A stretch of DNA of 64,000 nucleotides from Sinorhizobium medicae (GTDB taxonomy: Bacteria; Pseudomonadota; Alphaproteobacteria; Rhizobiales; Rhizobiaceae). Positions 1-64,000 of the stretch are shown in pieces. The DNA is taken from contig NZ_VITA01000007.1 of assembly GCF_007827695.1 (NCBI RefSeq), positions 186,001 to 250,000 on the forward strand. Reading direction: 5' to 3'. The stretch's first letter is position 1. The number at the start of each line of letters is the position of its first letter. Both the position numbers and the translations under genes were made by a program. The notes beneath the pieces were generated by a model, which saw only the letters and a list, made by a program, of their open reading frames with translations, had not been told where the DNA came from and made no database searches.

Positions 1-1
1 T

Positions 2-481
2 TTCTCCGCCTCGCTCTTCGGTCTTTCCGGCTCGCTCATCGTGGGCTTTCTCGACCTGCAGGCGGGGCGGGCGCAGAATCGTTTCTATACGGAGCTCGAG
101 AACTGGCTCTCCTCGGTGACCGATGTTGGACACGGATTTTCCCAGCCGGGCGAAATGAGCGACGGCGCTCCCGCCGAGGAACTGCGGCGGCTCACCGACC
201 AGCTCGCGCGCATGACCCATGAGGGTGGCGTGAACCAGCGCACCACGGCTGCCATGGCGAGCCTCGCCGAGGGCATTCAGGGCCTTGTCAAGAATATGCG
301 GGGCGAGCAGCAGATGCTGCGCGACTGGATCGAAGCGCAGCAGGAGGAGGCCAAGGCGATGCGCAAGACGCTCGATCGGCTGACCGCGCGCATCGGTCAG
401 GCTGACCGTATCACCGTGCAGACGGAGAAATCCGTGTCTCCGGCGAAACTCAGCCGCATGGAAGACAGCGGAGGAGATTGA
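2..481 (+). CDS. MotA/TolQ/ExbB-like proton channel protein, C-terminal part
   Basis: The reading frame is open from the first base, so the gene starts before the window. What remains is the end of a membrane segment (FGLSGSLIVGFLDLQ), then about 140 hydrophilic, mostly helical residues ending in SGGD. This layout, followed directly by a MotB-like gene, fits the MotA/ExbB-like subunit of a proton-driven stator found in Rhizobiales. The stop TGA sits inside the ribosome-binding region of the next gene, so the two are very probably co-transcribed and translated together. No flagellar genes are nearby, so a role in envelope energisation is as likely as motility. The family assignment rests partly on the partner gene. 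Confidence 0.65.
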   Translation, partial: FSASLFGLSGSLIVGFLDLQAGRAQNRFYTELENWLSSVTDVGHGFSQPGEMSDGAPAEELRRLTDQLARMTHEGGVNQRTTAAMASLAEGIQGLVKNMRGEQQMLRDWIEAQQEEAKAMRKTLDRLTARIGQADRITVQTEKSVSPAKLSRMEDSGGD

Positions 482-483
482 CC

Positions 484-1512
484 ATGGCGCTCTCCCGACG
501 CCGCGAACCGCGGGCTATCAACTACTGGCCGGGTTTCGTGGACGCGCTCTCGACGCTGCTCATGGCAATCATGTTCCTGCTCAGTGTTTTCGTCACTGCA
601 CAGTTCCTGCTCGGCAGGGAGATCAGCGGCAAGGACGAGGTGCTGAACCGGCTGAACAGCCAGATCAACGAACTCACCCAGCTCTTGGCCCTCGAGAAAA
701 GCGGCAAACAGGATCTCGAGGATTCGCTTGCCAATCTTCAGGCTTCGCTTTCACAATCCGAGGGCGAACGGTCACGCCTGCAGGCGCTGCTTGACAGAGG
801 TGCAGGCAGTGCGGAAGTCGCCGATGAAAAGATCGGCCGGCTCGGATCGGAGCTCGAAAACGAGCGGCAGGTCAGTGCAAGGGCAATGAGCCAGATCGAA
901 CTCTTGAACCAGCAGATCGCGGCGCTCCGCAGCCAGATCGCCGCCATCGAGGGCGCCCTCCAGGCATCGGAGGCGAAGGACGAGGCCTCTCAGGCCAAGA
1001 TCTCCGATCTCGGCCGCAGGCTGAACGTTGCGCTGGCACAGCGTGTTCAGGAGCTCAATCGCTACCGTTCGGACTTCTTCGGCCGGCTGAGGGAAATTCT
1101 CTCCGATCGCGAAAATATCCGCATCGTCGGCGATCGTTTCGTCTTTCAGTCGGAAGTGCTCTTTCCTTCGGGCGGCAACGAGCTCAACCCTGAAGGCCAG
1201 GCTGAGATGACGAAGCTTGCGGCAGCGATTCTCGACCTTGCCAGGGAGATTCCGGCGGAGATCAACTGGGTCCTGCGCGTGGACGGCCACACGGACGATG
1301 TTCAGCTTTCGGGAATAGGCCGCTTCCGTGACAATTGGGAATTGTCGTCGGCGCGAGCGACCTCCGTCGTCAAATTCCTGATCTCGAAAGGGGTTCCGGC
1401 GGACCGGCTGGTGGCGGCTGGCTTTGGCGAATACCAGCCCATTGCGCCTGGCGACACCCAGGAAGCACGCGCGCAGAATCGTCGTATCGAGCTCAAGCTA
1501 ACAGAAAAATAA
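484..1512 (+). CDS. MotB/OmpA-like peptidoglycan-binding protein
   Basis: 342 residues. The N-terminus carries a single membrane segment (about residues 19-41) with Asp20 in the MotB-like context WPGFVDALSTLL, where MotB proteins hold the proton-carrying aspartate. A long coiled coil (about 45-190) leads to a C-terminal OmpA-type peptidoglycan-binding domain (about 205-342; VDGHTDD, NRRIEL). ATG 484 is chosen because GGAGGAG lies 7 bases upstream; an in-frame TTG at 478 is too close to that site. It follows the MotA/ExbB-like gene immediately and probably forms a stator with it. The coiled coil between plug and OmpA domain is longer than in flagellar MotB, which suggests a non-flagellar role. 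The convergent ABC gene ends 2 bases beyond this stop. Confidence 0.75.
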   Translation: MALSRRREPRAINYWPGFVDALSTLLMAIMFLLSVFVTAQFLLGREISGKDEVLNRLNSQINELTQLLALEKSGKQDLEDSLANLQASLSQSEGERSRLQALLDRGAGSAEVADEKIGRLGSELENERQVSARAMSQIELLNQQIAALRSQIAAIEGALQASEAKDEASQAKISDLGRRLNVALAQRVQELNRYRSDFFGRLREILSDRENIRIVGDRFVFQSEVLFPSGGNELNPEGQAEMTKLAAAILDLAREIPAEINWVLRVDGHTDDVQLSGIGRFRDNWELSSARATSVVKFLISKGVPADRLVAAGFGEYQPIAPGDTQEARAQNRRIELKLTEK

Positions 1513-1514
1513 GA

Positions 1515-3308
1515 TCACGGAGAAACAGGCGCGGGCGAACCGACGAACAGCGCTTCTGCGCCGTGATCGAACTGGAGCCGCGCAAGCTTCGCATAAAGCC
1601 CGCCCTGGCGGATCAGGGACTCGTGGGTGCCTTCCTCGACGATGCGGCCATGTTCCATCACCAGGATGCGGTCCGCCTTGAGAACGGTCGCGAGCCTATG
1701 GGCGATGACGAGCGTCGTGCGCTCCTTCATCAGGCCGTCAAGCGCCTTTTGCACCAGCGTCTCGCTTTCCGCATCCAGCGCCGAGGTGGCCTCGTCGAGA
1801 AGAAGGATGGGAGCGTCTTTCAGGATGGCGCGCGCGATGGCTATGCGCTGGCGCTGGCCGCCTGAAAGGGTCACCCCGCGCTCGCCGACCAGCGTGTCGT
1901 AGCCGTGATCAAGCCTGCCGATGAACTCTTCGGCCTGCGCCGCGACAGCGGCTGCGCGCACCGCTTCGCGGCTTGCGTCCGGCACGCCGAACGCGATGTT
2001 GTCGTGCACCGAGGTGGCGAAGATGGTCACGTCCTGGGGCACGATCGCTAGTCTCTCACGCAGTTCTTCGGGATCGACGGCGCGCACATCCGTACCGTCG
2101 ACGCGGATGGTGCCCTTTGCCGGGTCGTAGTAACGCAGGAGCATCGAGAAGACCGTGCTCTTGCCGGCGCCGGATGGGCCGACGATGGCTACCGTCTCGC
2201 CCGGCCTTATCGCAAAGCTCAGGCCCCGGAGACTCTTGTAATCCGGCCGGGCGGGATAGGCGAAGTGCACGTCGTCGAACTCGACCGCCCCTGTCGCAGG
2301 TGCGGGCATTGCGACCGGACACTCCGGCGCGCGAATTTCAGGGACTTCGCTCAGAAGCTCGTTCAGGCGTTCGGCGGCGCCCGCCGCCTGTGAGAGTTCG
2401 CCCCAGACCTCCGACAGCGCGCCGAGACTGCCCGCCGCGAAAACGGAGTAGAGCAGGAACTGACCGAGAGTACCGGCGGAAAGCGAGCCTGAGAGGACGT
2501 CCCTTGCGCCGAACCAGAGCACGGCGACGACGCTTCCGAAGATCATCGTGATGGCAAAGGCGGTCAGCACCGAGCGCGCTTTTGTTGCAGCGCGGGCGGC
2601 ACGATAGGCGGCCTCCACCGAGTTGCCGAAGCGCAAACGCGCGCTCTCCACACCGTTGAAAGCCTGCACCGTACGGGTGGCGGCGATCGTTTCGCCGGCA
2701 TAGGCGGAAGCCGCCGCAAGCATATCCTGCGCTTCGCGGGAGCGCCGGCGTACCGAGCGGCCGAAGCCGACGAGCGGAAAGACTATGACGGGGATCGCGG
2801 CGAGCACCAGGCTCGAAAGCTTCGGGCTCGTATAGACCATCATGCCCATAGCGCCGAGACAGAGGATGAGGTTGCGCAGCGCCACCGATGCCGTCGCGCC
2901 CACCGCCGATTTGATCTGTGTCGTGTCGGCAGTCAGCCGCGATACGATCTCACCGGACTGATTGACGTCGAAGAAGGATGCCGAGAGCTGCATGACGCGT
3001 GCGAAGACGTCGCGTCTGAGGTCGGCAACGATGCGCTCGCCCAGCGAGATGACGAAATAGTAGCGGGCGGCGCTGGCAAGGGCGAGGATCACCGCAAGCA
3101 CCATCAGCATGGAGAAATAGGTGTTGATGAAGCCGGAATCGGAATTGGAGAAGCCGTGGTCTATCATACGGCGAACGGCCATCGGCAATGTCAGCGTCGT
3201 AACCGCTGCGGCGGTCAGGGAAAGGCCAGCGCCGATCGCAAGGCCGCGGTAGCGGGCGAGGTAAGGCAGTACGGTTGCGAGCGGGCGGATGGACCTGCGC
3301 GCCGGCAT
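1515..3308 (-). CDS. ABC exporter, fused permease and ATPase (MsbA-like)
   Basis: 597 residues in the half-transporter layout: a six-helix membrane domain (about 1-320) followed by an ATPase domain (about 345-580). Visible motifs are Walker A GPSGAGKST, signature LSGGQ, Walker B ILLLDEATSALD and the H-loop IAHRL. Such proteins work as homodimers exporting lipids, peptides or drugs across the inner membrane; the substrate cannot be told from sequence. I use ATG 3308 (MPARRS) because AGGAA lies about 6 bases before it, rather than an upstream in-frame ATG at 3368. It is convergent with the MotB-like gene and divergent from rpmE. Confidence 0.85.
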   Translation of the reverse strand: MPARRSIRPLATVLPYLARYRGLAIGAGLSLTAAAVTTLTLPMAVRRMIDHGFSNSDSGFINTYFSMLMVLAVILALASAARYYFVISLGERIVADLRRDVFARVMQLSASFFDVNQSGEIVSRLTADTTQIKSAVGATASVALRNLILCLGAMGMMVYTSPKLSSLVLAAIPVIVFPLVGFGRSVRRRSREAQDMLAAASAYAGETIAATRTVQAFNGVESARLRFGNSVEAAYRAARAATKARSVLTAFAITMIFGSVVAVLWFGARDVLSGSLSAGTLGQFLLYSVFAAGSLGALSEVWGELSQAAGAAERLNELLSEVPEIRAPECPVAMPAPATGAVEFDDVHFAYPARPDYKSLRGLSFAIRPGETVAIVGPSGAGKSTVFSMLLRYYDPAKGTIRVDGTDVRAVDPEELRERLAIVPQDVTIFATSVHDNIAFGVPDASREAVRAAAVAAQAEEFIGRLDHGYDTLVGERGVTLSGGQRQRIAIARAILKDAPILLLDEATSALDAESETLVQKALDGLMKERTTLVIAHRLATVLKADRILVMEHGRIVEEGTHESLIRQGGLYAKLARLQFDHGAEALFVGSPAPVSP

Positions 3309-3471
3309 TTGAATTTCCTGTTTTGGCACATAGCCCCCCGTTCGCCTGTCACGGGGCCACAACGTCATGCGCCGACCAGGCGCTTATCGCTGTGCGACTG
3401 CGACCTGCTGCCGTTCCGGACCGGTGTTGATCCGATGAATCATGCAGAGATCACAAGTCTTCCGCGCGGCA

Positions 3472-3500
3472 CTTGTTATCCCGCAGACCTTCATGTATAG
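3472..3500 (+). promoter_or_regulatory. Probable sigma-70 promoter of rpmE
   Basis: CTTGTT, 17 bases, then GTATAG, close to the rhizobial vegetative consensus CTTGAC-N17-CTATAT. It is 120 bases upstream of the rpmE start and on the same strand. Confidence 0.5.
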
Positions 3501-3619
3501 GCACGGCATCGAATTGGGAAGCCGCGGCCCAAGAGCGGTCTGCGGCTTCATTTACGTGTTCGGTCCCAAAGTCGCAATGCCTTGCGACAATTGGACCCTG
3601 GAACTCTAGGAAGATTGTT

Positions 3620-3841
3620 ATGAAGGCAGACATCCATCCCGACTACCACACGATCAAGGTGGTGATGACCGACGGCACCGAATACGAAACCCGCTCGACC
3701 TGGGGTACGGAAGGTGCGACGATGAACCTGGAAATCGACCCCAAGTCGCATCCGGCCTGGACCGGCGGCAACCAGCAGCTCGTCGATCGCGGCGGCCGCG
3801 TCTCCAAGTTCAAGAAGCGCTTCGAAGGCCTCGGCCTCTGA
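3620..3841 (+). CDS. rpmE: 50S ribosomal protein L31
   Basis: 73 residues beginning [12 protein letters not shown] and ending [16 protein letters not shown], the L31 hallmarks. L31 bridges the large and small ribosomal subunits. Many bacterial L31 proteins bind zinc through a set of cysteines; this one has none, the zinc-independent form common in alphaproteobacteria, so it is not expected to be a zinc reserve. The gene is a single unit with its own promoter and a strong terminator. Confidence 0.95.
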
Positions 3842-3867
3842 TATCAGACGCTCGATTGCATATTGCG

Positions 3868-3892
3868 AAGCCCGGCATGCCGGGCTTTTTTG
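3868..3892 (+). terminator. Rho-independent terminator of rpmE
   Basis: A perfect 20-base palindrome (AAGCCCGGCATGCCGGGCTT) followed by a T run, 26 bases after the rpmE stop. Confidence 0.9.
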
Positions 3893-3962
3893 TTGGCTGG
3901 CATCGCCTTTGCGGCCGCTTTGGCTATTGCGACCTCGCGGTGGTTTTCGCCGGCCCATGTGT

Positions 3963-3989
3963 GGATCCTCGGGCTTGACCCGAGGATCC
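3963..3989. repeat. Palindromic intergenic repeat
   Basis: GGATCCTCGGG and CCCGAGGATCC form an 11-base inverted repeat around a 5-base loop. Palindromes of this kind recur in rhizobial intergenic DNA. It lies between the convergent terminators of rpmE and rcdA and has no T tail, so it is probably a repeat unit and not a terminator. Confidence 0.6.
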
Positions 3990-4021
3990 AACCGCAAGCA
4001 TTGCTTTTCTCGCCTGCCCAA

Positions 4022-4049
4022 AGAAAAAACCCGGCACATGGCCGGGTTT
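4022..4049 (-). terminator. Rho-independent terminator of rcdA
   Basis: On the minus strand, AAACCCGGC and GCCGGGTTT pair around a 5-base loop and are followed by T residues, about 30 bases after the rcdA stop. Confidence 0.85.
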
Positions 4050-4077
4050 ATAATCTCAGCGGCAGGATCGCCTCGCT

Positions 4078-4596
4078 TCAGTTCGCTCCGAAGGCGGTCT
4101 GCAGCAATTTGATCTGCGCCTTCACACCATTCTGATTGTCCGGTACGAAGCTCGTCATTTCCTGTGGCCGATAGATTTCGCGGTCGAGCAGGGCGACGCG
4201 ATTCTGCAGCCGCAGCGACCGCTCGATCAGGTCGCGGAAGCTTTCCGGCAAGTCGTTCCATCCGGGCGCACTGCGATCGACATTGAAGCTGTCGAGCCGG
4301 ACTTTGTTCTTTTCCGACAGAACCTGGTCACGGCTCATCTCGCCATTGTTGACGGCGCGCTGCAGAAGGAGCCAGGAAGCCATCTGCATCAGCCGGGTGG
4401 TAAGCCGCATCGACTCGGCGGCATAGAGAACGGATGCCATGCGCGGCAGTACCTTTGCTGCGGTGCGGCCGGGACCATCCAGATAGCTCGCCGTTTCCTC
4501 GACCAGGCCCATCCCTTCAGAGTAGAGCGCCTTGAACTGCGCCGACGACGCAGCGTGACCGGCGAAACTGACGGTATTCAATCCTCTTTCGGACAT
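4078..4596 (-). CDS. rcdA: RcdA, adaptor for regulated CtrA degradation (DUF1465)
   Basis: 172 residues matching the DUF1465/RcdA family: GMGLVEETASYLDGPG, ESMRLTTRLMQMASWLLLQ and the following helix are its conserved core, a three-helix bundle with a disordered C-terminus. In Caulobacter, RcdA with CpdR and PopA delivers the master cell-cycle regulator CtrA to the ClpXP protease; in S. meliloti the homologue is part of the same pathway. ATG 4596 is chosen over upstream in-frame starts because AGGGAA sits 7 or 8 bases before it and the family begins here. An exact TTAA-N7-TTAA site lies 124 bases upstream, suggesting that CtrA itself controls this gene. A terminator follows. Confidence 0.85.
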   Translation of the reverse strand: MSERGLNTVSFAGHAASSAQFKALYSEGMGLVEETASYLDGPGRTAAKVLPRMASVLYAAESMRLTTRLMQMASWLLLQRAVNNGEMSRDQVLSEKNKVRLDSFNVDRSAPGWNDLPESFRDLIERSLRLQNRVALLDREIYRPQEMTSFVPDNQNGVKAQIKLLQTAFGAN

Positions 4597-4719
4597 GCCT
4601 GTATTCCCTGGTTCCAACGCATCACGACTGTCAGGTAACGGGCGGCTCTGGGAAAAGTTTCCTGAGGCCCCTCCATGCTCGAAGAATGATCCCATACCGC
4701 ATTCCGCGCAAGGGCATTC

Positions 4720-4734
4720 TTAAGAAAGGGTTAA
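4720..4734 (-). promoter_or_regulatory. CtrA-type binding site upstream of rcdA
   Basis: Exact TTAA-N7-TTAA (spacer GAAAGGG on the plus strand), the recognition pattern of CtrA. It lies about 124 bases before the rcdA start, where it could overlap a promoter -35 region. Confidence 0.6.
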
Positions 4735-4773
4735 TCTCCACAATTCTTTGGAGCCATGCTGTCGTAAAGCAAA

Positions 4774-4890
4774 AAAAGAGCCGCGCGAAGCGGCTCTCAA
4801 GGTAAAACAGGGAGAAAAATCAGACCATTCGCCAGTCGGTGAAATTGTCTGAGTCCGGAAGGAAACCGGATGATCCTACAATCGCAGATA
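4774..4890 (-). ncRNA. Possible small RNA ending at an orphan terminator
   Basis: On the minus strand, AGAGCCGC and GCGGCTCT (4777-4797) pair and are followed by seven T residues, a textbook terminator. No plausible ORF precedes it before the RIME at 4964, and a second CtrA-type site lies at 4895-4909. The simplest reading is a short non-coding transcript of about 100 nucleotides read away from that site. The start is a guess; only the terminator is seen directly. A remnant of a lost gene is the alternative. Confidence 0.35.
4777..4797 (-). terminator. Orphan rho-independent terminator
   Basis: An 8-base stem with loop GCGAA on the minus strand, followed by a run of seven T. It does not follow any recognised gene: rcdA starts downstream of it and DUF1192 ends more than 300 bases away across two RIMEs. 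Confidence 0.8.
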
Positions 4891-4894
4891 TTGC

Positions 4895-4909
4895 TTAATA
4901 TGGAGTTAA
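4895..4909. promoter_or_regulatory. Second CtrA-type binding site in the rcdA upstream region
   Basis: Exact TTAA-N7-TTAA with spacer TATGGAG, followed by CC on the plus strand as in the fuller TTAACC half-site. A GANTC (CcrM methylation) sequence lies nearby at 4851-4855. It could drive the candidate small RNA on the minus strand. Confidence 0.55.
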
Positions 4910-4914
4910 CCCCT

Positions 4915-5019
4915 AGAGCGGGATGAGGAAAAGTGTGTGCGGTTTTCCGCCCGCATCCCGCTCTAACTTATTGGAATCGATCATGTTCATGTTCTTAGGT
5001 CGATTCGACCTAAGAACAT
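4915..5019. repeat. RIME element, copy 1 (two palindromes)
   Basis: A 50-base palindromic block (4915-4964, starting AGAGCGGGATGAGG and ending CATCCCGCTCT) followed by a second palindrome at 4989-5019 with 15-base arms and a 1-base centre. This two-palindrome layout of about 105 bases is that of the Rhizobium-specific intergenic mosaic element. Confidence 0.8.
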
Positions 5020-5027
5020 CGTGATCT

Positions 5028-5077
5028 AGAGCGGGATGAGGAAAAGTGTGTGCGGTTTTCCGCCCGCATCCCGCTCT
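5028..5077. repeat. RIME element, copy 2 (first palindrome only)
   Basis: Its 50 bases are identical to 4915-4964 and in the same orientation. The second palindrome is not recognisable after it, so this copy looks partial. Confidence 0.8.
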
Positions 5078-5123
5078 AACTTGTTGAAATCGATCTCGTT
5101 CTTGATTTCAGATCTATCCGAGT

Positions 5124-5312
5124 TCAACGAAAGAGGCTTTCGGCGGCGGACCGGCTTGCCGATTTGCGGTTCATTTCCGCTTCCAGCCTTGCGATTTCTT
5201 GCGTCAGGAGCGCGATGCGCGCGTTCAGTTCATCCACCGAGAGCAGCGAAAGGTCGCTGCCGATCTCGTGCTCGGTCTTCTTCTTCGCTTGGTCCTCGTC
5301 AAACAGGCTCAT
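5124..5312 (-). CDS. DUF1192 family small protein
   Basis: 62 residues. The sequence (MSLFDEDQAKKK, HEIG-DLSLLSVDEL, ARIALLTQEIARLEAEM) fits DUF1192, a short alphaproteobacterial family with one predicted helical hairpin or coiled coil; its function is unknown. The start overlaps the last 14 bases of the upstream MFS gene, so the two are probably co-translated. It is shorter than most ORF cut-offs for a separate gene but the conserved core and C-terminal AAESLFR support it. Confidence 0.75.
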   Translation of the reverse strand: MSLFDEDQAKKKTEHEIGSDLSLLSVDELNARIALLTQEIARLEAEMNRKSASRSAAESLFR

Positions 5313-6600
5313 TCGATTTCTCCTCCTCCTGGGGATCGCCGGCGCCTTCCTCCGCCAGTTCCTCCATCGGAGCTGCGCGCGGCGAGAGCTGCAGGCTCTC
5401 CGGCGTCGTCGCGGTTCCGGCATTGACCGGCGAGAAGTTTTCCCGATCGGCCGCGGGAACCGGTGCGCGCCGGCGACTGCGGACGATCGCATAGGCAGTG
5501 ATCAGCATATGCGCACACGCCGTGATCATGAAGAGGCCATAGGGCCCGCTGGCGGTCATTATCGGTCCGCCGATCGTCGGCCCGATGATCGTGCCGACTC
5601 CGTAAAGAAGCAGGAGCCCGCCCGAAACCTTCACGAAATCCTCGGCTGTGGCGAAGTCGTTGGCGTGGGAAACAGCGATCGGATAGAGCGCATTGGCGGC
5701 CGCCCCGTAGATTGCGATCAGGGTCAGAACGATCCAGACCTGGCTCGGCTCGACGAGAAACATCAGCAGGCCGGCGAGCGCGCCGATCCCGGCGAGCGCG
5801 GCGAGCACATAGCGGCGGTCGACGCGGTCGGAGATGCGGCCGGCCGGCAGTTGCATGACGGCGCCCGAGAAGATCGCGACGCTCATCATCGCAGCGACGG
5901 TGCTGTCCGACAGGCCCGCCTGCCGGCCGAAAACGGCACCCAGCGTGCCGAAGGCGCCGTTGGCGATGCCGATGAGCAGGATGCCGAGAAAGGAGACCGG
6001 GGAATTGCTGTAGAGACCGCGCAGATCGAGGCGGACCTGCTTCAGCGGCTGCGGCGACGCGGCCCTGGACATGAGCGTCGGCAGCATCGCGACGCAATAG
6101 AGAATGCCGCAGATCATAAAGAAGAAAGTCGTGGAGGTCTCGCCGAACGGAATCATCATCTGCCCGCCGACGACGCCGAAAAGGGTGATGGCGATGTAGA
6201 GCGAGAAGATCAGGCCGCGGCTCTCATTGGTGGCGCGCTCGTTCAGCCAGCTTTCGATGATCATCGAAGTTCCGGCAGTGGAGAAGCCTGTGACTGCGCG
6301 GAGCGCCAACCACCAGATCGGATCGATCAGAATACCCGTCAACAACGAAACGATAGCGATCAGGGCGGTGAACACGCTGAAGGCGCGCACGTGCCCAATA
6401 CGCTTGACGATGTTCGGCGCAAAAAAGCAGCCGAGCACGAAACCGGTTGCCCACAGCGTGCCGAACAGACCGAGTATCGTCGTCGGATAGCCTTCCGCCG
6501 TGCCGCGCACCGGCAGGAGCAGGCCCTGCAGACCGTTTCCGAGAAAGAGAAACAATGTGCCGAGAAGCAGAGCGGCAACGGGAAGCAGGTTATTTCTCAT
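5299..6600 (-). CDS. Major facilitator superfamily transporter (YcaD-like)
   Basis: 433 residues with about 12 hydrophobic segments, from NNLLPVAALLLGTLFLFLG onward, and a charged C-terminal tail. The overall pattern resembles the YcaD branch of MFS carriers, whose substrates are unknown. ATG 6600 (MRNNLL) is preferred to ATG 6669 because the protein then begins directly at the first membrane helix and a GGATGG sequence precedes it. It overlaps the DUF1192 gene by 14 bases and is divergent from the small membrane protein at 6775. Confidence 0.8.
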   Translation of the reverse strand: MRNNLLPVAALLLGTLFLFLGNGLQGLLLPVRGTAEGYPTTILGLFGTLWATGFVLGCFFAPNIVKRIGHVRAFSVFTALIAIVSLLTGILIDPIWWLALRAVTGFSTAGTSMIIESWLNERATNESRGLIFSLYIAITLFGVVGGQMMIPFGETSTTFFFMICGILYCVAMLPTLMSRAASPQPLKQVRLDLRGLYSNSPVSFLGILLIGIANGAFGTLGAVFGRQAGLSDSTVAAMMSVAIFSGAVMQLPAGRISDRVDRRYVLAALAGIGALAGLLMFLVEPSQVWIVLTLIAIYGAAANALYPIAVSHANDFATAEDFVKVSGGLLLLYGVGTIIGPTIGGPIMTASGPYGLFMITACAHMLITAYAIVRSRRRAPVPAADRENFSPVNAGTATTPESLQLSPRAAPMEELAEEGAGDPQEEEKSNEPV

Positions 6601-6774
6601 GATCCATCCGACGTTCTGCCCTGGACAAGCTGTGACGCGTATCGCCCTGCCGAGGGAAATCGATACCACCGGTCATTGCAAATCGGCGGCGAAAACAATA
6701 GCCCTCTATGCGACGAAAAGTGACGTCCGTATGGCGTCGCTCACATTGCGGCGGATCTTCCCGGAAATGAGCAG

Positions 6775-6930
6775 ATGTCAAAGGCACTAACGCTTCTCCT
6801 GCTGCTGGCCATGTGCGTCCAGGTGATCAAGCCGCTCGGCTGCCCGGGCCTCCGGCAGCGCCGCGATTTCTGGAAGATTGCCGTCCTTGCCATCGTCGTG
6901 ATGATGCTCACGGTGCTCGTGCGCCCCTGA
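6775..6930 (+). CDS. Small membrane protein, 51 residues
   Basis: Too short for most gene finders. The product begins MSKALTLLLLLAMCVQVIKP, continues with GCPGLRQRRDFWK and ends in a second hydrophobic stretch AVLAIVVMMLTVLVRP. Two membrane segments joined by a basic loop, with charges where a membrane protein would have them, argue against a chance ORF. The ribosome-binding site is weak (GGAAATGAG). Function unknown. It stands alone between the divergent MFS gene and the cyclase gene. Confidence 0.6.
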   Translation: MSKALTLLLLLAMCVQVIKPLGCPGLRQRRDFWKIAVLAIVVMMLTVLVRP

Positions 6931-7104
6931 AGAAGCCGGGGTGCTTCCGCTGGACGCACGCTGCTGCGCGTCCGGCATTCCCGGCAGCATCGCGCAGCTT
7001 TGCGTTCCTTTAGAAACAGCACCTTGCGGAACGGCCACTTATCTTCACGGCCAAAACGACGCGAGTCTCCGCACGACATTATGGCAGGAAAAGGTTAAAT
7101 TACC

Positions 7105-9009
7105 GTGCTCGGCTACAAGATGAAATTCGAGGCTCTGTTGGAACGCCGTCTCACTGCCATTCTCGCCGCCGATGTGGTGGGCTATAGCCGCCTGATGGGT
7201 GCGGATGAGGCCGGCACGCTCGCGGCGCTGAAGCGGCATCGACGCGAGTTGCTGGAGCCGAAGATCGCCGAGCACAAGGGCCGCATCGTCAAGCTGGCGG
7301 GAGACAGCTTCCTGGTAGAATTTTCGAGCGTTGTGAACGCGGTCGCCTGCGCCGTCGCAATCCAGCGCGGCATGGTTTCCTGCAACGAAGGTCTGCCGAA
7401 AAGCAGGCGTATCGAACTCAGGATCGGCATCCATCTCGGCGACGTGATCGTTGAGGACGGCGACATCTTCGGCGATGGCGTCAACGTCGCTGCGCGGCTC
7501 GAAGGGCTTGCCGACCCGTCCGGCATCGCCGTTTCGGCCTCCGTGCGCGACCATGTCGGCTCGAGACTCGATGTCGGCTTCGTCGACAAGGGCGAATACA
7601 GTCTGAAGAACATCGCGCCGACAATTCGCGTCTACACGGTTTCTCTCGGCGCGCATCCGGTCGCAAAGGGTTCGGAACCGGCCGGTGTCGTTGACCGTGG
7701 CTACGAATTGTCCATCGCCGTCCTGCCCTTCACCAATATGAGCCATGATCCCGAGCAGGAATACTTCTCCGACGGCATCACCGAGGACGTCATCACCGAT
7801 CTTTCGAAGGTTGCGCGGCTGCACGTCGTCGCCCGCAACACCGTCTTCACCTACAAGGGCAAGGCAGTGAAGGTGAAACAGATCGCCCACGAACTCGGCG
7901 TGCGCTTCATTCTCGAAGGTAGCGTACGCAAGGCGGGCGAACGCGTGCGCATCACCGGCCAGCTGATCGACGCCCAGACCGGCGGGCATCTGTGGGCGGA
8001 CCGTTACGATCGCGACCTGACCGACATTTTCGCGATCCAGGACGAGATCACGCACGCGATCGTCAACCAGCTCAAGATAAAGCTCCTGCCGGAGGAAAAG
8101 AAGGCGATCGAAAGCGATCCCACGACTTCCGTCGAGGCCTATACCTACTATCTCCGGGGACGCCAGTTCTCACATACCTGGACAAAGCCCTATCTGCTTC
8201 TCGCCCGCCGGATGTTCCTCAAGGCTGTCGAGCTCGATCCGAACTACGCTCGTGCCTATGCGGGAATCGCCGAATGCGAATGTGCGATCAGGGACTGGCA
8301 CGAAAAGGAGTTCCCGCTGAAGAGCATTCTCGACATGAGCGCCAAGGCGCTCGCGCTGGATCCGAATCTGGCGGAAGCGCACGCCTCGCGCGGGCTTGCA
8401 TTGAACCACGACGGCCAAACGGAGGAAGCGAGCCGTGAGTTCCGTCAGGCTCTCGCGCTGGATCCTTCGCTCTATGAGGCAAATCTCTATTATGGCCGTT
8501 TCCTGTTCGCGCAGGGTCGATTCCAGGAAGCAATCGGCTTTTTCGAGCGCGCGGCGGAGATCAGGTCGGACGACTATTTTTCGCCGATCCATCTGATGGG
8601 TTGCCATCTCTCGCTCGGTAGGGAAGCCGAGCGCCAGCGTTGGGCACGGATCGGCATCGAGCGGGCGACAAGAGCGCTGGAGCGGAATCCGGAAAATGCC
8701 AGTCCGGCCCATCGCGGCGCATTGGCGCTCGCGCATATGGGTGAGGCCGAACGCGCGAAGGAATGGGTTTCCCGAGCACTTGCGACCGATCCCGACGATG
8801 TGGTCGCGCAGTACAATGCAGCATGCGTCTATGCGCTCCTCGGTGAGGGCGAGCGTGCGCTGGAGCTGCTGGAGACAGTGGTGCCGCAGAGCTCCAGCTA
8901 TCATGTCCTATGGTTCAATCAGGACCCGGACCTGGATCTCATACGCGACGATCCCCGCTTCCGCGCGCTCCTCGACGCGCTCGGAGACTGCAACGCCGCA
9001 GGGCCCTGA
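7105..9009 (+). CDS. Class III nucleotide cyclase with TolB-like and TPR domains
   Basis: 634 residues. Residues about 12-180 form a class III adenylate/guanylate cyclase domain: metal-binding aspartates in LAADVVGYS and in KLAGDSFLVEF, and the transition-state Asn and Arg in GVNVAARLEG. Residues about 195-335 match the TolB/FlgO-like domain often attached to these cyclases (LSIAVLPFTNMS, EYFSDGITEDVITDLS). The rest consists of TPR repeats. There is no membrane segment, so it should be cytoplasmic. Sinorhizobium genomes carry many such cyclases, and the physiological trigger of this one is unknown. GTG 7105 is used because AGGAAAAGG lies about 10 bases upstream; ATG 7120 is an alternative. 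Confidence 0.85.
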   Translation: MLGYKMKFEALLERRLTAILAADVVGYSRLMGADEAGTLAALKRHRRELLEPKIAEHKGRIVKLAGDSFLVEFSSVVNAVACAVAIQRGMVSCNEGLPKSRRIELRIGIHLGDVIVEDGDIFGDGVNVAARLEGLADPSGIAVSASVRDHVGSRLDVGFVDKGEYSLKNIAPTIRVYTVSLGAHPVAKGSEPAGVVDRGYELSIAVLPFTNMSHDPEQEYFSDGITEDVITDLSKVARLHVVARNTVFTYKGKAVKVKQIAHELGVRFILEGSVRKAGERVRITGQLIDAQTGGHLWADRYDRDLTDIFAIQDEITHAIVNQLKIKLLPEEKKAIESDPTTSVEAYTYYLRGRQFSHTWTKPYLLLARRMFLKAVELDPNYARAYAGIAECECAIRDWHEKEFPLKSILDMSAKALALDPNLAEAHASRGLALNHDGQTEEASREFRQALALDPSLYEANLYYGRFLFAQGRFQEAIGFFERAAEIRSDDYFSPIHLMGCHLSLGREAERQRWARIGIERATRALERNPENASPAHRGALALAHMGEAERAKEWVSRALATDPDDVVAQYNAACVYALLGEGERALELLETVVPQSSSYHVLWFNQDPDLDLIRDDPRFRALLDALGDCNAAGP

Positions 9010-9058
9010 CGAGCGACCGCCTCTGCGCGTCCGAAGGACTCCCGGGGTGCTGCGAACA

Positions 9059-9976
9059 TCAGACCTCGATCACGCCGCGCATCGCCGTCACGCAGTCGCC
9101 CGAGATGCTGACCTCGCGAATGGCGCCGCCTCGCTTGCCGACAGCGATGGCAATGATGCTGCGTCGCCCCATTTCCACACCCTGTTCAATGACGAGTTCG
9201 ACCTTTGCGTCGGCATCGGGAAGCAGTGAGACGAGATAGGCACCGAGCGCCGCCGAAGCGCTGCCGGTCGCCGGGTCTTCGATGACGTTGTCGAGGGGCG
9301 CGAACATGCGCGCTCTCACATACCAGGGCCGCTCGAGCGTGCGGGCATAAAGGAACAGGCTGAAGCTGTCTTCTGCGAGCGGATAGCGGGTATTCGCCTC
9401 TTCGAAGGCGGAGACGTTCGGCCGCGCCTTCGAAAGAACGGCCAGGTCGCGCACCTCCGCGACGGCGAAGGGCAACCCCACCGAAATGCGCACCGGCCGG
9501 TGAGCCCGTTCGCTGAGCTCGTCACTGCGCAGCGAAGCGCTGGCGGCAATCACCGCTGGGTCGATGGCGGGGCCGATCTGCAGTGTCTGCGGGGCGATAA
9601 TCCTTGCGCCGCTGACAACGCCTTCATTGCCGAGGAGCGTCACCTCGACCAGGCCCGCCTTTTCCTCGAAACGCAACGCCTGGCCGGGCTTGCGGCCGAA
9701 GATTTCCTGCTGCCGGCCAAGAACGAAGGCCGTGCCGACATTCGGATGACCGGCGAAAGGCACTTCGGTCGTGGGCGTGAAGATGCGAACGCGTGCGGTA
9801 TTCTCCGGATTTTCAGGCGGCAGGACGAAGGTGACTTCGGAATAGGCGAATTCGGTGGCGATCGCCTGCATCTGCGCATCGCTCAAACCGCGGGCATCGG
9901 GAATGACGGCAAGCTGATTGCCGGCGAAACGTTCGGCTGTGAAGACGTCGACGGTGGCATAGGAGACGCTGCTCAT
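9059..9976 (-). CDS. PhzF family isomerase/epimerase-like protein
   Basis: 305 residues with PhzF-family signatures: VDVFTAERFAGNQLAV at the N-terminus, the conserved glutamate in EFAYSEVTFVL (about residue 47), the second-domain motif GHPNVGTAF and the C-terminal DPATGSASAALGAYL. PhzF catalyses an isomerisation in phenazine synthesis, but most members, like this one, lie far from phenazine genes and act on unknown substrates. It stands alone between the convergent cyclase gene and a RIME. Confidence 0.85.
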   Translation of the reverse strand: MSSVSYATVDVFTAERFAGNQLAVIPDARGLSDAQMQAIATEFAYSEVTFVLPPENPENTARVRIFTPTTEVPFAGHPNVGTAFVLGRQQEIFGRKPGQALRFEEKAGLVEVTLLGNEGVVSGARIIAPQTLQIGPAIDPAVIAASASLRSDELSERAHRPVRISVGLPFAVAEVRDLAVLSKARPNVSAFEEANTRYPLAEDSFSLFLYARTLERPWYVRARMFAPLDNVIEDPATGSASAALGAYLVSLLPDADAKVELVIEQGVEMGRRSIIAIAVGKRGGAIREVSISGDCVTAMRGVIEV

Positions 9977-10006
9977 GAAAGCCTCGTGATCGATTTCAAA
10001 GAGTTG

Positions 10007-10057
10007 AGACGCGGGATGCGGGCGGAAAGCCGCACACGCTTTTCCTCATCCCGCTCT
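10007..10057. repeat. RIME element, inverted orientation, partial
   Basis: A block starting ACGCGGGATGCGGGCGG and ending CCTCATCCCGCTCT, the reverse complement of the RIME first palindrome at 4915-4964 with a few changes. It lies just upstream of the PhzF gene start. Confidence 0.7.
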
Positions 10058-10137
10058 GGATCGGAAACGATACAGATGTAGAAATGCCGGCACTCCACAC
10101 GAACGAAGAACTTGTCTCCCTGACAATTACTTGTCCG

Positions 10138-10179
10138 AAAAAGGTAGAGGTCCGGCGGCATCGCTGCCGCCGGACCTCT
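10138..10179 (-). terminator. Rho-independent terminator of fbaB
   Basis: On the minus strand, a perfect 15-base stem (10146-10160 with 10165-10179) and 4-base loop, followed by ACCTTTTT. It begins about 30 bases after the fbaB stop. Confidence 0.9.
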
Positions 10180-10209
10180 CCTCTCTCCCTCTTACCGGTA
10201 TCTTTTCGC

Positions 10210-11235
10210 TCAGGCAGCCCTCTCGAAGTCCTTCGTCCAGCTACCCTTTGCAGCCAGGCTGCACATCTTGGCCCGGTGGGTGAAGGCGCGCTGGCCGGCG
10301 GCGACGTTTTCCGCCTTGCCGCCCCAGGCATTGAGCGCCTCCTGCTGTAGCGCCCGGCCATAGGAGAAGGTGAGTTTCCACGGCAGATCGTGGGCAGCGT
10401 TCATTGCCGAGAGATGGGCCGTCGCCTCTTCCGTCGATTGGCCGCCGGAGAGGAAGGCGATGCCGGGGACGGCGGCCGGCACGGTGCGTTTCAGGATCTT
10501 GATGGTGCGTTCCGCCACCTCGTCGACTGAGGCTTTGCGCGCCTTCTTGCCGTCGATCACCATGCTCGGCTTCAGTATCATGCCCTCGAGCTTGACGCGA
10601 AGTTCGCCCAGCTCCTCGAAGACGGTGCGCAGGGTCCATTCGGTGACTTCTTCCGAGCGCTCGATCGAGTGGTCGCCGGGGGCGCCGTCCATAAGCACTT
10701 CCGGCTCGACGATCGGCACGATCTTCGCTTCCTGGCAGAGCGCCGCATAGCGGGCGAGCGCATGGGCATTTGCCCTGATCGCGCCCCGGCTCGGCAAGGC
10801 GTTGGAAATCGCGATCACACCGCGCCATTTGGCGAAACGGGCGCCGGCTTCATGGTATTTGGCGAGCCGGGCGGCGAGCCCATCGAGGCCCTCGGTGATG
10901 GTTTCGTTCGGGAAATGTGCCATCGGCTTGGCACCGGCATCGACCTTGATGCCGGGGATCGAATCCGCCTTGCGGATGATGTCGACCAGCGACGTGCCGT
11001 CGGCGGCGTTCTGGAACAGGGTTTCCTCATAAAGAATGACGCCGGAGATATAGTCGCGCATCGCATCGTCGGCGCGCAGCAGCATCTCGCGGTAGTCGCG
11101 GCGGGACGTCTCTGTCGATTCCAGGCCGATGCCGTCGAAGCGCTTCTTGATCGTTGCGGTTGACTCGTCGGCAGCGAGCAGGCCCCGGCCATTGGCGACC
11201 ATGGCAACCGCGATATCTTCCAGTCTTTCGCTCAT
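10210..11235 (-). CDS. fbaB: Fructose-bisphosphate aldolase, class I
   Basis: 341 residues. The sequence is that of the eukaryote-type class I aldolases: GRGLLAADESTATIKKRF, the Schiff-base lysine in GMILKPSMV, and SGGQSTEEATAHL. It cleaves fructose 1,6-bisphosphate to two triose phosphates without metal. It sits downstream of tkt, gap and pgk on the same strand, but a 317-base gap with its own dyad sequences suggests a separate promoter. In S. meliloti, flux runs mostly through Entner-Doudoroff, so this enzyme may serve gluconeogenesis. A strong terminator follows. Confidence 0.95.
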   Translation of the reverse strand: MSERLEDIAVAMVANGRGLLAADESTATIKKRFDGIGLESTETSRRDYREMLLRADDAMRDYISGVILYEETLFQNAADGTSLVDIIRKADSIPGIKVDAGAKPMAHFPNETITEGLDGLAARLAKYHEAGARFAKWRGVIAISNALPSRGAIRANAHALARYAALCQEAKIVPIVEPEVLMDGAPGDHSIERSEEVTEWTLRTVFEELGELRVKLEGMILKPSMVIDGKKARKASVDEVAERTIKILKRTVPAAVPGIAFLSGGQSTEEATAHLSAMNAAHDLPWKLTFSYGRALQQEALNAWGGKAENVAAGQRAFTHRAKMCSLAAKGSWTKDFERAA

Positions 11236-11553
11236 ATTTATCTCCTACGAACAACGCTGGTCCCAATGGACCAGCGGATGAAACAAGTTTTCGGCCGGAG
11301 GCGCGAAAGCGTCCTCGCGCCGCAGGAACGAAGGCGCGTTAACAGAAGATACCGTGCGGGAAAATGGCAGTAAAATGGGCTAAAACGATTTAAATAATTT
11401 TAATCGTTTGAAATATCAGAATCTTTTTGGTTGGTTCTGTCTTGTTGCATACAGGCGTCGCGAGCTTCTCAGCGGCTTGCGTTTCGAGTTGGTCGTGAGG
11501 CGCTCCGCATCCTCTGATGCGGAGCCGTGCACAAGGGCGGCTTCCCCTGAGCG
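11236..11553 (-). promoter_or_regulatory. fbaB upstream region with leader hairpin and AT-rich dyad
   Basis: This 318-base gap holds three structures. CGCTGGTCC/GGACCAGCG (11255-11276) makes a perfect 9-base hairpin just upstream of the fbaB ribosome-binding site (TAGGAGA). AAACGATT/AATCGTTT (11383-11409) is an AT-rich dyad that looks like an operator or the promoter zone. CTCCGCATC/GATGCGGAG (11503-11524) is a perfect hairpin 30 bases after pgk, without a T tail. The regulator is unknown; matching a particular one from memory would be guesswork. Confidence 0.5.
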
Positions 11554-12753
11554 TCACCTCTGCTGCTTGAGAATATCGACGCCCGGCAGGGGCTTGCCCT
11601 CCATCCATTCGAGGAAGGCGCCGCCGGCTGTCGACACATAGGTAAAGTCGTCAGCCACCTCGGCATGATTGAGTGCCGCAACGGTATCGCCGCCACCGGC
11701 GACCGAAACGAGCGAGCCGGAGCGCGTGCGGGCTGCCGCATGTTTCGCCGCCGCCACGGTCGCCTTGTCGAAGGGTGTGATCTCGAAGGCGCCGAGCGGG
11801 CCGTTCCATACGAGGGTTTCGGCGCGCGAGATCCATTCGTTGATCGCGTCGATCGACTTCGGACCGACGTCGAGCATCATGGCGTCGGCAGGGATGGCCT
11901 TGACGTCGACGACCTCATTGTCGGCGCCGGCCTTGAATTCACGGGCGACAACCCCGTCCACCGGAAGCACGATCGCGCATCCCGCCTCCGAGGCGGCCGC
12001 GAGGATGGCCTTGGCGGTTTCCGCAAGGTCGTGCTCGCAGAGAGACTTCCCGACATCCACGCCTTGCGCGGCGAGAAAGGTGTTGGCCATCCCGCCGCCG
12101 ATGACCAGCGCATCGACCTTCTTCACGAGATTCTGCAAAAGGTCGATCTTGGTAGAGACCTTGGCGCCGCCGACGATCGCGACGACTGGACGCTGCGGAT
12201 TGCCGAGCCCCTTCTCCAGCGCTTCCAGCTCCGCCTGCATGGTGCGGCCTGCATAGGCGGGAAGATGCTGGGCCAGACCCTCGGTGGAGGCGTGCGCGCG
12301 ATGGGCGGCGGAGAAGGCGTCGTTGACGTAGATGTCGCCATTGGCGGCGAGCGCCGTGACGAAGGCCGGATCATTCTTCTCCTCGCCCTTGTGGAATCGG
12401 GTGTTCTCGAGGAGCAGGACTTCGCCGTCATTCAAATCGGCAATCGCATTGGCGGCTTTGTCGCCGATGCAGTCGGGCGCGAAATAGACCCGCTGGTCGA
12501 GGATCTCCTCGACGGCGGAGGCGATTGTCTTCAGCGACATGTCGGCGACCGGTTCGCCCTTCGGCCGCCCGAAATGTGCGAGCAGGACGACTTTCGCACC
12601 CTTTTCGGAGAGCTCGCGGATGGTCGGCGCCACGCGCTCGATGCGGGTGGTGTCGGTCACCTGACCGTCCTTGACCGGCACGTTCAGGTCGACGCGCACG
12701 AGGACGCGCTTGCCGGCGATGTCGGTCAGATCGTCGAGAGTCTTGAAAGTCAT
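11554..12753 (-). CDS. pgk: Phosphoglycerate kinase
   Basis: 399 residues, normal for the family. The N-terminal [11 protein letters not shown] and substrate loops, [12 protein letters not shown], and the C-terminal nucleotide motif [11 protein letters not shown] are present. It transfers phosphate between 1,3-bisphosphoglycerate and ADP. ATG 12753 shares its A with the stop codon of the preceding gene (TGATG), with GGAGA about 8 bases upstream inside that gene, so translation is coupled to the glycolipid-binding-domain gene. This supports a gap-(unknown)-pgk operon. Confidence 0.95.
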
Positions 12754-13343
12754 CAGATGGTCTCCGGTGATAGTCGCTGGAACAGGGTAGGGTAGTCGAT
12801 GACGAGGCCGTGCTCGTCCACCGGCAGCTCGGCCGTGAAGCTGCGATCCGCCGCCTCGTAGCGATAGAGCCTGCCGTCGTCGAGGCAAGTGTAAAGCTGG
12901 CCGTCGACCGTCGGCTCGAAGCTGTCGAAGGGCACGTAGAGCATGTTCAGCCTGGCCGTCCCGGATTGCCGGGTAAGGCCCAGGCGGCGGATCGGCAGCG
13001 TGTTCGTGAAGGGGGTGCCGGCGAGGTCGATATCGATGCAGCCATCGAATTGCGGCAAGGCCGTTCCGTCGGCTCTGCGCCAGTTGCCATGTCCGTCGGA
13101 CAGGAGGTGCAGCCTCACCCCTTCGGTCGTTTCGATGATGAAGGAAAAGACGCGCCAGCCGGCATCGCAGTCGATGCGGTAGCGGACGCCATAGGCCGAT
13201 CCGCCGCGTTCGCCGATGAGAACGCTCTCGGCGCGGATAGCCGCGCCGAGAGCGTTGTTCAAGGATCTGAGCGTCAGATGCTCAAGCCCTTCCCCCTCGA
13301 TCGGGCGCCAGCGCACCGTCGTTGAGGAAAGGGCCCGGAACAT
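12753..13343 (-). CDS. Putative glycolipid-binding domain protein (PF06475-like)
   Basis: 196 residues. The pattern ([75 protein letters not shown]) fits the putative glycolipid-binding family, which has a fold with a hydrophobic cavity but no assigned role. No signal peptide, so it is cytoplasmic. It starts 5 bases after the gap stop and overlaps the pgk start as TGATG, so it sits inside a tight glycolytic operon. The ribosome-binding site for ATG 13343 is weak, and coupling from gap is likely. An upstream ATG at 13406 would overlap gap. Confidence 0.7.
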
Positions 13344-13348
13344 CGGTC

Positions 13349-14359
13349 TTAGAGGAGCTTGCCGAGGGCGACCGCCGTATCCGACATACGGTTCGAGAAG
13401 CCCCACTCATTGTCGTACCAGGACAGAATCGAAACGAACTTGCCCTCCATCACCTTGGTCTGGTCCATGTGGAAGACCGAAGAATGCGGGTCATGGTTGA
13501 AGTCGATCGAAACGTTCGGCTGCAGCGTATAGCCGAGAACGCCCTTGAGCGGTCCGTCGGCGGCAGCCTTGATGGCGGCGTTGACCTCTTCCTTCGTGGT
13601 TTCGCGCTTGGCGACGAACTTCAGGTCGACGACCGAGACGTTCGGGGTCGGGACGCGTACGGAGATACCGTCGAGCTTGCCCTTGAGTTCCGGCAGAACG
13701 AGGCCGACCGCCTTGGCCGCACCCGTCGAGGTCGGGATCATAGAGAGCGCCGCGGCGCGGGCGCGGTAGAGATCCTTGTGCATCTGGTCGAGCGACGGCT
13801 GGTCGTTGGTATAGGAGTGGATCGTGGTCATCATGCCATGATCGATGCCAATCGCGTCGTGGAGCACCTTGGCGACCGGGACCAGGCAGTTGGTCGTGCA
13901 GGATGCGTTGGAGATGACGAGATGATCCTTCGTCAGCTTGTCGTGGTTGACGCCGTAGACAACCGTCAGATCCGCGCCGTCGGCCGGAGCCGAGACGATG
14001 ACGCGCTTGGCGCCGGCTTCCAGGTGAGCGGCGGCCTTGTCGCGGGCGGTGAAGATGCCGGTGCATTCCATCGCGATGTCGACGCCGAGCTCCTTGTGCG
14101 GCAGTTCCGCCGGATTGCGGACCGCGGTCACCTTGATCGGCTTACCGTTGTTGATGATGATAGAGTCGCCTTCGACCTTCACGTCGGCCGGGAAGCGGCC
14201 GTGGATGGAATCGAAGCGCAGCAGGTGAGCGTTTGTCTCGACCGGGCCCAGATCGTTGATGGCAACGACTTCGATGTCCGTGCGGCCGGATTCGACGATG
14301 GCGCGGAGAATGTTGCGGCCGATGCGGCCGAAACCGTTGATGGCGACTTTGACTGTCAT
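13349..14359 (-). CDS. gap: Glyceraldehyde-3-phosphate dehydrogenase
   Basis: 336 residues. NAD-binding NGFGRIGRN at the N-terminus and the catalytic cysteine in [10 protein letters not shown] (about residue 154) are clear, as are the later motif [10 protein letters not shown]-like region and [13 protein letters not shown] near the C-terminus. It converts glyceraldehyde 3-phosphate to 1,3-bisphosphoglycerate. The gene lies 69 bases after tkt on the same strand and directly before the glycolipid-binding-domain gene and pgk. Confidence 0.95.
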
Positions 14360-14428
14360 ATCGGGTCTCTCCCTGTCAGAATGCGTGTGGTGGGAAGGAG
14401 GACGCTCTTGCGGCGCCCTCCGGCTTGA

Positions 14429-16411
14429 TCAGGACAGCTTGGCTTCGGCGGACGCAACCACGACTTCCGGCGTAATTCCGAAGTGTTTGTAGAGGTCCTT
14501 ATAGGGGCCCGAAGCCCCGAAGCTCGACATGCCGATGAAGATACCATCATTGCCGATGAAGTGGTCCCAGCCCTGGCGGATGCCGGCTTCGACGGCGATC
14601 TTGACCGGCGACGTGCCGATGATCGCCTGCTGGTAATCCTCGCTCTGCTCCGCAAAGAGCTCGAAGCAGGGAACCGAGACGACGCGTGTCGCGATACCCT
14701 TGGCAGTCAGCGTCTGGCAGGCCTTCACGGCGATCTCGACTTCGGAGCCGGTGGCGAAGATCGTGACCTGCGCGTCGCTTGCCGAAATCAGGTCATAGGC
14801 GCCGCGGGCGCAGAGGTTCTGTTCCTCGTATTCGGTGCGCACCGCCATGAGGTTCTGGCGGGTAAGCGCAAGACCCGAGGGACGTTTGCGGTTCTCCAGC
14901 GCAAGCTGCCAGCATTCGGCGGTCTCGGTCGCATCCGCGGGGCGGAACATCAGGAGGTTAGGGATGGCCCGAAGAGCAGCCATATGCTCGACCGGCTGGT
15001 GGGTCGGTCCGTCTTCGCCGAGGCCGATGGAATCGTGTGTCAGCACGTGGATGACGCGGATACCCATGAGGGCGGCCAGGCGGATGGATGGGCGGCAGTA
15101 ATCCGAGAAGATCAGGAAGCCGCCGGAATAGGGAATGAGACCACCATGCAGCGCCATACCGTTCATCGCGGCCGCCATGCCATGCTCGCGCACGCCGTAG
15201 TGAATGTAGCGTCCGGAGAAATCGTCCGGGGTGATGGAGTGGGTCTGGCTCGTCTTGGTGTTGTTGGAGCCGGTCAGGTCGGCCGAGCCGCCGATCGTCT
15301 CTGCAAGCACGCCGTTGATCACCTCCAGCGCATCCTCCGAGGCCTTGCGGGTCGCCGGCGAAGGCTTGGTCTCGGCAAGCTTCTGCTTGTAGGCGCTGAT
15401 CGCCGAGGCGAGGCTGCCTTCGAGTTCGCCGGAGAAGCGGCGGATGAAATGGGCTTTCTTCTCCGCCTCGGCGGCTTCGAGCCGCTCTTCCCATTCCTTG
15501 CGTGCCTTGGCCGAACGCAGGCCCGCGATACGCCAGGCATCAAGCACGTCCGAGGGGACCGTGAAAGCTTCGGCCTCCCAGCCGAGCGCCTTGCGGGTGG
15601 CTGCGATTTCCTCGGCGCCGAGCGGTGAGCCGTGGACCTTGTGGGTACCGGCCTTGTTCGGCGCGCCGAAGCCGATCACGGTTTTGCAGGCGATCATGGT
15701 CGGCTTGTCGGACTTCTGGGCCTCCTCGATCGCGGCGGCGATCGCTTCGGGGTCATGGCCGTTCACGGCGATGGTGTGCCACTTGCAGGCGCGGAAGCGC
15801 GCGTGCTGGTCGGTCGAATCGGCAAGCGAGATCGGGCCGTCGATGGAAATATTGTTGTCGTCCCAAAAGACGATCAGCTTGTTTAGCTTCAGATGACCGG
15901 CAAGCGCGATGGCTTCCTGGCTCACGCCTTCCATCAGGCAGCCGTCGCCGGCAAGCACATAGGTATAATGCTCCATCAGCTCGCTGCCGAACTCCTCGCG
16001 CAGCTTGCGCTCGGCGATCGCCATGCCGACGGAGTTGGCAATGCCCTGGCCGAGCGGACCGGTCGTCGTCTCGATGCCCGCGGCGTGTCCGTATTCCGGG
16101 TGGCCTGCCGTGCGCGAACCCAGCTGGCGGAAATTCTTGATCTCGTCGATGGTGATGTCGTCGTAGCCCGTGAGATAGAGCAGCGAATAGAGCAGCATGG
16201 ATCCGTGGCCGGCCGAAAGCACGAAACGGTCACGGTTCGGCCAGGCGGGGTTTTTCGGATCGAAGCTCAGATAGCGGGTAAACAGCACCGTGGCGATATC
16301 GGCGGCGCCCATTGGGAGGCCAGGGTGGCCGGAATTTGCCTTCTCGACGGCGTCCATGGAGAGGAAACGGATTGCATTCGCCATCCGGTCGTGTTTTTCG
16401 CGAGAGATCAT
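14429..16411 (-). CDS. tkt: Transketolase
   Basis: 660 residues, the usual length. It shows the thiamine-diphosphate motif [13 protein letters not shown], the N-terminal [16 protein letters not shown], and the pyrimidine-domain [20 protein letters not shown]. It exchanges two-carbon units in the pentose phosphate pathway and feeds triose phosphate to the adjacent gap-pgk enzymes. It is the first gene of the minus-strand carbon cluster. Confidence 0.95.
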
Positions 16412-16769
16412 GACTTTTCCGTTTGCGTTCGGTGGTCAGGGGACGGTCTCTATCCTCCAAAGACCGCATGAGAAGCGGCAGACACATAGCAGGTGCGTGA
16501 GCCGAGTCAATAAATACAGGCCCTCCGCGACCAAATGCGGCGGCTCACGCGCGGTGCCTCTAAGAGGCACCGCGGCCATGCTGCAGGAGCCCGTTTGCCC
16601 GAGCGATTTCGACGATCCACAGGTTCCGCTCGTCATCGCCGCGCTTGGCATTGTTGAGACTTGCGTAATAGGTTTAAAAAGAAAAGGGCCGAAGTGATGG
16701 AAGCTCTGCGATTCGGCCCGGGATCGAGGGGCAGGGCGAAGCCGCTCCCCTAGAGAGGTATCGGAAGAC
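16412..16769. other. Divergent intergenic region, tkt / DUF4164
   Basis: 358 bases with no convincing ORF. It contains a perfect 12-base inverted repeat with a 1-base centre (16550-16574, CGCGGTGCCTCT arms) lacking a T tail. It must hold promoters for tkt (minus) and for DUF4164-zapA (plus), but no clear match to the vegetative consensus stands out. Confidence 0.5.
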
Positions 16770-17039
16770 ATGCCGGCAAAGACGGTCAAGGCGGCGATCG
16801 ACGAGTTGCGCAACGCGGTTCAGTCACTTGAAATCGCGATCGACGGCCGCTTTGACAAGGAAAGGGATCTGAGTGAGTTCGAAGGCGAGGTCAGGCGGGT
16901 CAACGAGGACCGGTCACGGCTGGCGCAAGAGCTTGACCAGTCCCAGTTTCGCGCAAACCGGTTGGAAGAGGTCAATCGCGAGGTATCCCGGCGTCTGGTG
17001 ACGGCGATGGAGACCATTCGCGCGGTGCTGGATCGCTGA
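16770..17039 (+). CDS. DUF4164 family coiled-coil protein
   Basis: 89 residues, almost entirely helical with heptad character (AIDELRNAVQSLEIAI, EGEVRRVNEDRSRLAQEL, FRANRLEEVNREVSRRL). This matches DUF4164, a short rhizobial family usually found next to zapA. It starts the pair with zapA 12 bases downstream, which suggests a link to cell division, though no function is established. Confidence 0.75.
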   Translation: MPAKTVKAAIDELRNAVQSLEIAIDGRFDKERDLSEFEGEVRRVNEDRSRLAQELDQSQFRANRLEEVNREVSRRLVTAMETIRAVLDR

Positions 17040-17051
17040 GGTTCTGAACAT

Positions 17052-17429
17052 ATGGCGCAGGTGACGGTGACGATCGACGGCAAGGCCTACCGTATGGCCT
17101 GCGAGGAAGGGCAGGAGGATCATCTCAGCGACCTCGCTACCCGGTTCGATCAATATGTAGGGCATTTGAAGGCCCAGTTCGGCGAGATCGGTGACCTCAG
17201 GCTCACCGTCATGGCAGGTATAATGGTCATGGACGAGCTGAGCGAGGTCAATCGCCGGCTGAAGAGCATCGAGGCCGAAGTGGACGACCTGAAGAGAGGC
17301 CGCGATACCGCGCTTTCGGATCAGACGAGAAGCGAGGAGGCGCTTGCCTTCGCGCTTGGAGAGGTGACGGCGCAGATTCAGGATATCGCCGCCAAACTCA
17401 ACGGGCGGCCAATTCCCCCGGCAAATTGA
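17052..17429 (+). CDS. zapA: Cell division protein ZapA
   Basis: 125 residues. The N-terminal MAQVTVTIDGKAYRMACEEGQ-like strand-helix unit, followed by DLATRFDQYV and a long coiled coil, is the ZapA pattern. ZapA bundles FtsZ filaments and stabilises the Z-ring. In many proteobacteria zapA precedes the 6S RNA gene and the 5-formyl-THF cyclo-ligase gene, and that order is kept here with two genes inserted. Confidence 0.85.
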   Translation: MAQVTVTIDGKAYRMACEEGQEDHLSDLATRFDQYVGHLKAQFGEIGDLRLTVMAGIMVMDELSEVNRRLKSIEAEVDDLKRGRDTALSDQTRSEEALAFALGEVTAQIQDIAAKLNGRPIPPAN

Positions 17430-17510
17430 GGCAATCTGACATTCCGCAGAAATTATGCAGCATCTCGGCGTCCTGCTCTGGCGGAAAGCTCCTAGACGTT
17501 CTATATCTCT

Positions 17511-17640
17511 GATGCGGTCTGCACTTCTCGACAGGAACCACAATCCCCGGGGCCATACACGATCTCAAGGGAACTGTCCCTGGCCGGACCCGTGGGTCCG
17601 GACATACGGTGCCCACCTACCTAGTAGGTACCCGGGATCG
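17511..17640 (+). ncRNA. ssrS: Probable 6S RNA
   Basis: The call rests on position and fold. It lies directly after zapA and upstream of the cyclo-ligase gene, the classic 6S location. A perfect vegetative -10 box CTATAT is at 17501-17506. The following RNA can form a closing stem (GGTCTGCAC at 17517-17525 with GTGCCCACC), a large bubble with a small hairpin on its 3' side (CCGGACCC/GGGTCCGG), and an apical arm (GGCCA/TGGCC, AGGGA/TCCCT). This is the open-promoter-like shape by which 6S RNA binds RNA polymerase. Both ends are approximate, and the last bases overlap the convergent LysR gene. Confidence 0.6.
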
Positions 17641-18568
17641 TAAAAAATCCATCGGTCGTTGTGGATCGCGCTTCTTCCTTTTCCTGCTCGGCCCCTTCCA
17701 GCCTGGCCGGTGCTCGAAAGGCGCGTCGGATGGCATCCGCCATGGCGTTGACCGTCGGCGACCGGTTCTCGCGCCTCGTTCGCAGCACCACGTTCGACAT
17801 GTCGATGATACCGAAGCCGTCTTCCTCGGTGAGTTCGCGGCAGCCGGCCGGTATGGAGCTTCGCGATAAAGGTGCGATCGCAAGGCCCGACAGGACGGCA
17901 GCAATGAGCCCGCCGCTCGTGCGGCTCACATAGGCGATGCGGCACTCCAGGCCGCGCGCCTTCAGGCTCCGCAGAGCCAGGTCGTCGCACCAGCCGCCTT
18001 CCGCATATGTATAGGTGGCGATCGGTAACGGCTGCCTTTGGTGGGCGCCATGCTGGTCGCAGGTCACCCATACGGTAGGATTCACCATGAGAACCTCGCT
18101 CCGGGTGCGTCCGCCCGGCTCGAAGACGACGGCGATGTCGATTTCTCCGGCCGCGAGCGCTGCCGTATTGGACATCGAGGTATCCTGCCGCACCGTCACT
18201 TCCACGCCAGGATGAATGGCCGCGAAAGCACCGAGCGCCTTCGGGAGTGTGGAGTTGATATACTCTTCCGAAATCCCGATCCGGACCGAACCGTCAAGCG
18301 CCGGTGAGCGCATCGCTGCCGCCGTGTCGTCGAGAAGGGTTACGATACGGCGTGCGTTGTCGACCAGACGCCGGCCCTCGTCCGTCAGTATCACGCCGCG
18401 CGAATGGCGTTCGAACAGCGCGGAGCCGATGAGCTCCTCGAGCTTGCGAATCTGCATGCTGACCGCCGATTGCGTGCGGCGCACGATGTCGGCAGCCCGC
18501 GTCACGTTGCCGGTATCGGCAACGGCGAGAAAGGTTCTGAGGAGATCGCTGTCGAGCGGATTTACCAT
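17621..18568 (-). CDS. LysR family transcriptional regulator
   Basis: 315 residues. The N-terminal winged helix-turn-helix (about 4-62; LLRTFLAVADTGNVTRAADI, TQSAVSMQIRKLEELIG) is typical, followed by a LysR effector-binding domain. ATG 18568 (MVNPLDSD) is chosen over 18601 because family members start just before the helix-turn-helix. It is divergent from a DUF1127 gene, a frequent pairing in rhizobia, so that gene is a likely target together with its own promoter. Its 3' end runs into the probable 6S RNA. Confidence 0.85.
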   Translation of the reverse strand: MVNPLDSDLLRTFLAVADTGNVTRAADIVRRTQSAVSMQIRKLEELIGSALFERHSRGVILTDEGRRLVDNARRIVTLLDDTAAAMRSPALDGSVRIGISEEYINSTLPKALGAFAAIHPGVEVTVRQDTSMSNTAALAAGEIDIAVVFEPGGRTRSEVLMVNPTVWVTCDQHGAHQRQPLPIATYTYAEGGWCDDLALRSLKARGLECRIAYVSRTSGGLIAAVLSGLAIAPLSRSSIPAGCRELTEEDGFGIIDMSNVVLRTRRENRSPTVNAMADAIRRAFRAPARLEGAEQEKEEARSTTTDGFFTIPGTY

Positions 18569-18675
18569 GCTGGCGCCATAAGAAAACCTGATGGCAGCCA
18601 TGGTGGCAATTCATTTGTCAGATGTCAACGGCAGCGCGAAGATAGGTCCGCCACTATCCTTCCGAGGTTTTTGCC

Positions 18676-18909
18676 ATGCCCGTTCTGGTCCTGCCCGCGC
18701 GTCCCGTCTCTCGAAGCAACTCGCCGCTTGCAACGTCCCTTGCCTGCTTGAGGCTGTGGCTTGCCCTTCAAAGGCAACGGGCGATCGTAAGCCGTCGCGG
18801 CGATCCACGCCTCATGGCAGATGGAGCCATACCGGACCGATATCGTCTCGCATGCGAGGAAGCCCGGCGCCAGCGTGAATCGGTTCGGCATATGCACTGG
18901 ATGCTCTGA
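18676..18909 (+). CDS. DUF1127 (YjiS-like) small protein
   Basis: 77 residues. The C-terminal half, LRLWLALQRQRAIVSRRG then DPRLMADGAIPDRYRLACEEARRQ, follows the DUF1127 pattern of an arginine-rich helix and a short acidic turn ending near an ADIGL-like position. DUF1127 proteins are short, basic and often linked to RNA or phosphate/carbon physiology in Agrobacterium and Brucella, where LysR regulators control several of them. Here a LysR gene is divergent. The N-terminal 25 residues are less convincing, so a later start is possible. Confidence 0.55.
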   Translation: MPVLVLPARPVSRSNSPLATSLACLRLWLALQRQRAIVSRRGDPRLMADGAIPDRYRLACEEARRQRESVRHMHWML

Positions 18910-19022
18910 ATCAAGGTTTCATGGACGGCCCTCACGGTGAGGTCGCCGCCCCAGGACGAGAATCCCAAACGCTATTACCTGAAGGCACGAGCTCGCGAGG
19001 TATGGCGAAAAAAGGAGGCTGC

Positions 19023-19070
19023 ATGGTTTCAGTCGAGCGCCATTTTGCATTATGGCATCCGGATCATTAA
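19023..19070 (+). CDS. Possible 15-codon leader peptide upstream of the cyclo-ligase gene
   Basis: AAGGAGG lies 4 to 5 bases before an ATG that opens a 15-residue ORF, MVSVERHFALWHPDH, ending 32 bases before the cyclo-ligase start. This is the strongest Shine-Dalgarno sequence in the region, yet it serves no long ORF. The peptide has three histidines. It may be a translated leader that influences the downstream gene, or a chance sequence. Confidence 0.3.
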   Translation: MVSVERHFALWHPDH

Positions 19071-19102
19071 AAGCAGTTCGGTCTGCCCGGAAGGATGGTT
19101 GG

Positions 19103-19684
19103 ATGTCACCCAAGGATTTGAAGGCAGCATTGAGAAAGGAGCGTCTGGCGCTCCGCGATGCGATGCCGGCGGAAGCGCGGATCGAGGCGAGCCTTGCAAT
19201 GGCCGACCACGCAAGCGACGTTATCGCGCTCGATCCCGGCCACGTGGTTTCCGGGTTCTGGCCGATCCGAACGGAGGCCGATATCCGGCCGCTGATGGTG
19301 CGGCTGAGGGATCGTGGTGCACGCCTCTGCCTGCCGGTGATCCTGGACAAGAAGGCGATCATCTTCCGGGAACTGCTCGACGGTATCGCGGTGGTCGAAA
19401 CCGGCTTCGGCACCACCGGTCCGGGTCCGGATGCGCCGGAAGTCGATCCGGATATCATGCTCGTTCCTCTTTCCGCCTTCGATGCCATGGGCCATCGGAT
19501 CGGCTATGGTGCCGGTTATTATGACCGCGCAATCGATCGCCTGCGTCGCAAAGGCCACATGCCGCGGTTGATCGGGATTGCATTCGACTGCCAGGAAGTG
19601 GCATCAGTGCCGGCCGAACCGCACGACGTCGCGCTGGATGCGGTATTGACGGAGAGCGGCTTTCGACATTTCAAGGTGAAATGA
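19103..19684 (+). CDS. 5-formyltetrahydrofolate cyclo-ligase
   Basis: 193 residues. The family motif GYGAGYYDR and the preceding DIMLVPLSAFD are present, with the N-terminal KAALRKERLALRD helix. It uses ATP to convert 5-formyl-THF to 5,10-methenyl-THF. ATG 19103 has AAGGA upstream and matches the family start, whereas ATG 19052 adds 17 unconserved residues. It is the ygfA homologue and is usually the gene after 6S RNA. Confidence 0.9.
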   Translation: MSPKDLKAALRKERLALRDAMPAEARIEASLAMADHASDVIALDPGHVVSGFWPIRTEADIRPLMVRLRDRGARLCLPVILDKKAIIFRELLDGIAVVETGFGTTGPGPDAPEVDPDIMLVPLSAFDAMGHRIGYGAGYYDRAIDRLRRKGHMPRLIGIAFDCQEVASVPAEPHDVALDAVLTESGFRHFKVK

Positions 19685-19791
19685 GGAAATTCGCGCGGAC
19701 TCCGTCGCGTCCTCGAATTGAATCATTGGAACCGACCACGTGCGTGATTTGGCGTCATCCAGATTGTCGTGGTCCAAACGGGATTGAACGT

Positions 19792-20616
19792 ATGCGTCTT
19801 CTGTTTCTGGGGGATATGGTTGGCAAGACGGGCCGCACCGCCGTCTGGGAGCGCCTCCCGGGACTGGTGAGCGACCTCAAGCTGGATTTCGTCATCGTCA
19901 ACGGCGAGAACGCTGCCGGCGGATTCGGGATTACCGAAGACATTTTCCTCGAGACGATCAGCGCCGGAGCCGACGTCGTGACGACCGGCAATCACGTCTG
20001 GGATCAAAAGGAGGCGGTCGTCTTTTGCGAGCGTCACGATCAGTTTCTGCGGCCCGCGAACTATCCTGCGGGCACCCCGGGCCGGGGTTCCAATCTTTTC
20101 TTCGCGCGAAACGGCGCGCGGGTGCTGGTCGCCAACGTCATGGGGCGGGTCTTCATGCATCCGGAACTCGATGATCCCTTCAAAACGGCCGAGGCTATCC
20201 TTGCGGCCTGTCCGCTCGGCGAGCAGGCTGATGCGATCGTCTTCGATTTTCATGCGGAGGCGACGAGCGAAAAGCAGTGTTTCGGCCACTTCGTCGACGG
20301 GCGTGCCAGCCTCGTCGTCGGCACCCATACCCATGTGCCCACTGCGGACCACCAGATCCTCAACGGCGGCACCGGGTATATGAGCGATGCCGGCATGTGC
20401 GGCGACTACGACTCTTCGTTGGGGATGGACAAGGAAGAGCCGCTCAACCGCTTTATCTCGAAGATGCCCAAGGGCCGGTTCGAAGCGGCATCGGGTCCGG
20501 CGACCATCTCCGGCCTCGGCATCGAGATTTCCGACCGGACGGGATTGGCCGAGAAGATCGCGCCGCTCAGAATCGGCCCGAGATTGGCCGAAACGATCCC
20601 GCAATTCTGGGTTTAA
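19792..20616 (+). CDS. YmdB-like metallophosphoesterase (TIGR00282 family)
   Basis: 274 residues. MRLLFLGDMVGKTGR, DFVIVNGENAAGGFG, TTGNHVWDQKE, DFHAEATSEKQ and VVGTHTHVPTAD supply the metal ligands of this family. The Bacillus member YmdB is a cyclic-nucleotide phosphodiesterase affecting RNA and biofilm behaviour; the role in rhizobia is not established. ATG 19792 matches the family N-terminus, and an upstream ATG at 19681 would add 37 unconserved residues. It follows the cyclo-ligase gene by 107 bases and is probably co-transcribed. Confidence 0.85.
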   Translation: MRLLFLGDMVGKTGRTAVWERLPGLVSDLKLDFVIVNGENAAGGFGITEDIFLETISAGADVVTTGNHVWDQKEAVVFCERHDQFLRPANYPAGTPGRGSNLFFARNGARVLVANVMGRVFMHPELDDPFKTAEAILAACPLGEQADAIVFDFHAEATSEKQCFGHFVDGRASLVVGTHTHVPTADHQILNGGTGYMSDAGMCGDYDSSLGMDKEEPLNRFISKMPKGRFEAASGPATISGLGIEISDRTGLAEKIAPLRIGPRLAETIPQFWV

Positions 20617-20971
20617 GGGGCAGAACTTGCTCCTGCTCCGCGTTCGTACGGCCGTTAGCGGTCTCTGCCGACTCGTCTTTTTTCAAGGGTGACAGACCTG
20701 ACAAATGGTGGCAGGTTAGCGACCAAAATGAGAGCCGGAATGCACGCGGCCGGTTTTTGCAGATTTTTCATGCCTAATAGTTACAGCGGGATACGGGCGG
20801 AAGTGCCCATGCTTTCCCTCGTCTCGCCTTGGAGTAACCGGAGCCTGTAGCGTCGCGCGTCGAATAGCCGTGCAACAGAAACGCTGGAGGGGTCTCGGTA
20901 TCGAATTGTCGCCGCGCCAATTGCAAGCCCCGGTGCCGGCGATCCGATGTTCAGATATCTGGAGAGCGTGC
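20617..20971. other. Intergenic region with a degenerate RIME-like repeat
   Basis: 355 bases upstream of the RND efflux pair. 20782-20827 (AGCGGGATACGGGCGGAAG to CCTCGTCTCG) resembles the RIME first palindrome but is degraded. No regulator gene is adjacent to the efflux operon and no clear operator stands out. No supported ORF. Confidence 0.5.
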
Positions 20972-22129
20972 ATGTTGCGAAAGTGGCGTTTGCCGGCCGT
21001 CGCCGGCGTTTTCGTCTCCCTTCTCGTCTCGATCCCGGCGGTGGCGCAGGACGCGCAGATGCCGACCGTGACCGTTGCCAAACCAGTCGTGCGCGACGTC
21101 GTCGACGCCGACGAATTCATCGGCCGTTTCGAAGCGGTCGATGAGGTTTCGATCCGCGCGCGGGTCGGAGGCTATCTCGACCAGGTCTTCTTCACCGATG
21201 GTGCGCTGGTGAAGAAGGGCGACAAGCTCTTCGTCATCGACCAGCGGCCGTTTCGAACCGCTCTGTCCCAGGCGGAAGCCTCGCTCGAGGCGGCGCGCTC
21301 GACGCTCGTGTTTGCAGAGACGACGTTCAAACGGACGGAGTCCCTGGCCGGGTCTGGCACCCTGTCCGTGTCACGGCTGGACGATGACCGCCGCGCGCTG
21401 ATTGCGGCGCAGGCGAATGTGCGCGGAGCCGAGGCGGCCGTCGAGCGGGCCAAGCTCGACCTAGACTACACGACCATCACAGCCCCTCTGAGCGGCCGCG
21501 TCGATCGGAGGCTCATCTCCACCGGAAATCTCGTCCAGGCGGACCAGACGATACTGACGACGATCGTCTCTCTTGACCCGATCGATTTTTATTTCGACGT
21601 CGATGAGCGCCGGCTGCTTTCCTACGCCCGTACCGCCCGGGATCGCGGCAGCGCGCTGCAGGAAGGGGCAGGCTCGATTCCGGTGCTGGTGACGATCGCC
21701 GACGCCAACGAGCAGCCATTCGAAGGCAAGCTCGATTTTGCGGAGAACCGCGTCGACAGCGAAACCGGCACGATGCGGGTGCGCGCCCGCTTCCCGAATC
21801 CAAAATTCGTCCTGCAGCCCGGCCTGTTCGGGCGTGTGGAAGTCGAAGGCTCGAACACCTATCGGGCAGTCCTCGTGCCTGACCAGGCAATTGCCGCCGA
21901 CCAGAACGAACGCGTCGTCTACGTCGTGGGCGAAGACGGCAGCGTCTCGACCAGGCCGGTGCGCCTCGGGCCGAGGCTTCACGGTTATCGGGTGATCCGC
22001 AGCGGCATGACAGGAGACGAGACGATCGTCGTCAACGGCCTCATGCGCGTGCGGCCGGGCGTGAAGGTGAAGCCCGAAATCGTCGTCCTGCCCCCAGAGG
22101 CTGCGCAATCGGCGGAGAACGCCCAATGA
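20972..22129 (+). CDS. RND efflux system periplasmic adaptor (membrane fusion protein)
   Basis: 385 residues. A signal peptide (RLPAVAGVFVSLLVSIPAVAQ) is followed by the barrel-sandwich hybrid and hairpin domains of RND adaptors (VGGYLDQVFFTDGALVKKGDKLF, AKLDLDYTTITAPLSGRV, ARFPNPKFVLQPGLFGRVEV). It links the inner-membrane pump to an outer-membrane channel, which is not encoded here. ATG 20972 starts the signal peptide with GGAG upstream. It overlaps the pump gene by 4 bases (ATGA). Confidence 0.9.
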   Translation: MLRKWRLPAVAGVFVSLLVSIPAVAQDAQMPTVTVAKPVVRDVVDADEFIGRFEAVDEVSIRARVGGYLDQVFFTDGALVKKGDKLFVIDQRPFRTALSQAEASLEAARSTLVFAETTFKRTESLAGSGTLSVSRLDDDRRALIAAQANVRGAEAAVERAKLDLDYTTITAPLSGRVDRRLISTGNLVQADQTILTTIVSLDPIDFYFDVDERRLLSYARTARDRGSALQEGAGSIPVLVTIADANEQPFEGKLDFAENRVDSETGTMRVRARFPNPKFVLQPGLFGRVEVEGSNTYRAVLVPDQAIAADQNERVVYVVGEDGSVSTRPVRLGPRLHGYRVIRSGMTGDETIVVNGLMRVRPGVKVKPEIVVLPPEAAQSAENAQ

Positions 22130-25100
22130 GGTTCGCTCATTTCTTTGTCGACAGACCGATCTTTGCGTCGGTGCTCTCGATCGTCCTGTTGATCGTCGGC
22201 AGCATCGCCTATTTCCAGCTTCCGATCGCGCAGTATCCGGAGATCGCACCGCCCACCATCGTCGTGCGCGCCTCCTATCCGGGCGCGGATGCCGAGACCG
22301 TGGCCAATACGGTCGCCACCCCGCTCGAGCAGGAGATCAACGGCGTCGAGAACATGCTCTACATGTCGTCCTACGCCACAGCCGACGGTTCGATGGCGCT
22401 GACGATCACCTTCAAGCTCGGGACCGATCTCGATCAGGCGCAAGTACTTGTTCAGAACCGCGTCTCTATCGCAGAGCCCCGGCTTCCCGAGGAAGTCCGG
22501 CGTATCGGCGTCACCACCACGAAAAGCTCGCCCGACCTGATGATGGTCGTTCACCTGCTTTCCCCGAACGACCGTTACGACCAGCTCTACGTCTCAAACT
22601 ACGCCCGATCGCGTATCCGCGACATTCTCGTCCGGCTGGACGGTGTCGGAGACGTCCTTCTGTTCGGCGAACGCGAATACGCTCTGCGCGTCTGGCTCGA
22701 CCCGCAAAAGCTCTCCGCCTACGGCATGACCGCAGGCGACGTGGTCGAGGCGCTGCGCCAGCAGAACGTCCAGGTCTCGGGTGGCTCGATCGGCGGTCCG
22801 CCGATGTCGAGCGACAGCGCCTTTCAGTATACGGTCACCACCGACGGCCGATTCGGCGATGCCCGGCAGTTTCGTTACGTCATCGTCAAGGCGACCGACG
22901 AGGGCAGGCTCGTCCAGTTGCAGGACGTCGCCCGTATCGAGCTCGGCGCGCGCGAATACGTCACCAACAGTTATCTGAACGGCAGCCCGGCCGTCGCGCT
23001 CGGCATCTTCTCACGTCCCGGCAGCAACGCGCTTGCCGCGGCCGATGCGATCCAGGCGACGATGGCTGATCTTTCGAGAGACTTTCCCGAGGGGCTTGAA
23101 TACAGGATCATCTACAACCCGACGGAGTTCATCTCGGAATCCATCAACGAAGTCTACAAGACCATTGCTGAAGCCGCGCTTCTCGTGGCTCTCGTCGTGA
23201 TCATATTCCTGCAGTCGTGGCGAACGGCGATCATTCCCATCGTCGCCATCCCCGTTTCGCTCGTCGGCACCTTCGCACTGCTTTTCGCCTTCGGCTTCTC
23301 GCTCAACATGCTGACGCTCTTCGGCCTTGTGCTCGCGATCGGCATCGTGGTCGACGACGCGATCGTCGTTGTCGAGAACGTCGAGCGCAACCTCGCGAAA
23401 GGGCTTTCGCCCCGAGAGGCGGCCCATGTGACGATGGACGAGGTGGGCGCCGCCGTCATAGCGATTTCGCTCGTCCTGACTGCGGTGTTCGTACCGACCG
23501 CGTTCATTCCCGGCATTTCCGGGCAGTTCTATCTGCAATTCGCAGTGACCATCGCAGTGGCGACGGTGATTTCCGCGATCAACTCCCTGACGCTCTCACC
23601 GGCGCTTGCCGCAATCCTGCTGCGGCCGCACGAGAACCACGGACATGAGAGCCGTAATCCGTTAACGCGGCTCGGCCGTGGCTTTGCCAACGGCTTCAAC
23701 CGCGGCTTCGACCGCATGGCCGATGGCTATGCATGGACGGTGCGCCACCTCGTCACGACGCGGATCGCGCTTGCCGGGTCGCTCGTCGTCTTCGTCGCCC
23801 TGCTTGGAGCGACCTGGTACATGGCGCAGATCGTGCCACGCGGCTTCATACCCACGATGGATCAGGGCTACGCCATCGTCGTCATACAGCTTCCTGACGG
23901 CGCGTCGCTCGAGCGCACCGATAAGGTCGTTCGCCGGGCCTCGGAGATCATCCGCGAGGTTCCGGGGGTCAAGGATGCGGTCGCCTTTGCCGGCTTCAAC
24001 GGCGCAACCTTCACCAATGCCTCCAATTCCGGCGTGATTTTCACGCCTTTCAACAGTTTCGAAGAGCGTCTCGAGCGAAAACAGAGTTCCGAACAGATCA
24101 TCGGCCAGATATTCGGTGCCATGGAGGGCATCCAGGAGGCTTTCATCATTGCCGTTCCTCCGCCGTCCGTGCGAGGCATCGGCAATTCCGGCGGTTTCAA
24201 GATGCAGATCATGGACCGCCAGAGCGCCGATATGCGCCGCGCGCTCGGCCTCGCCCATCAGATGATGGGAGCCGCCAACCAGACCGAAGGGCTGACCGGC
24301 GTCTTCACCACCTTCTCGGCATCCAGTCCGCAATTCTTCCTGGCGATCGACCGCGACAAGGCCCGGGCTCTGAACGTGCCGATTCCCAATATCTTCGAGA
24401 CGCTCTCGATCAATCTGGGGACGTCCTACGTCAACGACTTCAATGCCTTCGGCCGTGTCTACCAGGTCCGTGCCCAGGCCGACCAGCAATTCCGGCTGGA
24501 ACGGGAAGACATACTCGCGTTGAAGGTACGCTCCGCCACGGGCGCTCTGGTGCCGCTCGGCACCCTGGTCGAGATCCGCGACACGAGCGGACCGGCGCTC
24601 GTCCAGCGCTACAACATGTATGTGTCCGTACCGCTACAGGGCAATCCAGCGCCGGGCGTCTCGACGGGCGACGCTCTCGATAAGATGGAAGCCCTTGCGG
24701 GCCAGATCCTGCCGCAGGGTACGACTTTCGAATGGACGGAACTCGCCCTGCAGGAGCGCCAGACCGGCAACACGGCGGTCTTCATCTTCGCGCTTTCGGT
24801 GGTCTTCGTCTTCCTCGCCCTCTCGGCGCAATATGAGAGCTGGGTGTTGCCGCTGGCCATCATCCTGATCGTGCCGCTTGCCGTTCTCGCAGCACTCCTT
24901 GGCGTCTCGATCCGGGGTTTCGACAATAACGTGCTTACTCAGATCGGGCTCATCGTCCTCATCGGACTCGCGGCGAAGAACGCGATCCTGATCGTCGAGT
25001 TCGCGCGCCAGGGCGAAGAGGAGGGCAAGACGCCGGTCGAGGCGGCAATCGATGCAAGCCGGCTTCGGCTGCGTCCGATCCTGATGACTGCTTTCGCCTT

Positions 25101-25302
25101 CATCCTCGGCGTCGTGCCGCTGGTCATCGCCACGGGACCCGGCGCCGAAATGCGCCAGTCGCTCGGTACCGCGGTCTTCTCCGGCATGCTCGGGGTTACC
25201 TTCCTGGGCCTGTTCCTGACGCCGGTCTTCTACGTGGCACTGCGTTCGCTGCGCCGGAAGCGCGCTCCGGCGGCCGAAGCCGTGCCGGCGCCGGGCGAAT
25301 GA
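22126..25302 (+). CDS. RND multidrug efflux permease (HAE1, AcrB/MexF-like)
   Basis: 1058 residues, normal for HAE1 pumps, with the N-terminal FFVDRPIFASVLSIVLLIVG, two large periplasmic loops and 12 membrane segments. The proton-relay aspartates lie in GIVVDDAIVVVENVERN. It exports diverse hydrophobic compounds with proton influx as a trimer with the adaptor encoded just upstream. The pair lacks a linked regulator and channel, so it may use a shared TolC-type protein. Similar to several Sinorhizobium RND systems; I cannot assign which one. Confidence 0.9.
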   Translation: MRFAHFFVDRPIFASVLSIVLLIVGSIAYFQLPIAQYPEIAPPTIVVRASYPGADAETVANTVATPLEQEINGVENMLYMSSYATADGSMALTITFKLGTDLDQAQVLVQNRVSIAEPRLPEEVRRIGVTTTKSSPDLMMVVHLLSPNDRYDQLYVSNYARSRIRDILVRLDGVGDVLLFGEREYALRVWLDPQKLSAYGMTAGDVVEALRQQNVQVSGGSIGGPPMSSDSAFQYTVTTDGRFGDARQFRYVIVKATDEGRLVQLQDVARIELGAREYVTNSYLNGSPAVALGIFSRPGSNALAAADAIQATMADLSRDFPEGLEYRIIYNPTEFISESINEVYKTIAEAALLVALVVIIFLQSWRTAIIPIVAIPVSLVGTFALLFAFGFSLNMLTLFGLVLAIGIVVDDAIVVVENVERNLAKGLSPREAAHVTMDEVGAAVIAISLVLTAVFVPTAFIPGISGQFYLQFAVTIAVATVISAINSLTLSPALAAILLRPHENHGHESRNPLTRLGRGFANGFNRGFDRMADGYAWTVRHLVTTRIALAGSLVVFVALLGATWYMAQIVPRGFIPTMDQGYAIVVIQLPDGASLERTDKVVRRASEIIREVPGVKDAVAFAGFNGATFTNASNSGVIFTPFNSFEERLERKQSSEQIIGQIFGAMEGIQEAFIIAVPPPSVRGIGNSGGFKMQIMDRQSADMRRALGLAHQMMGAANQTEGLTGVFTTFSASSPQFFLAIDRDKARALNVPIPNIFETLSINLGTSYVNDFNAFGRVYQVRAQADQQFRLEREDILALKVRSATGALVPLGTLVEIRDTSGPALVQRYNMYVSVPLQGNPAPGVSTGDALDKMEALAGQILPQGTTFEWTELALQERQTGNTAVFIFALSVVFVFLALSAQYESWVLPLAIILIVPLAVLAALLGVSIRGFDNNVLTQIGLIVLIGLAAKNAILIVEFARQGEEEGKTPVEAAIDASRLRLRPILMTAFAFILGVVPLVIATGPGAEMRQSLGTAVFSGMLGVTFLGLFLTPVFYVALRSLRRKRAPAAEAVPAPGE

Positions 25303-25412
25303 GGTGGAGGTGGAGGGGAAATGACGCGATTGTGAGCATCCATCGGACGTTTGACGCTGGACGCAATCACGTCGTTGAATGATCCTGCCTCCCGCTCGAT
25401 CATGAGCAGGAC

Positions 25413-25455
25413 CGCGGGATGCGGCGGCATCAGAGGGTAAGCGTTTCATCCCGCG
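25413..25455. repeat. RIME-like half element
   Basis: CGCGGGATG and CATCCCGCG form an inverted repeat with unrelated sequence between. It resembles the RIME outer arms and lies 19 bases before the MBL-fold gene start. Confidence 0.55.
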
Positions 25456-25473
25456 TTAGGTGAGAGGTGAAGG

Positions 25474-26307
25474 ATGCTGCTGCGATACCTTGCCTACGCT
25501 TTGACCGTGATCTGGCTCACCCATGCGCTCTGGCCGCAGCCGGCTCACGCGCAACAGGCGCCAACCCCCGTGAGCCAGTGCCAGGCGATTGCGGCAGCGG
25601 CGCCGGCGGCAAGCTTCGCCAGCTTCTCGGTCCCTGCGGCCGTGCCGGTGGCCTCGGCCGATACGGGCGAGGTGACGATCACCTTTGTCGGGCATTCGAC
25701 TTTCCTGATCGAAACGCCGGATGGGGTTTCGATCGCCACGGATTACAACGGCTGGTTCCGCACGCCGTCGGCGCCTGACGTCGTGACGATGAACAGGGCC
25801 CATTCGAGCCATTATACTCTGTCGCCGGATCCGGCGATCGAGCATGTCCTGCATGGCTGGCGCGACGACGGCACGCCGGCCGATCACGACCTTGTCGTCG
25901 GCGACGCCTACATCCGCAATGTGACCACGGATATCCGGTCCGGCTTCGAGGGAATGATACCGGACGCCAATTCGATCTTCATCTTCGAGGTTGCGGGGCT
26001 CTGCATCGGCCATCTCGGCCACCTTCACCACGAACTCGATGAAAGCCATTACCGGCAGATCGGCAGGCTCGACGTGCTGATGGTGCCGGTCGACGGCGGG
26101 CTGACGATGGGAGCGGAAAGCATGAGCCGCGTCGTCTCGCGGCTGCGCTCGGCGCTGATCCTGCCCATGCACAGGCCGTTGACCAACGACTTTCTGGCGA
26201 TGTTCGGCGACGAGTTCGACAAGAGCTTCGCCACCGAACCGTCCGTCAAGGTATCGCTCCGTTCTTTGCCGAAGAGGCCGCTCATCTATGTTCTCCAGGG
26301 CGTTTGA
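25474..26307 (+). CDS. Secreted metallo-beta-lactamase-fold protein (UlaG-like)
   Basis: 277 residues with a signal peptide (LLRYLAYALTVIWLTHAL, then AHAQQ). The mature part begins TITFVGHSTFLIETPDGVSI and has HLGHLHHEL, VPVDGGLTMG and LPMHRPL, which resemble the UlaG/YtnP-type branch of the metallo-beta-lactamase fold. The classic HxHxDH zinc motif is not intact: the region where it should be reads MNRAHSSHYT. It is therefore a periplasmic hydrolase of unknown substrate or a relative that binds metal differently. Confidence 0.75.
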   Translation: MLLRYLAYALTVIWLTHALWPQPAHAQQAPTPVSQCQAIAAAAPAASFASFSVPAAVPVASADTGEVTITFVGHSTFLIETPDGVSIATDYNGWFRTPSAPDVVTMNRAHSSHYTLSPDPAIEHVLHGWRDDGTPADHDLVVGDAYIRNVTTDIRSGFEGMIPDANSIFIFEVAGLCIGHLGHLHHELDESHYRQIGRLDVLMVPVDGGLTMGAESMSRVVSRLRSALILPMHRPLTNDFLAMFGDEFDKSFATEPSVKVSLRSLPKRPLIYVLQGV

Positions 26308-26455
26308 GGCCCGCAGGGGTGCTGGCTGTTTGCGGAGCGTGCCAGCAGTTCTACACCTTTCTCCGCTCCTGAAAACACGCCCCCTGCTGGACTGGAGGCG
26401 GCAATGAAACTATAAGGCGCCCGATCTCACCAAAATCACGCATGCAGAGGGCGTC

Positions 26456-27202
26456 ATGGCTGGCCATTCACAGTTCAAGAACATCATGCACCGCAAGGGC
26501 CGTCAGGATGCGGTGCGCTCCAAAATGTTTTCCAAGCTCGCGCGCGAAATCACCGTCGCTGCAAAAGCCGGCCTCCCGGATCCGGCCATGAACCCCCGGC
26601 TGCGTCTGGCGATCCAGAACGCCAAGGCTCAGTCGATGCCGAAGGACAATATCGAGCGTGCGGTCAAGAAGGCTGCGGGCGGCGATGCCGAAACCTACGA
26701 GGAAGTCCGCTATGAGGGTTACGGACCCGCAGGCGTCGCCGTCATCGTCGAGGCGCTGACGGACAACCGCAATCGCACCGCCTCCAACGTCCGCTCGATT
26801 TTCACCAAGGCGGGTGGGGCGCTCGGGGAAACCGGTTCGGTCTCTTTCTCATTCGACCGCGTCGGTGAGATCACCTACAAGCTGTCTGTCGGCGACGCCG
26901 ACACTGTGATGGAGGCGGCGATCGAAGCGGGTGCAGACGACGTCGAGACGGATGAGGAAGGCCACACCATCACCTGCGGCTTCGAGGATATCGGCGAGGT
27001 CTCGAAGGCGCTCGAAGGCGCTCTCGGCGAAGCCGAGACGGTGAAGGCCGTCTGGAAGCCGCAGAACACCGTGCCGGTGGATGAGGAAAAGGCGCAGTCG
27101 CTGATGAAGCTGATCGACAACCTCGAAGACGACGACGACGTCCAGAACGTCTACTCGAACTTCGAGGTCTCTGAGGAAGTGCTGGCGAAACTTTCGGCCT
27201 GA
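26456..27202 (+). CDS. YebC/PmpR/TACO1 family protein
   Basis: 248 residues, with the family N-terminus [18 protein letters not shown] and the motif [20 protein letters not shown]. These proteins were described as transcription factors, and recent work on relatives points to a role in helping ribosomes through difficult sequences such as polyproline. The gene lies upstream of ruvC on the same strand, as in many bacteria, but an LLM oxidoreductase gene on the other strand is inserted between them. Its last 52 bases overlap that gene's coding end. Confidence 0.9.
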
Positions 27203-28182
27203 TTCTGCGCCTCCGCAAACAGCTTCACCGAACGCAGCCGCGCTTCCATGTCGTAGATCGGCATGGAGACGATCAGTTCATCGGCCCTGGTGAGGTCGAG
27301 GAACGCTCCGATCTTACGGCGGATCGTCTCGAGTCCGCCGACGATCGCGTAGCTCATTGCGTGGTCGACGAAAATCTTCTCATCCTGGGTCCAGAAATTG
27401 TCCATCGACTCGACCGGCGGCGGGAAGCGCCCGCGTGCATTGCGGCGAAGGGCGACGAAGGATTGCTGCATGGAGGTGAAAAGATAATTCGCCTGCTCAT
27501 CCGAATCCGCCGCGACTCCCATTACGCCCACCATGACATGCGGCTTGTCGAGTTGCGCCGACGGGGTGAACCGCTCCCGGTAGATTTCGAGCGCGGAGAG
27601 CAGCATGTCCGGCGCGAAATGGGAGGCGAAGGCGAAGGGAAGGCCCAGCATGCCGGCGAGATGCGCACTGAAGTGACTGGAGCCGAGCAGCCAGATCGGC
27701 ACGTTGGAATCCGCGCCAGGCACGGCGATGATCTTCTGGTCGTCGGCGGCCGGGCCGAGCAGGGCCTGAAGCTCGACCACGTCGTTCGGGAAGTTGTTGC
27801 CGCTCGCCTCCATGTTGCGCCGGAGCGCCTGCGCCGTTCTCATGTCCGTGCCGGGTGCTCGGCCGAGGCCAAGATCGATACGGCCGGGGTAAAGCGCTGC
27901 CAGAGTGCCGAATTGTTCGGCGATGACGAGCGGCGAATGGTTGGGCAGCATGATACCGCCCGAGCCGACTCGAATAGTCCGGGTCGCCGAGGCCACATGC
28001 GAAATAACCAGAGACGTCGCGGCACTCGCAATGCCCTTCATGCCATGGTGTTCGGCCAGCCAGAAACGCTTGTAGCCGTTCTCCTCCGCCGCAATCGCCA
28101 GCTGGCGTGAGTTTTCGAGCGACTCCGCGACGCTTCCCCCTTCGGTGATCGGCGACAGGTCGAGAATGGAAAAGGGGATCAT
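27151..28182 (-). CDS. LLM-class flavin-dependent oxidoreductase
   Basis: 343 residues of the luciferase-like monooxygenase family ([54 protein letters not shown]-like region). It uses reduced FMN or F420-type cofactor on an unknown substrate. The gene is convergent with yebC, and the two coding regions overlap by 52 bases, so its C-terminal residues (about 16) are read from the opposite strand of the yebC end. The C-terminus is beyond the conserved fold, so the overlap costs little. Confidence 0.85.
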
Positions 28183-28351
28183 GGCGAAGCCTGCGATTAA
28201 GGGAAATTGATCACCCGCAATGTAGGTTCAAGTTTGTTTATGCCAAGGGCGCGCCGCGGGCTTTTGGTCAGCGAGAAGCCATTTCTGTGTAATGTTTTTG
28301 TTTTGTTCACTTTTCGCTGGCAGCGTTCCCCTGACCGAAATAGGGTGAAGC

Positions 28352-28864
28352 ATGCAGAATATGATTCGCATCATAGGCGTAGATCCAGGCCTAAGGCGCA
28401 CCGGTTGGGGAATAATTGAGACTCTCGGCAATTCTCTGCGTTTCATCGCTTCGGGAACGATCACGTCCGATGGCGACATGGACCTTGCCTCGCGCCTCTG
28501 CCAATTGCATGACGGGCTTGCCGAGGTGGTCCACAGCTATCAGCCGCACGAGGCGGCGGTCGAGCAGACCTTCGTCAACAAGGACGCGACCGCCACACTG
28601 AAGCTCGGCCAGGCGCGTGGCATTGCAATGCTGGTGCCGGCCCGGGCAGGCCTGAGGGTGGCGGAATATGCCCCCAACGCCGTGAAGAAGGCGGTAATCG
28701 GTGTGGGCCACGGCGAAAAGCAGCAGATTCACATGATGCTGAAGGTGCTGATGCCCAAGGCGGAATTCAAAGGCAACGACGCGGCCGACGCGCTCGCCAT
28801 CGCCATCTGCCATGCCCATAACAGGCAGGCGATTACCAGCCGCCTCGCAGCGCTTGCAGGGTAG
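28352..28864 (+). CDS. ruvC: Crossover junction endodeoxyribonuclease RuvC
   Basis: 170 residues. The acidic catalytic residues are in [26 protein letters not shown] and [16 protein letters not shown]. RuvC resolves Holliday junctions moved by RuvAB. It starts the ruvC-ruvA-ruvB group, with ruvA 59 bases downstream. ATG 28352 adds three residues (MQN) before the conserved core; ATG 28361 is an alternative. Confidence 0.95.
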
Positions 28865-28923
28865 CCCGGCCATCGGTACTGCTTCAAAGGCGACGGATAC
28901 CCAACCCCATCCAGAGAGACCAG

Positions 28924-29541
28924 ATGATCGGCAAGCTGAAAGGCACCATAGACGAGATCGGCGAGGATCATGTGGTACTCGACGTGCATGGCGTCGGATA
29001 TGTCGCCCATTGTTCGGCGCGCACGCTCGCAAAGCTCGGAAGGGCGGGAGAGGCGGCCGTGCTCTTCATCGAGACCTATGTGCGCGAGGATCAGCTGAAG
29101 CTGTTCGGCTTTCTGAGCGCATTGGAGCGTGAATGGTTCCGGCTGCTTCAGAGCGTTCAGGGTGTGGGGTCCAAGGTCGCGCTGGCGGTTCTTTCCACGC
29201 TGACTCCGGGCGAACTCGCCAATGCCATCGCACTGCAGGACAAGACGTCGATCTCGCGCGCGCCGGGTGTCGGCCCGAAAGTCGCCGTGCGCATCGTCAC
29301 CGAACTCAAGAACAAGGCCCCCGCTTTCGTCGGCGAGATGGCACCGTCGATCGGCCTAAAGCAGGAACTCGGGGAAGGCGTTGCCGCCGCGCCGGTCTCG
29401 GATGCGGTCTCGGCGCTCACCAATCTCGGCTATTCGCGCGACCAGGCTGCGAATGCCGTTGCAGCCGCGCTGAAAAACGGCGGGGAGGGCGCCGACAGCG
29501 CCAGGCTGATCCGCCTTGGCCTCAAGGAACTGTCGCGGTGA
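28924..29541 (+). CDS. ruvA: Holliday junction branch migration protein RuvA
   Basis: 205 residues: N-terminal OB fold ([21 protein letters not shown]), helix-hairpin-helix motifs ([39 protein letters not shown]) and the C-terminal domain III that contacts RuvB ([16 protein letters not shown]). It binds four-way junctions as a tetramer. The stop codon TGA is overlapped by GTG of the ORF that fills the gap to ruvB. Confidence 0.95.
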
Positions 29542-29714
29542 GGGGGCGAGCCTTCCTGCGGCCACAAAGGCATTGGAGTACGGGTGCGCGGGCCGGCCCG
29601 GCCGATGCCGGTGGATTGATTGGGGCGACCCTACTATGGTTGGGCGCAGAAGAGGTGGTGTTCGGCTTCAACGACCCGCATCATGACGCCGACAGCCTGA
29701 AACGGAAGCTTTGA
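29538..29714 (+). CDS. Candidate 58-residue ORF between ruvA and ruvB
   Basis: GTG 29538 overlaps the ruvA stop (GTGA) and the ORF ends with TGA one base before the ruvB ATG. It would encode a basic N-terminus ([12 protein letters not shown]), a hydrophobic stretch ([20 protein letters not shown]) and a charged tail. The fit to both junctions is what coupled genes look like, but the sequence matches no family I know and the same frame is open further upstream inside ruvA. It may equally be untranslated spacer. Confidence 0.25.
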
Positions 29715-29715
29715 C

Positions 29716-30756
29716 ATGAGTGAAGCCGCACGCCTGATTGCGCCGGAAAAGCGAGGGGAAGACGTCGATGCGACCTTGCGCCCGCAGACGCTCGACGAGT
29801 TCACCGGTCAGGCAGAAGCACGCGCCAATCTCAAGATCTTCATCGAAGCGGCGCGCAATCGCGGCGAAGCGCTCGACCACGTGCTGTTCGTCGGCCCCCC
29901 CGGGCTAGGCAAGACGACGCTGGCGCAGATCATGGCGAAGGAGCTCGGCGTTAATTTTCGCTCGACCTCCGGCCCGGTGATCGCAAAGGCCGGCGATCTT
30001 GCCGCGTTGCTGACCAACCTCGAAGAGCGCGACGTGCTCTTCATCGATGAAATTCATCGTCTCAACCCGGCCGTCGAGGAGATACTCTATCCGGCCATGG
30101 AGGATTTTCAGCTCGACCTCATCATCGGCGAGGGTCCGTCGGCCCGTTCGGTGAAAATCGACCTGGCCAAGTTCACGCTGGTTGCCGCGACGACGCGCCT
30201 CGGTCTTCTCACGACGCCGCTGCGCGACCGGTTCGGCATCCCCGTACGGCTCAATTTCTATACCGTCGAGGAGCTGGAGCTGATCGTGCGCCGTGGCGCG
30301 CGGCTGATGGGCCTCGGCATGACCGACGAAGGTGCGCGCGAAATCGCCCGCCGTGCGCGCGGCACGCCCCGAATCGCCGGCCGTCTTCTGCGCCGTGTGC
30401 GCGACTTCGCCGAGGTCGCGCGGGCGGAGGCCGTAACGCGCCAGATTGCCGACGAGGCGCTGACCCGGCTCCTCGTGGACAGCATGGGCCTCGACCAGCT
30501 CGACCGGCGCTATCTGACGATGATCGCCCAGAATTTCGGCGGCGGGCCGGTCGGAATCGAGACCATCGCCGCAGGCTTGTCCGAGCCGCGCGACGCGATC
30601 GAAGATATCATCGAGCCCTATCTGATCCAGCAGGGATTCATCCAGCGCACCCCCCGCGGCCGGGTTTTGACGGCGAATGCCTGGAAGCATCTCGGCCTCA
30701 ACCCTCCAAAGGATGTCGAGGCGAGCCAATTCCGCCTAACGCTCGAGGACGACTGA
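29716..30756 (+). CDS. ruvB: Holliday junction branch migration helicase RuvB
   Basis: 346 residues. An AAA+ ATPase with Walker [14 protein letters not shown], Walker [12 protein letters not shown], sensor 1 [19 protein letters not shown] and the C-terminal winged helix ([16 protein letters not shown]). It forms hexamers that drive branch migration with RuvA. A 174-base gap separates it from ruvA, larger than the usual direct abutment. The next gene starts 1 base after its stop. Confidence 0.95.
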
Positions 30757-30757
30757 C

Positions 30758-31660
30758 ATGTTCACCCGGCGGGGCTTCGTGAAACTTCTGGGCGGTGGAT
30801 TTTTCGGCGCCATGGCGCTTGGCGGCTATGCCTTTGGCGTTGAGCCGTTGGCGCGCCTCAGCGTGGCCCGTTACGTCCTGACCCCATCCCGCTGGCCCTC
30901 CGGCCTGAAGCTCCGCATTGTGGCACTCGCTGATATTCACGCCTGCGAACCGTGGATGTCGACGCGCCGCATCACCTCTATTTGCGAACGCGCCAACGCT
31001 CTTGGCGGTGACGTCACAGTTCTTCTCGGCGACTACGCTGCCGGCATGAACCTGGTGACGCGCTACGTCCATTCGAACGAGTGGTCGAAAGCGCTCGCCA
31101 CTTTGAAGGCCCCCCTCGGCGTCCATGCCATCATGGGAAATCATGATTGGTGGGAAGACAGGACCGCCCAGAAGAACGGTGGTGGCGAGACCTTCGGGCA
31201 TCGGGCATTGGCCGAGGCCGGGATCGAGGTTTACAGCAATCGCGCTGTCCGTCTCGAGAAGGACGGCTCCGGCTTCTGGCTTGCAGGGCTCGAGGACCAG
31301 CTTGCCCTTCTGCCGGGCCGGAAGTGGAAACGCGCCTCGATGGGCGGGCTCGACGATCTCGACGGAACGCTCGCGCAGGTCACGGACGAGGCACCGGTCA
31401 TCCTGCTTGCGCACGAGCCGGACATTTTTCCGAAGGTGCCTCCGCGGGTGGCATTGACGCTGTCCGGTCACACCCATGGCGGACAGGTGCGCTTTGCCGG
31501 CCACTCGCCCGTAGTACCCTCCCGTTTCGGCGACCGTTACGCATACGGTCATATTGTCGAGTATGATCGCAATCTGATCGTCTCGGGTGGCCTTGGCTGC
31601 TCCATCGCCCCGATCCGTTTTGGCGTGCCGCCGGAGATTGTGGTCGTTGATATCGGGTGA
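30758..31660 (+). CDS. Tat-exported metallophosphoesterase
   Basis: 300 residues. The N-terminus MFTRRGFVKLLGGGFFGAMALGG has the twin-arginine signal form RRGFVK followed by a hydrophobic stretch, so export to the periplasm by Tat is expected. The calcineurin-like fold supplies metal ligands at ALADIHACEPW, LLGDYAAG, IMGNHDWWED and LSGHTHGGQVRF. It probably hydrolyses a phosphodiester or phosphomonoester, as in the YaeI-type family. It begins 1 base after ruvB, suggesting co-transcription without an obvious functional link. Confidence 0.85.
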   Translation: MFTRRGFVKLLGGGFFGAMALGGYAFGVEPLARLSVARYVLTPSRWPSGLKLRIVALADIHACEPWMSTRRITSICERANALGGDVTVLLGDYAAGMNLVTRYVHSNEWSKALATLKAPLGVHAIMGNHDWWEDRTAQKNGGGETFGHRALAEAGIEVYSNRAVRLEKDGSGFWLAGLEDQLALLPGRKWKRASMGGLDDLDGTLAQVTDEAPVILLAHEPDIFPKVPPRVALTLSGHTHGGQVRFAGHSPVVPSRFGDRYAYGHIVEYDRNLIVSGGLGCSIAPIRFGVPPEIVVVDIG

Positions 31661-31688
31661 GTGGAATCGCCCCGTCTCCGCCTACCGG

Positions 31689-32594
31689 TCACCGTCTCCC
31701 CGCAAGTTCACGGATTGTCGCAGCGAGTTTTTCCCTTCCGCCCGGCACCCAGCCGAGAGCGCGCAGCTTCTCCGTCGACATCGTCGTGAATTCGGCCGCT
31801 GCCGCTGTGGGCAGGGGGTTTGGACAACCCGTTGCAGCCTGGAGAATGGAGAGGATCTCGCGGTTGCCGGTCAGCACGTCGGAGACGTTGAAGACCTGGC
31901 CGGATAGTCTCGCGGGCTCGGTTTCGAGCATGAGGCGGACAGCCTTGGCGACGTCATCGCCATGCACTTCGGTGCCGATGCGGTCCGGCACGGTTCGGCC
32001 GGCGAGATAGTCGGCGAAGAGATCGCTCCATTTATGCTGTCGCCCTTCACCCGCAGGCCCGTAAACGCCTGTTATCCGCAGGTTCGCCGTGACGAAATGA
32101 TGCCCGGTCATCGACTTCAAGGCATTTTCGGCGGCGAGCTTCACCTGTCCGTAGAGCGTGTCCGGTGCGACGGGTGACGTTTCTGCGACAACCGGCGGCG
32201 CCGTGTCGCCATAGGCGGCGCGGCTCGACAGGAAAACGCAGCGGCGCACGCCGGCGGTGCGCGCCTCCTCGAAGAGGCGGACCGAGCCCTCGAGATTGGC
32301 GCGGCGGAATCCCTCAGGGTCCTGCCCCTCGCCTCCACGATATCTGCCCTCGACATGCTCGAAGGCGGCATGGACAAAGTAACAGATATTGTCGAATGCG
32401 CGGGCCTGGTCCGCGTCGGGGTCGAGCCGGAGCGGCACATGGGAAACCGGTTGCGAATAGAAGCCGGCAGGAGGCGGAGAGCGGCCGCCGACCGTGACGT
32501 GATAGCCGTTTGCCAGCAGGTGCTCGACGATGAAGCGGCCGACGAATCCGGTTCCGCCGGAGATGAGAACGCGCGTCGTGGCGGCGCTGCTCAT
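31689..32594 (-). CDS. sqdC: NAD-dependent epimerase/reductase of the sulfolipid operon (SqdC)
   Basis: 301 residues of the extended short-chain dehydrogenase type: RVLISGGTGFVGRFIVEHLLANG Rossmann motif and the YxxxK pair in TLYGQVKLAAEN. Third gene of sqdB-sqdD-sqdC, an order known from Rhodobacter and Sinorhizobium sulfoquinovosyl diacylglycerol synthesis; the exact role of SqdC is not settled. ATG 32594 overlaps the sqdD stop (ATGA). The name rests on operon context and family. It is convergent with the metallophosphoesterase gene. Confidence 0.75.
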   Translation of the reverse strand: MSSAATTRVLISGGTGFVGRFIVEHLLANGYHVTVGGRSPPPAGFYSQPVSHVPLRLDPDADQARAFDNICYFVHAAFEHVEGRYRGGEGQDPEGFRRANLEGSVRLFEEARTAGVRRCVFLSSRAAYGDTAPPVVAETSPVAPDTLYGQVKLAAENALKSMTGHHFVTANLRITGVYGPAGEGRQHKWSDLFADYLAGRTVPDRIGTEVHGDDVAKAVRLMLETEPARLSGQVFNVSDVLTGNREILSILQAATGCPNPLPTAAAAEFTTMSTEKLRALGWVPGGREKLAATIRELAGRR

Positions 32595-33469
32595 GGGGAC
32601 GTGGGGCCGGCGTGCGCCGGGTTGGCGAGAGCGGCAATATCGGGAATCCGGTCGCCCGTCAGATATGCATGCCAGAGATCGATCAAAGGCCGCAGGGCGT
32701 CCGCGCGCGGATGATCCTTTTCCCACGGCTTTTCATACTGGTAGTGAAGCACTCCGATCGAGCGCCAGTCCCAAAGCTGAGGCAGGTTGAACCAGACATA
32801 TTGGAGCATATTCATCGTTACCGGCAGGCCGTGCCAATCCGGGAAGAAGCTTTGAAGAAAGGTCTGGTCCGTGCGTGGCCAGAAGGCGTCCGGTGCATCG
32901 AGCGCCGCAAGCATCTTCTCGAAGGTCGCGACCGAGGGCTCGGCGACGAAGACGCCGGAATTCATGCGGTGGAAGTCTGAGAGGTTCTCATAGACATTCG
33001 GCGCAGCGGCAAATTCCGGATAGGAGAACAGTTTGTCTATGTTGTGCAGCACGAGCGCATCGGCGTCGATGAAGACGCAGCGTTCGTATTCGACGAGCTG
33101 CCATAGCCTTATCTTGCAAAAATTGTCGAGCGGCGAGTGGAAGCCTGGCTTCCGTCCCTTCGTGAAAGGCGCCTGCTCGTGGACGTTGCGGCGCTGATGC
33201 CGGGCGTTGAACGCGTCCGAAAGCGGCAGGAGCTCCGTTTCGATCAGGCGGCAGTCGAATTCGGTCAGCGGCTCGAGGTCGGATGCGCTCACTGCGCCGG
33301 TGTGAAGCACCACAATATCCGCCGGTGTCCGCGTGAGCCGGATCGATCGCAGCAGGGCCCGCGCGCCGAGCGCGTACTCGCTATTGGTGACGAGCGTCAC
33401 GAACGCGTGGCGTGCAGCCACAGGAGAGGAGGGGCTAAGCCCCTCCGGACTGGCGAACACGCGGCTCAT
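32591..33469 (-). CDS. sqdD: GT8-type glycosyltransferase of sulfolipid synthesis (SqdD)
   Basis: 292 residues. The glycogenin-like GT8 fold shows AFVTLVTNSEYALGARALLRS, the metal-binding DxD in CVFIDADALVLHNIDKLF, and DQTFLQSFF. In Rhodobacter, SqdD is thought to transfer sulfoquinovose from UDP-sulfoquinovose to diacylglycerol. It begins at an ATGA overlap with the sqdB stop and ends in the same kind of overlap with sqdC, so the three are tightly coupled. Confidence 0.8.
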   Translation of the reverse strand: MSRVFASPEGLSPSSPVAARHAFVTLVTNSEYALGARALLRSIRLTRTPADIVVLHTGAVSASDLEPLTEFDCRLIETELLPLSDAFNARHQRRNVHEQAPFTKGRKPGFHSPLDNFCKIRLWQLVEYERCVFIDADALVLHNIDKLFSYPEFAAAPNVYENLSDFHRMNSGVFVAEPSVATFEKMLAALDAPDAFWPRTDQTFLQSFFPDWHGLPVTMNMLQYVWFNLPQLWDWRSIGVLHYQYEKPWEKDHPRADALRPLIDLWHAYLTGDRIPDIAALANPAHAGPTSP

Positions 33470-34686
33470 GAAACGGATTTCAGCCGCTTGCCCTCCGGAT
33501 CGTGGTTGATCAACGGAGCGATGTCCTTCGTCCAGGCGGAAACAGCCGGCACGCGCGAGCGGTCGACGCGATAGGCGAATTTTTTCGCCACGTCGACAAT
33601 TTCCGAAAGCAGCCCGTCTTCCAGCCGTACCGGGTTGAGGCCGAGCGCCAGGAATTTCTCATTGTGCACCACGAGCTCGTTTTCCGCCGCTTCCTTGCGC
33701 GGATTGGGCAGCCAGGCGATCTTCGCGCCGGTCATGCGCGCGATCATCCCGGCGAGGTCGCGGACGCGATGCGTTTCCGTCATCTGATTGAATATCTCGA
33801 CGCGGTTGCCGCGTGCCGGCGGGTTATTGAGTGCGAGTTCGATGCAGCGGACCGAGTCTTGAATATGGATGAAGGCGCGCGTCTGGCCGCCGGTTCCGTG
33901 AACCGTCAGCGGGTAGTCGATTGCCGCCTGGATCAGGAAGCGGTTGAGCACGGTTCCGTAATCGCCGTCGTAGTCGAAGCGGTTTATGAGTTGGGGATGA
34001 CGCCGCGTCTGCTCGGTATGCGTGCCCCAGACGATGCCCTGGTGCAGGTCGGTGATCCTGAGCCCGTCATTTTTGGCGTAGAACTGAAAAAGCAGCTGAT
34101 CCAGGCACTTGGTCATATGGTAGACGGAACCCGGATTGGACGGATAGAGAATTTCCTGGCTTACCGTATCGCCGCCCATGGTTTCGATGCCGACCGCCAG
34201 GTAGCCTTCGGGAATCGCCGCGCCAATGGTGGAATAGCCGTAGACGCCCATTGTCCCAAGATGAACGAGATGGGCGTCCAGCTCGAGTTCGACCAGCGCA
34301 TTCAGGAGGTTGTGAGTCGCATTGACATTGTTGTTGACCGTATAATTCTTGTGCCGGTCGCTCTTCATCGAATAGGGGGCGGCCCGCTGCTCGGCGAAAT
34401 GGACGATCGCATCGGGGCGATGCTCCGCGAGCCAGTTCTTCAAAAGTTCGTAGTCGCGGGCGAGATCGATTAGCTTGAAGTGGATGCGCCGGCCCGTTTC
34501 CGCATGCCAGATGCGCGTGCGCTCCTGGATGGAATCCATCGGTGTCAAGGATTGCACGCCGAGTTCGGTGTCGATCCAGCGACGGGAGAGATTGTCGAGG
34601 ATGTGAATGTCGTGGCCCGCATCGGATAAATGCAGGGCGGTGGGCCAGCCGACGAAACCGTCACCGCCGAGGACTGCAATTTTCAT
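33466..34686 (-). CDS. sqdB: UDP-sulfoquinovose synthase
   Basis: 406 residues. An extended SDR enzyme with NAD-binding MKIAVLGGDGFVGWPTALHL and SqdB-specific features: DNLSRRWIDTELGVQSLTP, the active-site TMGVYG and YHMTKCLDQ (Y-x-x-x-K). It makes UDP-sulfoquinovose from UDP-glucose and sulfite, the committed step of sulfolipid synthesis, which replaces phospholipid when phosphate is short in Sinorhizobium. ATG 34686 has AGGAGAA upstream. First gene of the operon and divergent from ybgC. No Pho box is visible in the 127-base gap. Confidence 0.92.
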   Translation of the reverse strand: MKIAVLGGDGFVGWPTALHLSDAGHDIHILDNLSRRWIDTELGVQSLTPMDSIQERTRIWHAETGRRIHFKLIDLARDYELLKNWLAEHRPDAIVHFAEQRAAPYSMKSDRHKNYTVNNNVNATHNLLNALVELELDAHLVHLGTMGVYGYSTIGAAIPEGYLAVGIETMGGDTVSQEILYPSNPGSVYHMTKCLDQLLFQFYAKNDGLRITDLHQGIVWGTHTEQTRRHPQLINRFDYDGDYGTVLNRFLIQAAIDYPLTVHGTGGQTRAFIHIQDSVRCIELALNNPPARGNRVEIFNQMTETHRVRDLAGMIARMTGAKIAWLPNPRKEAAENELVVHNEKFLALGLNPVRLEDGLLSEIVDVAKKFAYRVDRSRVPAVSAWTKDIAPLINHDPEGKRLKSVS

Positions 34687-34813
34687 GCACGATTCTCCTG
34701 ATCGGAAGAGGACAGGGTCCTGATAGATTAGGATTGTGACAAAGCTGCAGGTGCTTGCAAATGTCTTTTCGTTCCTGCACAGGAAAACGCAATAATCCTC
34801 CCGGAGAATTGCC

Positions 34814-35257
34814 ATGTCACTGATTTCGCTTGCTGGCGAGCTGACGGAGACCGGTCACCGGCTGATCCAGCGGGTCTATTACGAGGACACCGACTTCTCG
34901 GGCGTCGTCTACCATGCGCGCTACCTCCATTTCATGGAGCGCGCGCGTACCGACTACTTGCGGCTTCTGGGCGTCGAGCAGGCGTCGCTCGCGATCGAAG
35001 GAGACGTGGAAGGCCTGGTCTTCGTCGTCCATCGGATGGAGATCGACTTCAAGTCGCCGGCGCGCATGGACGACGTCCTGACGATCGAGACGGGGACCGA
35101 GAAGGCGGGCGGGGCCAAGATGATCCTGCAGCAGCAGATCAGGCGGGGCGAATCGCTGCTGATCGCGGCCAAGGTGATCATTGCGGTCATCAACGGCCAA
35201 GGGCGGCCAAGGCGCCTGCCTGAAGCATTGGCAACGAAATTTTTCAAAGCGGGGTGA
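34814..35257 (+). CDS. ybgC: Tol-Pal associated acyl-CoA thioesterase YbgC
   Basis: 147 residues of the hot-dog fold: RVYYEDTDFSGVVYHARYLHFMERARTDYL holds the family catalytic aspartate (YYEDTD) and histidine. YbgC proteins hydrolyse acyl-CoA or acyl-ACP and are linked to the Tol-Pal system. It is normally next to tolQ; here ligD (opposite strand) is inserted between them. The last codons and stop lie inside a RIME, so the C-terminal KAG is element-derived. GGAG lies about 8 bases before ATG 34814. Confidence 0.9.
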   Translation: MSLISLAGELTETGHRLIQRVYYEDTDFSGVVYHARYLHFMERARTDYLRLLGVEQASLAIEGDVEGLVFVVHRMEIDFKSPARMDDVLTIETGTEKAGGAKMILQQQIRRGESLLIAAKVIIAVINGQGRPRRLPEALATKFFKAG

Positions 35258-35295
35258 TGAAAAGTCTATGCGGTTTTCCGCCCGCACCCCGCTCT
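35248..35295. repeat. RIME element overlapping the ybgC 3' end
   Basis: AGCGGGGTGATGAAAAG to CCGCACCCCGCTCT is the RIME first palindrome with a few changes. Its first ten bases are the end of ybgC, including the TGA stop. Confidence 0.75.
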
Positions 35296-35374
35296 ATTCT
35301 TTCAAATCGATCACGTTCGACCCGAGTGATATCATCGTGATCCAGGGCTCAGGCAGACCAGGCGAGAGGCGGCC

Positions 35375-37972
35375 TCACGCGACCGAGTTCAGGATCTTCT
35401 TCGTCAGCGACTGACTGATCTTGCCGATGTCCCGCCAGGGATCGGTTCCGGCCTCGATGCGTGCGAGAATTTCGGGAATATGAAACCCATTGGCGGCATC
35501 GAGGCTTTCAAGCTCCTCCCAGCCGACCGGAGTGGCGACCGGTCCGCCGGCGCGCGCACGGGTGGAGTAGGGGGCTATCGCCGTGGCGCCGCGGTCGTTG
35601 CGCAGCCAGTCGATGAAAATCCTCCCCTTGCGCTTGGCCTTGGACATGGTCGCGACGAAATGATCCGGATCGCGCTCGGCAAAAGATTGCGCGAGCGCCT
35701 TGGCGAACCCTTTTACTTCATCCCATTCGGCATGGGGGCGGAGCGGCACGATCACGTGGACTCCCTTGCCGCCCGTCACCATCGGCACGGTTTTCAGGCC
35801 GATCCCGGCGAGCTCGTCGCGAAGCTCTACGGCCGCTGTTTTGACGGTTGCGAAGTCGACGCTTGGATCGGGGTCGAGATCGAAGACCAGCCGATCGGGT
35901 TTCTCCAGCCGATCGGTCCTTGCGCCCCAGATGTGAAATTCGAGCGTCCCCATCTGTACTGCTGCGACGAGCCCCTTGGCATCGTGGATATACATGTAGT
36001 CTTCGGTGTCTCCCGACGATTCGGTGATGGGCACTTCCCTGATCGCATCGGGAAAGCCGTCGCTTGCGTGCTTCTGGAAGAAGCACTGCCGCTCGCCGCC
36101 CTGCGGGCAGCGCACCAGCGAGACGGGATGGTCGGCGGCAAAGGGGAGCATCCTGTCGGCGACGATTGCATAATAGCGGGCAAGATCGATCTTGGTGATG
36201 CCCTGACCTTTGAACAGGACGCGGTCCGGATGCGAAATACGGATGCCGAGGACGTCGGCGTCACCTTGTGCGGCCGATGTCCTGCGCGCCTTTGTGGTGG
36301 ATTTACCCTTGGTGGTGGTCCCGGACTCCACTTCCGCTGGCTTCGATGTCTCCAGTTTCACGGCCTTTGCCTCCTTGTCCTCGCGCAATCCCTCGAACGA
36401 ACCGTGGCGGATATGGCCTTCAGCCGTGAATTCGGCGAAGTCTACCTCGGCCACCAGGTCCGGCTTCAGCCAAACTGAATGTCGCATTCTCTCTCGCGGT
36501 ATGCTGTCGAAGGGCGACGTTTCTCTTTTGCGTGAGGCGAAGGCTGCGGCGAGGTCCTCCATCGTCTTTTTGCTGAAACCGGTTCCGACCCCGCCACGAT
36601 AGATCAGCTTCCCGCCTTCGAAAGTCCCGACGATGAGCGAGGCGAAGGCGCGCCCCTTCTTGTCCGACAGGCTGTAGCCGCCGATGACGAATTCCTGGCG
36701 TTTGGTGCATTTCACCTTGAGCCAGCTTCGGGTGCGCCCGCTCCGGTAGGGGGCGTTCGCCTCCTTGGCGATTATACCCTCCTGACCAGCCTTGCATATG
36801 GCGGCAAGCACGTGCTCGCCATTCCCGCGAACATGCTCGCTGAACTGGATGGTCGAGGTCGTGCCCAGCGTTTGGAGCAGCGCTTCGAGCTTTTCCTTGC
36901 GCTCCACGAGCGGCTTTCTGCTCAAATCCTTGCCGTCGAGCTCGATGAGATCGAACGCGTAAAGCCGTGTGCTGGCCCCTGTTGCAAGCGCTTTCTGCAG
37001 GGCGGAGAAAGTGGACCCGCCTTCTGACAGTGCTACGACTTCGCCGTCGATAAGGGCGGACCGGCAGTCGAGTTCGGCAAGGGCTGCGGCAATGACCGGG
37101 AACTTTTCGGTCCAATCGAGTCCGTTGCGCGTGTAGCAGCGGGCAGTACCGCCGCCCAGGGCGCAAACAAGCCGGTAGCCGTCGAACTTGGCTTCGTTCA
37201 GCCACGCGTCGCCCACGGGTACCTGGGTCACCAGCGTCGCCAGCTGAGGCGCCCGGAAGGTAGGCAGTTTGCCTGAGGGCTTTCGCGTGGGGCGCTTGCG
37301 TGCATTGCCGTCTTCAGCGACCGCGCCGGCCCTGAGATTGGCCGCCGTGCTTTTGTTCGAGTGCCAGACGCGTGAGCGCTTTTCGCCCCTGCCTTCGGCG
37401 ATCTCTTCCATGGTGCGACCGGTGACGACGCTGGTGATGTTTTCGTTGATCAGGCTCTCGCCATCCTTGGAGGCGATCTCATCCGTTTCCTTGACGAGCA
37501 GCCAGTTCTCGCGCTTCTCGCCTTCGCGTGGGCGCATGCGTACCAGAGCCCAGCCTCCCTTCATGCGGCTGCCATGCAGCTTGAAGGAGAGCTTGCCCTT
37601 CCTCAAGGCTTTGGACGGGTCATCCTCCGGCTCCCACCAGCCCGTATCCCAGAGCATCACGGTGCCGCCGCCATATTCTCCCTTCGGGATGGTTCCTTCG
37701 AAGTCGCCATAAGCAAGCGGGTGGTCTTCGGTGCGGACGGCAAGGCGCTTGTCCTCGGGGTTGAGGCTTGGGCCGCGCGTCACCGCCCAGCTCTTCAGCA
37801 CGCCCTCCCATTCCAGGCGAAAGTCGTAATGCAGGCGGGTTGCGGCGTGCTTCTGGACCAGGAACCGCATCCTGTTCCCGCTGCGACGAGCGACGGTTCC
37901 CTTGGGCTCCTTCGTCCGCGTGAAGTCACGGCGCCTGTTATATTCGGTAAGTGTTTCGTTGCGAGCGGCCAT
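35375..37972 (-). CDS. ligD: Multifunctional NHEJ DNA ligase D
   Basis: 865 residues with three modules in the order phosphoesterase, ligase, polymerase. The phosphoesterase (about 30-190) has LHYDFRLEWEGVLKSW. The ATP-dependent ligase (about 235-545) has its adenylated lysine K262 in EAKFDGYR. The primase-like polymerase (about 570-865) has the metal motif FDLDPDPSVDF. It repairs double-strand breaks with Ku, for which no gene is present here. Sinorhizobium has several LigD/Ku sets. It sits on the minus strand inside the Tol-Pal region, probably a late insertion. Confidence 0.92.
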   Translation of the reverse strand: MAARNETLTEYNRRRDFTRTKEPKGTVARRSGNRMRFLVQKHAATRLHYDFRLEWEGVLKSWAVTRGPSLNPEDKRLAVRTEDHPLAYGDFEGTIPKGEYGGGTVMLWDTGWWEPEDDPSKALRKGKLSFKLHGSRMKGGWALVRMRPREGEKRENWLLVKETDEIASKDGESLINENITSVVTGRTMEEIAEGRGEKRSRVWHSNKSTAANLRAGAVAEDGNARKRPTRKPSGKLPTFRAPQLATLVTQVPVGDAWLNEAKFDGYRLVCALGGGTARCYTRNGLDWTEKFPVIAAALAELDCRSALIDGEVVALSEGGSTFSALQKALATGASTRLYAFDLIELDGKDLSRKPLVERKEKLEALLQTLGTTSTIQFSEHVRGNGEHVLAAICKAGQEGIIAKEANAPYRSGRTRSWLKVKCTKRQEFVIGGYSLSDKKGRAFASLIVGTFEGGKLIYRGGVGTGFSKKTMEDLAAAFASRKRETSPFDSIPRERMRHSVWLKPDLVAEVDFAEFTAEGHIRHGSFEGLREDKEAKAVKLETSKPAEVESGTTTKGKSTTKARRTSAAQGDADVLGIRISHPDRVLFKGQGITKIDLARYYAIVADRMLPFAADHPVSLVRCPQGGERQCFFQKHASDGFPDAIREVPITESSGDTEDYMYIHDAKGLVAAVQMGTLEFHIWGARTDRLEKPDRLVFDLDPDPSVDFATVKTAAVELRDELAGIGLKTVPMVTGGKGVHVIVPLRPHAEWDEVKGFAKALAQSFAERDPDHFVATMSKAKRKGRIFIDWLRNDRGATAIAPYSTRARAGGPVATPVGWEELESLDAANGFHIPEILARIEAGTDPWRDIGKISQSLTKKILNSVA

Positions 37973-38372
37973 GGTCCTAAACGCACCTCACCCGAGAGCA
38001 GCTTTCGCGCCGTCGAGGCGCCGTCGATCAGGGCAATAGCGGGCCGTGCAGGCTTCATATTTCCAGGGGTAGAGGCTCATTGCACCGAAACGTACGACGC
38101 GGTGCGAGGTTCCGTATCGGGCAAGCTCTCTCAAACTGCGCGCGCGGTAATACTCCCTTAACCATAATGGTGTCTTAATCCGTGCATCAGGATTTGTGCA
38201 GTGCACGTCATCCTTTGACCAAAATTGACGGCAAGAAGGCAGGCTGAGCGAGAAGATCGCAATGCCGCGATCAGTGGCAATACCGGGGCATTCCTGCTGC
38301 AGGACATTTGGGCGACCCGGTCACGAGCATAAGTTGCTCCTGCCGGGTGTTTGGATTCGGGGACTGAAATCG
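37973..38372. other. Divergent region ligD / tolQ
   Basis: 400 bases. It holds a near-match CtrA site (38147-38165) on the tolQ side. A short minus-strand ORF of 30 residues (37988-38080, starting MSLYPWKYEA) ends 15 bases before the ligD start; nothing supports it beyond that position. The rest shows no recognisable gene. Confidence 0.5.
38147..38165 (+). promoter_or_regulatory. CtrA-like site upstream of tolQ (one mismatch)
   Basis: GTAA-N7-TTAACCAT: the second half is the full TTAACCAT form, the first has G for T. It lies 208 bases before tolQ. Confidence 0.4.
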
Positions 38373-39092
38373 ATGGAACAGGTTGGATTGGCCGCGACGA
38401 GCGACGTGACCCTCTGGTCGCTCTTCATGCAAGCGGGCTTGGTCGTGAAGCTGGTCATGCTGGGGCTCATCGCCGCCTCGGTCTGGACTTGGGCGATCGT
38501 TGTCGACAAGAGCCTGAATTATGGGCGCGTCCGCCGCCAGCTCGATAGTTTCGAGCAGGTGTTCTGGTCAGGTCAGTCACTGGAAGAGCTCTATCGCACG
38601 CTCTCGGACCGGCAGACGAGCGGCATGGGCGCGATCTTCGTTTCGGCCATGCGCGAATGGAAGAAGAGCTTCGAACGCGGCGCGCGTGCGCCGATCGGCC
38701 TGCAGATGCGTATCGATCGCGCAATGGACGTGACGCTCGCCCGTGAGTCCGAGGCGCTCGAAGCGAGGCTCGGTTCGCTGGCGACGATTGGATCGGCAGC
38801 GCCCTTTATCGGACTTTTCGGTACCGTCGTCGGCATCATGACCTCGTTCCAGGCGATCGCGGGTTCGAAATCCACCAACCTTGCCGTCGTCGCACCCGGC
38901 ATCGCAGAAGCGCTCTTGGCGACCGCCATCGGTCTGCTGGCCGCTATCCCCGCCGTTATCGCCTACAACAAATTTACCGCCGATGCCGGCAAGCTGTCGG
39001 CGCGCATGGAAGCCTTCGCCGACGAATTCTCCGCCATCCTGTCGCGGCAGATCGACGAGAAGCTGCAGCCTTCTCGCCAGGCCGCGCAGTAA
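38373..39092 (+). CDS. tolQ: Tol-Pal system proton channel TolQ
   Basis: 239 residues with three membrane helices; the first follows GLAATSDVTLWSLFMQAG, and the later LATIGSAAPFIGLFGTVVGIMTSF and LLATAIGLLAAIPAVIAYNKF are TolQ/ExbB signatures. With TolR it forms the inner-membrane motor that drives outer-membrane constriction at division and lipid homeostasis. ATG 38373 matches the family start; an upstream ATG at 38262 adds 37 unrelated residues. First gene of tolQ-tolR-tolA, spaced 27 bases from tolR. Confidence 0.93.
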   Translation: MEQVGLAATSDVTLWSLFMQAGLVVKLVMLGLIAASVWTWAIVVDKSLNYGRVRRQLDSFEQVFWSGQSLEELYRTLSDRQTSGMGAIFVSAMREWKKSFERGARAPIGLQMRIDRAMDVTLARESEALEARLGSLATIGSAAPFIGLFGTVVGIMTSFQAIAGSKSTNLAVVAPGIAEALLATAIGLLAAIPAVIAYNKFTADAGKLSARMEAFADEFSAILSRQIDEKLQPSRQAAQ

Positions 39093-39119
39093 CGACCTCT
39101 AAGGACGGAGACCACGCTG

Positions 39120-39569
39120 ATGGGTATGGCAGTTGGGGGAGCCAAAGGGTCGGGCGGCAGGCGCCGCCGCAGCGGCAGAAGAAGCGCGATCAGCGAGATC
39201 AACGTCACGCCTCTCGTCGACGTCATGCTTGTTCTGCTCATCATCTTCATGGTGGCTGCGCCCATGATGACGGTTGGCGTGCCTATCGACCTGCCGGAAA
39301 CGCAGGCGAAAGCGATGAACGCCGACACCCAGCCGATCACTGTCTCGGTCAACCCCGCAGGCGAAATCTTCCTGCAGGAAACGCCGATCGCGATCGACGA
39401 GATCGTGCCGAAGCTCGAGGCGATCGCCACCACCGGCTACAACGAGCGCATCTACGTGCGCGGCGACACCAATGCCGATTACGGCACCGTGATGCAGGTG
39501 ATGGCGCGCATCTCCGCGGCAGGCTTCAAGAACCTGGGTCTGGTAACGCTTCAAGAACAAGAGAAGTGA
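39120..39569 (+). CDS. tolR: Tol-Pal system protein TolR
   Basis: 149 residues. After a Gly/Arg-rich N-terminus, the single helix DVMLVLLIIFMVAAPM begins with the essential membrane aspartate, preceded by SEINVTPLV. The periplasmic domain (NPAGEIFLQETPI, VMARISAAGFKNLGLVT) is that of TolR/ExbD. It pairs with TolQ in the proton-driven motor. The N-terminal 25 residues before ISEINVTP are longer than in E. coli. Confidence 0.93.
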   Translation: MGMAVGGAKGSGGRRRRSGRRSAISEINVTPLVDVMLVLLIIFMVAAPMMTVGVPIDLPETQAKAMNADTQPITVSVNPAGEIFLQETPIAIDEIVPKLEAIATTGYNERIYVRGDTNADYGTVMQVMARISAAGFKNLGLVTLQEQEK

Positions 39570-39577
39570 ACATCTGA

Positions 39578-40648
39578 ATGAAGGGCAGTATCGCTACATC
39601 TGCTGTCCTCCACGCCCTGGTTCTGACCTGGGCGCTGGTGTCGCTTGGCAGCCCGGCCGATTTCGAGGTCGCGGATGTCGAGGCCTTGCCGGTCGACATC
39701 GTACCTGTCGAGTCGATTACCCAGATACAGCAGGGCGACAAGAAGGCTCCGGCCAGGGAAAAGGCTTCGCCGGTTCCGACCAAGAAGCCGACGCCGGTCG
39801 AAAACGCCGAGAATGTCGGCGAGAACGACGTCGACCTGAAAACACCGCCCACGCCCAATGCCAAGCCGGTCGACAACGAGTCGGCCGCAGCACCGCAGAA
39901 AACCGAAAAGGCTCCGCCGACGCCCGATCCCGTGAAGGAAGAGATCGAGAAGGTCGAAGAGACGAAGCCTGCGGCAGAGCCCGCGACGGAAGTGGCGGCA
40001 CTGCCCGAACCCAAGCAGGAAGTGAAGCCGGACACGAAGCCGGAGCCCGCGCCGGCGGAAGAGCAGCCTACGGAAAATCCCGAGGCTGAGGCTCTGCCGG
40101 ACAAGGTGCCGACGCCGCAGGTAAAGCCGAAGGTCGAAAAGCCGGCGCAGACGGCCAAGACCCCCGAGCGCAAGAAGGATGAAGTCCAGAAGGAGCAGAA
40201 GAAGGCGTCCTCGCAGAAGGAGAGCGACTTCAACGCCGACGAAATCGCGGCGCTGCTCAACAAGCAGGAGTCTTCGGGCGGTGGCGCCAAGCGCTCGACC
40301 GAGGAAGCGGCTCTCGGTGGCAAGAAGACGACGACGGGAAACACCCTTTCGCAAAGCGAAATGGATGCACTTCGCGGCCAGATCCAAAACAACTGGTCGA
40401 TCATCCCCGGCATGGCCGACGCGGCGGATGTCCGCATCAAGGTGAGGATGCGGCTCGACCCGAACGGGGAGCTGATCGGCGATCCGGAGGTGGAGGCCAG
40501 CGGCGGTTCGGATTCGGCGCGGCGGGCGCTCATGGGTGGTGCGCGTCGCGCCATCCTGAAATCGGCCCCCTTCAAGGGACTGCCGGCTGAAAAATATGAT
40601 TCGTGGAGCGAGGTCGTCGTCAACTTTGACCCGAGCTCGATGCTCTAG
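39578..40648 (+). CDS. tolA: Cell envelope integrity protein TolA
   Basis: 356 residues: one N-terminal membrane helix (SAVLHALVLTWALVSLG), a long charged Pro/Lys/Glu-rich periplasmic stalk (about 45-235) and a C-terminal TolA/TonB-like domain (GQIQNNWSIIPGMADAADVRIKVRMRLDPNGE... YDSWSEVVVNFDP). It couples the TolQR motor to Pal and TolB at the outer membrane. It begins 8 bases after tolR. A RIME-like hairpin lies between it and tolB. Confidence 0.88.
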   Translation: MKGSIATSAVLHALVLTWALVSLGSPADFEVADVEALPVDIVPVESITQIQQGDKKAPAREKASPVPTKKPTPVENAENVGENDVDLKTPPTPNAKPVDNESAAAPQKTEKAPPTPDPVKEEIEKVEETKPAAEPATEVAALPEPKQEVKPDTKPEPAPAEEQPTENPEAEALPDKVPTPQVKPKVEKPAQTAKTPERKKDEVQKEQKKASSQKESDFNADEIAALLNKQESSGGGAKRSTEEAALGGKKTTTGNTLSQSEMDALRGQIQNNWSIIPGMADAADVRIKVRMRLDPNGELIGDPEVEASGGSDSARRALMGGARRAILKSAPFKGLPAEKYDSWSEVVVNFDPSSML

Positions 40649-40654
40649 ACAAGG

Positions 40655-40687
40655 CGAGCGGGATGCGGCGCGGTCCCATCCTGCTCG
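40655..40687. repeat. RIME-like hairpin between tolA and tolB
   Basis: CGAGCGGGATG and CATCCTGCTCG pair with one mismatch around an 11-base centre. It looks like one folded RIME half; as an RNA hairpin it could dampen transcription or protect the tolA mRNA end. Confidence 0.55.
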
Positions 40688-40711
40688 GGAAACGAAAGGC
40701 TGAAAGGCTTC

Positions 40712-42022
40712 ATGGAAATGCTGAGACGCAATTTTTTCCGCCTTCTGATGGTGCTGGTCGCAGGCTGCGGGCTCATTGCCTCGCCGGCAAAGGCGCTCGT
40801 CGAGATCGACATCAACAAAGGTAACGTCGAGCCGCTGCCGATCGCGATCACGGATTTCGTGCAGGGCGAGCTTGCGCAGAAGATATCCGACGTCATTGCC
40901 GCCGATCTGAAGCGCTCCGGGCTTTTCGCTCCCATCAACAAGGGCGCGTTCATCGAGAAGGTCTCCAATCCCGATGCCACTCCGCGCTTCGAGGACTGGA
41001 AGGTCATCAACGCGCAGGCGCTCGTCATTGGTCGCGTCACAAAAGAAGGCGACGGCAGGCTGAAGGCGGAGTTCCGCCTCTGGGATACCTTCGCCGGAAC
41101 GCAGATGCTGGGTCAGCAGTTCTACACCCAGCCGGAAAACTGGCGCCGGGTCGCCCACATCATCGCCGATGCGATCTATGAAAGGATCACGGGCGAGAAG
41201 GGCTATTTTGACACGCGCATCGTCTATGTCGCCGAAAGTGGTCCGAAAAATGCGCGCCAGCGCCAGCTGGCCATCATGGACCAGGACGGGGCCAATTCCC
41301 GCGCGCTCACCAATTCCAATGACATCGTGTTGACGCCGCGCTTCTCGCCGAACCGCCAGGAAATCACCTATATGTCGTTCGAGAACCAGCAGCCACGGGT
41401 CTATCTGCTGCAGCTGGAAACGGGGCAGCGCGAGGTGGTCGGCAACTTCCCGGGCATGACCTTCGCTCCACGCTTTTCGCCGGACGGCCAGCGGGTGATC
41501 ATGAGCCTGCAGCAGGAAGGCAACGCCAATATCTATACGATGGACCTGCGCTCGCGCACGACGACGCGGCTCACCAACACCGCGGCGATCGACACCTCGC
41601 CGTCCTATTCGCCGGACGGAAGCCGGGTCGTTTTCGAAAGTGATCGCGGCGGCAGGCAGCAGCTCTATGTCATGGGTGCCGATGGCTCGGGCCAGACGCG
41701 CATCTCCTTCGGCGACGGTTCCTATTCGACGCCGGTCTGGTCCCCGCGCGGCGATCTCATCGCCTTCACCAAGCAGTCGGGTGGGAAGTTCTCGATCGGT
41801 GTCATGAAACCGGACGGCTCGGGTGAGCGTATCCTCACGACAGGCTTCCATAATGAAGGTCCCACCTGGGCGCCGAACGGCCGCGTGCTGATGTTCTTCC
41901 GCCAGAACGCCGGCGCAGGCGGCCCACAGCTCTATTCGATCGACCTGACGGGCTATAACGAGCAGCTTGTCCCGACCCAGGGCTTCGCCTCGGACCCGGC
42001 CTGGTCGCCGCTCATGGAGTAG
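40712..42022 (+). CDS. tolB: Tol-Pal system translocation protein TolB
   Basis: 436 residues with a signal peptide ([24 protein letters not shown]). An N-terminal domain ([23 protein letters not shown]) is followed by a six-bladed beta-propeller with repeating units such as [27 protein letters not shown] and [14 protein letters not shown]. It shuttles between TolA and Pal in the periplasm. Spaced 63 bases from tolA. Confidence 0.95.
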
Positions 42023-42026
42023 GCCG

Positions 42027-42136
42027 GCGCTGCAGCGCCGTGCGTCTTATCAGAGGCACAAAGGTCGCTGTAGCACTTTGATCTGCTGCAATTTGTGTCC
42101 TTCAATCGGATCTGATCAAAGGACACATGCAGTAGC
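42027..42136. repeat. Sinorhizobium intergenic repeat (about 110 bases)
   Basis: Runs from GCGCTGCAGCGCC-like sequence through CACAAAGGTCGCTGTAGCAC to an inverted repeat TGTGTCCTT/AAGGACACA (42094-42127). I recognise the pattern from other Sinorhizobium intergenic regions but cannot count copies here. It fills the space directly after tolB. Confidence 0.5.
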
Positions 42137-42170
42137 GCCGCGTTTTCGAGAGAATTCATGAGATTCAATT

Positions 42171-42196
42171 ATTTCGGGCCGATTTCGGCCCGAAAT
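42171..42196. repeat. Inverted repeat after tolB
   Basis: ATTTCGGGCC and GGCCCGAAAT pair around a 6-base loop. No T tail follows, so a terminator role is uncertain; it may be the end of the tolB transcript or part of a repeat. Confidence 0.5.
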
Positions 42197-42317
42197 TCTT
42201 CGTGATCGCATGTCCACAGATATGGAGGAGATTGAGGCGAATGTGCCGCTTTCTCGCCGCAAAGTGCTGGTGTAGCAGGCGCCCCGACGCAGATTGTCGA
42301 TTCGTTAACCATGCTTG

Positions 42318-42334
42318 TTGAAAAGCAATTAACC
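42318..42334 (+). promoter_or_regulatory. CtrA-like site upstream of pal (one mismatch)
   Basis: TTGA-N7-TTAACC at 42318-42334, 58 bases before the pal start, with another TTAACC half-site at 42305. It suggests that pal has its own promoter, separate from tolB. Confidence 0.35.
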
Positions 42335-42391
42335 GCTTCCGGTTACAGTCTGGCAACCGTGAATTTGACACTTCTCAAGGAGACCCGGCCC

Positions 42392-42922
42392 ATGAGCCGA
42401 ATTGACGCCCCGGCAGCAAGCCGCATGCAGACCATCGCCCGCAATCCGATCATGATCGCGCTCGTCATGACGCTTGCCCTCGCTGGTTGCGCTTCCAAGA
42501 AGAACCTGCCGAATGATGCTGCCGGCCTCGGCCTTGGCGCCGGTGCGGCGACGCCGGGCTCGCAGCAGGACTTTACCGTCAACGTCGGCGACCGCATCTT
42601 CTTCGATACGGACTCGACTTCGATCCGCGCGGACGCACAGACGACGCTCGACCGTCAGGCCCAGTGGCTGGCGAAATATCCGAACTATGCGGTCACCATC
42701 GAAGGCCATGCGGACGAGCGCGGTACCCGCGAATACAACCTCGCGCTCGGCGCCCGCCGTGCTGCCGCGACCCGCGACTATCTCGTCAGCCGCGGCGTGC
42801 CGGGCAACCGTATGCGCACGATCTCCTACGGCAAGGAAAAGCCGGTCGCGGTCTGCGACGACATCTCCTGCTGGTCGCAGAACCGCCGCGCGGTTACCGT
42901 TCTCGGCGGCGCCGGAAGCTGA
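42392..42922 (+). CDS. pal: Peptidoglycan-associated lipoprotein Pal
   Basis: 176 residues. The lipobox LALAGC gives a lipid-anchored mature protein starting at Cys35 or so, followed by an OmpA-type domain with peptidoglycan-binding residues (TVNVGDRIFFDTDSTSI, IEGHADERGTREYNLALGARR). It anchors the outer membrane to the wall and is pulled by Tol. ATG 42392 is preceded by AAGGAG at a spacing of about 9; ATG 42311 adds residues before the signal. A 369-base gap and a terminator after it make pal its own transcript. Confidence 0.95.
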   Translation: MSRIDAPAASRMQTIARNPIMIALVMTLALAGCASKKNLPNDAAGLGLGAGAATPGSQQDFTVNVGDRIFFDTDSTSIRADAQTTLDRQAQWLAKYPNYAVTIEGHADERGTREYNLALGARRAAATRDYLVSRGVPGNRMRTISYGKEKPVAVCDDISCWSQNRRAVTVLGGAGS

Positions 42923-42948
42923 TCAGCCTCGTATCGAGGGGGAATTCG

Positions 42949-42980
42949 AGGGCGGTCTCAAGGGCCGCCCTTTGTTTTTT
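42949..42980 (+). terminator. Rho-independent terminator of pal
   Basis: AGGGCGG and CCGCCCT pair around a 9-base loop and lead into TTGTTTTTT, 26 bases after the pal stop. Confidence 0.85.
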
Positions 42981-43113
42981 ACCACACTTTGGCCGAACTC
43001 CGTTGCTTTTTCACGGCAGTTGGAAAACTGTGCGGCACCCACCTCGGAATCGGCAGATGTACCGCGGAACGCGATCAAAGGTGGGATATTCGGTTACGAA
43101 CAGGACAAATGAA

Positions 43114-44151
43114 ATGAAGAAATTTGTCGTGGCAGGACTGCTTGGCCTTGTGACCCTTGCGGGCCTCGGCTCTTCGGTGAATGCCATGCCGCTTTCCGGG
43201 CTCGTTGCCCGCACGACACAGACCGATGCCGCCAGCAAGGGAGACCTTCCGGTAGTGAAGGTGCAATCACCCGATATTGCACGGATCGGTCAACTCGAGG
43301 AACAGATCCGCTCCCTCAACGGGCGTATCGAGGAAATGAGCTTCCAGCTCCTGCAGATGCAGGAGCAGATCCGGAAGTTCCAGGAGGACAACGAATTCCG
43401 CTTTCAGGACCTCGAGAGCGGCAGGTCGTCTTCCAAGAAAAGCGGCGCACTTGCAACGCCGAAATCAAATGATCAGGCGTCCGTCACCCCCGGGGTGACG
43501 GATAGCCCGAGCCCCAGTGCTCCGGCCGCCGGAGGCGCGGATATGGCGGGCGTCGATCCAAATGCGACGGGCGCGGCGCCGGCACCGTCAACGCTAGGTC
43601 AGATCATTTTCGACGAGAACGGCAATCCGGTCTCTGCAAGGACGGGCGTGGAGCCCGGAGCCAACGCCACTCTGCCTGGCGTCGACACGGGGCTTGCGAC
43701 CGAAGGCGGCGGCCTCAACGACAATCCGGGAAGCACGACGGAGGGCGGACAGGCGAGCGCGTCCCTCGGCGATCCGGGCGATCTCTACCAATCCGCCTAC
43801 GGTCACGTGCTTTCGGGTGATTACGGTATCGCCGAGCAGGAGTTCCGCAATTATCTCGAAGCCTTTCCGAGCGGCGACAAGGCAGCCGATGCGAGTTTCT
43901 GGATGGGCGAGGCACAATATTCGCAAGGCAAGTACAGCGACGCCGCCAAGACTTTCCTCAACGCGCATCAGAGCCACGGCAAATCACCCAAGGCGCCCGA
44001 GATGCTGCTGAAGCTCGGCATGTCGCTCGGTGCCCTCGACAACAAGGAAACGGCCTGCGCGACGCTGCGCGAGGTCGGCAAGCGCTATCCGAAAGCATCG
44101 CCGGCCGTGAAGGCCAAGGTGACGAGCGAACAGAGCCGTTTCGGCTGCTGA
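43114..44151 (+). CDS. cpoB: Cell division coordinator CpoB (YbgF)
   Basis: 345 residues: signal peptide (KKFVVAGLLGLVTLAGLG), a coiled coil that trimerises the protein (IGQLEEQIRSLNGRIEEMSFQLLQMQEQI), a Gly/Pro/Ser-rich linker and C-terminal TPR repeats (LYQSAYGHVLSGDYGIAEQEFRNYL). CpoB links Tol-Pal to peptidoglycan synthesis at the septum. ATG 43114 opens the signal peptide. It follows the pal terminator, and its end lies 11 bases before tilS. Confidence 0.88.
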   Translation: MKKFVVAGLLGLVTLAGLGSSVNAMPLSGLVARTTQTDAASKGDLPVVKVQSPDIARIGQLEEQIRSLNGRIEEMSFQLLQMQEQIRKFQEDNEFRFQDLESGRSSSKKSGALATPKSNDQASVTPGVTDSPSPSAPAAGGADMAGVDPNATGAAPAPSTLGQIIFDENGNPVSARTGVEPGANATLPGVDTGLATEGGGLNDNPGSTTEGGQASASLGDPGDLYQSAYGHVLSGDYGIAEQEFRNYLEAFPSGDKAADASFWMGEAQYSQGKYSDAAKTFLNAHQSHGKSPKAPEMLLKLGMSLGALDNKETACATLREVGKRYPKASPAVKAKVTSEQSRFGC

Positions 44152-44162
44152 GGCGGGCCCAT

Positions 44163-45524
44163 ATGCCCGATGCCGTCTTCGACACGGCCAGTTATTTTCT
44201 TCGTTCCTTTACGCGGCCCTGCAGGATTCTCGTGGCCGTCTCCGGTGGCAGCGATTCGATGGGCGTGCTCATGGCCCTGCACGCGGCGATCGCAACAGGC
44301 GAGCACCCCGGATTTTCCCTTGCGGCCTGCACCGTCGATCACGCGCTGAGACCCCAGTCTGCCGAGGAAGCCGCCAGCGTTGCTGCCTTCTGCAGAACGC
44401 TTGACATCGCTCACCGCACCCGCCGCTGGGAGGGCGCGAAGCCAGCGACCGGCATCCAGGCGGCGGCGCGGAAGATACGTTACGAATTGCTCGCCGTTGC
44501 CGCCGAGGCGCTTGGCGCCGACTGCATCGTCACGGGCCATACGCGCGAAGACCAGCACGAAACGATCGAAATGCGCCGCGCTCGCTCAAACGGCCCCGGT
44601 ATAGACGATGGGGAGGGTGAGGGGCATGGCGGTGCGGGCATGGCCGCAACCATGCTTTACGGGCGACGGGTCTGGGTTCTGCGGCCGTTTCTGCGTTTGG
44701 GGCGCGCCGAGATCCGAAGCTTTCTCGACGCACGCGCCGTCGCCTGGATCGACGATCCGAGCAACGCCAACCACGCCTTCGAGCGGGTTCGGGTTCGTGC
44801 CAGGATCGCGGCCTCAGACGATATGCAGATGCCCTTGTGGGGTGGACGGCAGCGCGCTGCTTCTTCGGCGGCAGCGGCCGGGCTGATCGAGGATCGCATC
44901 CGCGTTCATGAGGCGCTGGTCGCGGAGATTACTGCGGAGAACGCTGGTGCAACGGACGATCCGGACTGGCGCCGAGCGCTCCTGATCGTCGCTTCGGCTC
45001 TCGGCGGCCGCGATCATCTGCCCGCACGGGCAACGGTGCAGCGGCTTTCGGAGTTCCTGCGGGCCGGCAAGCCTGGCCGCATGACGGCGGGCCGGGTCGT
45101 CTTCGACCGACGTGCAGGCGGATTGTATCTTTACCGCGAGGCCCGCAACCTGCCCGTGCTTGCCCTTGGACCGGGCGGACAGGGACTGTGGGACGGGCGC
45201 TTCAAGATAACGAGCGGCGGACCAGCCCTCGTCGTTACCGCTGACGCATCGGGGAGACGATCGGCCCAGAGGCTTATTGACGCAGGGCTGCCAATGGGGA
45301 TTGTCAAGCGCGCATCCACGGTGGCACCAGGCATCGCGCCGGCGGATGCCGCGGGAATCGCCTACGGCGAGGCTCTGGCCGAAATCGAGTATAACATTGC
45401 GCCTTTCGACACCTTTTTGCCGGGTTTCGACAGGATCATGGCGGATGCGGTCGCCGTGTCTTTCGGGCGTGAACGATACCCCGCTCCGCCAGTGCATGAT
45501 GTTTTGACAGAAATGGGAATGTAA
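44163..45524 (+). CDS. tilS: tRNA(Ile)-lysidine synthase TilS
   Basis: 453 residues. The PP-loop ATP-binding motif ILVAVSGGSDSMGVL and the following CTVDHALRPQSAEEA, GHTREDQHET region are typical. TilS attaches lysine to C34 of the CAU-anticodon tRNA(Ile), changing its reading to AUA, and is essential. The order tilS-ftsH is widely conserved. It starts 11 bases after cpoB. Confidence 0.92.
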   Translation: MPDAVFDTASYFLRSFTRPCRILVAVSGGSDSMGVLMALHAAIATGEHPGFSLAACTVDHALRPQSAEEAASVAAFCRTLDIAHRTRRWEGAKPATGIQAAARKIRYELLAVAAEALGADCIVTGHTREDQHETIEMRRARSNGPGIDDGEGEGHGGAGMAATMLYGRRVWVLRPFLRLGRAEIRSFLDARAVAWIDDPSNANHAFERVRVRARIAASDDMQMPLWGGRQRAASSAAAAGLIEDRIRVHEALVAEITAENAGATDDPDWRRALLIVASALGGRDHLPARATVQRLSEFLRAGKPGRMTAGRVVFDRRAGGLYLYREARNLPVLALGPGGQGLWDGRFKITSGGPALVVTADASGRRSAQRLIDAGLPMGIVKRASTVAPGIAPADAAGIAYGEALAEIEYNIAPFDTFLPGFDRIMADAVAVSFGRERYPAPPVHDVLTEMGM

Positions 45525-45536
45525 CCGGCGGTTTTC

Positions 45537-45565
45537 CTTGGCAAGATCATCCCGGATACCTATGT
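45537..45565 (+). promoter_or_regulatory. Probable promoter of ftsH
   Basis: CTTGGC, exactly 17 bases, then CTATGT: one mismatch in each box from CTTGAC-N17-CTATAT. The predicted start is near 45572, about 50 bases before the ftsH ATG. Confidence 0.6.
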
Positions 45566-45623
45566 TAGGACCAAGAATACAGCCTGGCGAATGCGCGGGT
45601 TGCGACAGGTTCCGGGGAGTTCG

Positions 45624-47561
<1,938 letters not shown>

Positions 47562-47996
47562 GCTCGATGCATGTTCAGATCAGATGCCGCCGCTCCGAAA
47601 GGGGCGGCGGCATTTCTTAAAGCACTTCCCCCGAGGAAGAGCAGTTTTCGTGCTCTCGCCTGGGCCGATCCGGCCGAAAACATCTTGCAGCGAAGGATAC
47701 CGTTGTTACGCGCTGTAATGATTTCTGATGTTATGATCGGTGCCGTTTAGCAGGGTTTTGTGCCAAATATGGCGCCGGGCCACTTGATTTTCCCGATGCG
47801 ATCGGGAAGGGCGTTGGACAGAGAGCGGCATGATGGGAGAGCGGCATGAGGGACGGAAGGCCGCTTCAATTTTCTCATTCCGCTGTCGGCATGGGTCTGC
47901 AGGCGGGGTCGCGGGATGATGAAGGCCAATCGGGGAACACGCAGGCAGACGCGGCCGGGGCAAGCGGCGACGCCCAAAGAGGACAATGGAGTTTCT
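47562..47996. other. Intergenic region ftsH / glmM
   Basis: 435 bases. It holds the ftsH terminator at its start, then a 16-base unit (GAGAGCGGCATGATGG and a one-base variant) repeated in tandem at 47821-47852. No ORF is convincing. The glmM promoter should lie here but no clear consensus match stands out. Confidence 0.5.
47584..47616 (+). terminator. Rho-independent terminator of ftsH
   Basis: A 13-base stem capped by a GAAA tetraloop (ATGCCGCCGCTCC pairing with GGGGCGGCGGCAT) followed by TTCTT, 22 bases after the ftsH stop. Confidence 0.8.
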
Positions 47997-49352
47997 ATGA
48001 AGCGCAAATATTTCGGCACCGATGGTATTCGCGGCCAATCCAATATATTTCCGATGACGCCGGACCTCGCGATGCGGGTCGGTATTGCAGTAGGAACCAT
48101 TTTCAGAAACGGAGCTCACCGCCACCGCGTGGTGATCGGCAAGGACACGCGTCTTTCCGGCTACATGCTTGAAAATGCGATGGTCGCCGGATTCACGGCG
48201 GCCGGGCTCGACGTGTTTCTCCTCGGTCCGATCCCGACGCCCGGCGTCGCCATGCTGACCCGTTCGCTGAGGGCTGATATCGGCGTGATGATCTCGGCCT
48301 CTCACAACGCGTTCCGCGACAACGGCATCAAGCTCTTCGGACCCGATGGCTACAAGCTTTCCGACGACATCGAGGAAAAGATCGAGGAACTGCTGGATCA
48401 GGACATGACCCGCCAGCTTGCAAAACCGGAGGACATCGGCCGGGCGAAGCGGGTCGACGGCGACATCTATCGCTATATCGAGCAGGCCAAGCGGACGCTG
48501 CCGCGCGACGTTACGCTGACAGGGCTCAGAATCGCGATCGATTGCGCCAACGGTGCCGCCTACAAGGTCGCCCCCTCCGCCCTTTGGGAGCTCGGCGCCG
48601 AGGTCGTTCCCATCGGGACCGAACCCAATGGCGTCAACATCAATCTCGAATGCGGGTCGACGCATCCGGCCGCGCTGCAGAAGAAGGTGCACGAGGTGAG
48701 GGCGGACATCGGCATCGCGCTCGATGGAGATGCCGACCGTGTATTGATCATCGATGAAGAGGGCCAGGTCATCGATGGAGACCAGCTCATGGCGGTGATC
48801 GCCGACAGTTGGGCAGCCGACGGCATGCTCAAGGGTGGCGGCATTGCCGCGACCGTCATGTCGAATCTCGGTCTCGAACGCTACCTCCAGGCGCGTCGGC
48901 TCAAACTCCACCGCACCAAGGTCGGCGACCGCTACGTCGTCGAGCAGATGCGCCAGGACGGCCTGAACGTCGGTGGCGAACAGTCCGGCCATATCGTGCT
49001 TTCCGACTTCGGAACGACGGGTGACGGGCTTGTCGCGGCTCTGCAGATCCTTGCAGTCGTCAAACGCCAGGGCAAGACGGTGAGCGAGATATGCCGCCGT
49101 TTCGAGCCGGTGCCGCAGGTCCTGAAAAACGTGCGGATTTCGGCAGGAAAGCCGCTGGAAGATGCCGGGGTCAAGCAGGCGATTGCCGATGCGGAGGCGC
49201 AGCTCGCCAAGAACGGGCGGCTGCTCATCCGTCCCTCCGGCACCGAACCGCTGATCCGCGTCATGGCGGAAGGCGACGATCGCGGAAAGGTCGAGCGCAT
49301 CGTCGACGAACTTGTCAGCGTGATCGGCGCCGTACGCAACGCCGCTGCCTGA
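47997..49352 (+). CDS. glmM: Phosphoglucosamine mutase
   Basis: 451 residues. The phosphoserine loop is MISASHNAF (serine about 102), metal binding DGDADRVLI, and the sugar-binding GGEQSGH and C-terminal [12 protein letters not shown]. It interconverts glucosamine 6-phosphate and 1-phosphate for UDP-GlcNAc, and so feeds wall and lipopolysaccharide synthesis. ATG 47997 has GGAG about 6 bases upstream and matches the family start; an upstream ATG at 47916 adds an unconserved extension. Confidence 0.95.
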
Positions 49353-49486
49353 GCTTGGAAAGAAAGCGCAGCTTCGGGCTCTCATCCGCCGGCGGGGAGG
49401 TGCAGGCGGATGAGGGGCAAGCACTGCACGTGAATACAAGCGAGCTAATACTGCCAACGGTTAATATTCAAGGTAAATTTTTGTAG

Positions 49487-49502
49487 TTAATCAGCGATTA
49501 AC
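49487..49502 (+). promoter_or_regulatory. CtrA-type binding site upstream of the first OMP gene
   Basis: Exact TTAA-N7-TTAA (spacer TCAGCGA) ending in CC, 92 bases before the start of the outer-membrane protein gene. The surrounding 60 bases are unusually AT-rich, as at a promoter. Confidence 0.6.
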
Positions 49503-49593
49503 CTTTACCCTTCAGTGTGCGTCGAAGCATACGGACAGTCACGACTGTGTTTGTCGGTCGTTCAAGAATACTCTAATGTATTGGGGTTGGGGC

Positions 49594-50421
49594 ATGAAGA
49601 AGATTTTCAGGGGCGTTGCCGCGGCTCTGCTAAGCGGCACGCCGGTATATGCGGCGGACGTCTATCAGCCGCCGGTGGAAGCACCTTTCGTCGAGCAGCC
49701 GGTGGAGGTCGTGCAAAGCAGCGGCTGGTATCTGCGCGGCGACGTCGGATATGCTTGGAATGATCTGCGCGGAGCGCACTATTTTCAAGGCTCGAACAGC
49801 AACCTGGTCGATTTCGACAGGGCCGATGTCGATGATTCCTACGTGCTCGGTGGGGGTGTCGGATACCAGATCAACAACTATCTGCGCGCCGACCTCACGC
49901 TCGATTATCTCGGCGAGTCCGACTTCAACGGTTCTACCACGGGCGGTTGCGGGGTTGCGGTCAATTGCGTCTCGAACGATGTCGCATCGATGTCCGCCTG
50001 GAGCCTGCTCGCCAATGCCTATGTTGACATCGGCACCTACGGCGCCTTTACCCCCTATGTCGGTGCCGGTATCGGTGGCACCAGGGTAAAGTGGGGAACG
50101 CTGCGCAACACCAGTTGCGATGTTACCGATCCGAGCAACTGCGACCCCACGGTCGAGCATAAGGGCGAAAGCGATTGGCGCTTCACCTATGCGCTGATGG
50201 CCGGTACCGCGGTGGATCTCACCTGCAATCTCAAGGCCGATGTCGGTTACCGCTTCCGCCACATCAATGGCGGCGACATGTTCGGGTACAATCTGAACAG
50301 CGGTCCGGCCTATGACAAAGACATCTATGTTCACGAGGCGCGGGCCGGCCTGCGCTATTCTTTCGGCAACAATTGCGAGGCGGCCTATGTACCGCCGGCG
50401 GAGCCGATCGTTTACAAGTGA
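49594..50421 (+). CDS. Outer-membrane beta-barrel protein (Omp25/Opa-like), copy 1
   Basis: 275 residues. A signal peptide (KKIFRGVAAALLSGTPVYAA) is followed by a small-barrel porin-family pattern with alternating hydrophobic strands: SGWYLRGDVGYAWN, YVLGGGVGYQINNYLRADLTLDY, AFTPYVGAGIGGTRVKW, FTYALMAGTAVDL and a C-terminal strand. The four-Cys content and the strand pattern are shared with the gene at 50613, so the two are tandem paralogues. ATG 49594 is chosen for the signal peptide. Function: probably a structural or adhesive surface protein. A CtrA-type site lies upstream. Confidence 0.8.
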   Translation: MKKIFRGVAAALLSGTPVYAADVYQPPVEAPFVEQPVEVVQSSGWYLRGDVGYAWNDLRGAHYFQGSNSNLVDFDRADVDDSYVLGGGVGYQINNYLRADLTLDYLGESDFNGSTTGGCGVAVNCVSNDVASMSAWSLLANAYVDIGTYGAFTPYVGAGIGGTRVKWGTLRNTSCDVTDPSNCDPTVEHKGESDWRFTYALMAGTAVDLTCNLKADVGYRFRHINGGDMFGYNLNSGPAYDKDIYVHEARAGLRYSFGNNCEAAYVPPAEPIVYK

Positions 50422-50494
50422 TCCTGTCAACCCTGCGTGTTCAGGCGGGCCGCCCTTCCGTTGAGGCGGCCTGTCGAAATCCTAAAATACATGG

Positions 50495-50510
50495 TTAACC
50501 CATAGTTAAC
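50495..50510 (+). promoter_or_regulatory. CtrA-type binding site upstream of the second OMP gene
   Basis: Exact TTAA-N7-TTAAC (spacer CCCATAG), with a third TTAAC half-site at 50526. It lies 103 bases before the gene start at 50613, nearly the same distance as in the paralogue. Confidence 0.6.
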
Positions 50511-50612
50511 CCGTGCCTGCAATAGTTAACGCTGATGGCCGGTTTCGTGTGCGGCGCCTTGGATCGCCAAATCCGCAGCACTTCGAAAATGGCCCCAGCG
50601 AGAGGGCATGGC

Positions 50613-51410
50613 ATGGATTGGCGACGGGGACTTTGCAGTGTGGCGTTCTGCGCCGGCCTTTCGGCGCCCTTCTTCGCACAGGCCGCCGATGAAGATTTTC
50701 TGGACGCGCCCGAAATCACGATCTCGTCAGAAGAAGCCGCCGGTGGCGGCCTGTATCTGCGTGGCGACATAGGCTATGCGGCCTGGCTGGACGAAGGAGA
50801 TCCCTACTATCGTTCCCCCGGCTCGGGCAATGTGGCCTTCGACAATGCACGTTTCGAAGAGCCGGCCTCCGCCACGATCGGCCTGGGGTATCAGTTCACC
50901 GATGTAATTCGTGCCGACCTTACGGCCGAATATTTCGAGGGCCGCTTCGACGGGACCTCGCTCTCCGCCCCCCCCTGCGCGGGAGAGGGTGCGGGGACAG
51001 GGTGCGCCTTTTCCCATCGCGCCAATTTTTCCGCGCTCGGACTAATGGCAAACGGCTATGTCGATCTGGCGACGCTTGCCGGTTTCACGCCCTATCTCGG
51101 TGCCGGTATCGGAGCGACCCGGATCGACTGGAAAACGGCTCATGAGACATCGTCTTGCGTCGGGCCAGGCGGTGCATGCTCCGGTAACGCCGGCGGCGCT
51201 TCCTACGGCGGACGGGACAGCTGGCGCTTTACCTATGCCCTCATGGCGGGCGTCTCCTATGACGTCACGGACCGGCTGAAGTTCGATGCCGGCTATCGCT
51301 ATTCGCAAATCTCGGACGGTGACATGTTCGGCTCCGGGGACGCGCAGGGCTACGACGATGGGCTCTCGCGCCATGAATTCCGCGTTGGACTGCGTTTCGC
51401 GCTTTGGTAA
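50613..51410 (+). CDS. Outer-membrane beta-barrel protein (Omp25/Opa-like), copy 2
   Basis: 265 residues. Signal peptide (RRGLCSVAFCAGLSAPFFAQAA), then strands GLYLRGDIGYAAW, ATIGLGYQFTDVIRADLTAEYFEG, AGFTPYLGAGIGATRIDWK, WRFTYALMAGVSYDVTDRLKFDAGYRY, ending HEFRVGLRFALW, whose final aromatic residue is the usual signal for outer-membrane insertion. It follows the related gene on the same strand after 191 bases. ATG 50613 (MDWRRG) is used with GAGAGGG upstream; ATG 50589 is in frame but would lengthen the signal. Confidence 0.78.
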   Translation: MDWRRGLCSVAFCAGLSAPFFAQAADEDFLDAPEITISSEEAAGGGLYLRGDIGYAAWLDEGDPYYRSPGSGNVAFDNARFEEPASATIGLGYQFTDVIRADLTAEYFEGRFDGTSLSAPPCAGEGAGTGCAFSHRANFSALGLMANGYVDLATLAGFTPYLGAGIGATRIDWKTAHETSSCVGPGGACSGNAGGASYGGRDSWRFTYALMAGVSYDVTDRLKFDAGYRYSQISDGDMFGSGDAQGYDDGLSRHEFRVGLRFALW

Positions 51411-51504
51411 TGCAGCGCCGGTTTGCTTTAAACGGCAAAAGTTTCTTCAAACACGACGCTGCCGCTTGACTTCCTCTCCGAGCCGCAATATCCCCGACAG
51501 CGGG

Positions 51505-51547
51505 ACACCCCTCCCCAACGAGGGGCTTCTATCTGAGAGGATAGCAT
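51505..51547 (+). promoter_or_regulatory. serC leader RNA motif
   Basis: Two adjacent hairpins stand directly before serC: CCCCT/AGGGG (51508-51525) and CTATC/GATAG (51529-51544). The second contains the Shine-Dalgarno sequence GAGAGG and ends 3 bases before the ATG. This is the layout of the alphaproteobacterial serC motif, whose final stem covers the ribosome-binding site and is thought to regulate serine synthesis; its ligand is not known. Confidence 0.75.
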
Positions 51548-52726
51548 ATGACGAAGCCTGCCAAGCCGGCCCAGCGCCCGGCCAATACCCATTTTTCTTC
51601 TGGCCCTTGCGCCAAGCGTCCCGGCTGGACGCTCGAAGCTCTCTCCGACGCTCCGCTCGGTCGCTCGCACCGCGCCAAGATCGGTAAGACGAAGCTCAAG
51701 CAAGCCATCGATCTGACCCGTGAAATCCTCGAAGTGCCGGCCGATTACCGCATCGGCATCGTACCCGCTTCCGACACCGGTGCTGTCGAAATGGCGCTCT
51801 GGTCGATGCTCGGCGCCCGCGGCGTCGACATGCTGGCCTGGGAAAGCTTCGGTTCAGGCTGGGTCACCGACGTGGTCAAGCAGTTGAAGCTTGCCGATGT
51901 CCGTCGGCTGGAGGCCGATTACGGTGAACTGCCGGACCTTTCCAGGGTCGATTTCGACCGCGACGTGGTCTTCACCTGGAACGGTACCACCTCGGGTGTA
52001 CGTGTCCCGGATGCCGATTTCATTCCTTCCGGCCGCAAGGGCCTGACCATCTGCGATGCGACCTCCGCCGCCTTCGCCCAGGCGCTCGACTTTGCCAAGC
52101 TCGACGTCGTCACCTTCTCCTGGCAGAAGGTGCTGGGCGGAGAGGGCGCCCATGGTGTGCTGATCCTCAGTCCTCGGGCCGTGGAGCGCCTGGAAACCTA
52201 CGTCCCCGCCTGGCCGCTGCCGAAGATCTTCCGCATGACAAAGGGCGGCAAGCTGATCGAGGGCATCTTCACGGGCGAGACGATCAATACGCCGTCCATG
52301 CTCTGCGTCGAAGACTATATCGACGCGCTTCTCTGGGCGAAATCGGTCGGTGGCCTAAAGGGCCTGACGGCGCGCGCCGATGCCAACGCCGAGGTCATCC
52401 ATCGTTTCGTTGCAGCCAATGACTGGATCGTCAACCTCGCGGTGAAGCCCGAAACGCGGTCCAATACGTCGGTGTGCCTGAGGATTGTCGACGGCGACGT
52501 ATCGGCGCTCGACGCGGACGCGCAGGGAGCCTTCGCCAAGGGCGTCGTGGCCCTCCTCGAGAAGGAAGGCGTTGCTTTCGACATCGGCCATTATCGCGAC
52601 GCTCCGTCCGGACTTCGCATCTGGGCCGGGGCGACGATCGAAACGTCCGACATGGAAGCCCTGATGCCTTGGCTCGCCTGGGCATTCGAGACCCAGAAGG
52701 CGACGCTGTCGCAGGTCGCCGCCTGA
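51548..52726 (+). CDS. serC: Phosphoserine aminotransferase
   Basis: 392 residues. PLP enzyme with the lysine in [16 protein letters not shown] and alphaproteobacterial features ([24 protein letters not shown]). It makes phosphoserine from 3-phosphohydroxypyruvate and glutamate. The serA product supplies its substrate and is encoded 79 bases downstream, so the two form a serine operon. A serC leader RNA covers the start. Confidence 0.95.
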
Positions 52727-52805
52727 TCCTATGCGACTGCATCGCTCCCTGAGGGGCGGAGCACGATCCCCAATCGCTCAGACCTGTTTCTTCAAGGAGG
52801 CCTCC

Positions 52806-54401
52806 ATGGCACCTCGCGTTCTCGTATCCGATGAACTCTCTGAAACCGCCGTCCAGATCTTCCGCGACCACGGCGTGGAAGTCGATTTCCAGCCCAAGCT
52901 CGGCAAGGACAAGGAGAAGCTCGCCGAAATCATCGGCAATTACGACGGCCTTGCCATTCGCTCGGCCACCAAAGTGACCGAAAAGCTGATCGCCGCGGCC
53001 ACCAATCTCAAGGTCGTCGGCCGCGCCGGTATCGGCGTCGACAATGTCGACATTCCCGCGGCTTCTCGCCGCGGCATCATCGTGATGAACACGCCGTTCG
53101 GCAATTCAATCACCACTGCCGAGCACGCCATCGCGCTGATGTTTGCCGTTGCCCGGCAGCTTCCCGCCGCCGACGGTTCGACCCAGGCCGGCAAGTGGGA
53201 GAAGTCGAAGTTCATGGGTGTCGAGATCACCGGCAAGGTGCTCGGGGTCATCGGCGCCGGCAATATAGGCTCGATCGTCTGTGCCCGTGCAATCGGGCTC
53301 AAGATGCATGTCATTGCTTACGATCCCTTCCTGTCGAAGGAGCGGGCCGAGGAAATGGGCGTGGCCAAGGTCGAGCTCGACGAGCTCCTCGCCCAGGCTG
53401 ATTTCATCAGCCTGCACGTGCCGCTGACGGACAAGACCCGCAGCATCCTGAATGCGGAGGCGATCGCCAAGGCCAAGCCGGGCGTGCGCATCATCAATTG
53501 CGCTCGAGGCGGCCTCGTCGATGAGAAGGCGCTTGCCGAGGCCATCAAGTCCGGGCATGTCGCCGGCGCCGGTTTCGACGTATTCGAAGTGGAGCCCGCC
53601 ACAGATAGTCCGCTCTTCGGTCTGCCAAATGTCGTCTGCACGCCGCATCTCGGCGCCTCGACGACCGAGGCGCAGGAAAACGTCGCTCTGCAAGTTGCCG
53701 AGCAGATGTCGGAATACCTCGTCAAGGGCGCGGTCACCAACGCCATCAACATGCCGTCGATCACGGCCGAGGAGGCGCCGATGCTCAAGCCCTTCATCCG
53801 GCTTGCGGATGTTCTCGGCGCCTTTGTCGGGCAGGTCACCGAAAGCGCCATCAAGGAGATCGAGATACTCTATGACGGCTCGACCGCGGCGATGAACACG
53901 AAAGCGCTGACGAGCGCGGCTCTCGCAGGTCTGATCCGGCCGCAGGTCGCCGACGTCAACATGGTTTCGGCTCCGGTGATGATCAAGGAAAAGGGTGTCA
54001 TTCTTTCCGAGGTCAAGCGCGACAAGACGGGCGTTTTCGACGGCTACATCAAACTTACGGTGAAGACGGCGAACCAGACCCGCTCGGTCGCCGGTACGGT
54101 CTTCTCCGACGGCAAGCCGCGCTTCATCCAGATCAAGGGCATCAATCTCGACGCGGATGTCGGCGCCCACATGGTCTACCTGACCAATACCGACGTTCCC
54201 GGCATGATCGGCTTCATCGGCTCCACACTCGGCGACGCCGGCGTCAACATCGCGAACTTCCAGCTCGGCCGCGAGAAGCAGGGCGGCGATGCGATCGCGC
54301 TGCTTTACGTCGACGGTCCGGTTTCGGAGACCGTGCTCGACAGGCTGCGCGCAAACGAAGCGATCCGCCAGGCGAAGCCGCTGGTGTTCAATATCGACTG
54401 A
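52806..54401 (+). CDS. serA: D-3-phosphoglycerate dehydrogenase
   Basis: 531 residues, the long form with an intervening domain and a C-terminal ACT domain. NAD binding is GVIGAGNIGSIV; the catalytic Arg, Glu and His lie in INCARGGLVDEKAL, FDVFEVEPA and VCTPHLGAST. The ACT domain (YLTNTDVPGMIGF-GSTLGDAGVN) begins near residue 455 and usually senses serine. It catalyses the first step of serine synthesis. ATG 52806 has AAGGAGG upstream; an earlier ATG at 52731 adds 25 unrelated residues. Confidence 0.95.
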   Translation: MAPRVLVSDELSETAVQIFRDHGVEVDFQPKLGKDKEKLAEIIGNYDGLAIRSATKVTEKLIAAATNLKVVGRAGIGVDNVDIPAASRRGIIVMNTPFGNSITTAEHAIALMFAVARQLPAADGSTQAGKWEKSKFMGVEITGKVLGVIGAGNIGSIVCARAIGLKMHVIAYDPFLSKERAEEMGVAKVELDELLAQADFISLHVPLTDKTRSILNAEAIAKAKPGVRIINCARGGLVDEKALAEAIKSGHVAGAGFDVFEVEPATDSPLFGLPNVVCTPHLGASTTEAQENVALQVAEQMSEYLVKGAVTNAINMPSITAEEAPMLKPFIRLADVLGAFVGQVTESAIKEIEILYDGSTAAMNTKALTSAALAGLIRPQVADVNMVSAPVMIKEKGVILSEVKRDKTGVFDGYIKLTVKTANQTRSVAGTVFSDGKPRFIQIKGINLDADVGAHMVYLTNTDVPGMIGFIGSTLGDAGVNIANFQLGREKQGGDAIALLYVDGPVSETVLDRLRANEAIRQAKPLVFNID

Positions 54402-54420
54402 GCGGCACCCGGGCTTCAAT

Positions 54421-54458
54421 TGACTCCACCCTCCCACTTGTGGGGAGGGGTGGAGTCA
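54421..54458. terminator. Bidirectional hairpin between serA and the DMT transporter
   Basis: TGACTCCACCCTCCCA and a matching right arm (TGGGGAGGGGTGGAGTCA) form a long stem between two convergent genes. There is no real T tail on either strand, so it is a terminator by position and may also be a dispersed repeat. Confidence 0.55.
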
Positions 54459-54460
54459 TA

Positions 54461-55351
54461 TCATTGCGGAGGCTTCGGCCGCCCTCGCTCGGCGACGGCG
54501 ATGCCGCCGAGGACGAGCGCCAGCGCCACCAGATGGAACGGGCGGAAGATCTCTTCGACAAGCAGCACCGAGAGAAGTGTCCCGAACACCGGAATGGCAT
54601 TGATGAACAGGCCGGCGCGGTTGGCGCCGATCATCTCCACGCCGCGTACATAGAGGACCTGCGACATCAGCGAGGGGAAGATCGCCGCATAGAGCACGAT
54701 CGCCCATCCGGTCGCGTCCGGCATGATCGCCGCGTCTTTTCCGATTTCCCACACGAGAAGCGGTATTGCGCTCAGCAGCGCCCCGAAGGCCGGAGCAGCT
54801 ATGAAGCTCTGCCAATGCATAGCGGGCTTCCAGCGTAGCGCGACCGTATAGGCGGCATAGACGATGCAGGCGAGTATCATGAGTGCGTCGCCGAAATTGA
54901 AGCTCAGGCGCACGAGGCTTGCAAGATCGCCATGGGCTGCGGTGATGAGCACGCCGATCAACGTCACGGTAAAACCTATGACCTGGGCGAAAGACGCCTT
55001 CATCTTGAAAAGCGCGAAATTGAAGATGAAGATCAGCATCGGAATGCCGGCCTGAAGGATCACCGCGTTGATGGCGCTCGTGTATTGCACGGCGGAATAA
55101 AGGAACGCATTGAACATGGTGAAGCCGATGGCGCCGTAGGCGAGGAGTTGCAGCCAGTGCTGGCGGATCTTTTGCCAGTCGCGACGGATCTGCGGCGTCA
55201 TCAGCACCAGGATGACCGCCAGCGCGATCAGCCAGCGGAGCGTCGTCAGCATCATCGGGCTGACGTGCCCGACGGCCATCTTGCCTGCAACCGAATTGCC
55301 GCCCCAAAAGAGCGCAGTAATGCTGAGATAGACATAGGCTCTGGCGTTCAC
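54461..55351 (-). CDS. DMT/EamA family transporter
   Basis: 296 residues with about ten membrane helices in two EamA repeats, from ARAYVYLSITALFWGGNSVAGKMAVG to LVALALVLGGIAVAERG. Such carriers export amino acids or other small molecules; the substrate is unknown. The start is uncertain: GTG 55351 gives a protein that begins at the first helix, while ATG 55438 adds 29 residues without membrane character. Neither has a clear ribosome-binding site. It is divergent from purA. Confidence 0.75.
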   Translation of the reverse strand: MNARAYVYLSITALFWGGNSVAGKMAVGHVSPMMLTTLRWLIALAVILVLMTPQIRRDWQKIRQHWLQLLAYGAIGFTMFNAFLYSAVQYTSAINAVILQAGIPMLIFIFNFALFKMKASFAQVIGFTVTLIGVLITAAHGDLASLVRLSFNFGDALMILACIVYAAYTVALRWKPAMHWQSFIAAPAFGALLSAIPLLVWEIGKDAAIMPDATGWAIVLYAAIFPSLMSQVLYVRGVEMIGANRAGLFINAIPVFGTLLSVLLVEEIFRPFHLVALALVLGGIAVAERGRPKPPQ

Positions 55352-55557
55352 GATGATGTGGTCCGTGAGGGGAAGGAGGAGGATTGCCGAACTGGCACGA
55401 GAGTTCGAGATATAGGCGCTAAATCCGCGGCTTGCCATTCAAAAAGGGCCGGCGACCGCTCATAACGGGGTCGCTTTCCGAAAGACAACACAGTATAGAT
55501 GCGCGGGTTTTGAGAACAGCGCACCTTCCGCATGCGCGCGTGAACAGGAAGAGAATT

Positions 55558-56856
55558 ATGACGAATGTCGTGGTGGTCGGATCCCAGTGGGGCGACGAAG
55601 GCAAAGGCAAGATCGTGGATTGGCTCTCGGAGCGCGCCGATATCGTGGTGCGCTTCCAGGGCGGCCACAATGCCGGCCACACGCTGGTGATCGACGGCGT
55701 CAGCTACAAGCTGTCGCTGCTGCCCTCGGGCGTCGTCCGCTCCGGCAAGCTCGCCGTCATCGGCAATGGTGTGGTGATCGACCCCCATGCACTGATTGCC
55801 GAAATCGACAGGCTTGCGGCGCAGGGGGTCACTGTTACGCCCCAAAACCTGCGCATTGCCGATAATGCCACGCTCATTCTTTCGCTCCACCGCGAGCTCG
55901 ACGGTATCCGCGAGGATGCCGCGTCGAACAGCGGCACCAAGATCGGAACGACGCGCCGTGGCATCGGCCCGGCCTATGAGGACAAGGTCGGCCGCCGCGC
56001 AATTCGCGTCATGGATCTCGCCGATCTCGACACTCTGCCGGCCAAGGTCGACCGGCTGCTGACGCATCACAATGCGCTGCGCCGCGGTCTTGGGGAGGCG
56101 GAAATCAGCCACCGGGCGATCATGGACGAATTGTCGTCGGTCGCCGCGCGCGTACTGCCCTTCATGGATACGATCTGGCTGCTCCTCGACCGGGAGCGTC
56201 GCAAGGGTGCCCGGATCCTCTTCGAAGGGGCACAGGGCACGCTGCTCGACATAGATCACGGCACTTATCCTTTCGTGACCTCGTCGAACACGGTCGCAGG
56301 TCAGGCTGCTGCGGGCTCGGGCATGGGCCCCGGCTCGCTCGGCTACATTCTCGGCATCACCAAGGCCTACACGACGCGCGTCGGTGAAGGGCCGTTCCCG
56401 ACCGAGCTCGACGACGAGGTCGGCCGCTTTCTTGGTGAGCGCGGCCATGAATTCGGGACCGTTACGGGGCGCAAGCGTCGGTGCGGCTGGTTCGATGCTG
56501 CTCTGGTGCGCCAGTCGGTCGCCGCCAACGGCATCACGGGCATAGCACTTACCAAGCTCGACGTGCTCGACGGACTCGACGAGTTGAAGATTTGCGTCGG
56601 TTATACTCTGGATGGACAGCAGATCGACCATCTTCCCGCAAGTCAAGCGCAGCAAGCTCTGGCAAAGCCGGTCTACATCACGCTCGAAGGATGGAAAGAA
56701 TCGACGGTTGGTGCGCGCAGTTGGGCCGAACTTCCGGCGCAGGCGATCAAATATGTTCGCCAGGTCGAGGAACTGATCGGCGCGCCGGTCGCGCTACTTT
56801 CGACCAGCCCGGAACGGGACGATACGATACTTGTGACGGACCCTTTTGAGGACTAG
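55558..56856 (+). CDS. purA: Adenylosuccinate synthetase
   Basis: 432 residues. GTP-binding [15 protein letters not shown] and the IMP/active-site [30 protein letters not shown] and [12 protein letters not shown] are all present. It joins IMP and aspartate in the first AMP-specific step. ATG 55558 has GGAAGAGAAT before it; an upstream ATG at 55432 adds 42 unrelated residues. Confidence 0.96.
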
Positions 56857-56919
56857 TGTCGGCCCAGGGAAAGCGGCGACGCGGCAATTGCCGCGGGTCT
56901 GGAAACTGAGAAAGTACTG

Positions 56920-59220
56920 ATGGCGGATTTTGTTGCAGTTATTCGCAGGACGGTAGACGGCCTGTCGGAAAACACACCGGAAATGCGAGGTAGGGTCTAC
57001 GAGAAGGCGCGCGGTGCCGTACGCCGTCAGCTCGAGAGCATGAACCCCCGGCCATCGGACGACATGATCGGCCGTCAGCTCAACAAGCTGGAACAGGCAA
57101 TCTCCGAGGTCGAAGGCGAGTACGCCGAGGCATTGCCGCCAATCGATGAGGCGGAAACTCTCGAGCCGATTTCCGCCGAAGAGCTGCCAACGGACGAGGA
57201 TTCCACGCCGCTACCCCAGGAGCCGGTGCCGGATTCAGCGCCGGCCGAAGCTGCCGAGGCGGAGCAGCCGGCCACCGCTCAGCTGGAGGAGCCTTCTTCT
57301 GACGGCGGTTCGGCTGAGGAGCCTGAAGATCGCGTAGAAGCCGTCCCCGATGAGGAGACGCCTGCACCGGGTGCCGAAACGGCCACGGCAGACATGCGTG
57401 AAGAGGCACCTGTCCGTGAGGAGGAGCCGGTCGAGGCGGCTCCCGCCGCTCCGCAATGGGACGCACCGATCGAGGAGCAGGCGCCGGCGGGCGAAGCCGA
57501 AACGCACGCGGAATATCCGGCCGAGGAAGAGACCGCCATTGCGCCCGGCCCGCAGGATATCAGCGGCGACGCGGCCGCAACGCATCCTTCGGAACCCACG
57601 CCGGTTGAGGCTCGAACCGACATCGCGGGGGCCGACGACGTGCCGGCCCATGACGTACCGACCGATGATCCGCTGGGGAAGCGGGAGCCGTCTGAATGGG
57701 CGCTGCCCGAGTGGGAGGATGCCACGCCTTCGGCCCGCCCGAGCGAGGTTACAGCCGAGCCCGAAGCGCCGCGACAGGACGACGTATCGCCGGTCGAGCC
57801 CGAGCGCCTCGGCATACATCCGGTCGAGCCCGAGAGGGCCGAAACGGAACAGCAGAGCGGCGAGGCGGACACTGCGCGTTCCTGGTCCTTCGATGACAGC
57901 GACCCCTTTGCCCAGGGAACTGAAGTCAAGAAGGAGCGTCCCGCCGATGAGGTGGAGATTTCCGAATGGTCGTGGCCCGTCGAAAAGTCTCCGGCCGCAG
58001 CCGGCCAGGAAGAGCACGCCGGCACTGCCTGGGACCATGTCGGCGATCTGCTCGGTCTTGACGACGGGCGGACGGCGAATGGTTCGGCCAGTCAAAAGGA
58101 CAACGACAGCAGCCTTGCCGCGCCACCGGCAATTCCCGCTCGACCCGCTTCCTATCGCACCACGCCCAAGCCCAGCCGGTTCAGCATCAAGCGCCTGTCG
58201 ATCGGCGTAGCCGTCGTGCTTCTGCTCGGCGCCGGCGGTTACGCCTATTGGGAGAACAGGGAGGCAGGCAATGCCTGGCTCTCGGACATGGTCGCGAAGA
58301 TCATGCCGGGCGAACCCGCGGAGGCACCGGCGACGACGGCCCCTGGCCAGGACGATCCGGCGGACCAGCCGGCCGGACAATCCGGTGCGCAGGACAATGC
58401 CGCGCAATCGGATGTCAATTCCACCAAGTTCACCCAGCGCTTGCTTGCCAACGGAACGGAACGGGACGAAGGCCCCGCCGTCGCAAACGACACGGCCGCT
58501 TCCCAGGAAGGCAAATCTGTCGCTGCGCGGACGCATGCGGGAGAGCCGGAGAACACCGATGCCGGCCTACAGCAGGCAGCCGCGGGTGAAACGGCTTCGC
58601 CGGCGGCTGGTCAGGCACCCAGCGAGACGGCGCAGCCTGAGGTCTCCGTCGCCGACGGCGAAAAGATGTTCCTCTACGAAGAAAGGCTAGGCCAATCGTC
58701 GCCGACTGCGATACCCGGTGCTGTCGCCTGGTCGGTAAAGGAGGAATCGCCGGGCGGCGATGCAAAACCGGAGCCCGCGATCCAGGCTCAGATCACGGTT
58801 CCCGATCGTGGGCTAACGGCACTGCTGACGATCAAGCGCAATGCCGATCCGTCCTTGCCGGCGAGCCATGTCATCGAGTTCGTGTTCTCGCTGCCTGAAA
58901 ATTTCGAGGGCGGCGCGATCGACGGCGTTCAGCGCGTCTCGATGAAGCGAACCGAGCAGGATCGGGGTGACCCGCTGATTGCCGTCCCGGCGAAGATCAC
59001 CGACGATTTCCACATGATCGCGCTCAACGATTTTGCCGAAGCGGTAAGCAACAACACGGAGCTTCTGCGCAGCCGCAGCTGGATCGATATTCCGATCACC
59101 TATCGCAACGGTCGCCGCGCACTGCTGACCCTGGAGAAGGGGCAGAGCGGAGCGGAGGCGTTCAATAAAGCATTGCAGGCATGGAGCGCTCTCGGGAGCA
59201 CGGCTTCGAGCGGGCAATGA
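56920..59220 (+). CDS. Large acidic single-pass membrane protein, function unknown
   Basis: 766 residues, start MADFVAVIRRTVDGLSENTP. Four parts: a helical N-terminal domain (about 1-65, basic: EKARGAVRRQLESMNP), a long disordered Glu/Pro/Ala-rich region (about 66-410), one membrane helix (about 425-447, IGVAVVLLLGAGGYAYW) and, after a second low-complexity stretch, a folded C-terminal domain (about 600-766: IQAQITVPDRGLTALLTIKR, SHVIEFVFSLPENFEGGAID, RSWIDIPITYRNGRRALLTLEKG). The helix orients the acidic part to the cytoplasm and the C-terminal domain to the periplasm. No enzymatic motif recognised. It is between purA and rpoH, sharing a bidirectional terminator with rpoH. Confidence 0.7.
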   Translation: MADFVAVIRRTVDGLSENTPEMRGRVYEKARGAVRRQLESMNPRPSDDMIGRQLNKLEQAISEVEGEYAEALPPIDEAETLEPISAEELPTDEDSTPLPQEPVPDSAPAEAAEAEQPATAQLEEPSSDGGSAEEPEDRVEAVPDEETPAPGAETATADMREEAPVREEEPVEAAPAAPQWDAPIEEQAPAGEAETHAEYPAEEETAIAPGPQDISGDAAATHPSEPTPVEARTDIAGADDVPAHDVPTDDPLGKREPSEWALPEWEDATPSARPSEVTAEPEAPRQDDVSPVEPERLGIHPVEPERAETEQQSGEADTARSWSFDDSDPFAQGTEVKKERPADEVEISEWSWPVEKSPAAAGQEEHAGTAWDHVGDLLGLDDGRTANGSASQKDNDSSLAAPPAIPARPASYRTTPKPSRFSIKRLSIGVAVVLLLGAGGYAYWENREAGNAWLSDMVAKIMPGEPAEAPATTAPGQDDPADQPAGQSGAQDNAAQSDVNSTKFTQRLLANGTERDEGPAVANDTAASQEGKSVAARTHAGEPENTDAGLQQAAAGETASPAAGQAPSETAQPEVSVADGEKMFLYEERLGQSSPTAIPGAVAWSVKEESPGGDAKPEPAIQAQITVPDRGLTALLTIKRNADPSLPASHVIEFVFSLPENFEGGAIDGVQRVSMKRTEQDRGDPLIAVPAKITDDFHMIALNDFAEAVSNNTELLRSRSWIDIPITYRNGRRALLTLEKGQSGAEAFNKALQAWSALGSTASSGQ

Positions 59221-59242
59221 AGGCGTGCCGCATGAGCTGAAA

Positions 59243-59278
59243 CGAAAATCCCGGCTGGGGCTCCAGCCGGGATTTTCG
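59243..59278. terminator. Bidirectional terminator between the acidic membrane protein gene and rpoH
   Basis: A perfect 16-base stem (CGAAAATCCCGGCTGG pairing with CCAGCCGGGATTTTCG) around a 4-base loop. Both arms end in T-rich runs, so it can stop transcription from either side. Confidence 0.9.
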
Positions 59279-59304
59279 TTTGGTGTGCAAATGCCGGAAG
59301 CGTT

Positions 59305-60210
59305 CTACGCGCCTTCCACCACGCGCAACGCATTGGCGCGTTCCAGCGCAGCCTTACGCACAGCTTCCTGGACCTTCTCGAACGCACGAACCTCGATCTG
59401 GCGCACGCGCTCGCGGCTGATGTCGAACTCGGTCGAGAGGTCCTCCAGCGTTATCGGATCCTCGGTCAGGCGCCGAGCTTCGAAAATCCGGCGCTCACGG
59501 TCGTTCAGAACCTTCAAGGCATTGGCCAGAAGCGCGCGACGATTGTCGAGCTCGTCCTGTTCGATCAGGATCTGTTCCTGGTTGTCGTTTTCGTCGACCA
59601 ACCAGTCCTGCCACTGGCCGGAATCGCCTTCGCTCGCCTTGATCGGCGCATTGAGCGATGCGTCGCCCGACAGGCGGCGGTTCATCGAAATGACCTCGTC
59701 CTCGCTGACCTTCAAGGTCGTGGCGATCTCCTTCACCTGTTCCGGCTTGAGATCGCCTTCATCGAGCGCCTGGATACGGCCTTTCAGCCGTCTGAGGTTG
59801 AAGAAAAGGCGTTTCTGGTTGGCTGTTGTGCCCATTTTGACGAGGGACCATGAGCGCAGGATATATTCCTGTATCGCAGCCTTGATCCACCACATGGCGT
59901 AGGTCGCGAGCCGAAAGCCGCGATCGGGTTCGAACTTCTTGACAGCCTGCATCAGGCCGACATTGCCTTCAGAGATGACTTCACCGATTGGCAGGCCGTA
60001 GCCGCGATAGCCCATCGCGATCTTGGCGACGAGGCGAAGATGGCTCGTTACGAGCTTGTGCGCGGCCTTACGATCATCATGCTCCTGGTACCGCTTGGCG
60101 AGCATGTACTCTTCCTGCGGCTCGAGCATGGGAAATTTGCGAATCTCGTCGAGATAGCGATTGAGGCCGCCCTCTCCAGCGGCAATGGTCGGCAAGGTAT
60201 TGCGGGCCAT
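59305..60210 (-). CDS. rpoH: RNA polymerase heat-shock sigma factor RpoH
   Basis: 301 residues. Region 2 (YQEHDDRKAAHKLVTSHLRLVAKIAMGY, LPIGEVISEGNVGLMQAVKKFEPDRGFRLATYAMWWIKAAIQEY), the RpoH box QKRLFFNLRRLKG and region 4 (ILNDRERRIFEARRL, LEDLSTEFDISRERVRQIE) define it. It directs heat-shock and acid/symbiosis genes; this neighbourhood matches rpoH1 of S. meliloti, a name from memory of gene order. ATG 60210 matches the family start; ATG 60276 adds 22 residues. Promoter and hairpin-rich leader lie upstream. Confidence 0.93.
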   Translation of the reverse strand: MARNTLPTIAAGEGGLNRYLDEIRKFPMLEPQEEYMLAKRYQEHDDRKAAHKLVTSHLRLVAKIAMGYRGYGLPIGEVISEGNVGLMQAVKKFEPDRGFRLATYAMWWIKAAIQEYILRSWSLVKMGTTANQKRLFFNLRRLKGRIQALDEGDLKPEQVKEIATTLKVSEDEVISMNRRLSGDASLNAPIKASEGDSGQWQDWLVDENDNQEQILIEQDELDNRRALLANALKVLNDRERRIFEARRLTEDPITLEDLSTEFDISRERVRQIEVRAFEKVQEAVRKAALERANALRVVEGA

Positions 60211-60232
60211 GAAGCACCCCCTTTGTGCGTCG

Positions 60233-60293
60233 CCGGCCTCCGGGAGGGCAGGCCGGGCCTGTGGGTCTTCATCCAAGACCCCACGATGCTAAT
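60233..60293 (-). promoter_or_regulatory. Hairpin-rich leader of rpoH mRNA
   Basis: Between the predicted start (about 60287) and the rpoH ATG, two hairpins occupy most of the leader: GTGGGTCTT with AAGACCCCAC (60261-60284) and CCGGCCT with AGGCCGG (60233-60256). The layout could act as an RNA thermometer, as in other rpoH genes, but the ribosome-binding site itself lies beyond both stems. Confidence 0.35.
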
Positions 60294-60322
60294 AGATAAG
60301 TGCGGCGAAAGCATGATTCAAG
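60294..60322 (-). promoter_or_regulatory. Probable promoter of rpoH
   Basis: On the minus strand CTTGAA, 17 bases, then TTATCT. It resembles the vegetative consensus, and the CTTGAA box also fits the heat-shock consensus, so self-control by RpoH is possible. Confidence 0.5.
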
Positions 60323-60407
60323 GAATCCGGTTTCACGCTGTCGTGAAGCCAGAGAAAAGGATTGGCGTATTGAAACGCCTATAAGATTGGAATCTTCACG
60401 CGCGAAT

Positions 60408-61439
60408 TCAAGGGGCGGCCATCCTCAACGCGTCGACCAATTCCTGCATATCACTCGGCACGGCCGCTTCGAAATGCATGGTCTCGCCGGTTGACGGGTG
60501 TTCGAACTGAAGCATGAAGGCGTGCAGGGCCTGCCGGGGGAAGCGATTGACGGCCGTCCTTGCCGGTTCCGGCAGCAGGTTGGCCTTGGTGCGGAAGGCG
60601 GCGCCGTAGTCCGGATCCCCGATCAGCGGATGGCCGATATGCGCCATGTGCACGCGAATTTGATGGGTGCGGCCGGTCTCGAGATGGCACTCGACCGCAG
60701 AGGCGAGGGAGGTGCCGTCCGGTTTCTCGTGATAGCGGTCGACCACTTCGTAATGGGTGATCGCCTCGCGCGCATCGTCGCTGTCGTCGCGTTTGACGGC
60801 CCGCTTCGTGCGGTCGCCGGCCCGCCCAAGCGGCGCGTCGATCGTGCCCTTCAGCTGGCGGGGCCGGCCCCAGACAACGGCGCGATAGGCGCGTTCCAGC
60901 GGACCGTTGCGGCCGTGGTCGGCGAATTGATCGGAAAGATGACGGTGAGCGGCATCATTCTTCGCGACAACCATGACGCCACTCGTGTCCTTGTCGAGGC
61001 GATGAACGATACCCGGGCGCTTGACACCACCGATGCCGGAAAGGCTGTCGCCACAATGGTGGATGAGCGCGTTGACCAGGGTACCGGTCCAGTTGCCGGC
61101 GCCCGGATGCACGACCAGTCCGGCCGGCTTCACCAGTACGATCAAGTCTTGATCTTCGTAAAGCACGTCGAGCGTTATCGCCTCCCCCTTGGGCTCGGGG
61201 TCCTCCGGCTCCGGCAGGGCAATCTGGAAGGTGTCGCCCGGATGGACCTTTCGCTTCGACTCGGTGACGGTTAGAGCGTTGACCGAGACGGCCCCTTGCT
61301 CGATCAGCCCCTTGATACGGTTGCGGGAAAACTCGCCCCCAAGCGCTTCCGTCAGGAAGGCGTCGAGGCGCCCCGACGCGTCATCGCCCGCTGTCAGGAC
61401 TTTCCTATTGCCGGGCGCTTGTTTAAAGGGATCGTTCAT
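60408..61439 (-). CDS. rluD: RluD-type 23S rRNA pseudouridine synthase
   Basis: 343 residues: an N-terminal S4-like RNA-binding domain (RLDAFLTEALGGEFSRNRIKGLIEQGAV) and a pseudouridine synthase domain with the catalytic aspartate in RPGIVHRLDKDTSGVMVVA. It converts uridines of 23S helix 69 to pseudouridine. ATG 61439 matches the family start; an ATG at 61553 adds 38 residues that run into the divergent promoter region. It lies upstream of rpoH on the same strand, separated by 197 bases. Confidence 0.9.
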   Translation of the reverse strand: MNDPFKQAPGNRKVLTAGDDASGRLDAFLTEALGGEFSRNRIKGLIEQGAVSVNALTVTESKRKVHPGDTFQIALPEPEDPEPKGEAITLDVLYEDQDLIVLVKPAGLVVHPGAGNWTGTLVNALIHHCGDSLSGIGGVKRPGIVHRLDKDTSGVMVVAKNDAAHRHLSDQFADHGRNGPLERAYRAVVWGRPRQLKGTIDAPLGRAGDRTKRAVKRDDSDDAREAITHYEVVDRYHEKPDGTSLASAVECHLETGRTHQIRVHMAHIGHPLIGDPDYGAAFRTKANLLPEPARTAVNRFPRQALHAFMLQFEHPSTGETMHFEAAVPSDMQELVDALRMAAP

Positions 61440-61482
61440 TCCGTTCCAATTCCGCCGTTTCAACTCCGATAGAAAGCCGACC

Positions 61483-61866
61483 ATGACCGCAATTGAGCCT
61501 GAAGAACAGGACGACAAGCCGCTTGACCCGGCGATGGAGAATGTCCGTCGCAAGATGGTGCGCCTGCAACTCGTCTCGGCCGCCGTGATGCTGGTGATGC
61601 TTATGGCCGTCCTCGGGGCGATTGTCTACAAGCTGACCCGCGCGGACGGGAGCGCCGAGGCGGCGCAGCCGGGGCTGAGCGTGCCGGGGGATGCGCCGAT
61701 AAGCGCGATTGCAGCGCTGCCGGCGGGCTTTTCCGTGAGCAATGTGGCGCTTTCCGGTTCGCAGATCGTCTTCTACGGCAGCCTACCCGGCGCGGAGCCG
61801 CGGGCGATCGTTTTCGACATCAAGGCCGGCCGCATCGTCGCCGACGTCACGGTCAGGACCAACTGA
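61483..61866 (+). CDS. Small single-pass membrane protein (DUF6476-like)
   Basis: 127 residues. A short polar N-terminus (MTAIEPEEQDDKPLDP), one membrane helix (about 31-51, LVSAAVMLVMLMAVLGAIVYKL) and a soluble C-terminal part (SVSNVALSGSQIVFYGSLPG, FDIKAGRIVADVTVR). It resembles the alphaproteobacterial DUF6476 family; function unknown. It is divergent from rluD and ends 4 bases before the next gene, so it is probably co-transcribed with the methyltransferase gene. Confidence 0.7.
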   Translation: MTAIEPEEQDDKPLDPAMENVRRKMVRLQLVSAAVMLVMLMAVLGAIVYKLTRADGSAEAAQPGLSVPGDAPISAIAALPAGFSVSNVALSGSQIVFYGSLPGAEPRAIVFDIKAGRIVADVTVRTN

Positions 61867-61870
61867 CGGC

Positions 61871-62698
61871 ATGACGCGGCCTCTCCTTCGCATCGACGAT
61901 CCGGCGGACCCGCGCATAGCCGGGTTGGTGTCGATCAAAGAGCGCGATTTGACCGGCCGTCAGGGCCGCTTCATCGCCGAAGGTACCGTCGTGCTGAGAA
62001 TGCTCGCCGCCGCGCACAGCGCGCGGCGCGGTATCGCTGCCGAGGCGATCCTGCTCCTCGAGAGCCGGGTCTTCGGTTTGGCGGAGCTGCTCGCGCAGTT
62101 TCCGCCCGACGTCCCCCTCTATGTGGCGACCAGCGCAGTCTTCGATGCTATCGCCGGTTTCAATATGCATCGCGGCGTCCTGGCGCTAGGCCGGCGCGAC
62201 GCCGCGCCGGAGCAGGAGGCGCTGATTGCAGGGTTGCCGCAGTCGAGCCTCGTGCTCGCGGCCTGCGGCATATCGAACCACGACAATATGGGATCGCTGT
62301 TTCGCAATGCGGCGGCTTTCGGGGCCGATGCTGTGCTGATGGATATGGCGAGCTGCGATCCGATGTACCGCAAGGCAATCCGCGTCTCCGTCGGGTCGGT
62401 GCTGACCCTGCCTTTTGCGCGCGAGGGTGGTGCGGCAGAGCTGATCGGGCGCCTGCAGGCCGCAGACTTCGTCGTCTGGGGCCTGTCGCCGCGCGGCGCC
62501 GTGGACATCACCGCAATTCCGCCGGCGCCGCGCACAGCATTGCTGGTCGGTACCGAAGGCGAGGGGCTGCCCGAAGCTATCCTTTCGCAGATCCACACTG
62601 CCCGCATCCGCCAGCGGCCGGGCCTGGACAGCCTGAACGTGGCCATGGCGGCGGGCATCGCGCTGCACCAGGTCGCAAATATCAACGGGAGGATTTGA
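61871..62698 (+). CDS. SpoU/TrmH-type RNA 2'-O-methyltransferase
   Basis: 275 residues with the three SPOUT motifs: ISNHDNMGSLFRNAAAFG (motif 1), TALLVGTEGEGLP (motif 2) and SLNVAMAAGIALHQ (motif 3), and an N-terminal substrate-binding region (LVSIKERDLTGRQGRFIAEG). It methylates a ribose in rRNA or tRNA; the exact site cannot be read. It starts 4 bases after the small membrane protein gene. Confidence 0.88.
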   Translation: MTRPLLRIDDPADPRIAGLVSIKERDLTGRQGRFIAEGTVVLRMLAAAHSARRGIAAEAILLLESRVFGLAELLAQFPPDVPLYVATSAVFDAIAGFNMHRGVLALGRRDAAPEQEALIAGLPQSSLVLAACGISNHDNMGSLFRNAAAFGADAVLMDMASCDPMYRKAIRVSVGSVLTLPFAREGGAAELIGRLQAADFVVWGLSPRGAVDITAIPPAPRTALLVGTEGEGLPEAILSQIHTARIRQRPGLDSLNVAMAAGIALHQVANINGRI

Positions 62699-62765
62699 GC
62701 GGAACGGCCGGTCTCCCTTCGGCAGGCGGATGAGGGGGAATGCCGGCTGCGCCGAGCGCCTGATC

Positions 62766-63848
62766 TCATTCGGGCTCCAGCATCTCCTTCACCCGCAACG
62801 CCAAGCTCCTGCGCCCTGCCTGCCCTTCGGCATCGTCCCCTGCGAGAAGGCCGTGAATGGGCGAGGTATCGCCCTCGCGCGTCGCGGTCAAGGCGGCCAT
62901 GCCCGCTGCGATTTCGGCCATTTCCTCGCGGAGCGCCTCGTCGTGAGCAGCGGATGTGGAGCCGACAAGGCGTTCCGAGAGCGCGGTCGCCCGGTTTCTG
63001 AGATCATCGGAAAGGGCGGTCGCGTCGAGACCATCCGCCGTCGGGTTGTCCTCGTCCTCGTGTTTCGAGCGCTTCGCACGGCGCGTTTTGATCTGCGACC
63101 TCAAATGAGCGATCTCTGCCGCGCGCTGTTCGAGGGCACTCTCGCGATCGGCATTGGCCGCCGTTTCGCGGGCGAGCCGGTTTTCCAATTGGTGCATGCG
63201 TGTCTCGTCTCGGGCGAGGCGCAGCTCCATTTCCCGCGCGCGGATGGCTTCCGCCTCGAGCTTGGCGCGCAAAGCCTCCCGCTCGCTGTGCAGCGCTGTC
63301 ATCCGGCTCTTCAGGTGCTCGATTTCGGTGTCGCGCGCCGCAAGATCTATCCTGAAGCCATCGAGGTCCGCGCTTTGTTTATCGATCCGGCTCTGCAACG
63401 AGCGCACGGTCTCGGAATTCGCGCCGTTCTCTCGTGCCGATTCTTTGGCCGCGGCCTCCGTGCTTTCCAGGCGCTGTTCGAGCTGACGGATCGTGGACCG
63501 CATGCTGGCCGCCTCGACATTCATATCCGCCAGCTGCGCCTGAAGTTCGGTGTTTTCGCTCGCCAGATGGCGCGCATCCCTCAACGTCTTTTCATTCTGC
63601 ACCATCAGTGCGACGGCCTTGTCGCGCTCCCGGCGCAGCGCCTGAAGCGCCTTGGCATTTTCGACGGCATAGCTTGCGCGCGCCGCATCCCTTTGTGCAC
63701 GCACTTCCTGCGGGCTCAGAGGCATCGTTGCCTTCAGCCTGTCCTCCGCAAAGCGCACGATGCGCCTCTGGATGGCAGGCGCGACGAGAAGGCCAATGAC
63801 GACCGCCGTCAGGAAACCCAGGGCAAAGAGAAGCGCATATTCAATCAC
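62766..63848 (-). CDS. Membrane-anchored coiled-coil protein, function unknown
   Basis: 360 residues. One N-terminal membrane helix (YALLFALGFLTAVVIGLLVAP) is followed by about 230 residues of continuous coiled coil (about 45-265: AQLADMNVEAASMRSTIRQLEQRL, HLKSRMTALHSEREALRAKLEA). A basic stretch KTRRAKRSKHEDED precedes an alpha-helical C-terminal tail. It has the look of a scaffold at the inner membrane. No family recognised. It is convergent with the methyltransferase gene. Confidence 0.65.
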   Translation of the reverse strand: MIEYALLFALGFLTAVVIGLLVAPAIQRRIVRFAEDRLKATMPLSPQEVRAQRDAARASYAVENAKALQALRRERDKAVALMVQNEKTLRDARHLASENTELQAQLADMNVEAASMRSTIRQLEQRLESTEAAAKESARENGANSETVRSLQSRIDKQSADLDGFRIDLAARDTEIEHLKSRMTALHSEREALRAKLEAEAIRAREMELRLARDETRMHQLENRLARETAANADRESALEQRAAEIAHLRSQIKTRRAKRSKHEDEDNPTADGLDATALSDDLRNRATALSERLVGSTSAAHDEALREEMAEIAAGMAALTATREGDTSPIHGLLAGDDAEGQAGRRSLALRVKEMLEPE

Positions 63849-64000
63849 GGGCGGGCCGTTTCAGTGTGGACCGGGTCTGCAGCAGTCAGTCGTTCGCGTT
63901 CATGCAGTAAGCATGATGCAGGAAATGCTGCAACAATTACCACAAGCTTGCACGTTTTTTCGAGTGGCACGCGTCATCGGCGCCGGGTGATGCCCACGTC
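63849..64000. other. End of window, no supported gene
   Basis: 152 bases upstream of the coiled-coil protein gene. Low-complexity TGCAG/TGCAA motifs occur, but I see no gene, terminator or promoter that I would name. Confidence 0.4.

Follow-up and report, generated by a model that had tools for sequence, protein, structure and literature searches.

The closest described system to the locus studied here is a trans-acting small RNA (sRNA) of Sinorhizobium meliloti, Sm84 or SmelC671, called ReC71 in R. etli. The accessible part of Valverde 2008 locates sm84 in the interval from SMc03988 to SMc03989, the three genes sharing one orientation, predicts a sigma-70 promoter for it, and tabulates an expected length of ~110 nt and a Northern band of ~80 nt, while an RNA-seq table of 2010 gives 100 nt. 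A 2020 review table puts SmelC671/Sm84 at 2986421-2986520 on the plus strand and 6S RNA at 2972090-2972252 on the minus strand, and lists no promoter motif for SmelC671. The broad distribution of the sRNA in the order was described in 2011, according to the available text of that account. Two further sRNAs invite comparison. Caulobacter CcnA likewise has a C-rich loop and a promoter in which a CtrA site is predicted, and differs in its length of 182 nt and in the place of its gene at the replication origin; a S. meliloti homologue was not clearly detected by the CcnA authors (PMC8959179, accessible part). GspR (SmelC775) is a Sinorhizobium sRNA that belongs to the CtrA circuit and, like the sRNA described below, has three stem-loops, but it represses ctrA, and the available part of its account gives no known promoter signature before it.

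Binding of CtrA at rcdA has a literature of its own. Predicted sites are found in Brilli 2010 and Schluter 2013, as far as their accessible text goes, and a 2023 agrobacterial start-site study reports several start sites for the rcdA orthologue atu3742 with possible CtrA sites upstream (PMC10469942, in part). For S. meliloti, the available sections of Pini 2015 (PMC4433202) report CtrA ChIP-seq occupancy at the rcdA promoter region, naming no particular site, and no significant change in rcdA on CtrA depletion, by array or by qPCR/lacZ; they also report higher CtrA on RcdA depletion and lower CtrA on rcdA overexpression. In Caulobacter, rcdA is among the CtrA-bound, cell-cycle regulated promoters, and activating full CtrA boxes lie near -35, for example at -39 at ctrA P2 (PMC4287350, accessible part). 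The initial annotation had left it open whether CtrA sites upstream of rcdA were already described, a question on which these sources bear. Across the main texts of the open-licence literature we found no link of Sm84/SmelC671 to CtrA or rcdA, nor of Sm84 to the Rfam family BjrC1505. The sRNA itself and CtrA sites at rcdA are therefore already known, and a CtrA link of the sRNA would be the new part.

Results

We analysed a 64,000-nucleotide stretch of Sinorhizobium medicae DNA, hereafter the window. A pattern scan confirmed that exact TTAA-N7-TTAA occurs twice within 190 bases, at 4720-4734 (TTAAGAAAGGGTTAA) and 4895-4909 (TTAATATGGAGTTAA), and both sites match the full-box sequence of CtrA at every defined position. 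The features of the region, all on the minus strand, are as follows.

5124 to 5312, minus strand: DUF1192 gene, upstream neighbour of the sRNA/rcdA region (Pfam PF06698); position of SMc03988 in S. meliloti by synteny
4895 to 4909, minus strand: distal CtrA-type box, TTAACTCCATATTAA on this strand; proposed CtrA activator site in the sRNA promoter
4872 to 4894, minus strand: spacer between distal box and sRNA, with a presumed -10 element (GATTGT in the window)
4771 to 4871, minus strand: sRNA gene with SL1, SL2, the stretch UUUUUCUCCCUGUUUUACCUU and a terminator, from fold, alignment A1, model R1 and synteny; ends predicted
4776 to 4798, minus strand: intrinsic terminator stem-loop of the sRNA, with a T tract at 4777-4771
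4720 to 4734, minus strand: proximal CtrA-type box, TTAACCCTTTCTTAA on this strand; the rcdA start codon follows 123 nt downstream
4078 to 4596, minus strand: rcdA (DUF1465), 172 aa, Pfam PF07323; start from protein comparison and genus alignment

The assignment of the downstream gene to rcdA was borne out, as DUF1465 extends across nearly the whole protein (PF07323, E 3.4e-59; score 199.6 bits, cut-off 25; positions 4-153 of a 153-position profile). We placed its start codon at 4596 and not at 4695, because indels within the genus at 4597-4695 break the frame and protein alignments begin at the 4596 codon. The gene order on the minus strand is DUF1192 - sRNA - rcdA, and rcdA follows the sRNA, with no change of strand, in 28 of 28 genus, 54 of 54 family and 73 of 74 order loci that could be parsed. 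Two order loci have wide spacing between the sRNA and rcdA, ~1.2 kb in L080 and ~1.4 kb in L082 (the latter with a weak rcdA match), and both keep the sRNA and a one-mismatch box. Just upstream of the distal box, 4913-5121 holds an imperfectly palindromic repeat, present twice as direct copies (96 nt, 89% alike) and not seen at that place among the other genus alignment rows listed. The repeat presumably resembles rhizobial intergenic mosaic elements.

How uncommon an exact match is depends on the control. The window contains four exact copies of TTAA-N7-TTAA compared to a mean of 0.02 in whole-window dinucleotide shuffles, so the earlier impression of rarity stands against shuffled DNA, but it fails against the whole genome (6.53 Mb), where 30 exact copies compare with 32 in the backwards-read control. 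Since the genome count does not exceed its control, the motif alone is not enriched and proves nothing; the shuffle null is too kind, and place and conservation must therefore carry the argument. Assuming that the 30 genome sites are evenly spread, ~0.025 pairs would be expected within 190 bases, a figure that intergenic AT-richness raises. The further exact copies in the window, at 49487-49501 and 50495-50509, each lie shortly upstream of one of two tandem plus-strand ORFs (49576-50421 and 50535-51410) that by eye resemble outer-membrane beta-barrel proteins.

Between the two boxes, the minus strand from 4876 to 4769 is predicted to fold into three hairpins (z -3.6; 0 of 200 shuffles as good), with the predicted sRNA running from 4871 to 4771 (101 nt). 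One terminator-like pattern was found in the region, and since region shuffles average 1.0 the bare pattern is no rarer than chance; its stem pairs are, however, kept in 47-48 of the 48 sequences in alignment A1. A terminator and three hairpins after the distal box therefore indicate a short unit that would end before the proximal box. At least three hairpins were present in 136 of 137 predicted folds. The sRNA also has a conserved stretch containing CUCCCUG, the complement of a Shine-Dalgarno sequence, and this core was fully unpaired in 69 of the 137 predicted minimum-energy folds. Because A1 comprises 48 sequences selected by a pattern containing CTCCCTG[TC]TTTACCT, the invariance of that stretch in the alignment is partly by choice. 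The A1 consensus (RNAalifold, 48 sequences) had no pair changed on both sides, that is, no compensatory change, and SL1 is misaligned in A1 and absent from its consensus. Pairs in the SL1 arms vary widely across sequences, which is weak evidence as the script sought complementary arms, and an R1-guided alignment (A2) was too gappy and was set aside. Scanning 4500-5200 returned no sigma-70 consensus promoter, and no Rfam family matched at the sRNA in the window under curated thresholds. Positions ~12-17 nt after the distal box, where the -10 element is presumed to lie, are conserved in the genus and family and weakly so in the order.

Conservation was assessed at three taxonomic levels. The intergenic region was matched in all 33 genus genomes, and model R1, which was built from 48 sRNAs, begins at SL1 and excludes the box, matched 107 of 121 family genomes and, with strict filters, 110 of 297 order genomes, of which 98 do not belong to the family. 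We took 30 genus loci (of the 33 matching genomes), 55 family loci (45 from 214 genomes matching a DNA query and 10 from the R1 search) and 78 order loci, the last from the 98 R1-matching genomes outside the family after leaving out four near a contig end and the 16 weakest. Because the distal box was part of the DNA queries used for the genus and the family, only the order set and the sequence scan described below are free of query bias. Parsing of the distal box left out L141, L145 and L147 only, leaving 75 of the 78 order loci, and parsing of the proximal box and rcdA left out two genus, one family and four order loci. All conservation counts presuppose that the sRNA was found at the locus, and relatedness is handled only by a per-family tally, for which order-family labels were entered by hand from the R1 search.

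The distal box was sought 66-84 nt upstream of the CUCCCUG core and was present with at most one mismatch in all 30 genus loci (22 exact, 8 with one mismatch; TTAA-N7-TTAG in 8 of 30), in 50 of 55 family loci (42 exact, 8 with one mismatch, the other 5 having two) and in 71 of 75 parsed order loci (47 exact, 24 with one mismatch, with two in a further 3 and three in 1). Three control intervals shifted further upstream gave 1, 0 and 0 of 30 genus, 1, 0 and 0 of 55 family, and 7, 0 and 1 of 75 order loci at the same tolerance. In all 23 order families represented, one or more loci show no more than one mismatch; 14 families have an exact box, and 19 have at most one mismatch in every locus. A sequence scan of GTDB records containing the sRNA core yielded at least 118 stretches, 80 of them among the matches listed, and 77 were examined after three proved too near an edge. 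Among these listed matches, 75 of 77 had a box no more than 95 nt away, exact in 33 and with one mismatch in 42, as against 12 of 77 with at most one mismatch for an AATT-N7-AATT control, and 74 of the 77 best boxes sat 68-79 nt before the core. Of the same 77 listed matches, 67 had rcdA no further than 1.5 kb downstream, six were too short to show it, and in four no rcdA was found. The genera among them included Bradyrhizobium, Rhodopseudomonas, Mesorhizobium, Phyllobacterium, Bosea, Devosia, Stappia, Roseibium and Sneathiella; one record among those listed, a Lentisphaerae bin, had no box. In the sequences compared, conservation of place is the decisive support for the boxes.

The proximal box showed another pattern. 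It is exact in 28 of 28 parsed genus and 54 of 54 parsed family loci but in only 4 of 73 order loci, where 14 further loci have one mismatch and shuffles equal the observed match half of the time on average. In the genus and family it lies 105-142 nt before rcdA, with a sole exception at 215 (L045), and in the genus alignment it falls inside a strongly conserved rcdA promoter block. The two boxes thus differ in distribution, the distal box going with the sRNA across the order and the proximal box with rcdA in the family. The claim that both sites belong to rcdA is thus supported for the proximal one, whereas the distal box is probably not rcdA's, because the terminator and a conserved sRNA gene intervene and the box follows the sRNA across the order. 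Extra DNA separates the terminator of the sRNA from the proximal box in 10 of 33 genus genomes (G005, G010, G015, G024-G027, G029, G031 and G032; ~100 to 400 nt), with both blocks still matched, and a shorter insertion of ~40 nt is present in L027.

By synteny, the sRNA is a homologue of Sm84/SmelC671. It is flanked by the DUF1192 gene and rcdA, both on the strand of the sRNA, with 6S RNA nearby on the other strand, 12.6 kb away in the window compared to 14.2 kb in the published S. meliloti coordinates, and like Sm84 it has a terminator and falls in the 100-nt length class. The published placement between SMc03988 and SMc03989 matches DUF1192 - sRNA - rcdA, so that the identity of SMc03989 with rcdA follows from synteny. 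The Rfam matches in the window were 6S RNA (17513-17671) and a serC leader (51498-51549). GspR was considered as an alternative identity and rejected, as it lies between SMc03844 and SMc03845 while the neighbours here are the DUF1192 and rcdA genes.

Against the Rfam model of BjrC1505 (RF02356), the window sRNA scored 26.7 bits over the full length, below the 50 bits that Rfam sets as the gathering score. Of the loci of nine relatives that were scanned, five reached the cut-off (L070, L072, L073, L075 and L087, 57-106 bits), and L088 (46.7 bits), L045, L046 and L061 did not. These five loci were found by likeness to the window sRNA and have the box, the hairpins, the core and rcdA; because relatives with the same core next to rcdA reach the cut-off, we regard the window sRNA and BjrC1505 as one family by descent although the window sRNA itself falls below the threshold. 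The RF02356 model extends upstream of the likely transcript over the CtrA-type box, and its 5' part probably models promoter DNA. A class search with RF02356 found matches in 39 of 385 genomes, 16 over the cut-off, and since the model covers the promoter this search is circular for the box and was not counted as evidence.

Candidate targets of the sRNA were assessed by duplex energy. In the window, the seed paired with the rcdA start region at -13.9 kcal/mol, which 34 of 100 letter shuffles equalled, and at least 10 of 69 mechanically chosen window ORFs had better seed duplexes than rcdA. Mean rcdA duplexes were stronger than shuffled ones in the genus (28 loci, -16.7 vs. -12.5) and family (45 loci, -15.3 vs. 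-11.7) but no better in the order (7 loci, -14.9 vs. -14.7). Given the window shuffles, the better ORFs and the order means, rcdA is not supported as a general target. The better duplexes included L214, L226 and L228, which by eye look like periplasmic binding proteins and are a lead only. Genome-wide, AACAGGGA occurred 3-14 nt before an ATG 27 times compared to 5 in the backwards control, a poor control as Shine-Dalgarno-like runs are enriched, and the 12-base complement of the seed, allowing one mismatch, occurred 30 times (one being the sRNA gene itself) compared to 10 in the control.

Discussion

We interpret the region as two separate minus-strand promoters with one full CtrA box each, in which CtrA would activate the sRNA from the distal box, and we assign this reading a probability of roughly 0.73 from the sequence comparisons. 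The distal box would replace the -35 element in the promoter of a 100-nt trans-sRNA homologous to Sm84/SmelC671, which would end at its own terminator before rcdA. The 5' base of the box precedes SL1 by ~38 nt, and if transcription starts at SL1, the predicted start site, the box begins at about -38; by analogy with full boxes near -35 in Caulobacter, the most likely effect of CtrA would be activation. The missing sigma-70 consensus in the scan and the missing motif in the 2020 table are both expected if CtrA stands in for the -35 element. The proximal box would belong to the rcdA promoter, its exact form being restricted to the family of the window. As CUCCCUG is a Shine-Dalgarno complement, translational control in trans is suggested, with the CUCCCUGUU stretch probably pairing with Shine-Dalgarno-like sequences of target mRNAs. 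Several observations count against this interpretation: two or more mismatches at the expected place in 5 of 55 family and 4 of 75 order loci, TTAA-N7-TTAG in 8 of 30 genus loci, a weak -10 beyond the family, the published sigma-70 prediction, a CUCCCUG core left open in only 69 of 137 predicted folds, an A1 consensus with no compensatory change, and a motif that is no more frequent than its genome control. The presence of the box in the genus and family queries also weakens the counts at those two levels.

The initial annotation proposed that CtrA control of rcdA would close a feedback loop. Such control was tested in S. meliloti, probably a close relative, and was not seen under the conditions reported in the accessible part of Pini 2015. 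Joint action of both boxes on rcdA, giving a CtrA-RcdA negative feedback loop, seems to us quite unlikely: the near-constant same-strand order of sRNA and rcdA, the opposite responses of CtrA to RcdA depletion and rcdA overexpression in S. meliloti and the CtrA-bound Caulobacter rcdA promoter would all fit it, but a terminator separates the distal box from rcdA, S. meliloti rcdA showed no significant response to CtrA depletion, and the distal box persists in order loci that mostly have no exact proximal box. CtrA occupancy without an rcdA response in S. meliloti is what would be expected of a site serving a neighbouring unit, and the sRNA may account for some or all of the occupancy that has been assigned to rcdA.

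The same adjacency, together with the several start sites and possible upstream CtrA sites of agrobacterial rcdA, could also mean that the sRNA is a terminated leader or conditional attenuator of rcdA and that the distal CtrA promoter controls rcdA by read-through. We hold this to be unlikely in view of the short S. meliloti transcripts (Northern and RNA-seq), the extra DNA that parts the sRNA from the rcdA promoter block in ten genus genomes, and the gaps of more than a kilobase in L080 and L082, two loci that offer a natural test of the independence of sRNA and rcdA. That the TTAA repeats are sites of another AT-preferring regulator, such as MucR, or generic promoter elements would agree with an exact pattern no commoner genome-wide than its control, yet a pair of TTAA halves with seven variable bases between them is kept in 23 order families, and the ChIP signal at the S. 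meliloti rcdA promoter region is that of CtrA, which makes this reading very unlikely.

Beyond the preferred reading of two promoters, we lean towards a wider proposal, an ancient alphaproteobacterial cell-cycle arm in which CtrA, from one intergenic region, would switch on an sRNA across the order and, within a single family, the adaptor through which CtrA itself is destroyed as well. Under this proposal Sm84, ReC71 and BjrC1505 would be one family by descent, and the S. meliloti rcdA ChIP signal would be at least partly that of the sRNA promoter. If this is true, Sm84/SmelC671, for which we found no function in print, would be assigned a regulator and would join the CtrA circuit, and CtrA binding before S. 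meliloti rcdA with no change in rcdA would be explained. A post-transcriptional branch of the CtrA regulon, with CcnA as its nearest precedent, would then become testable.
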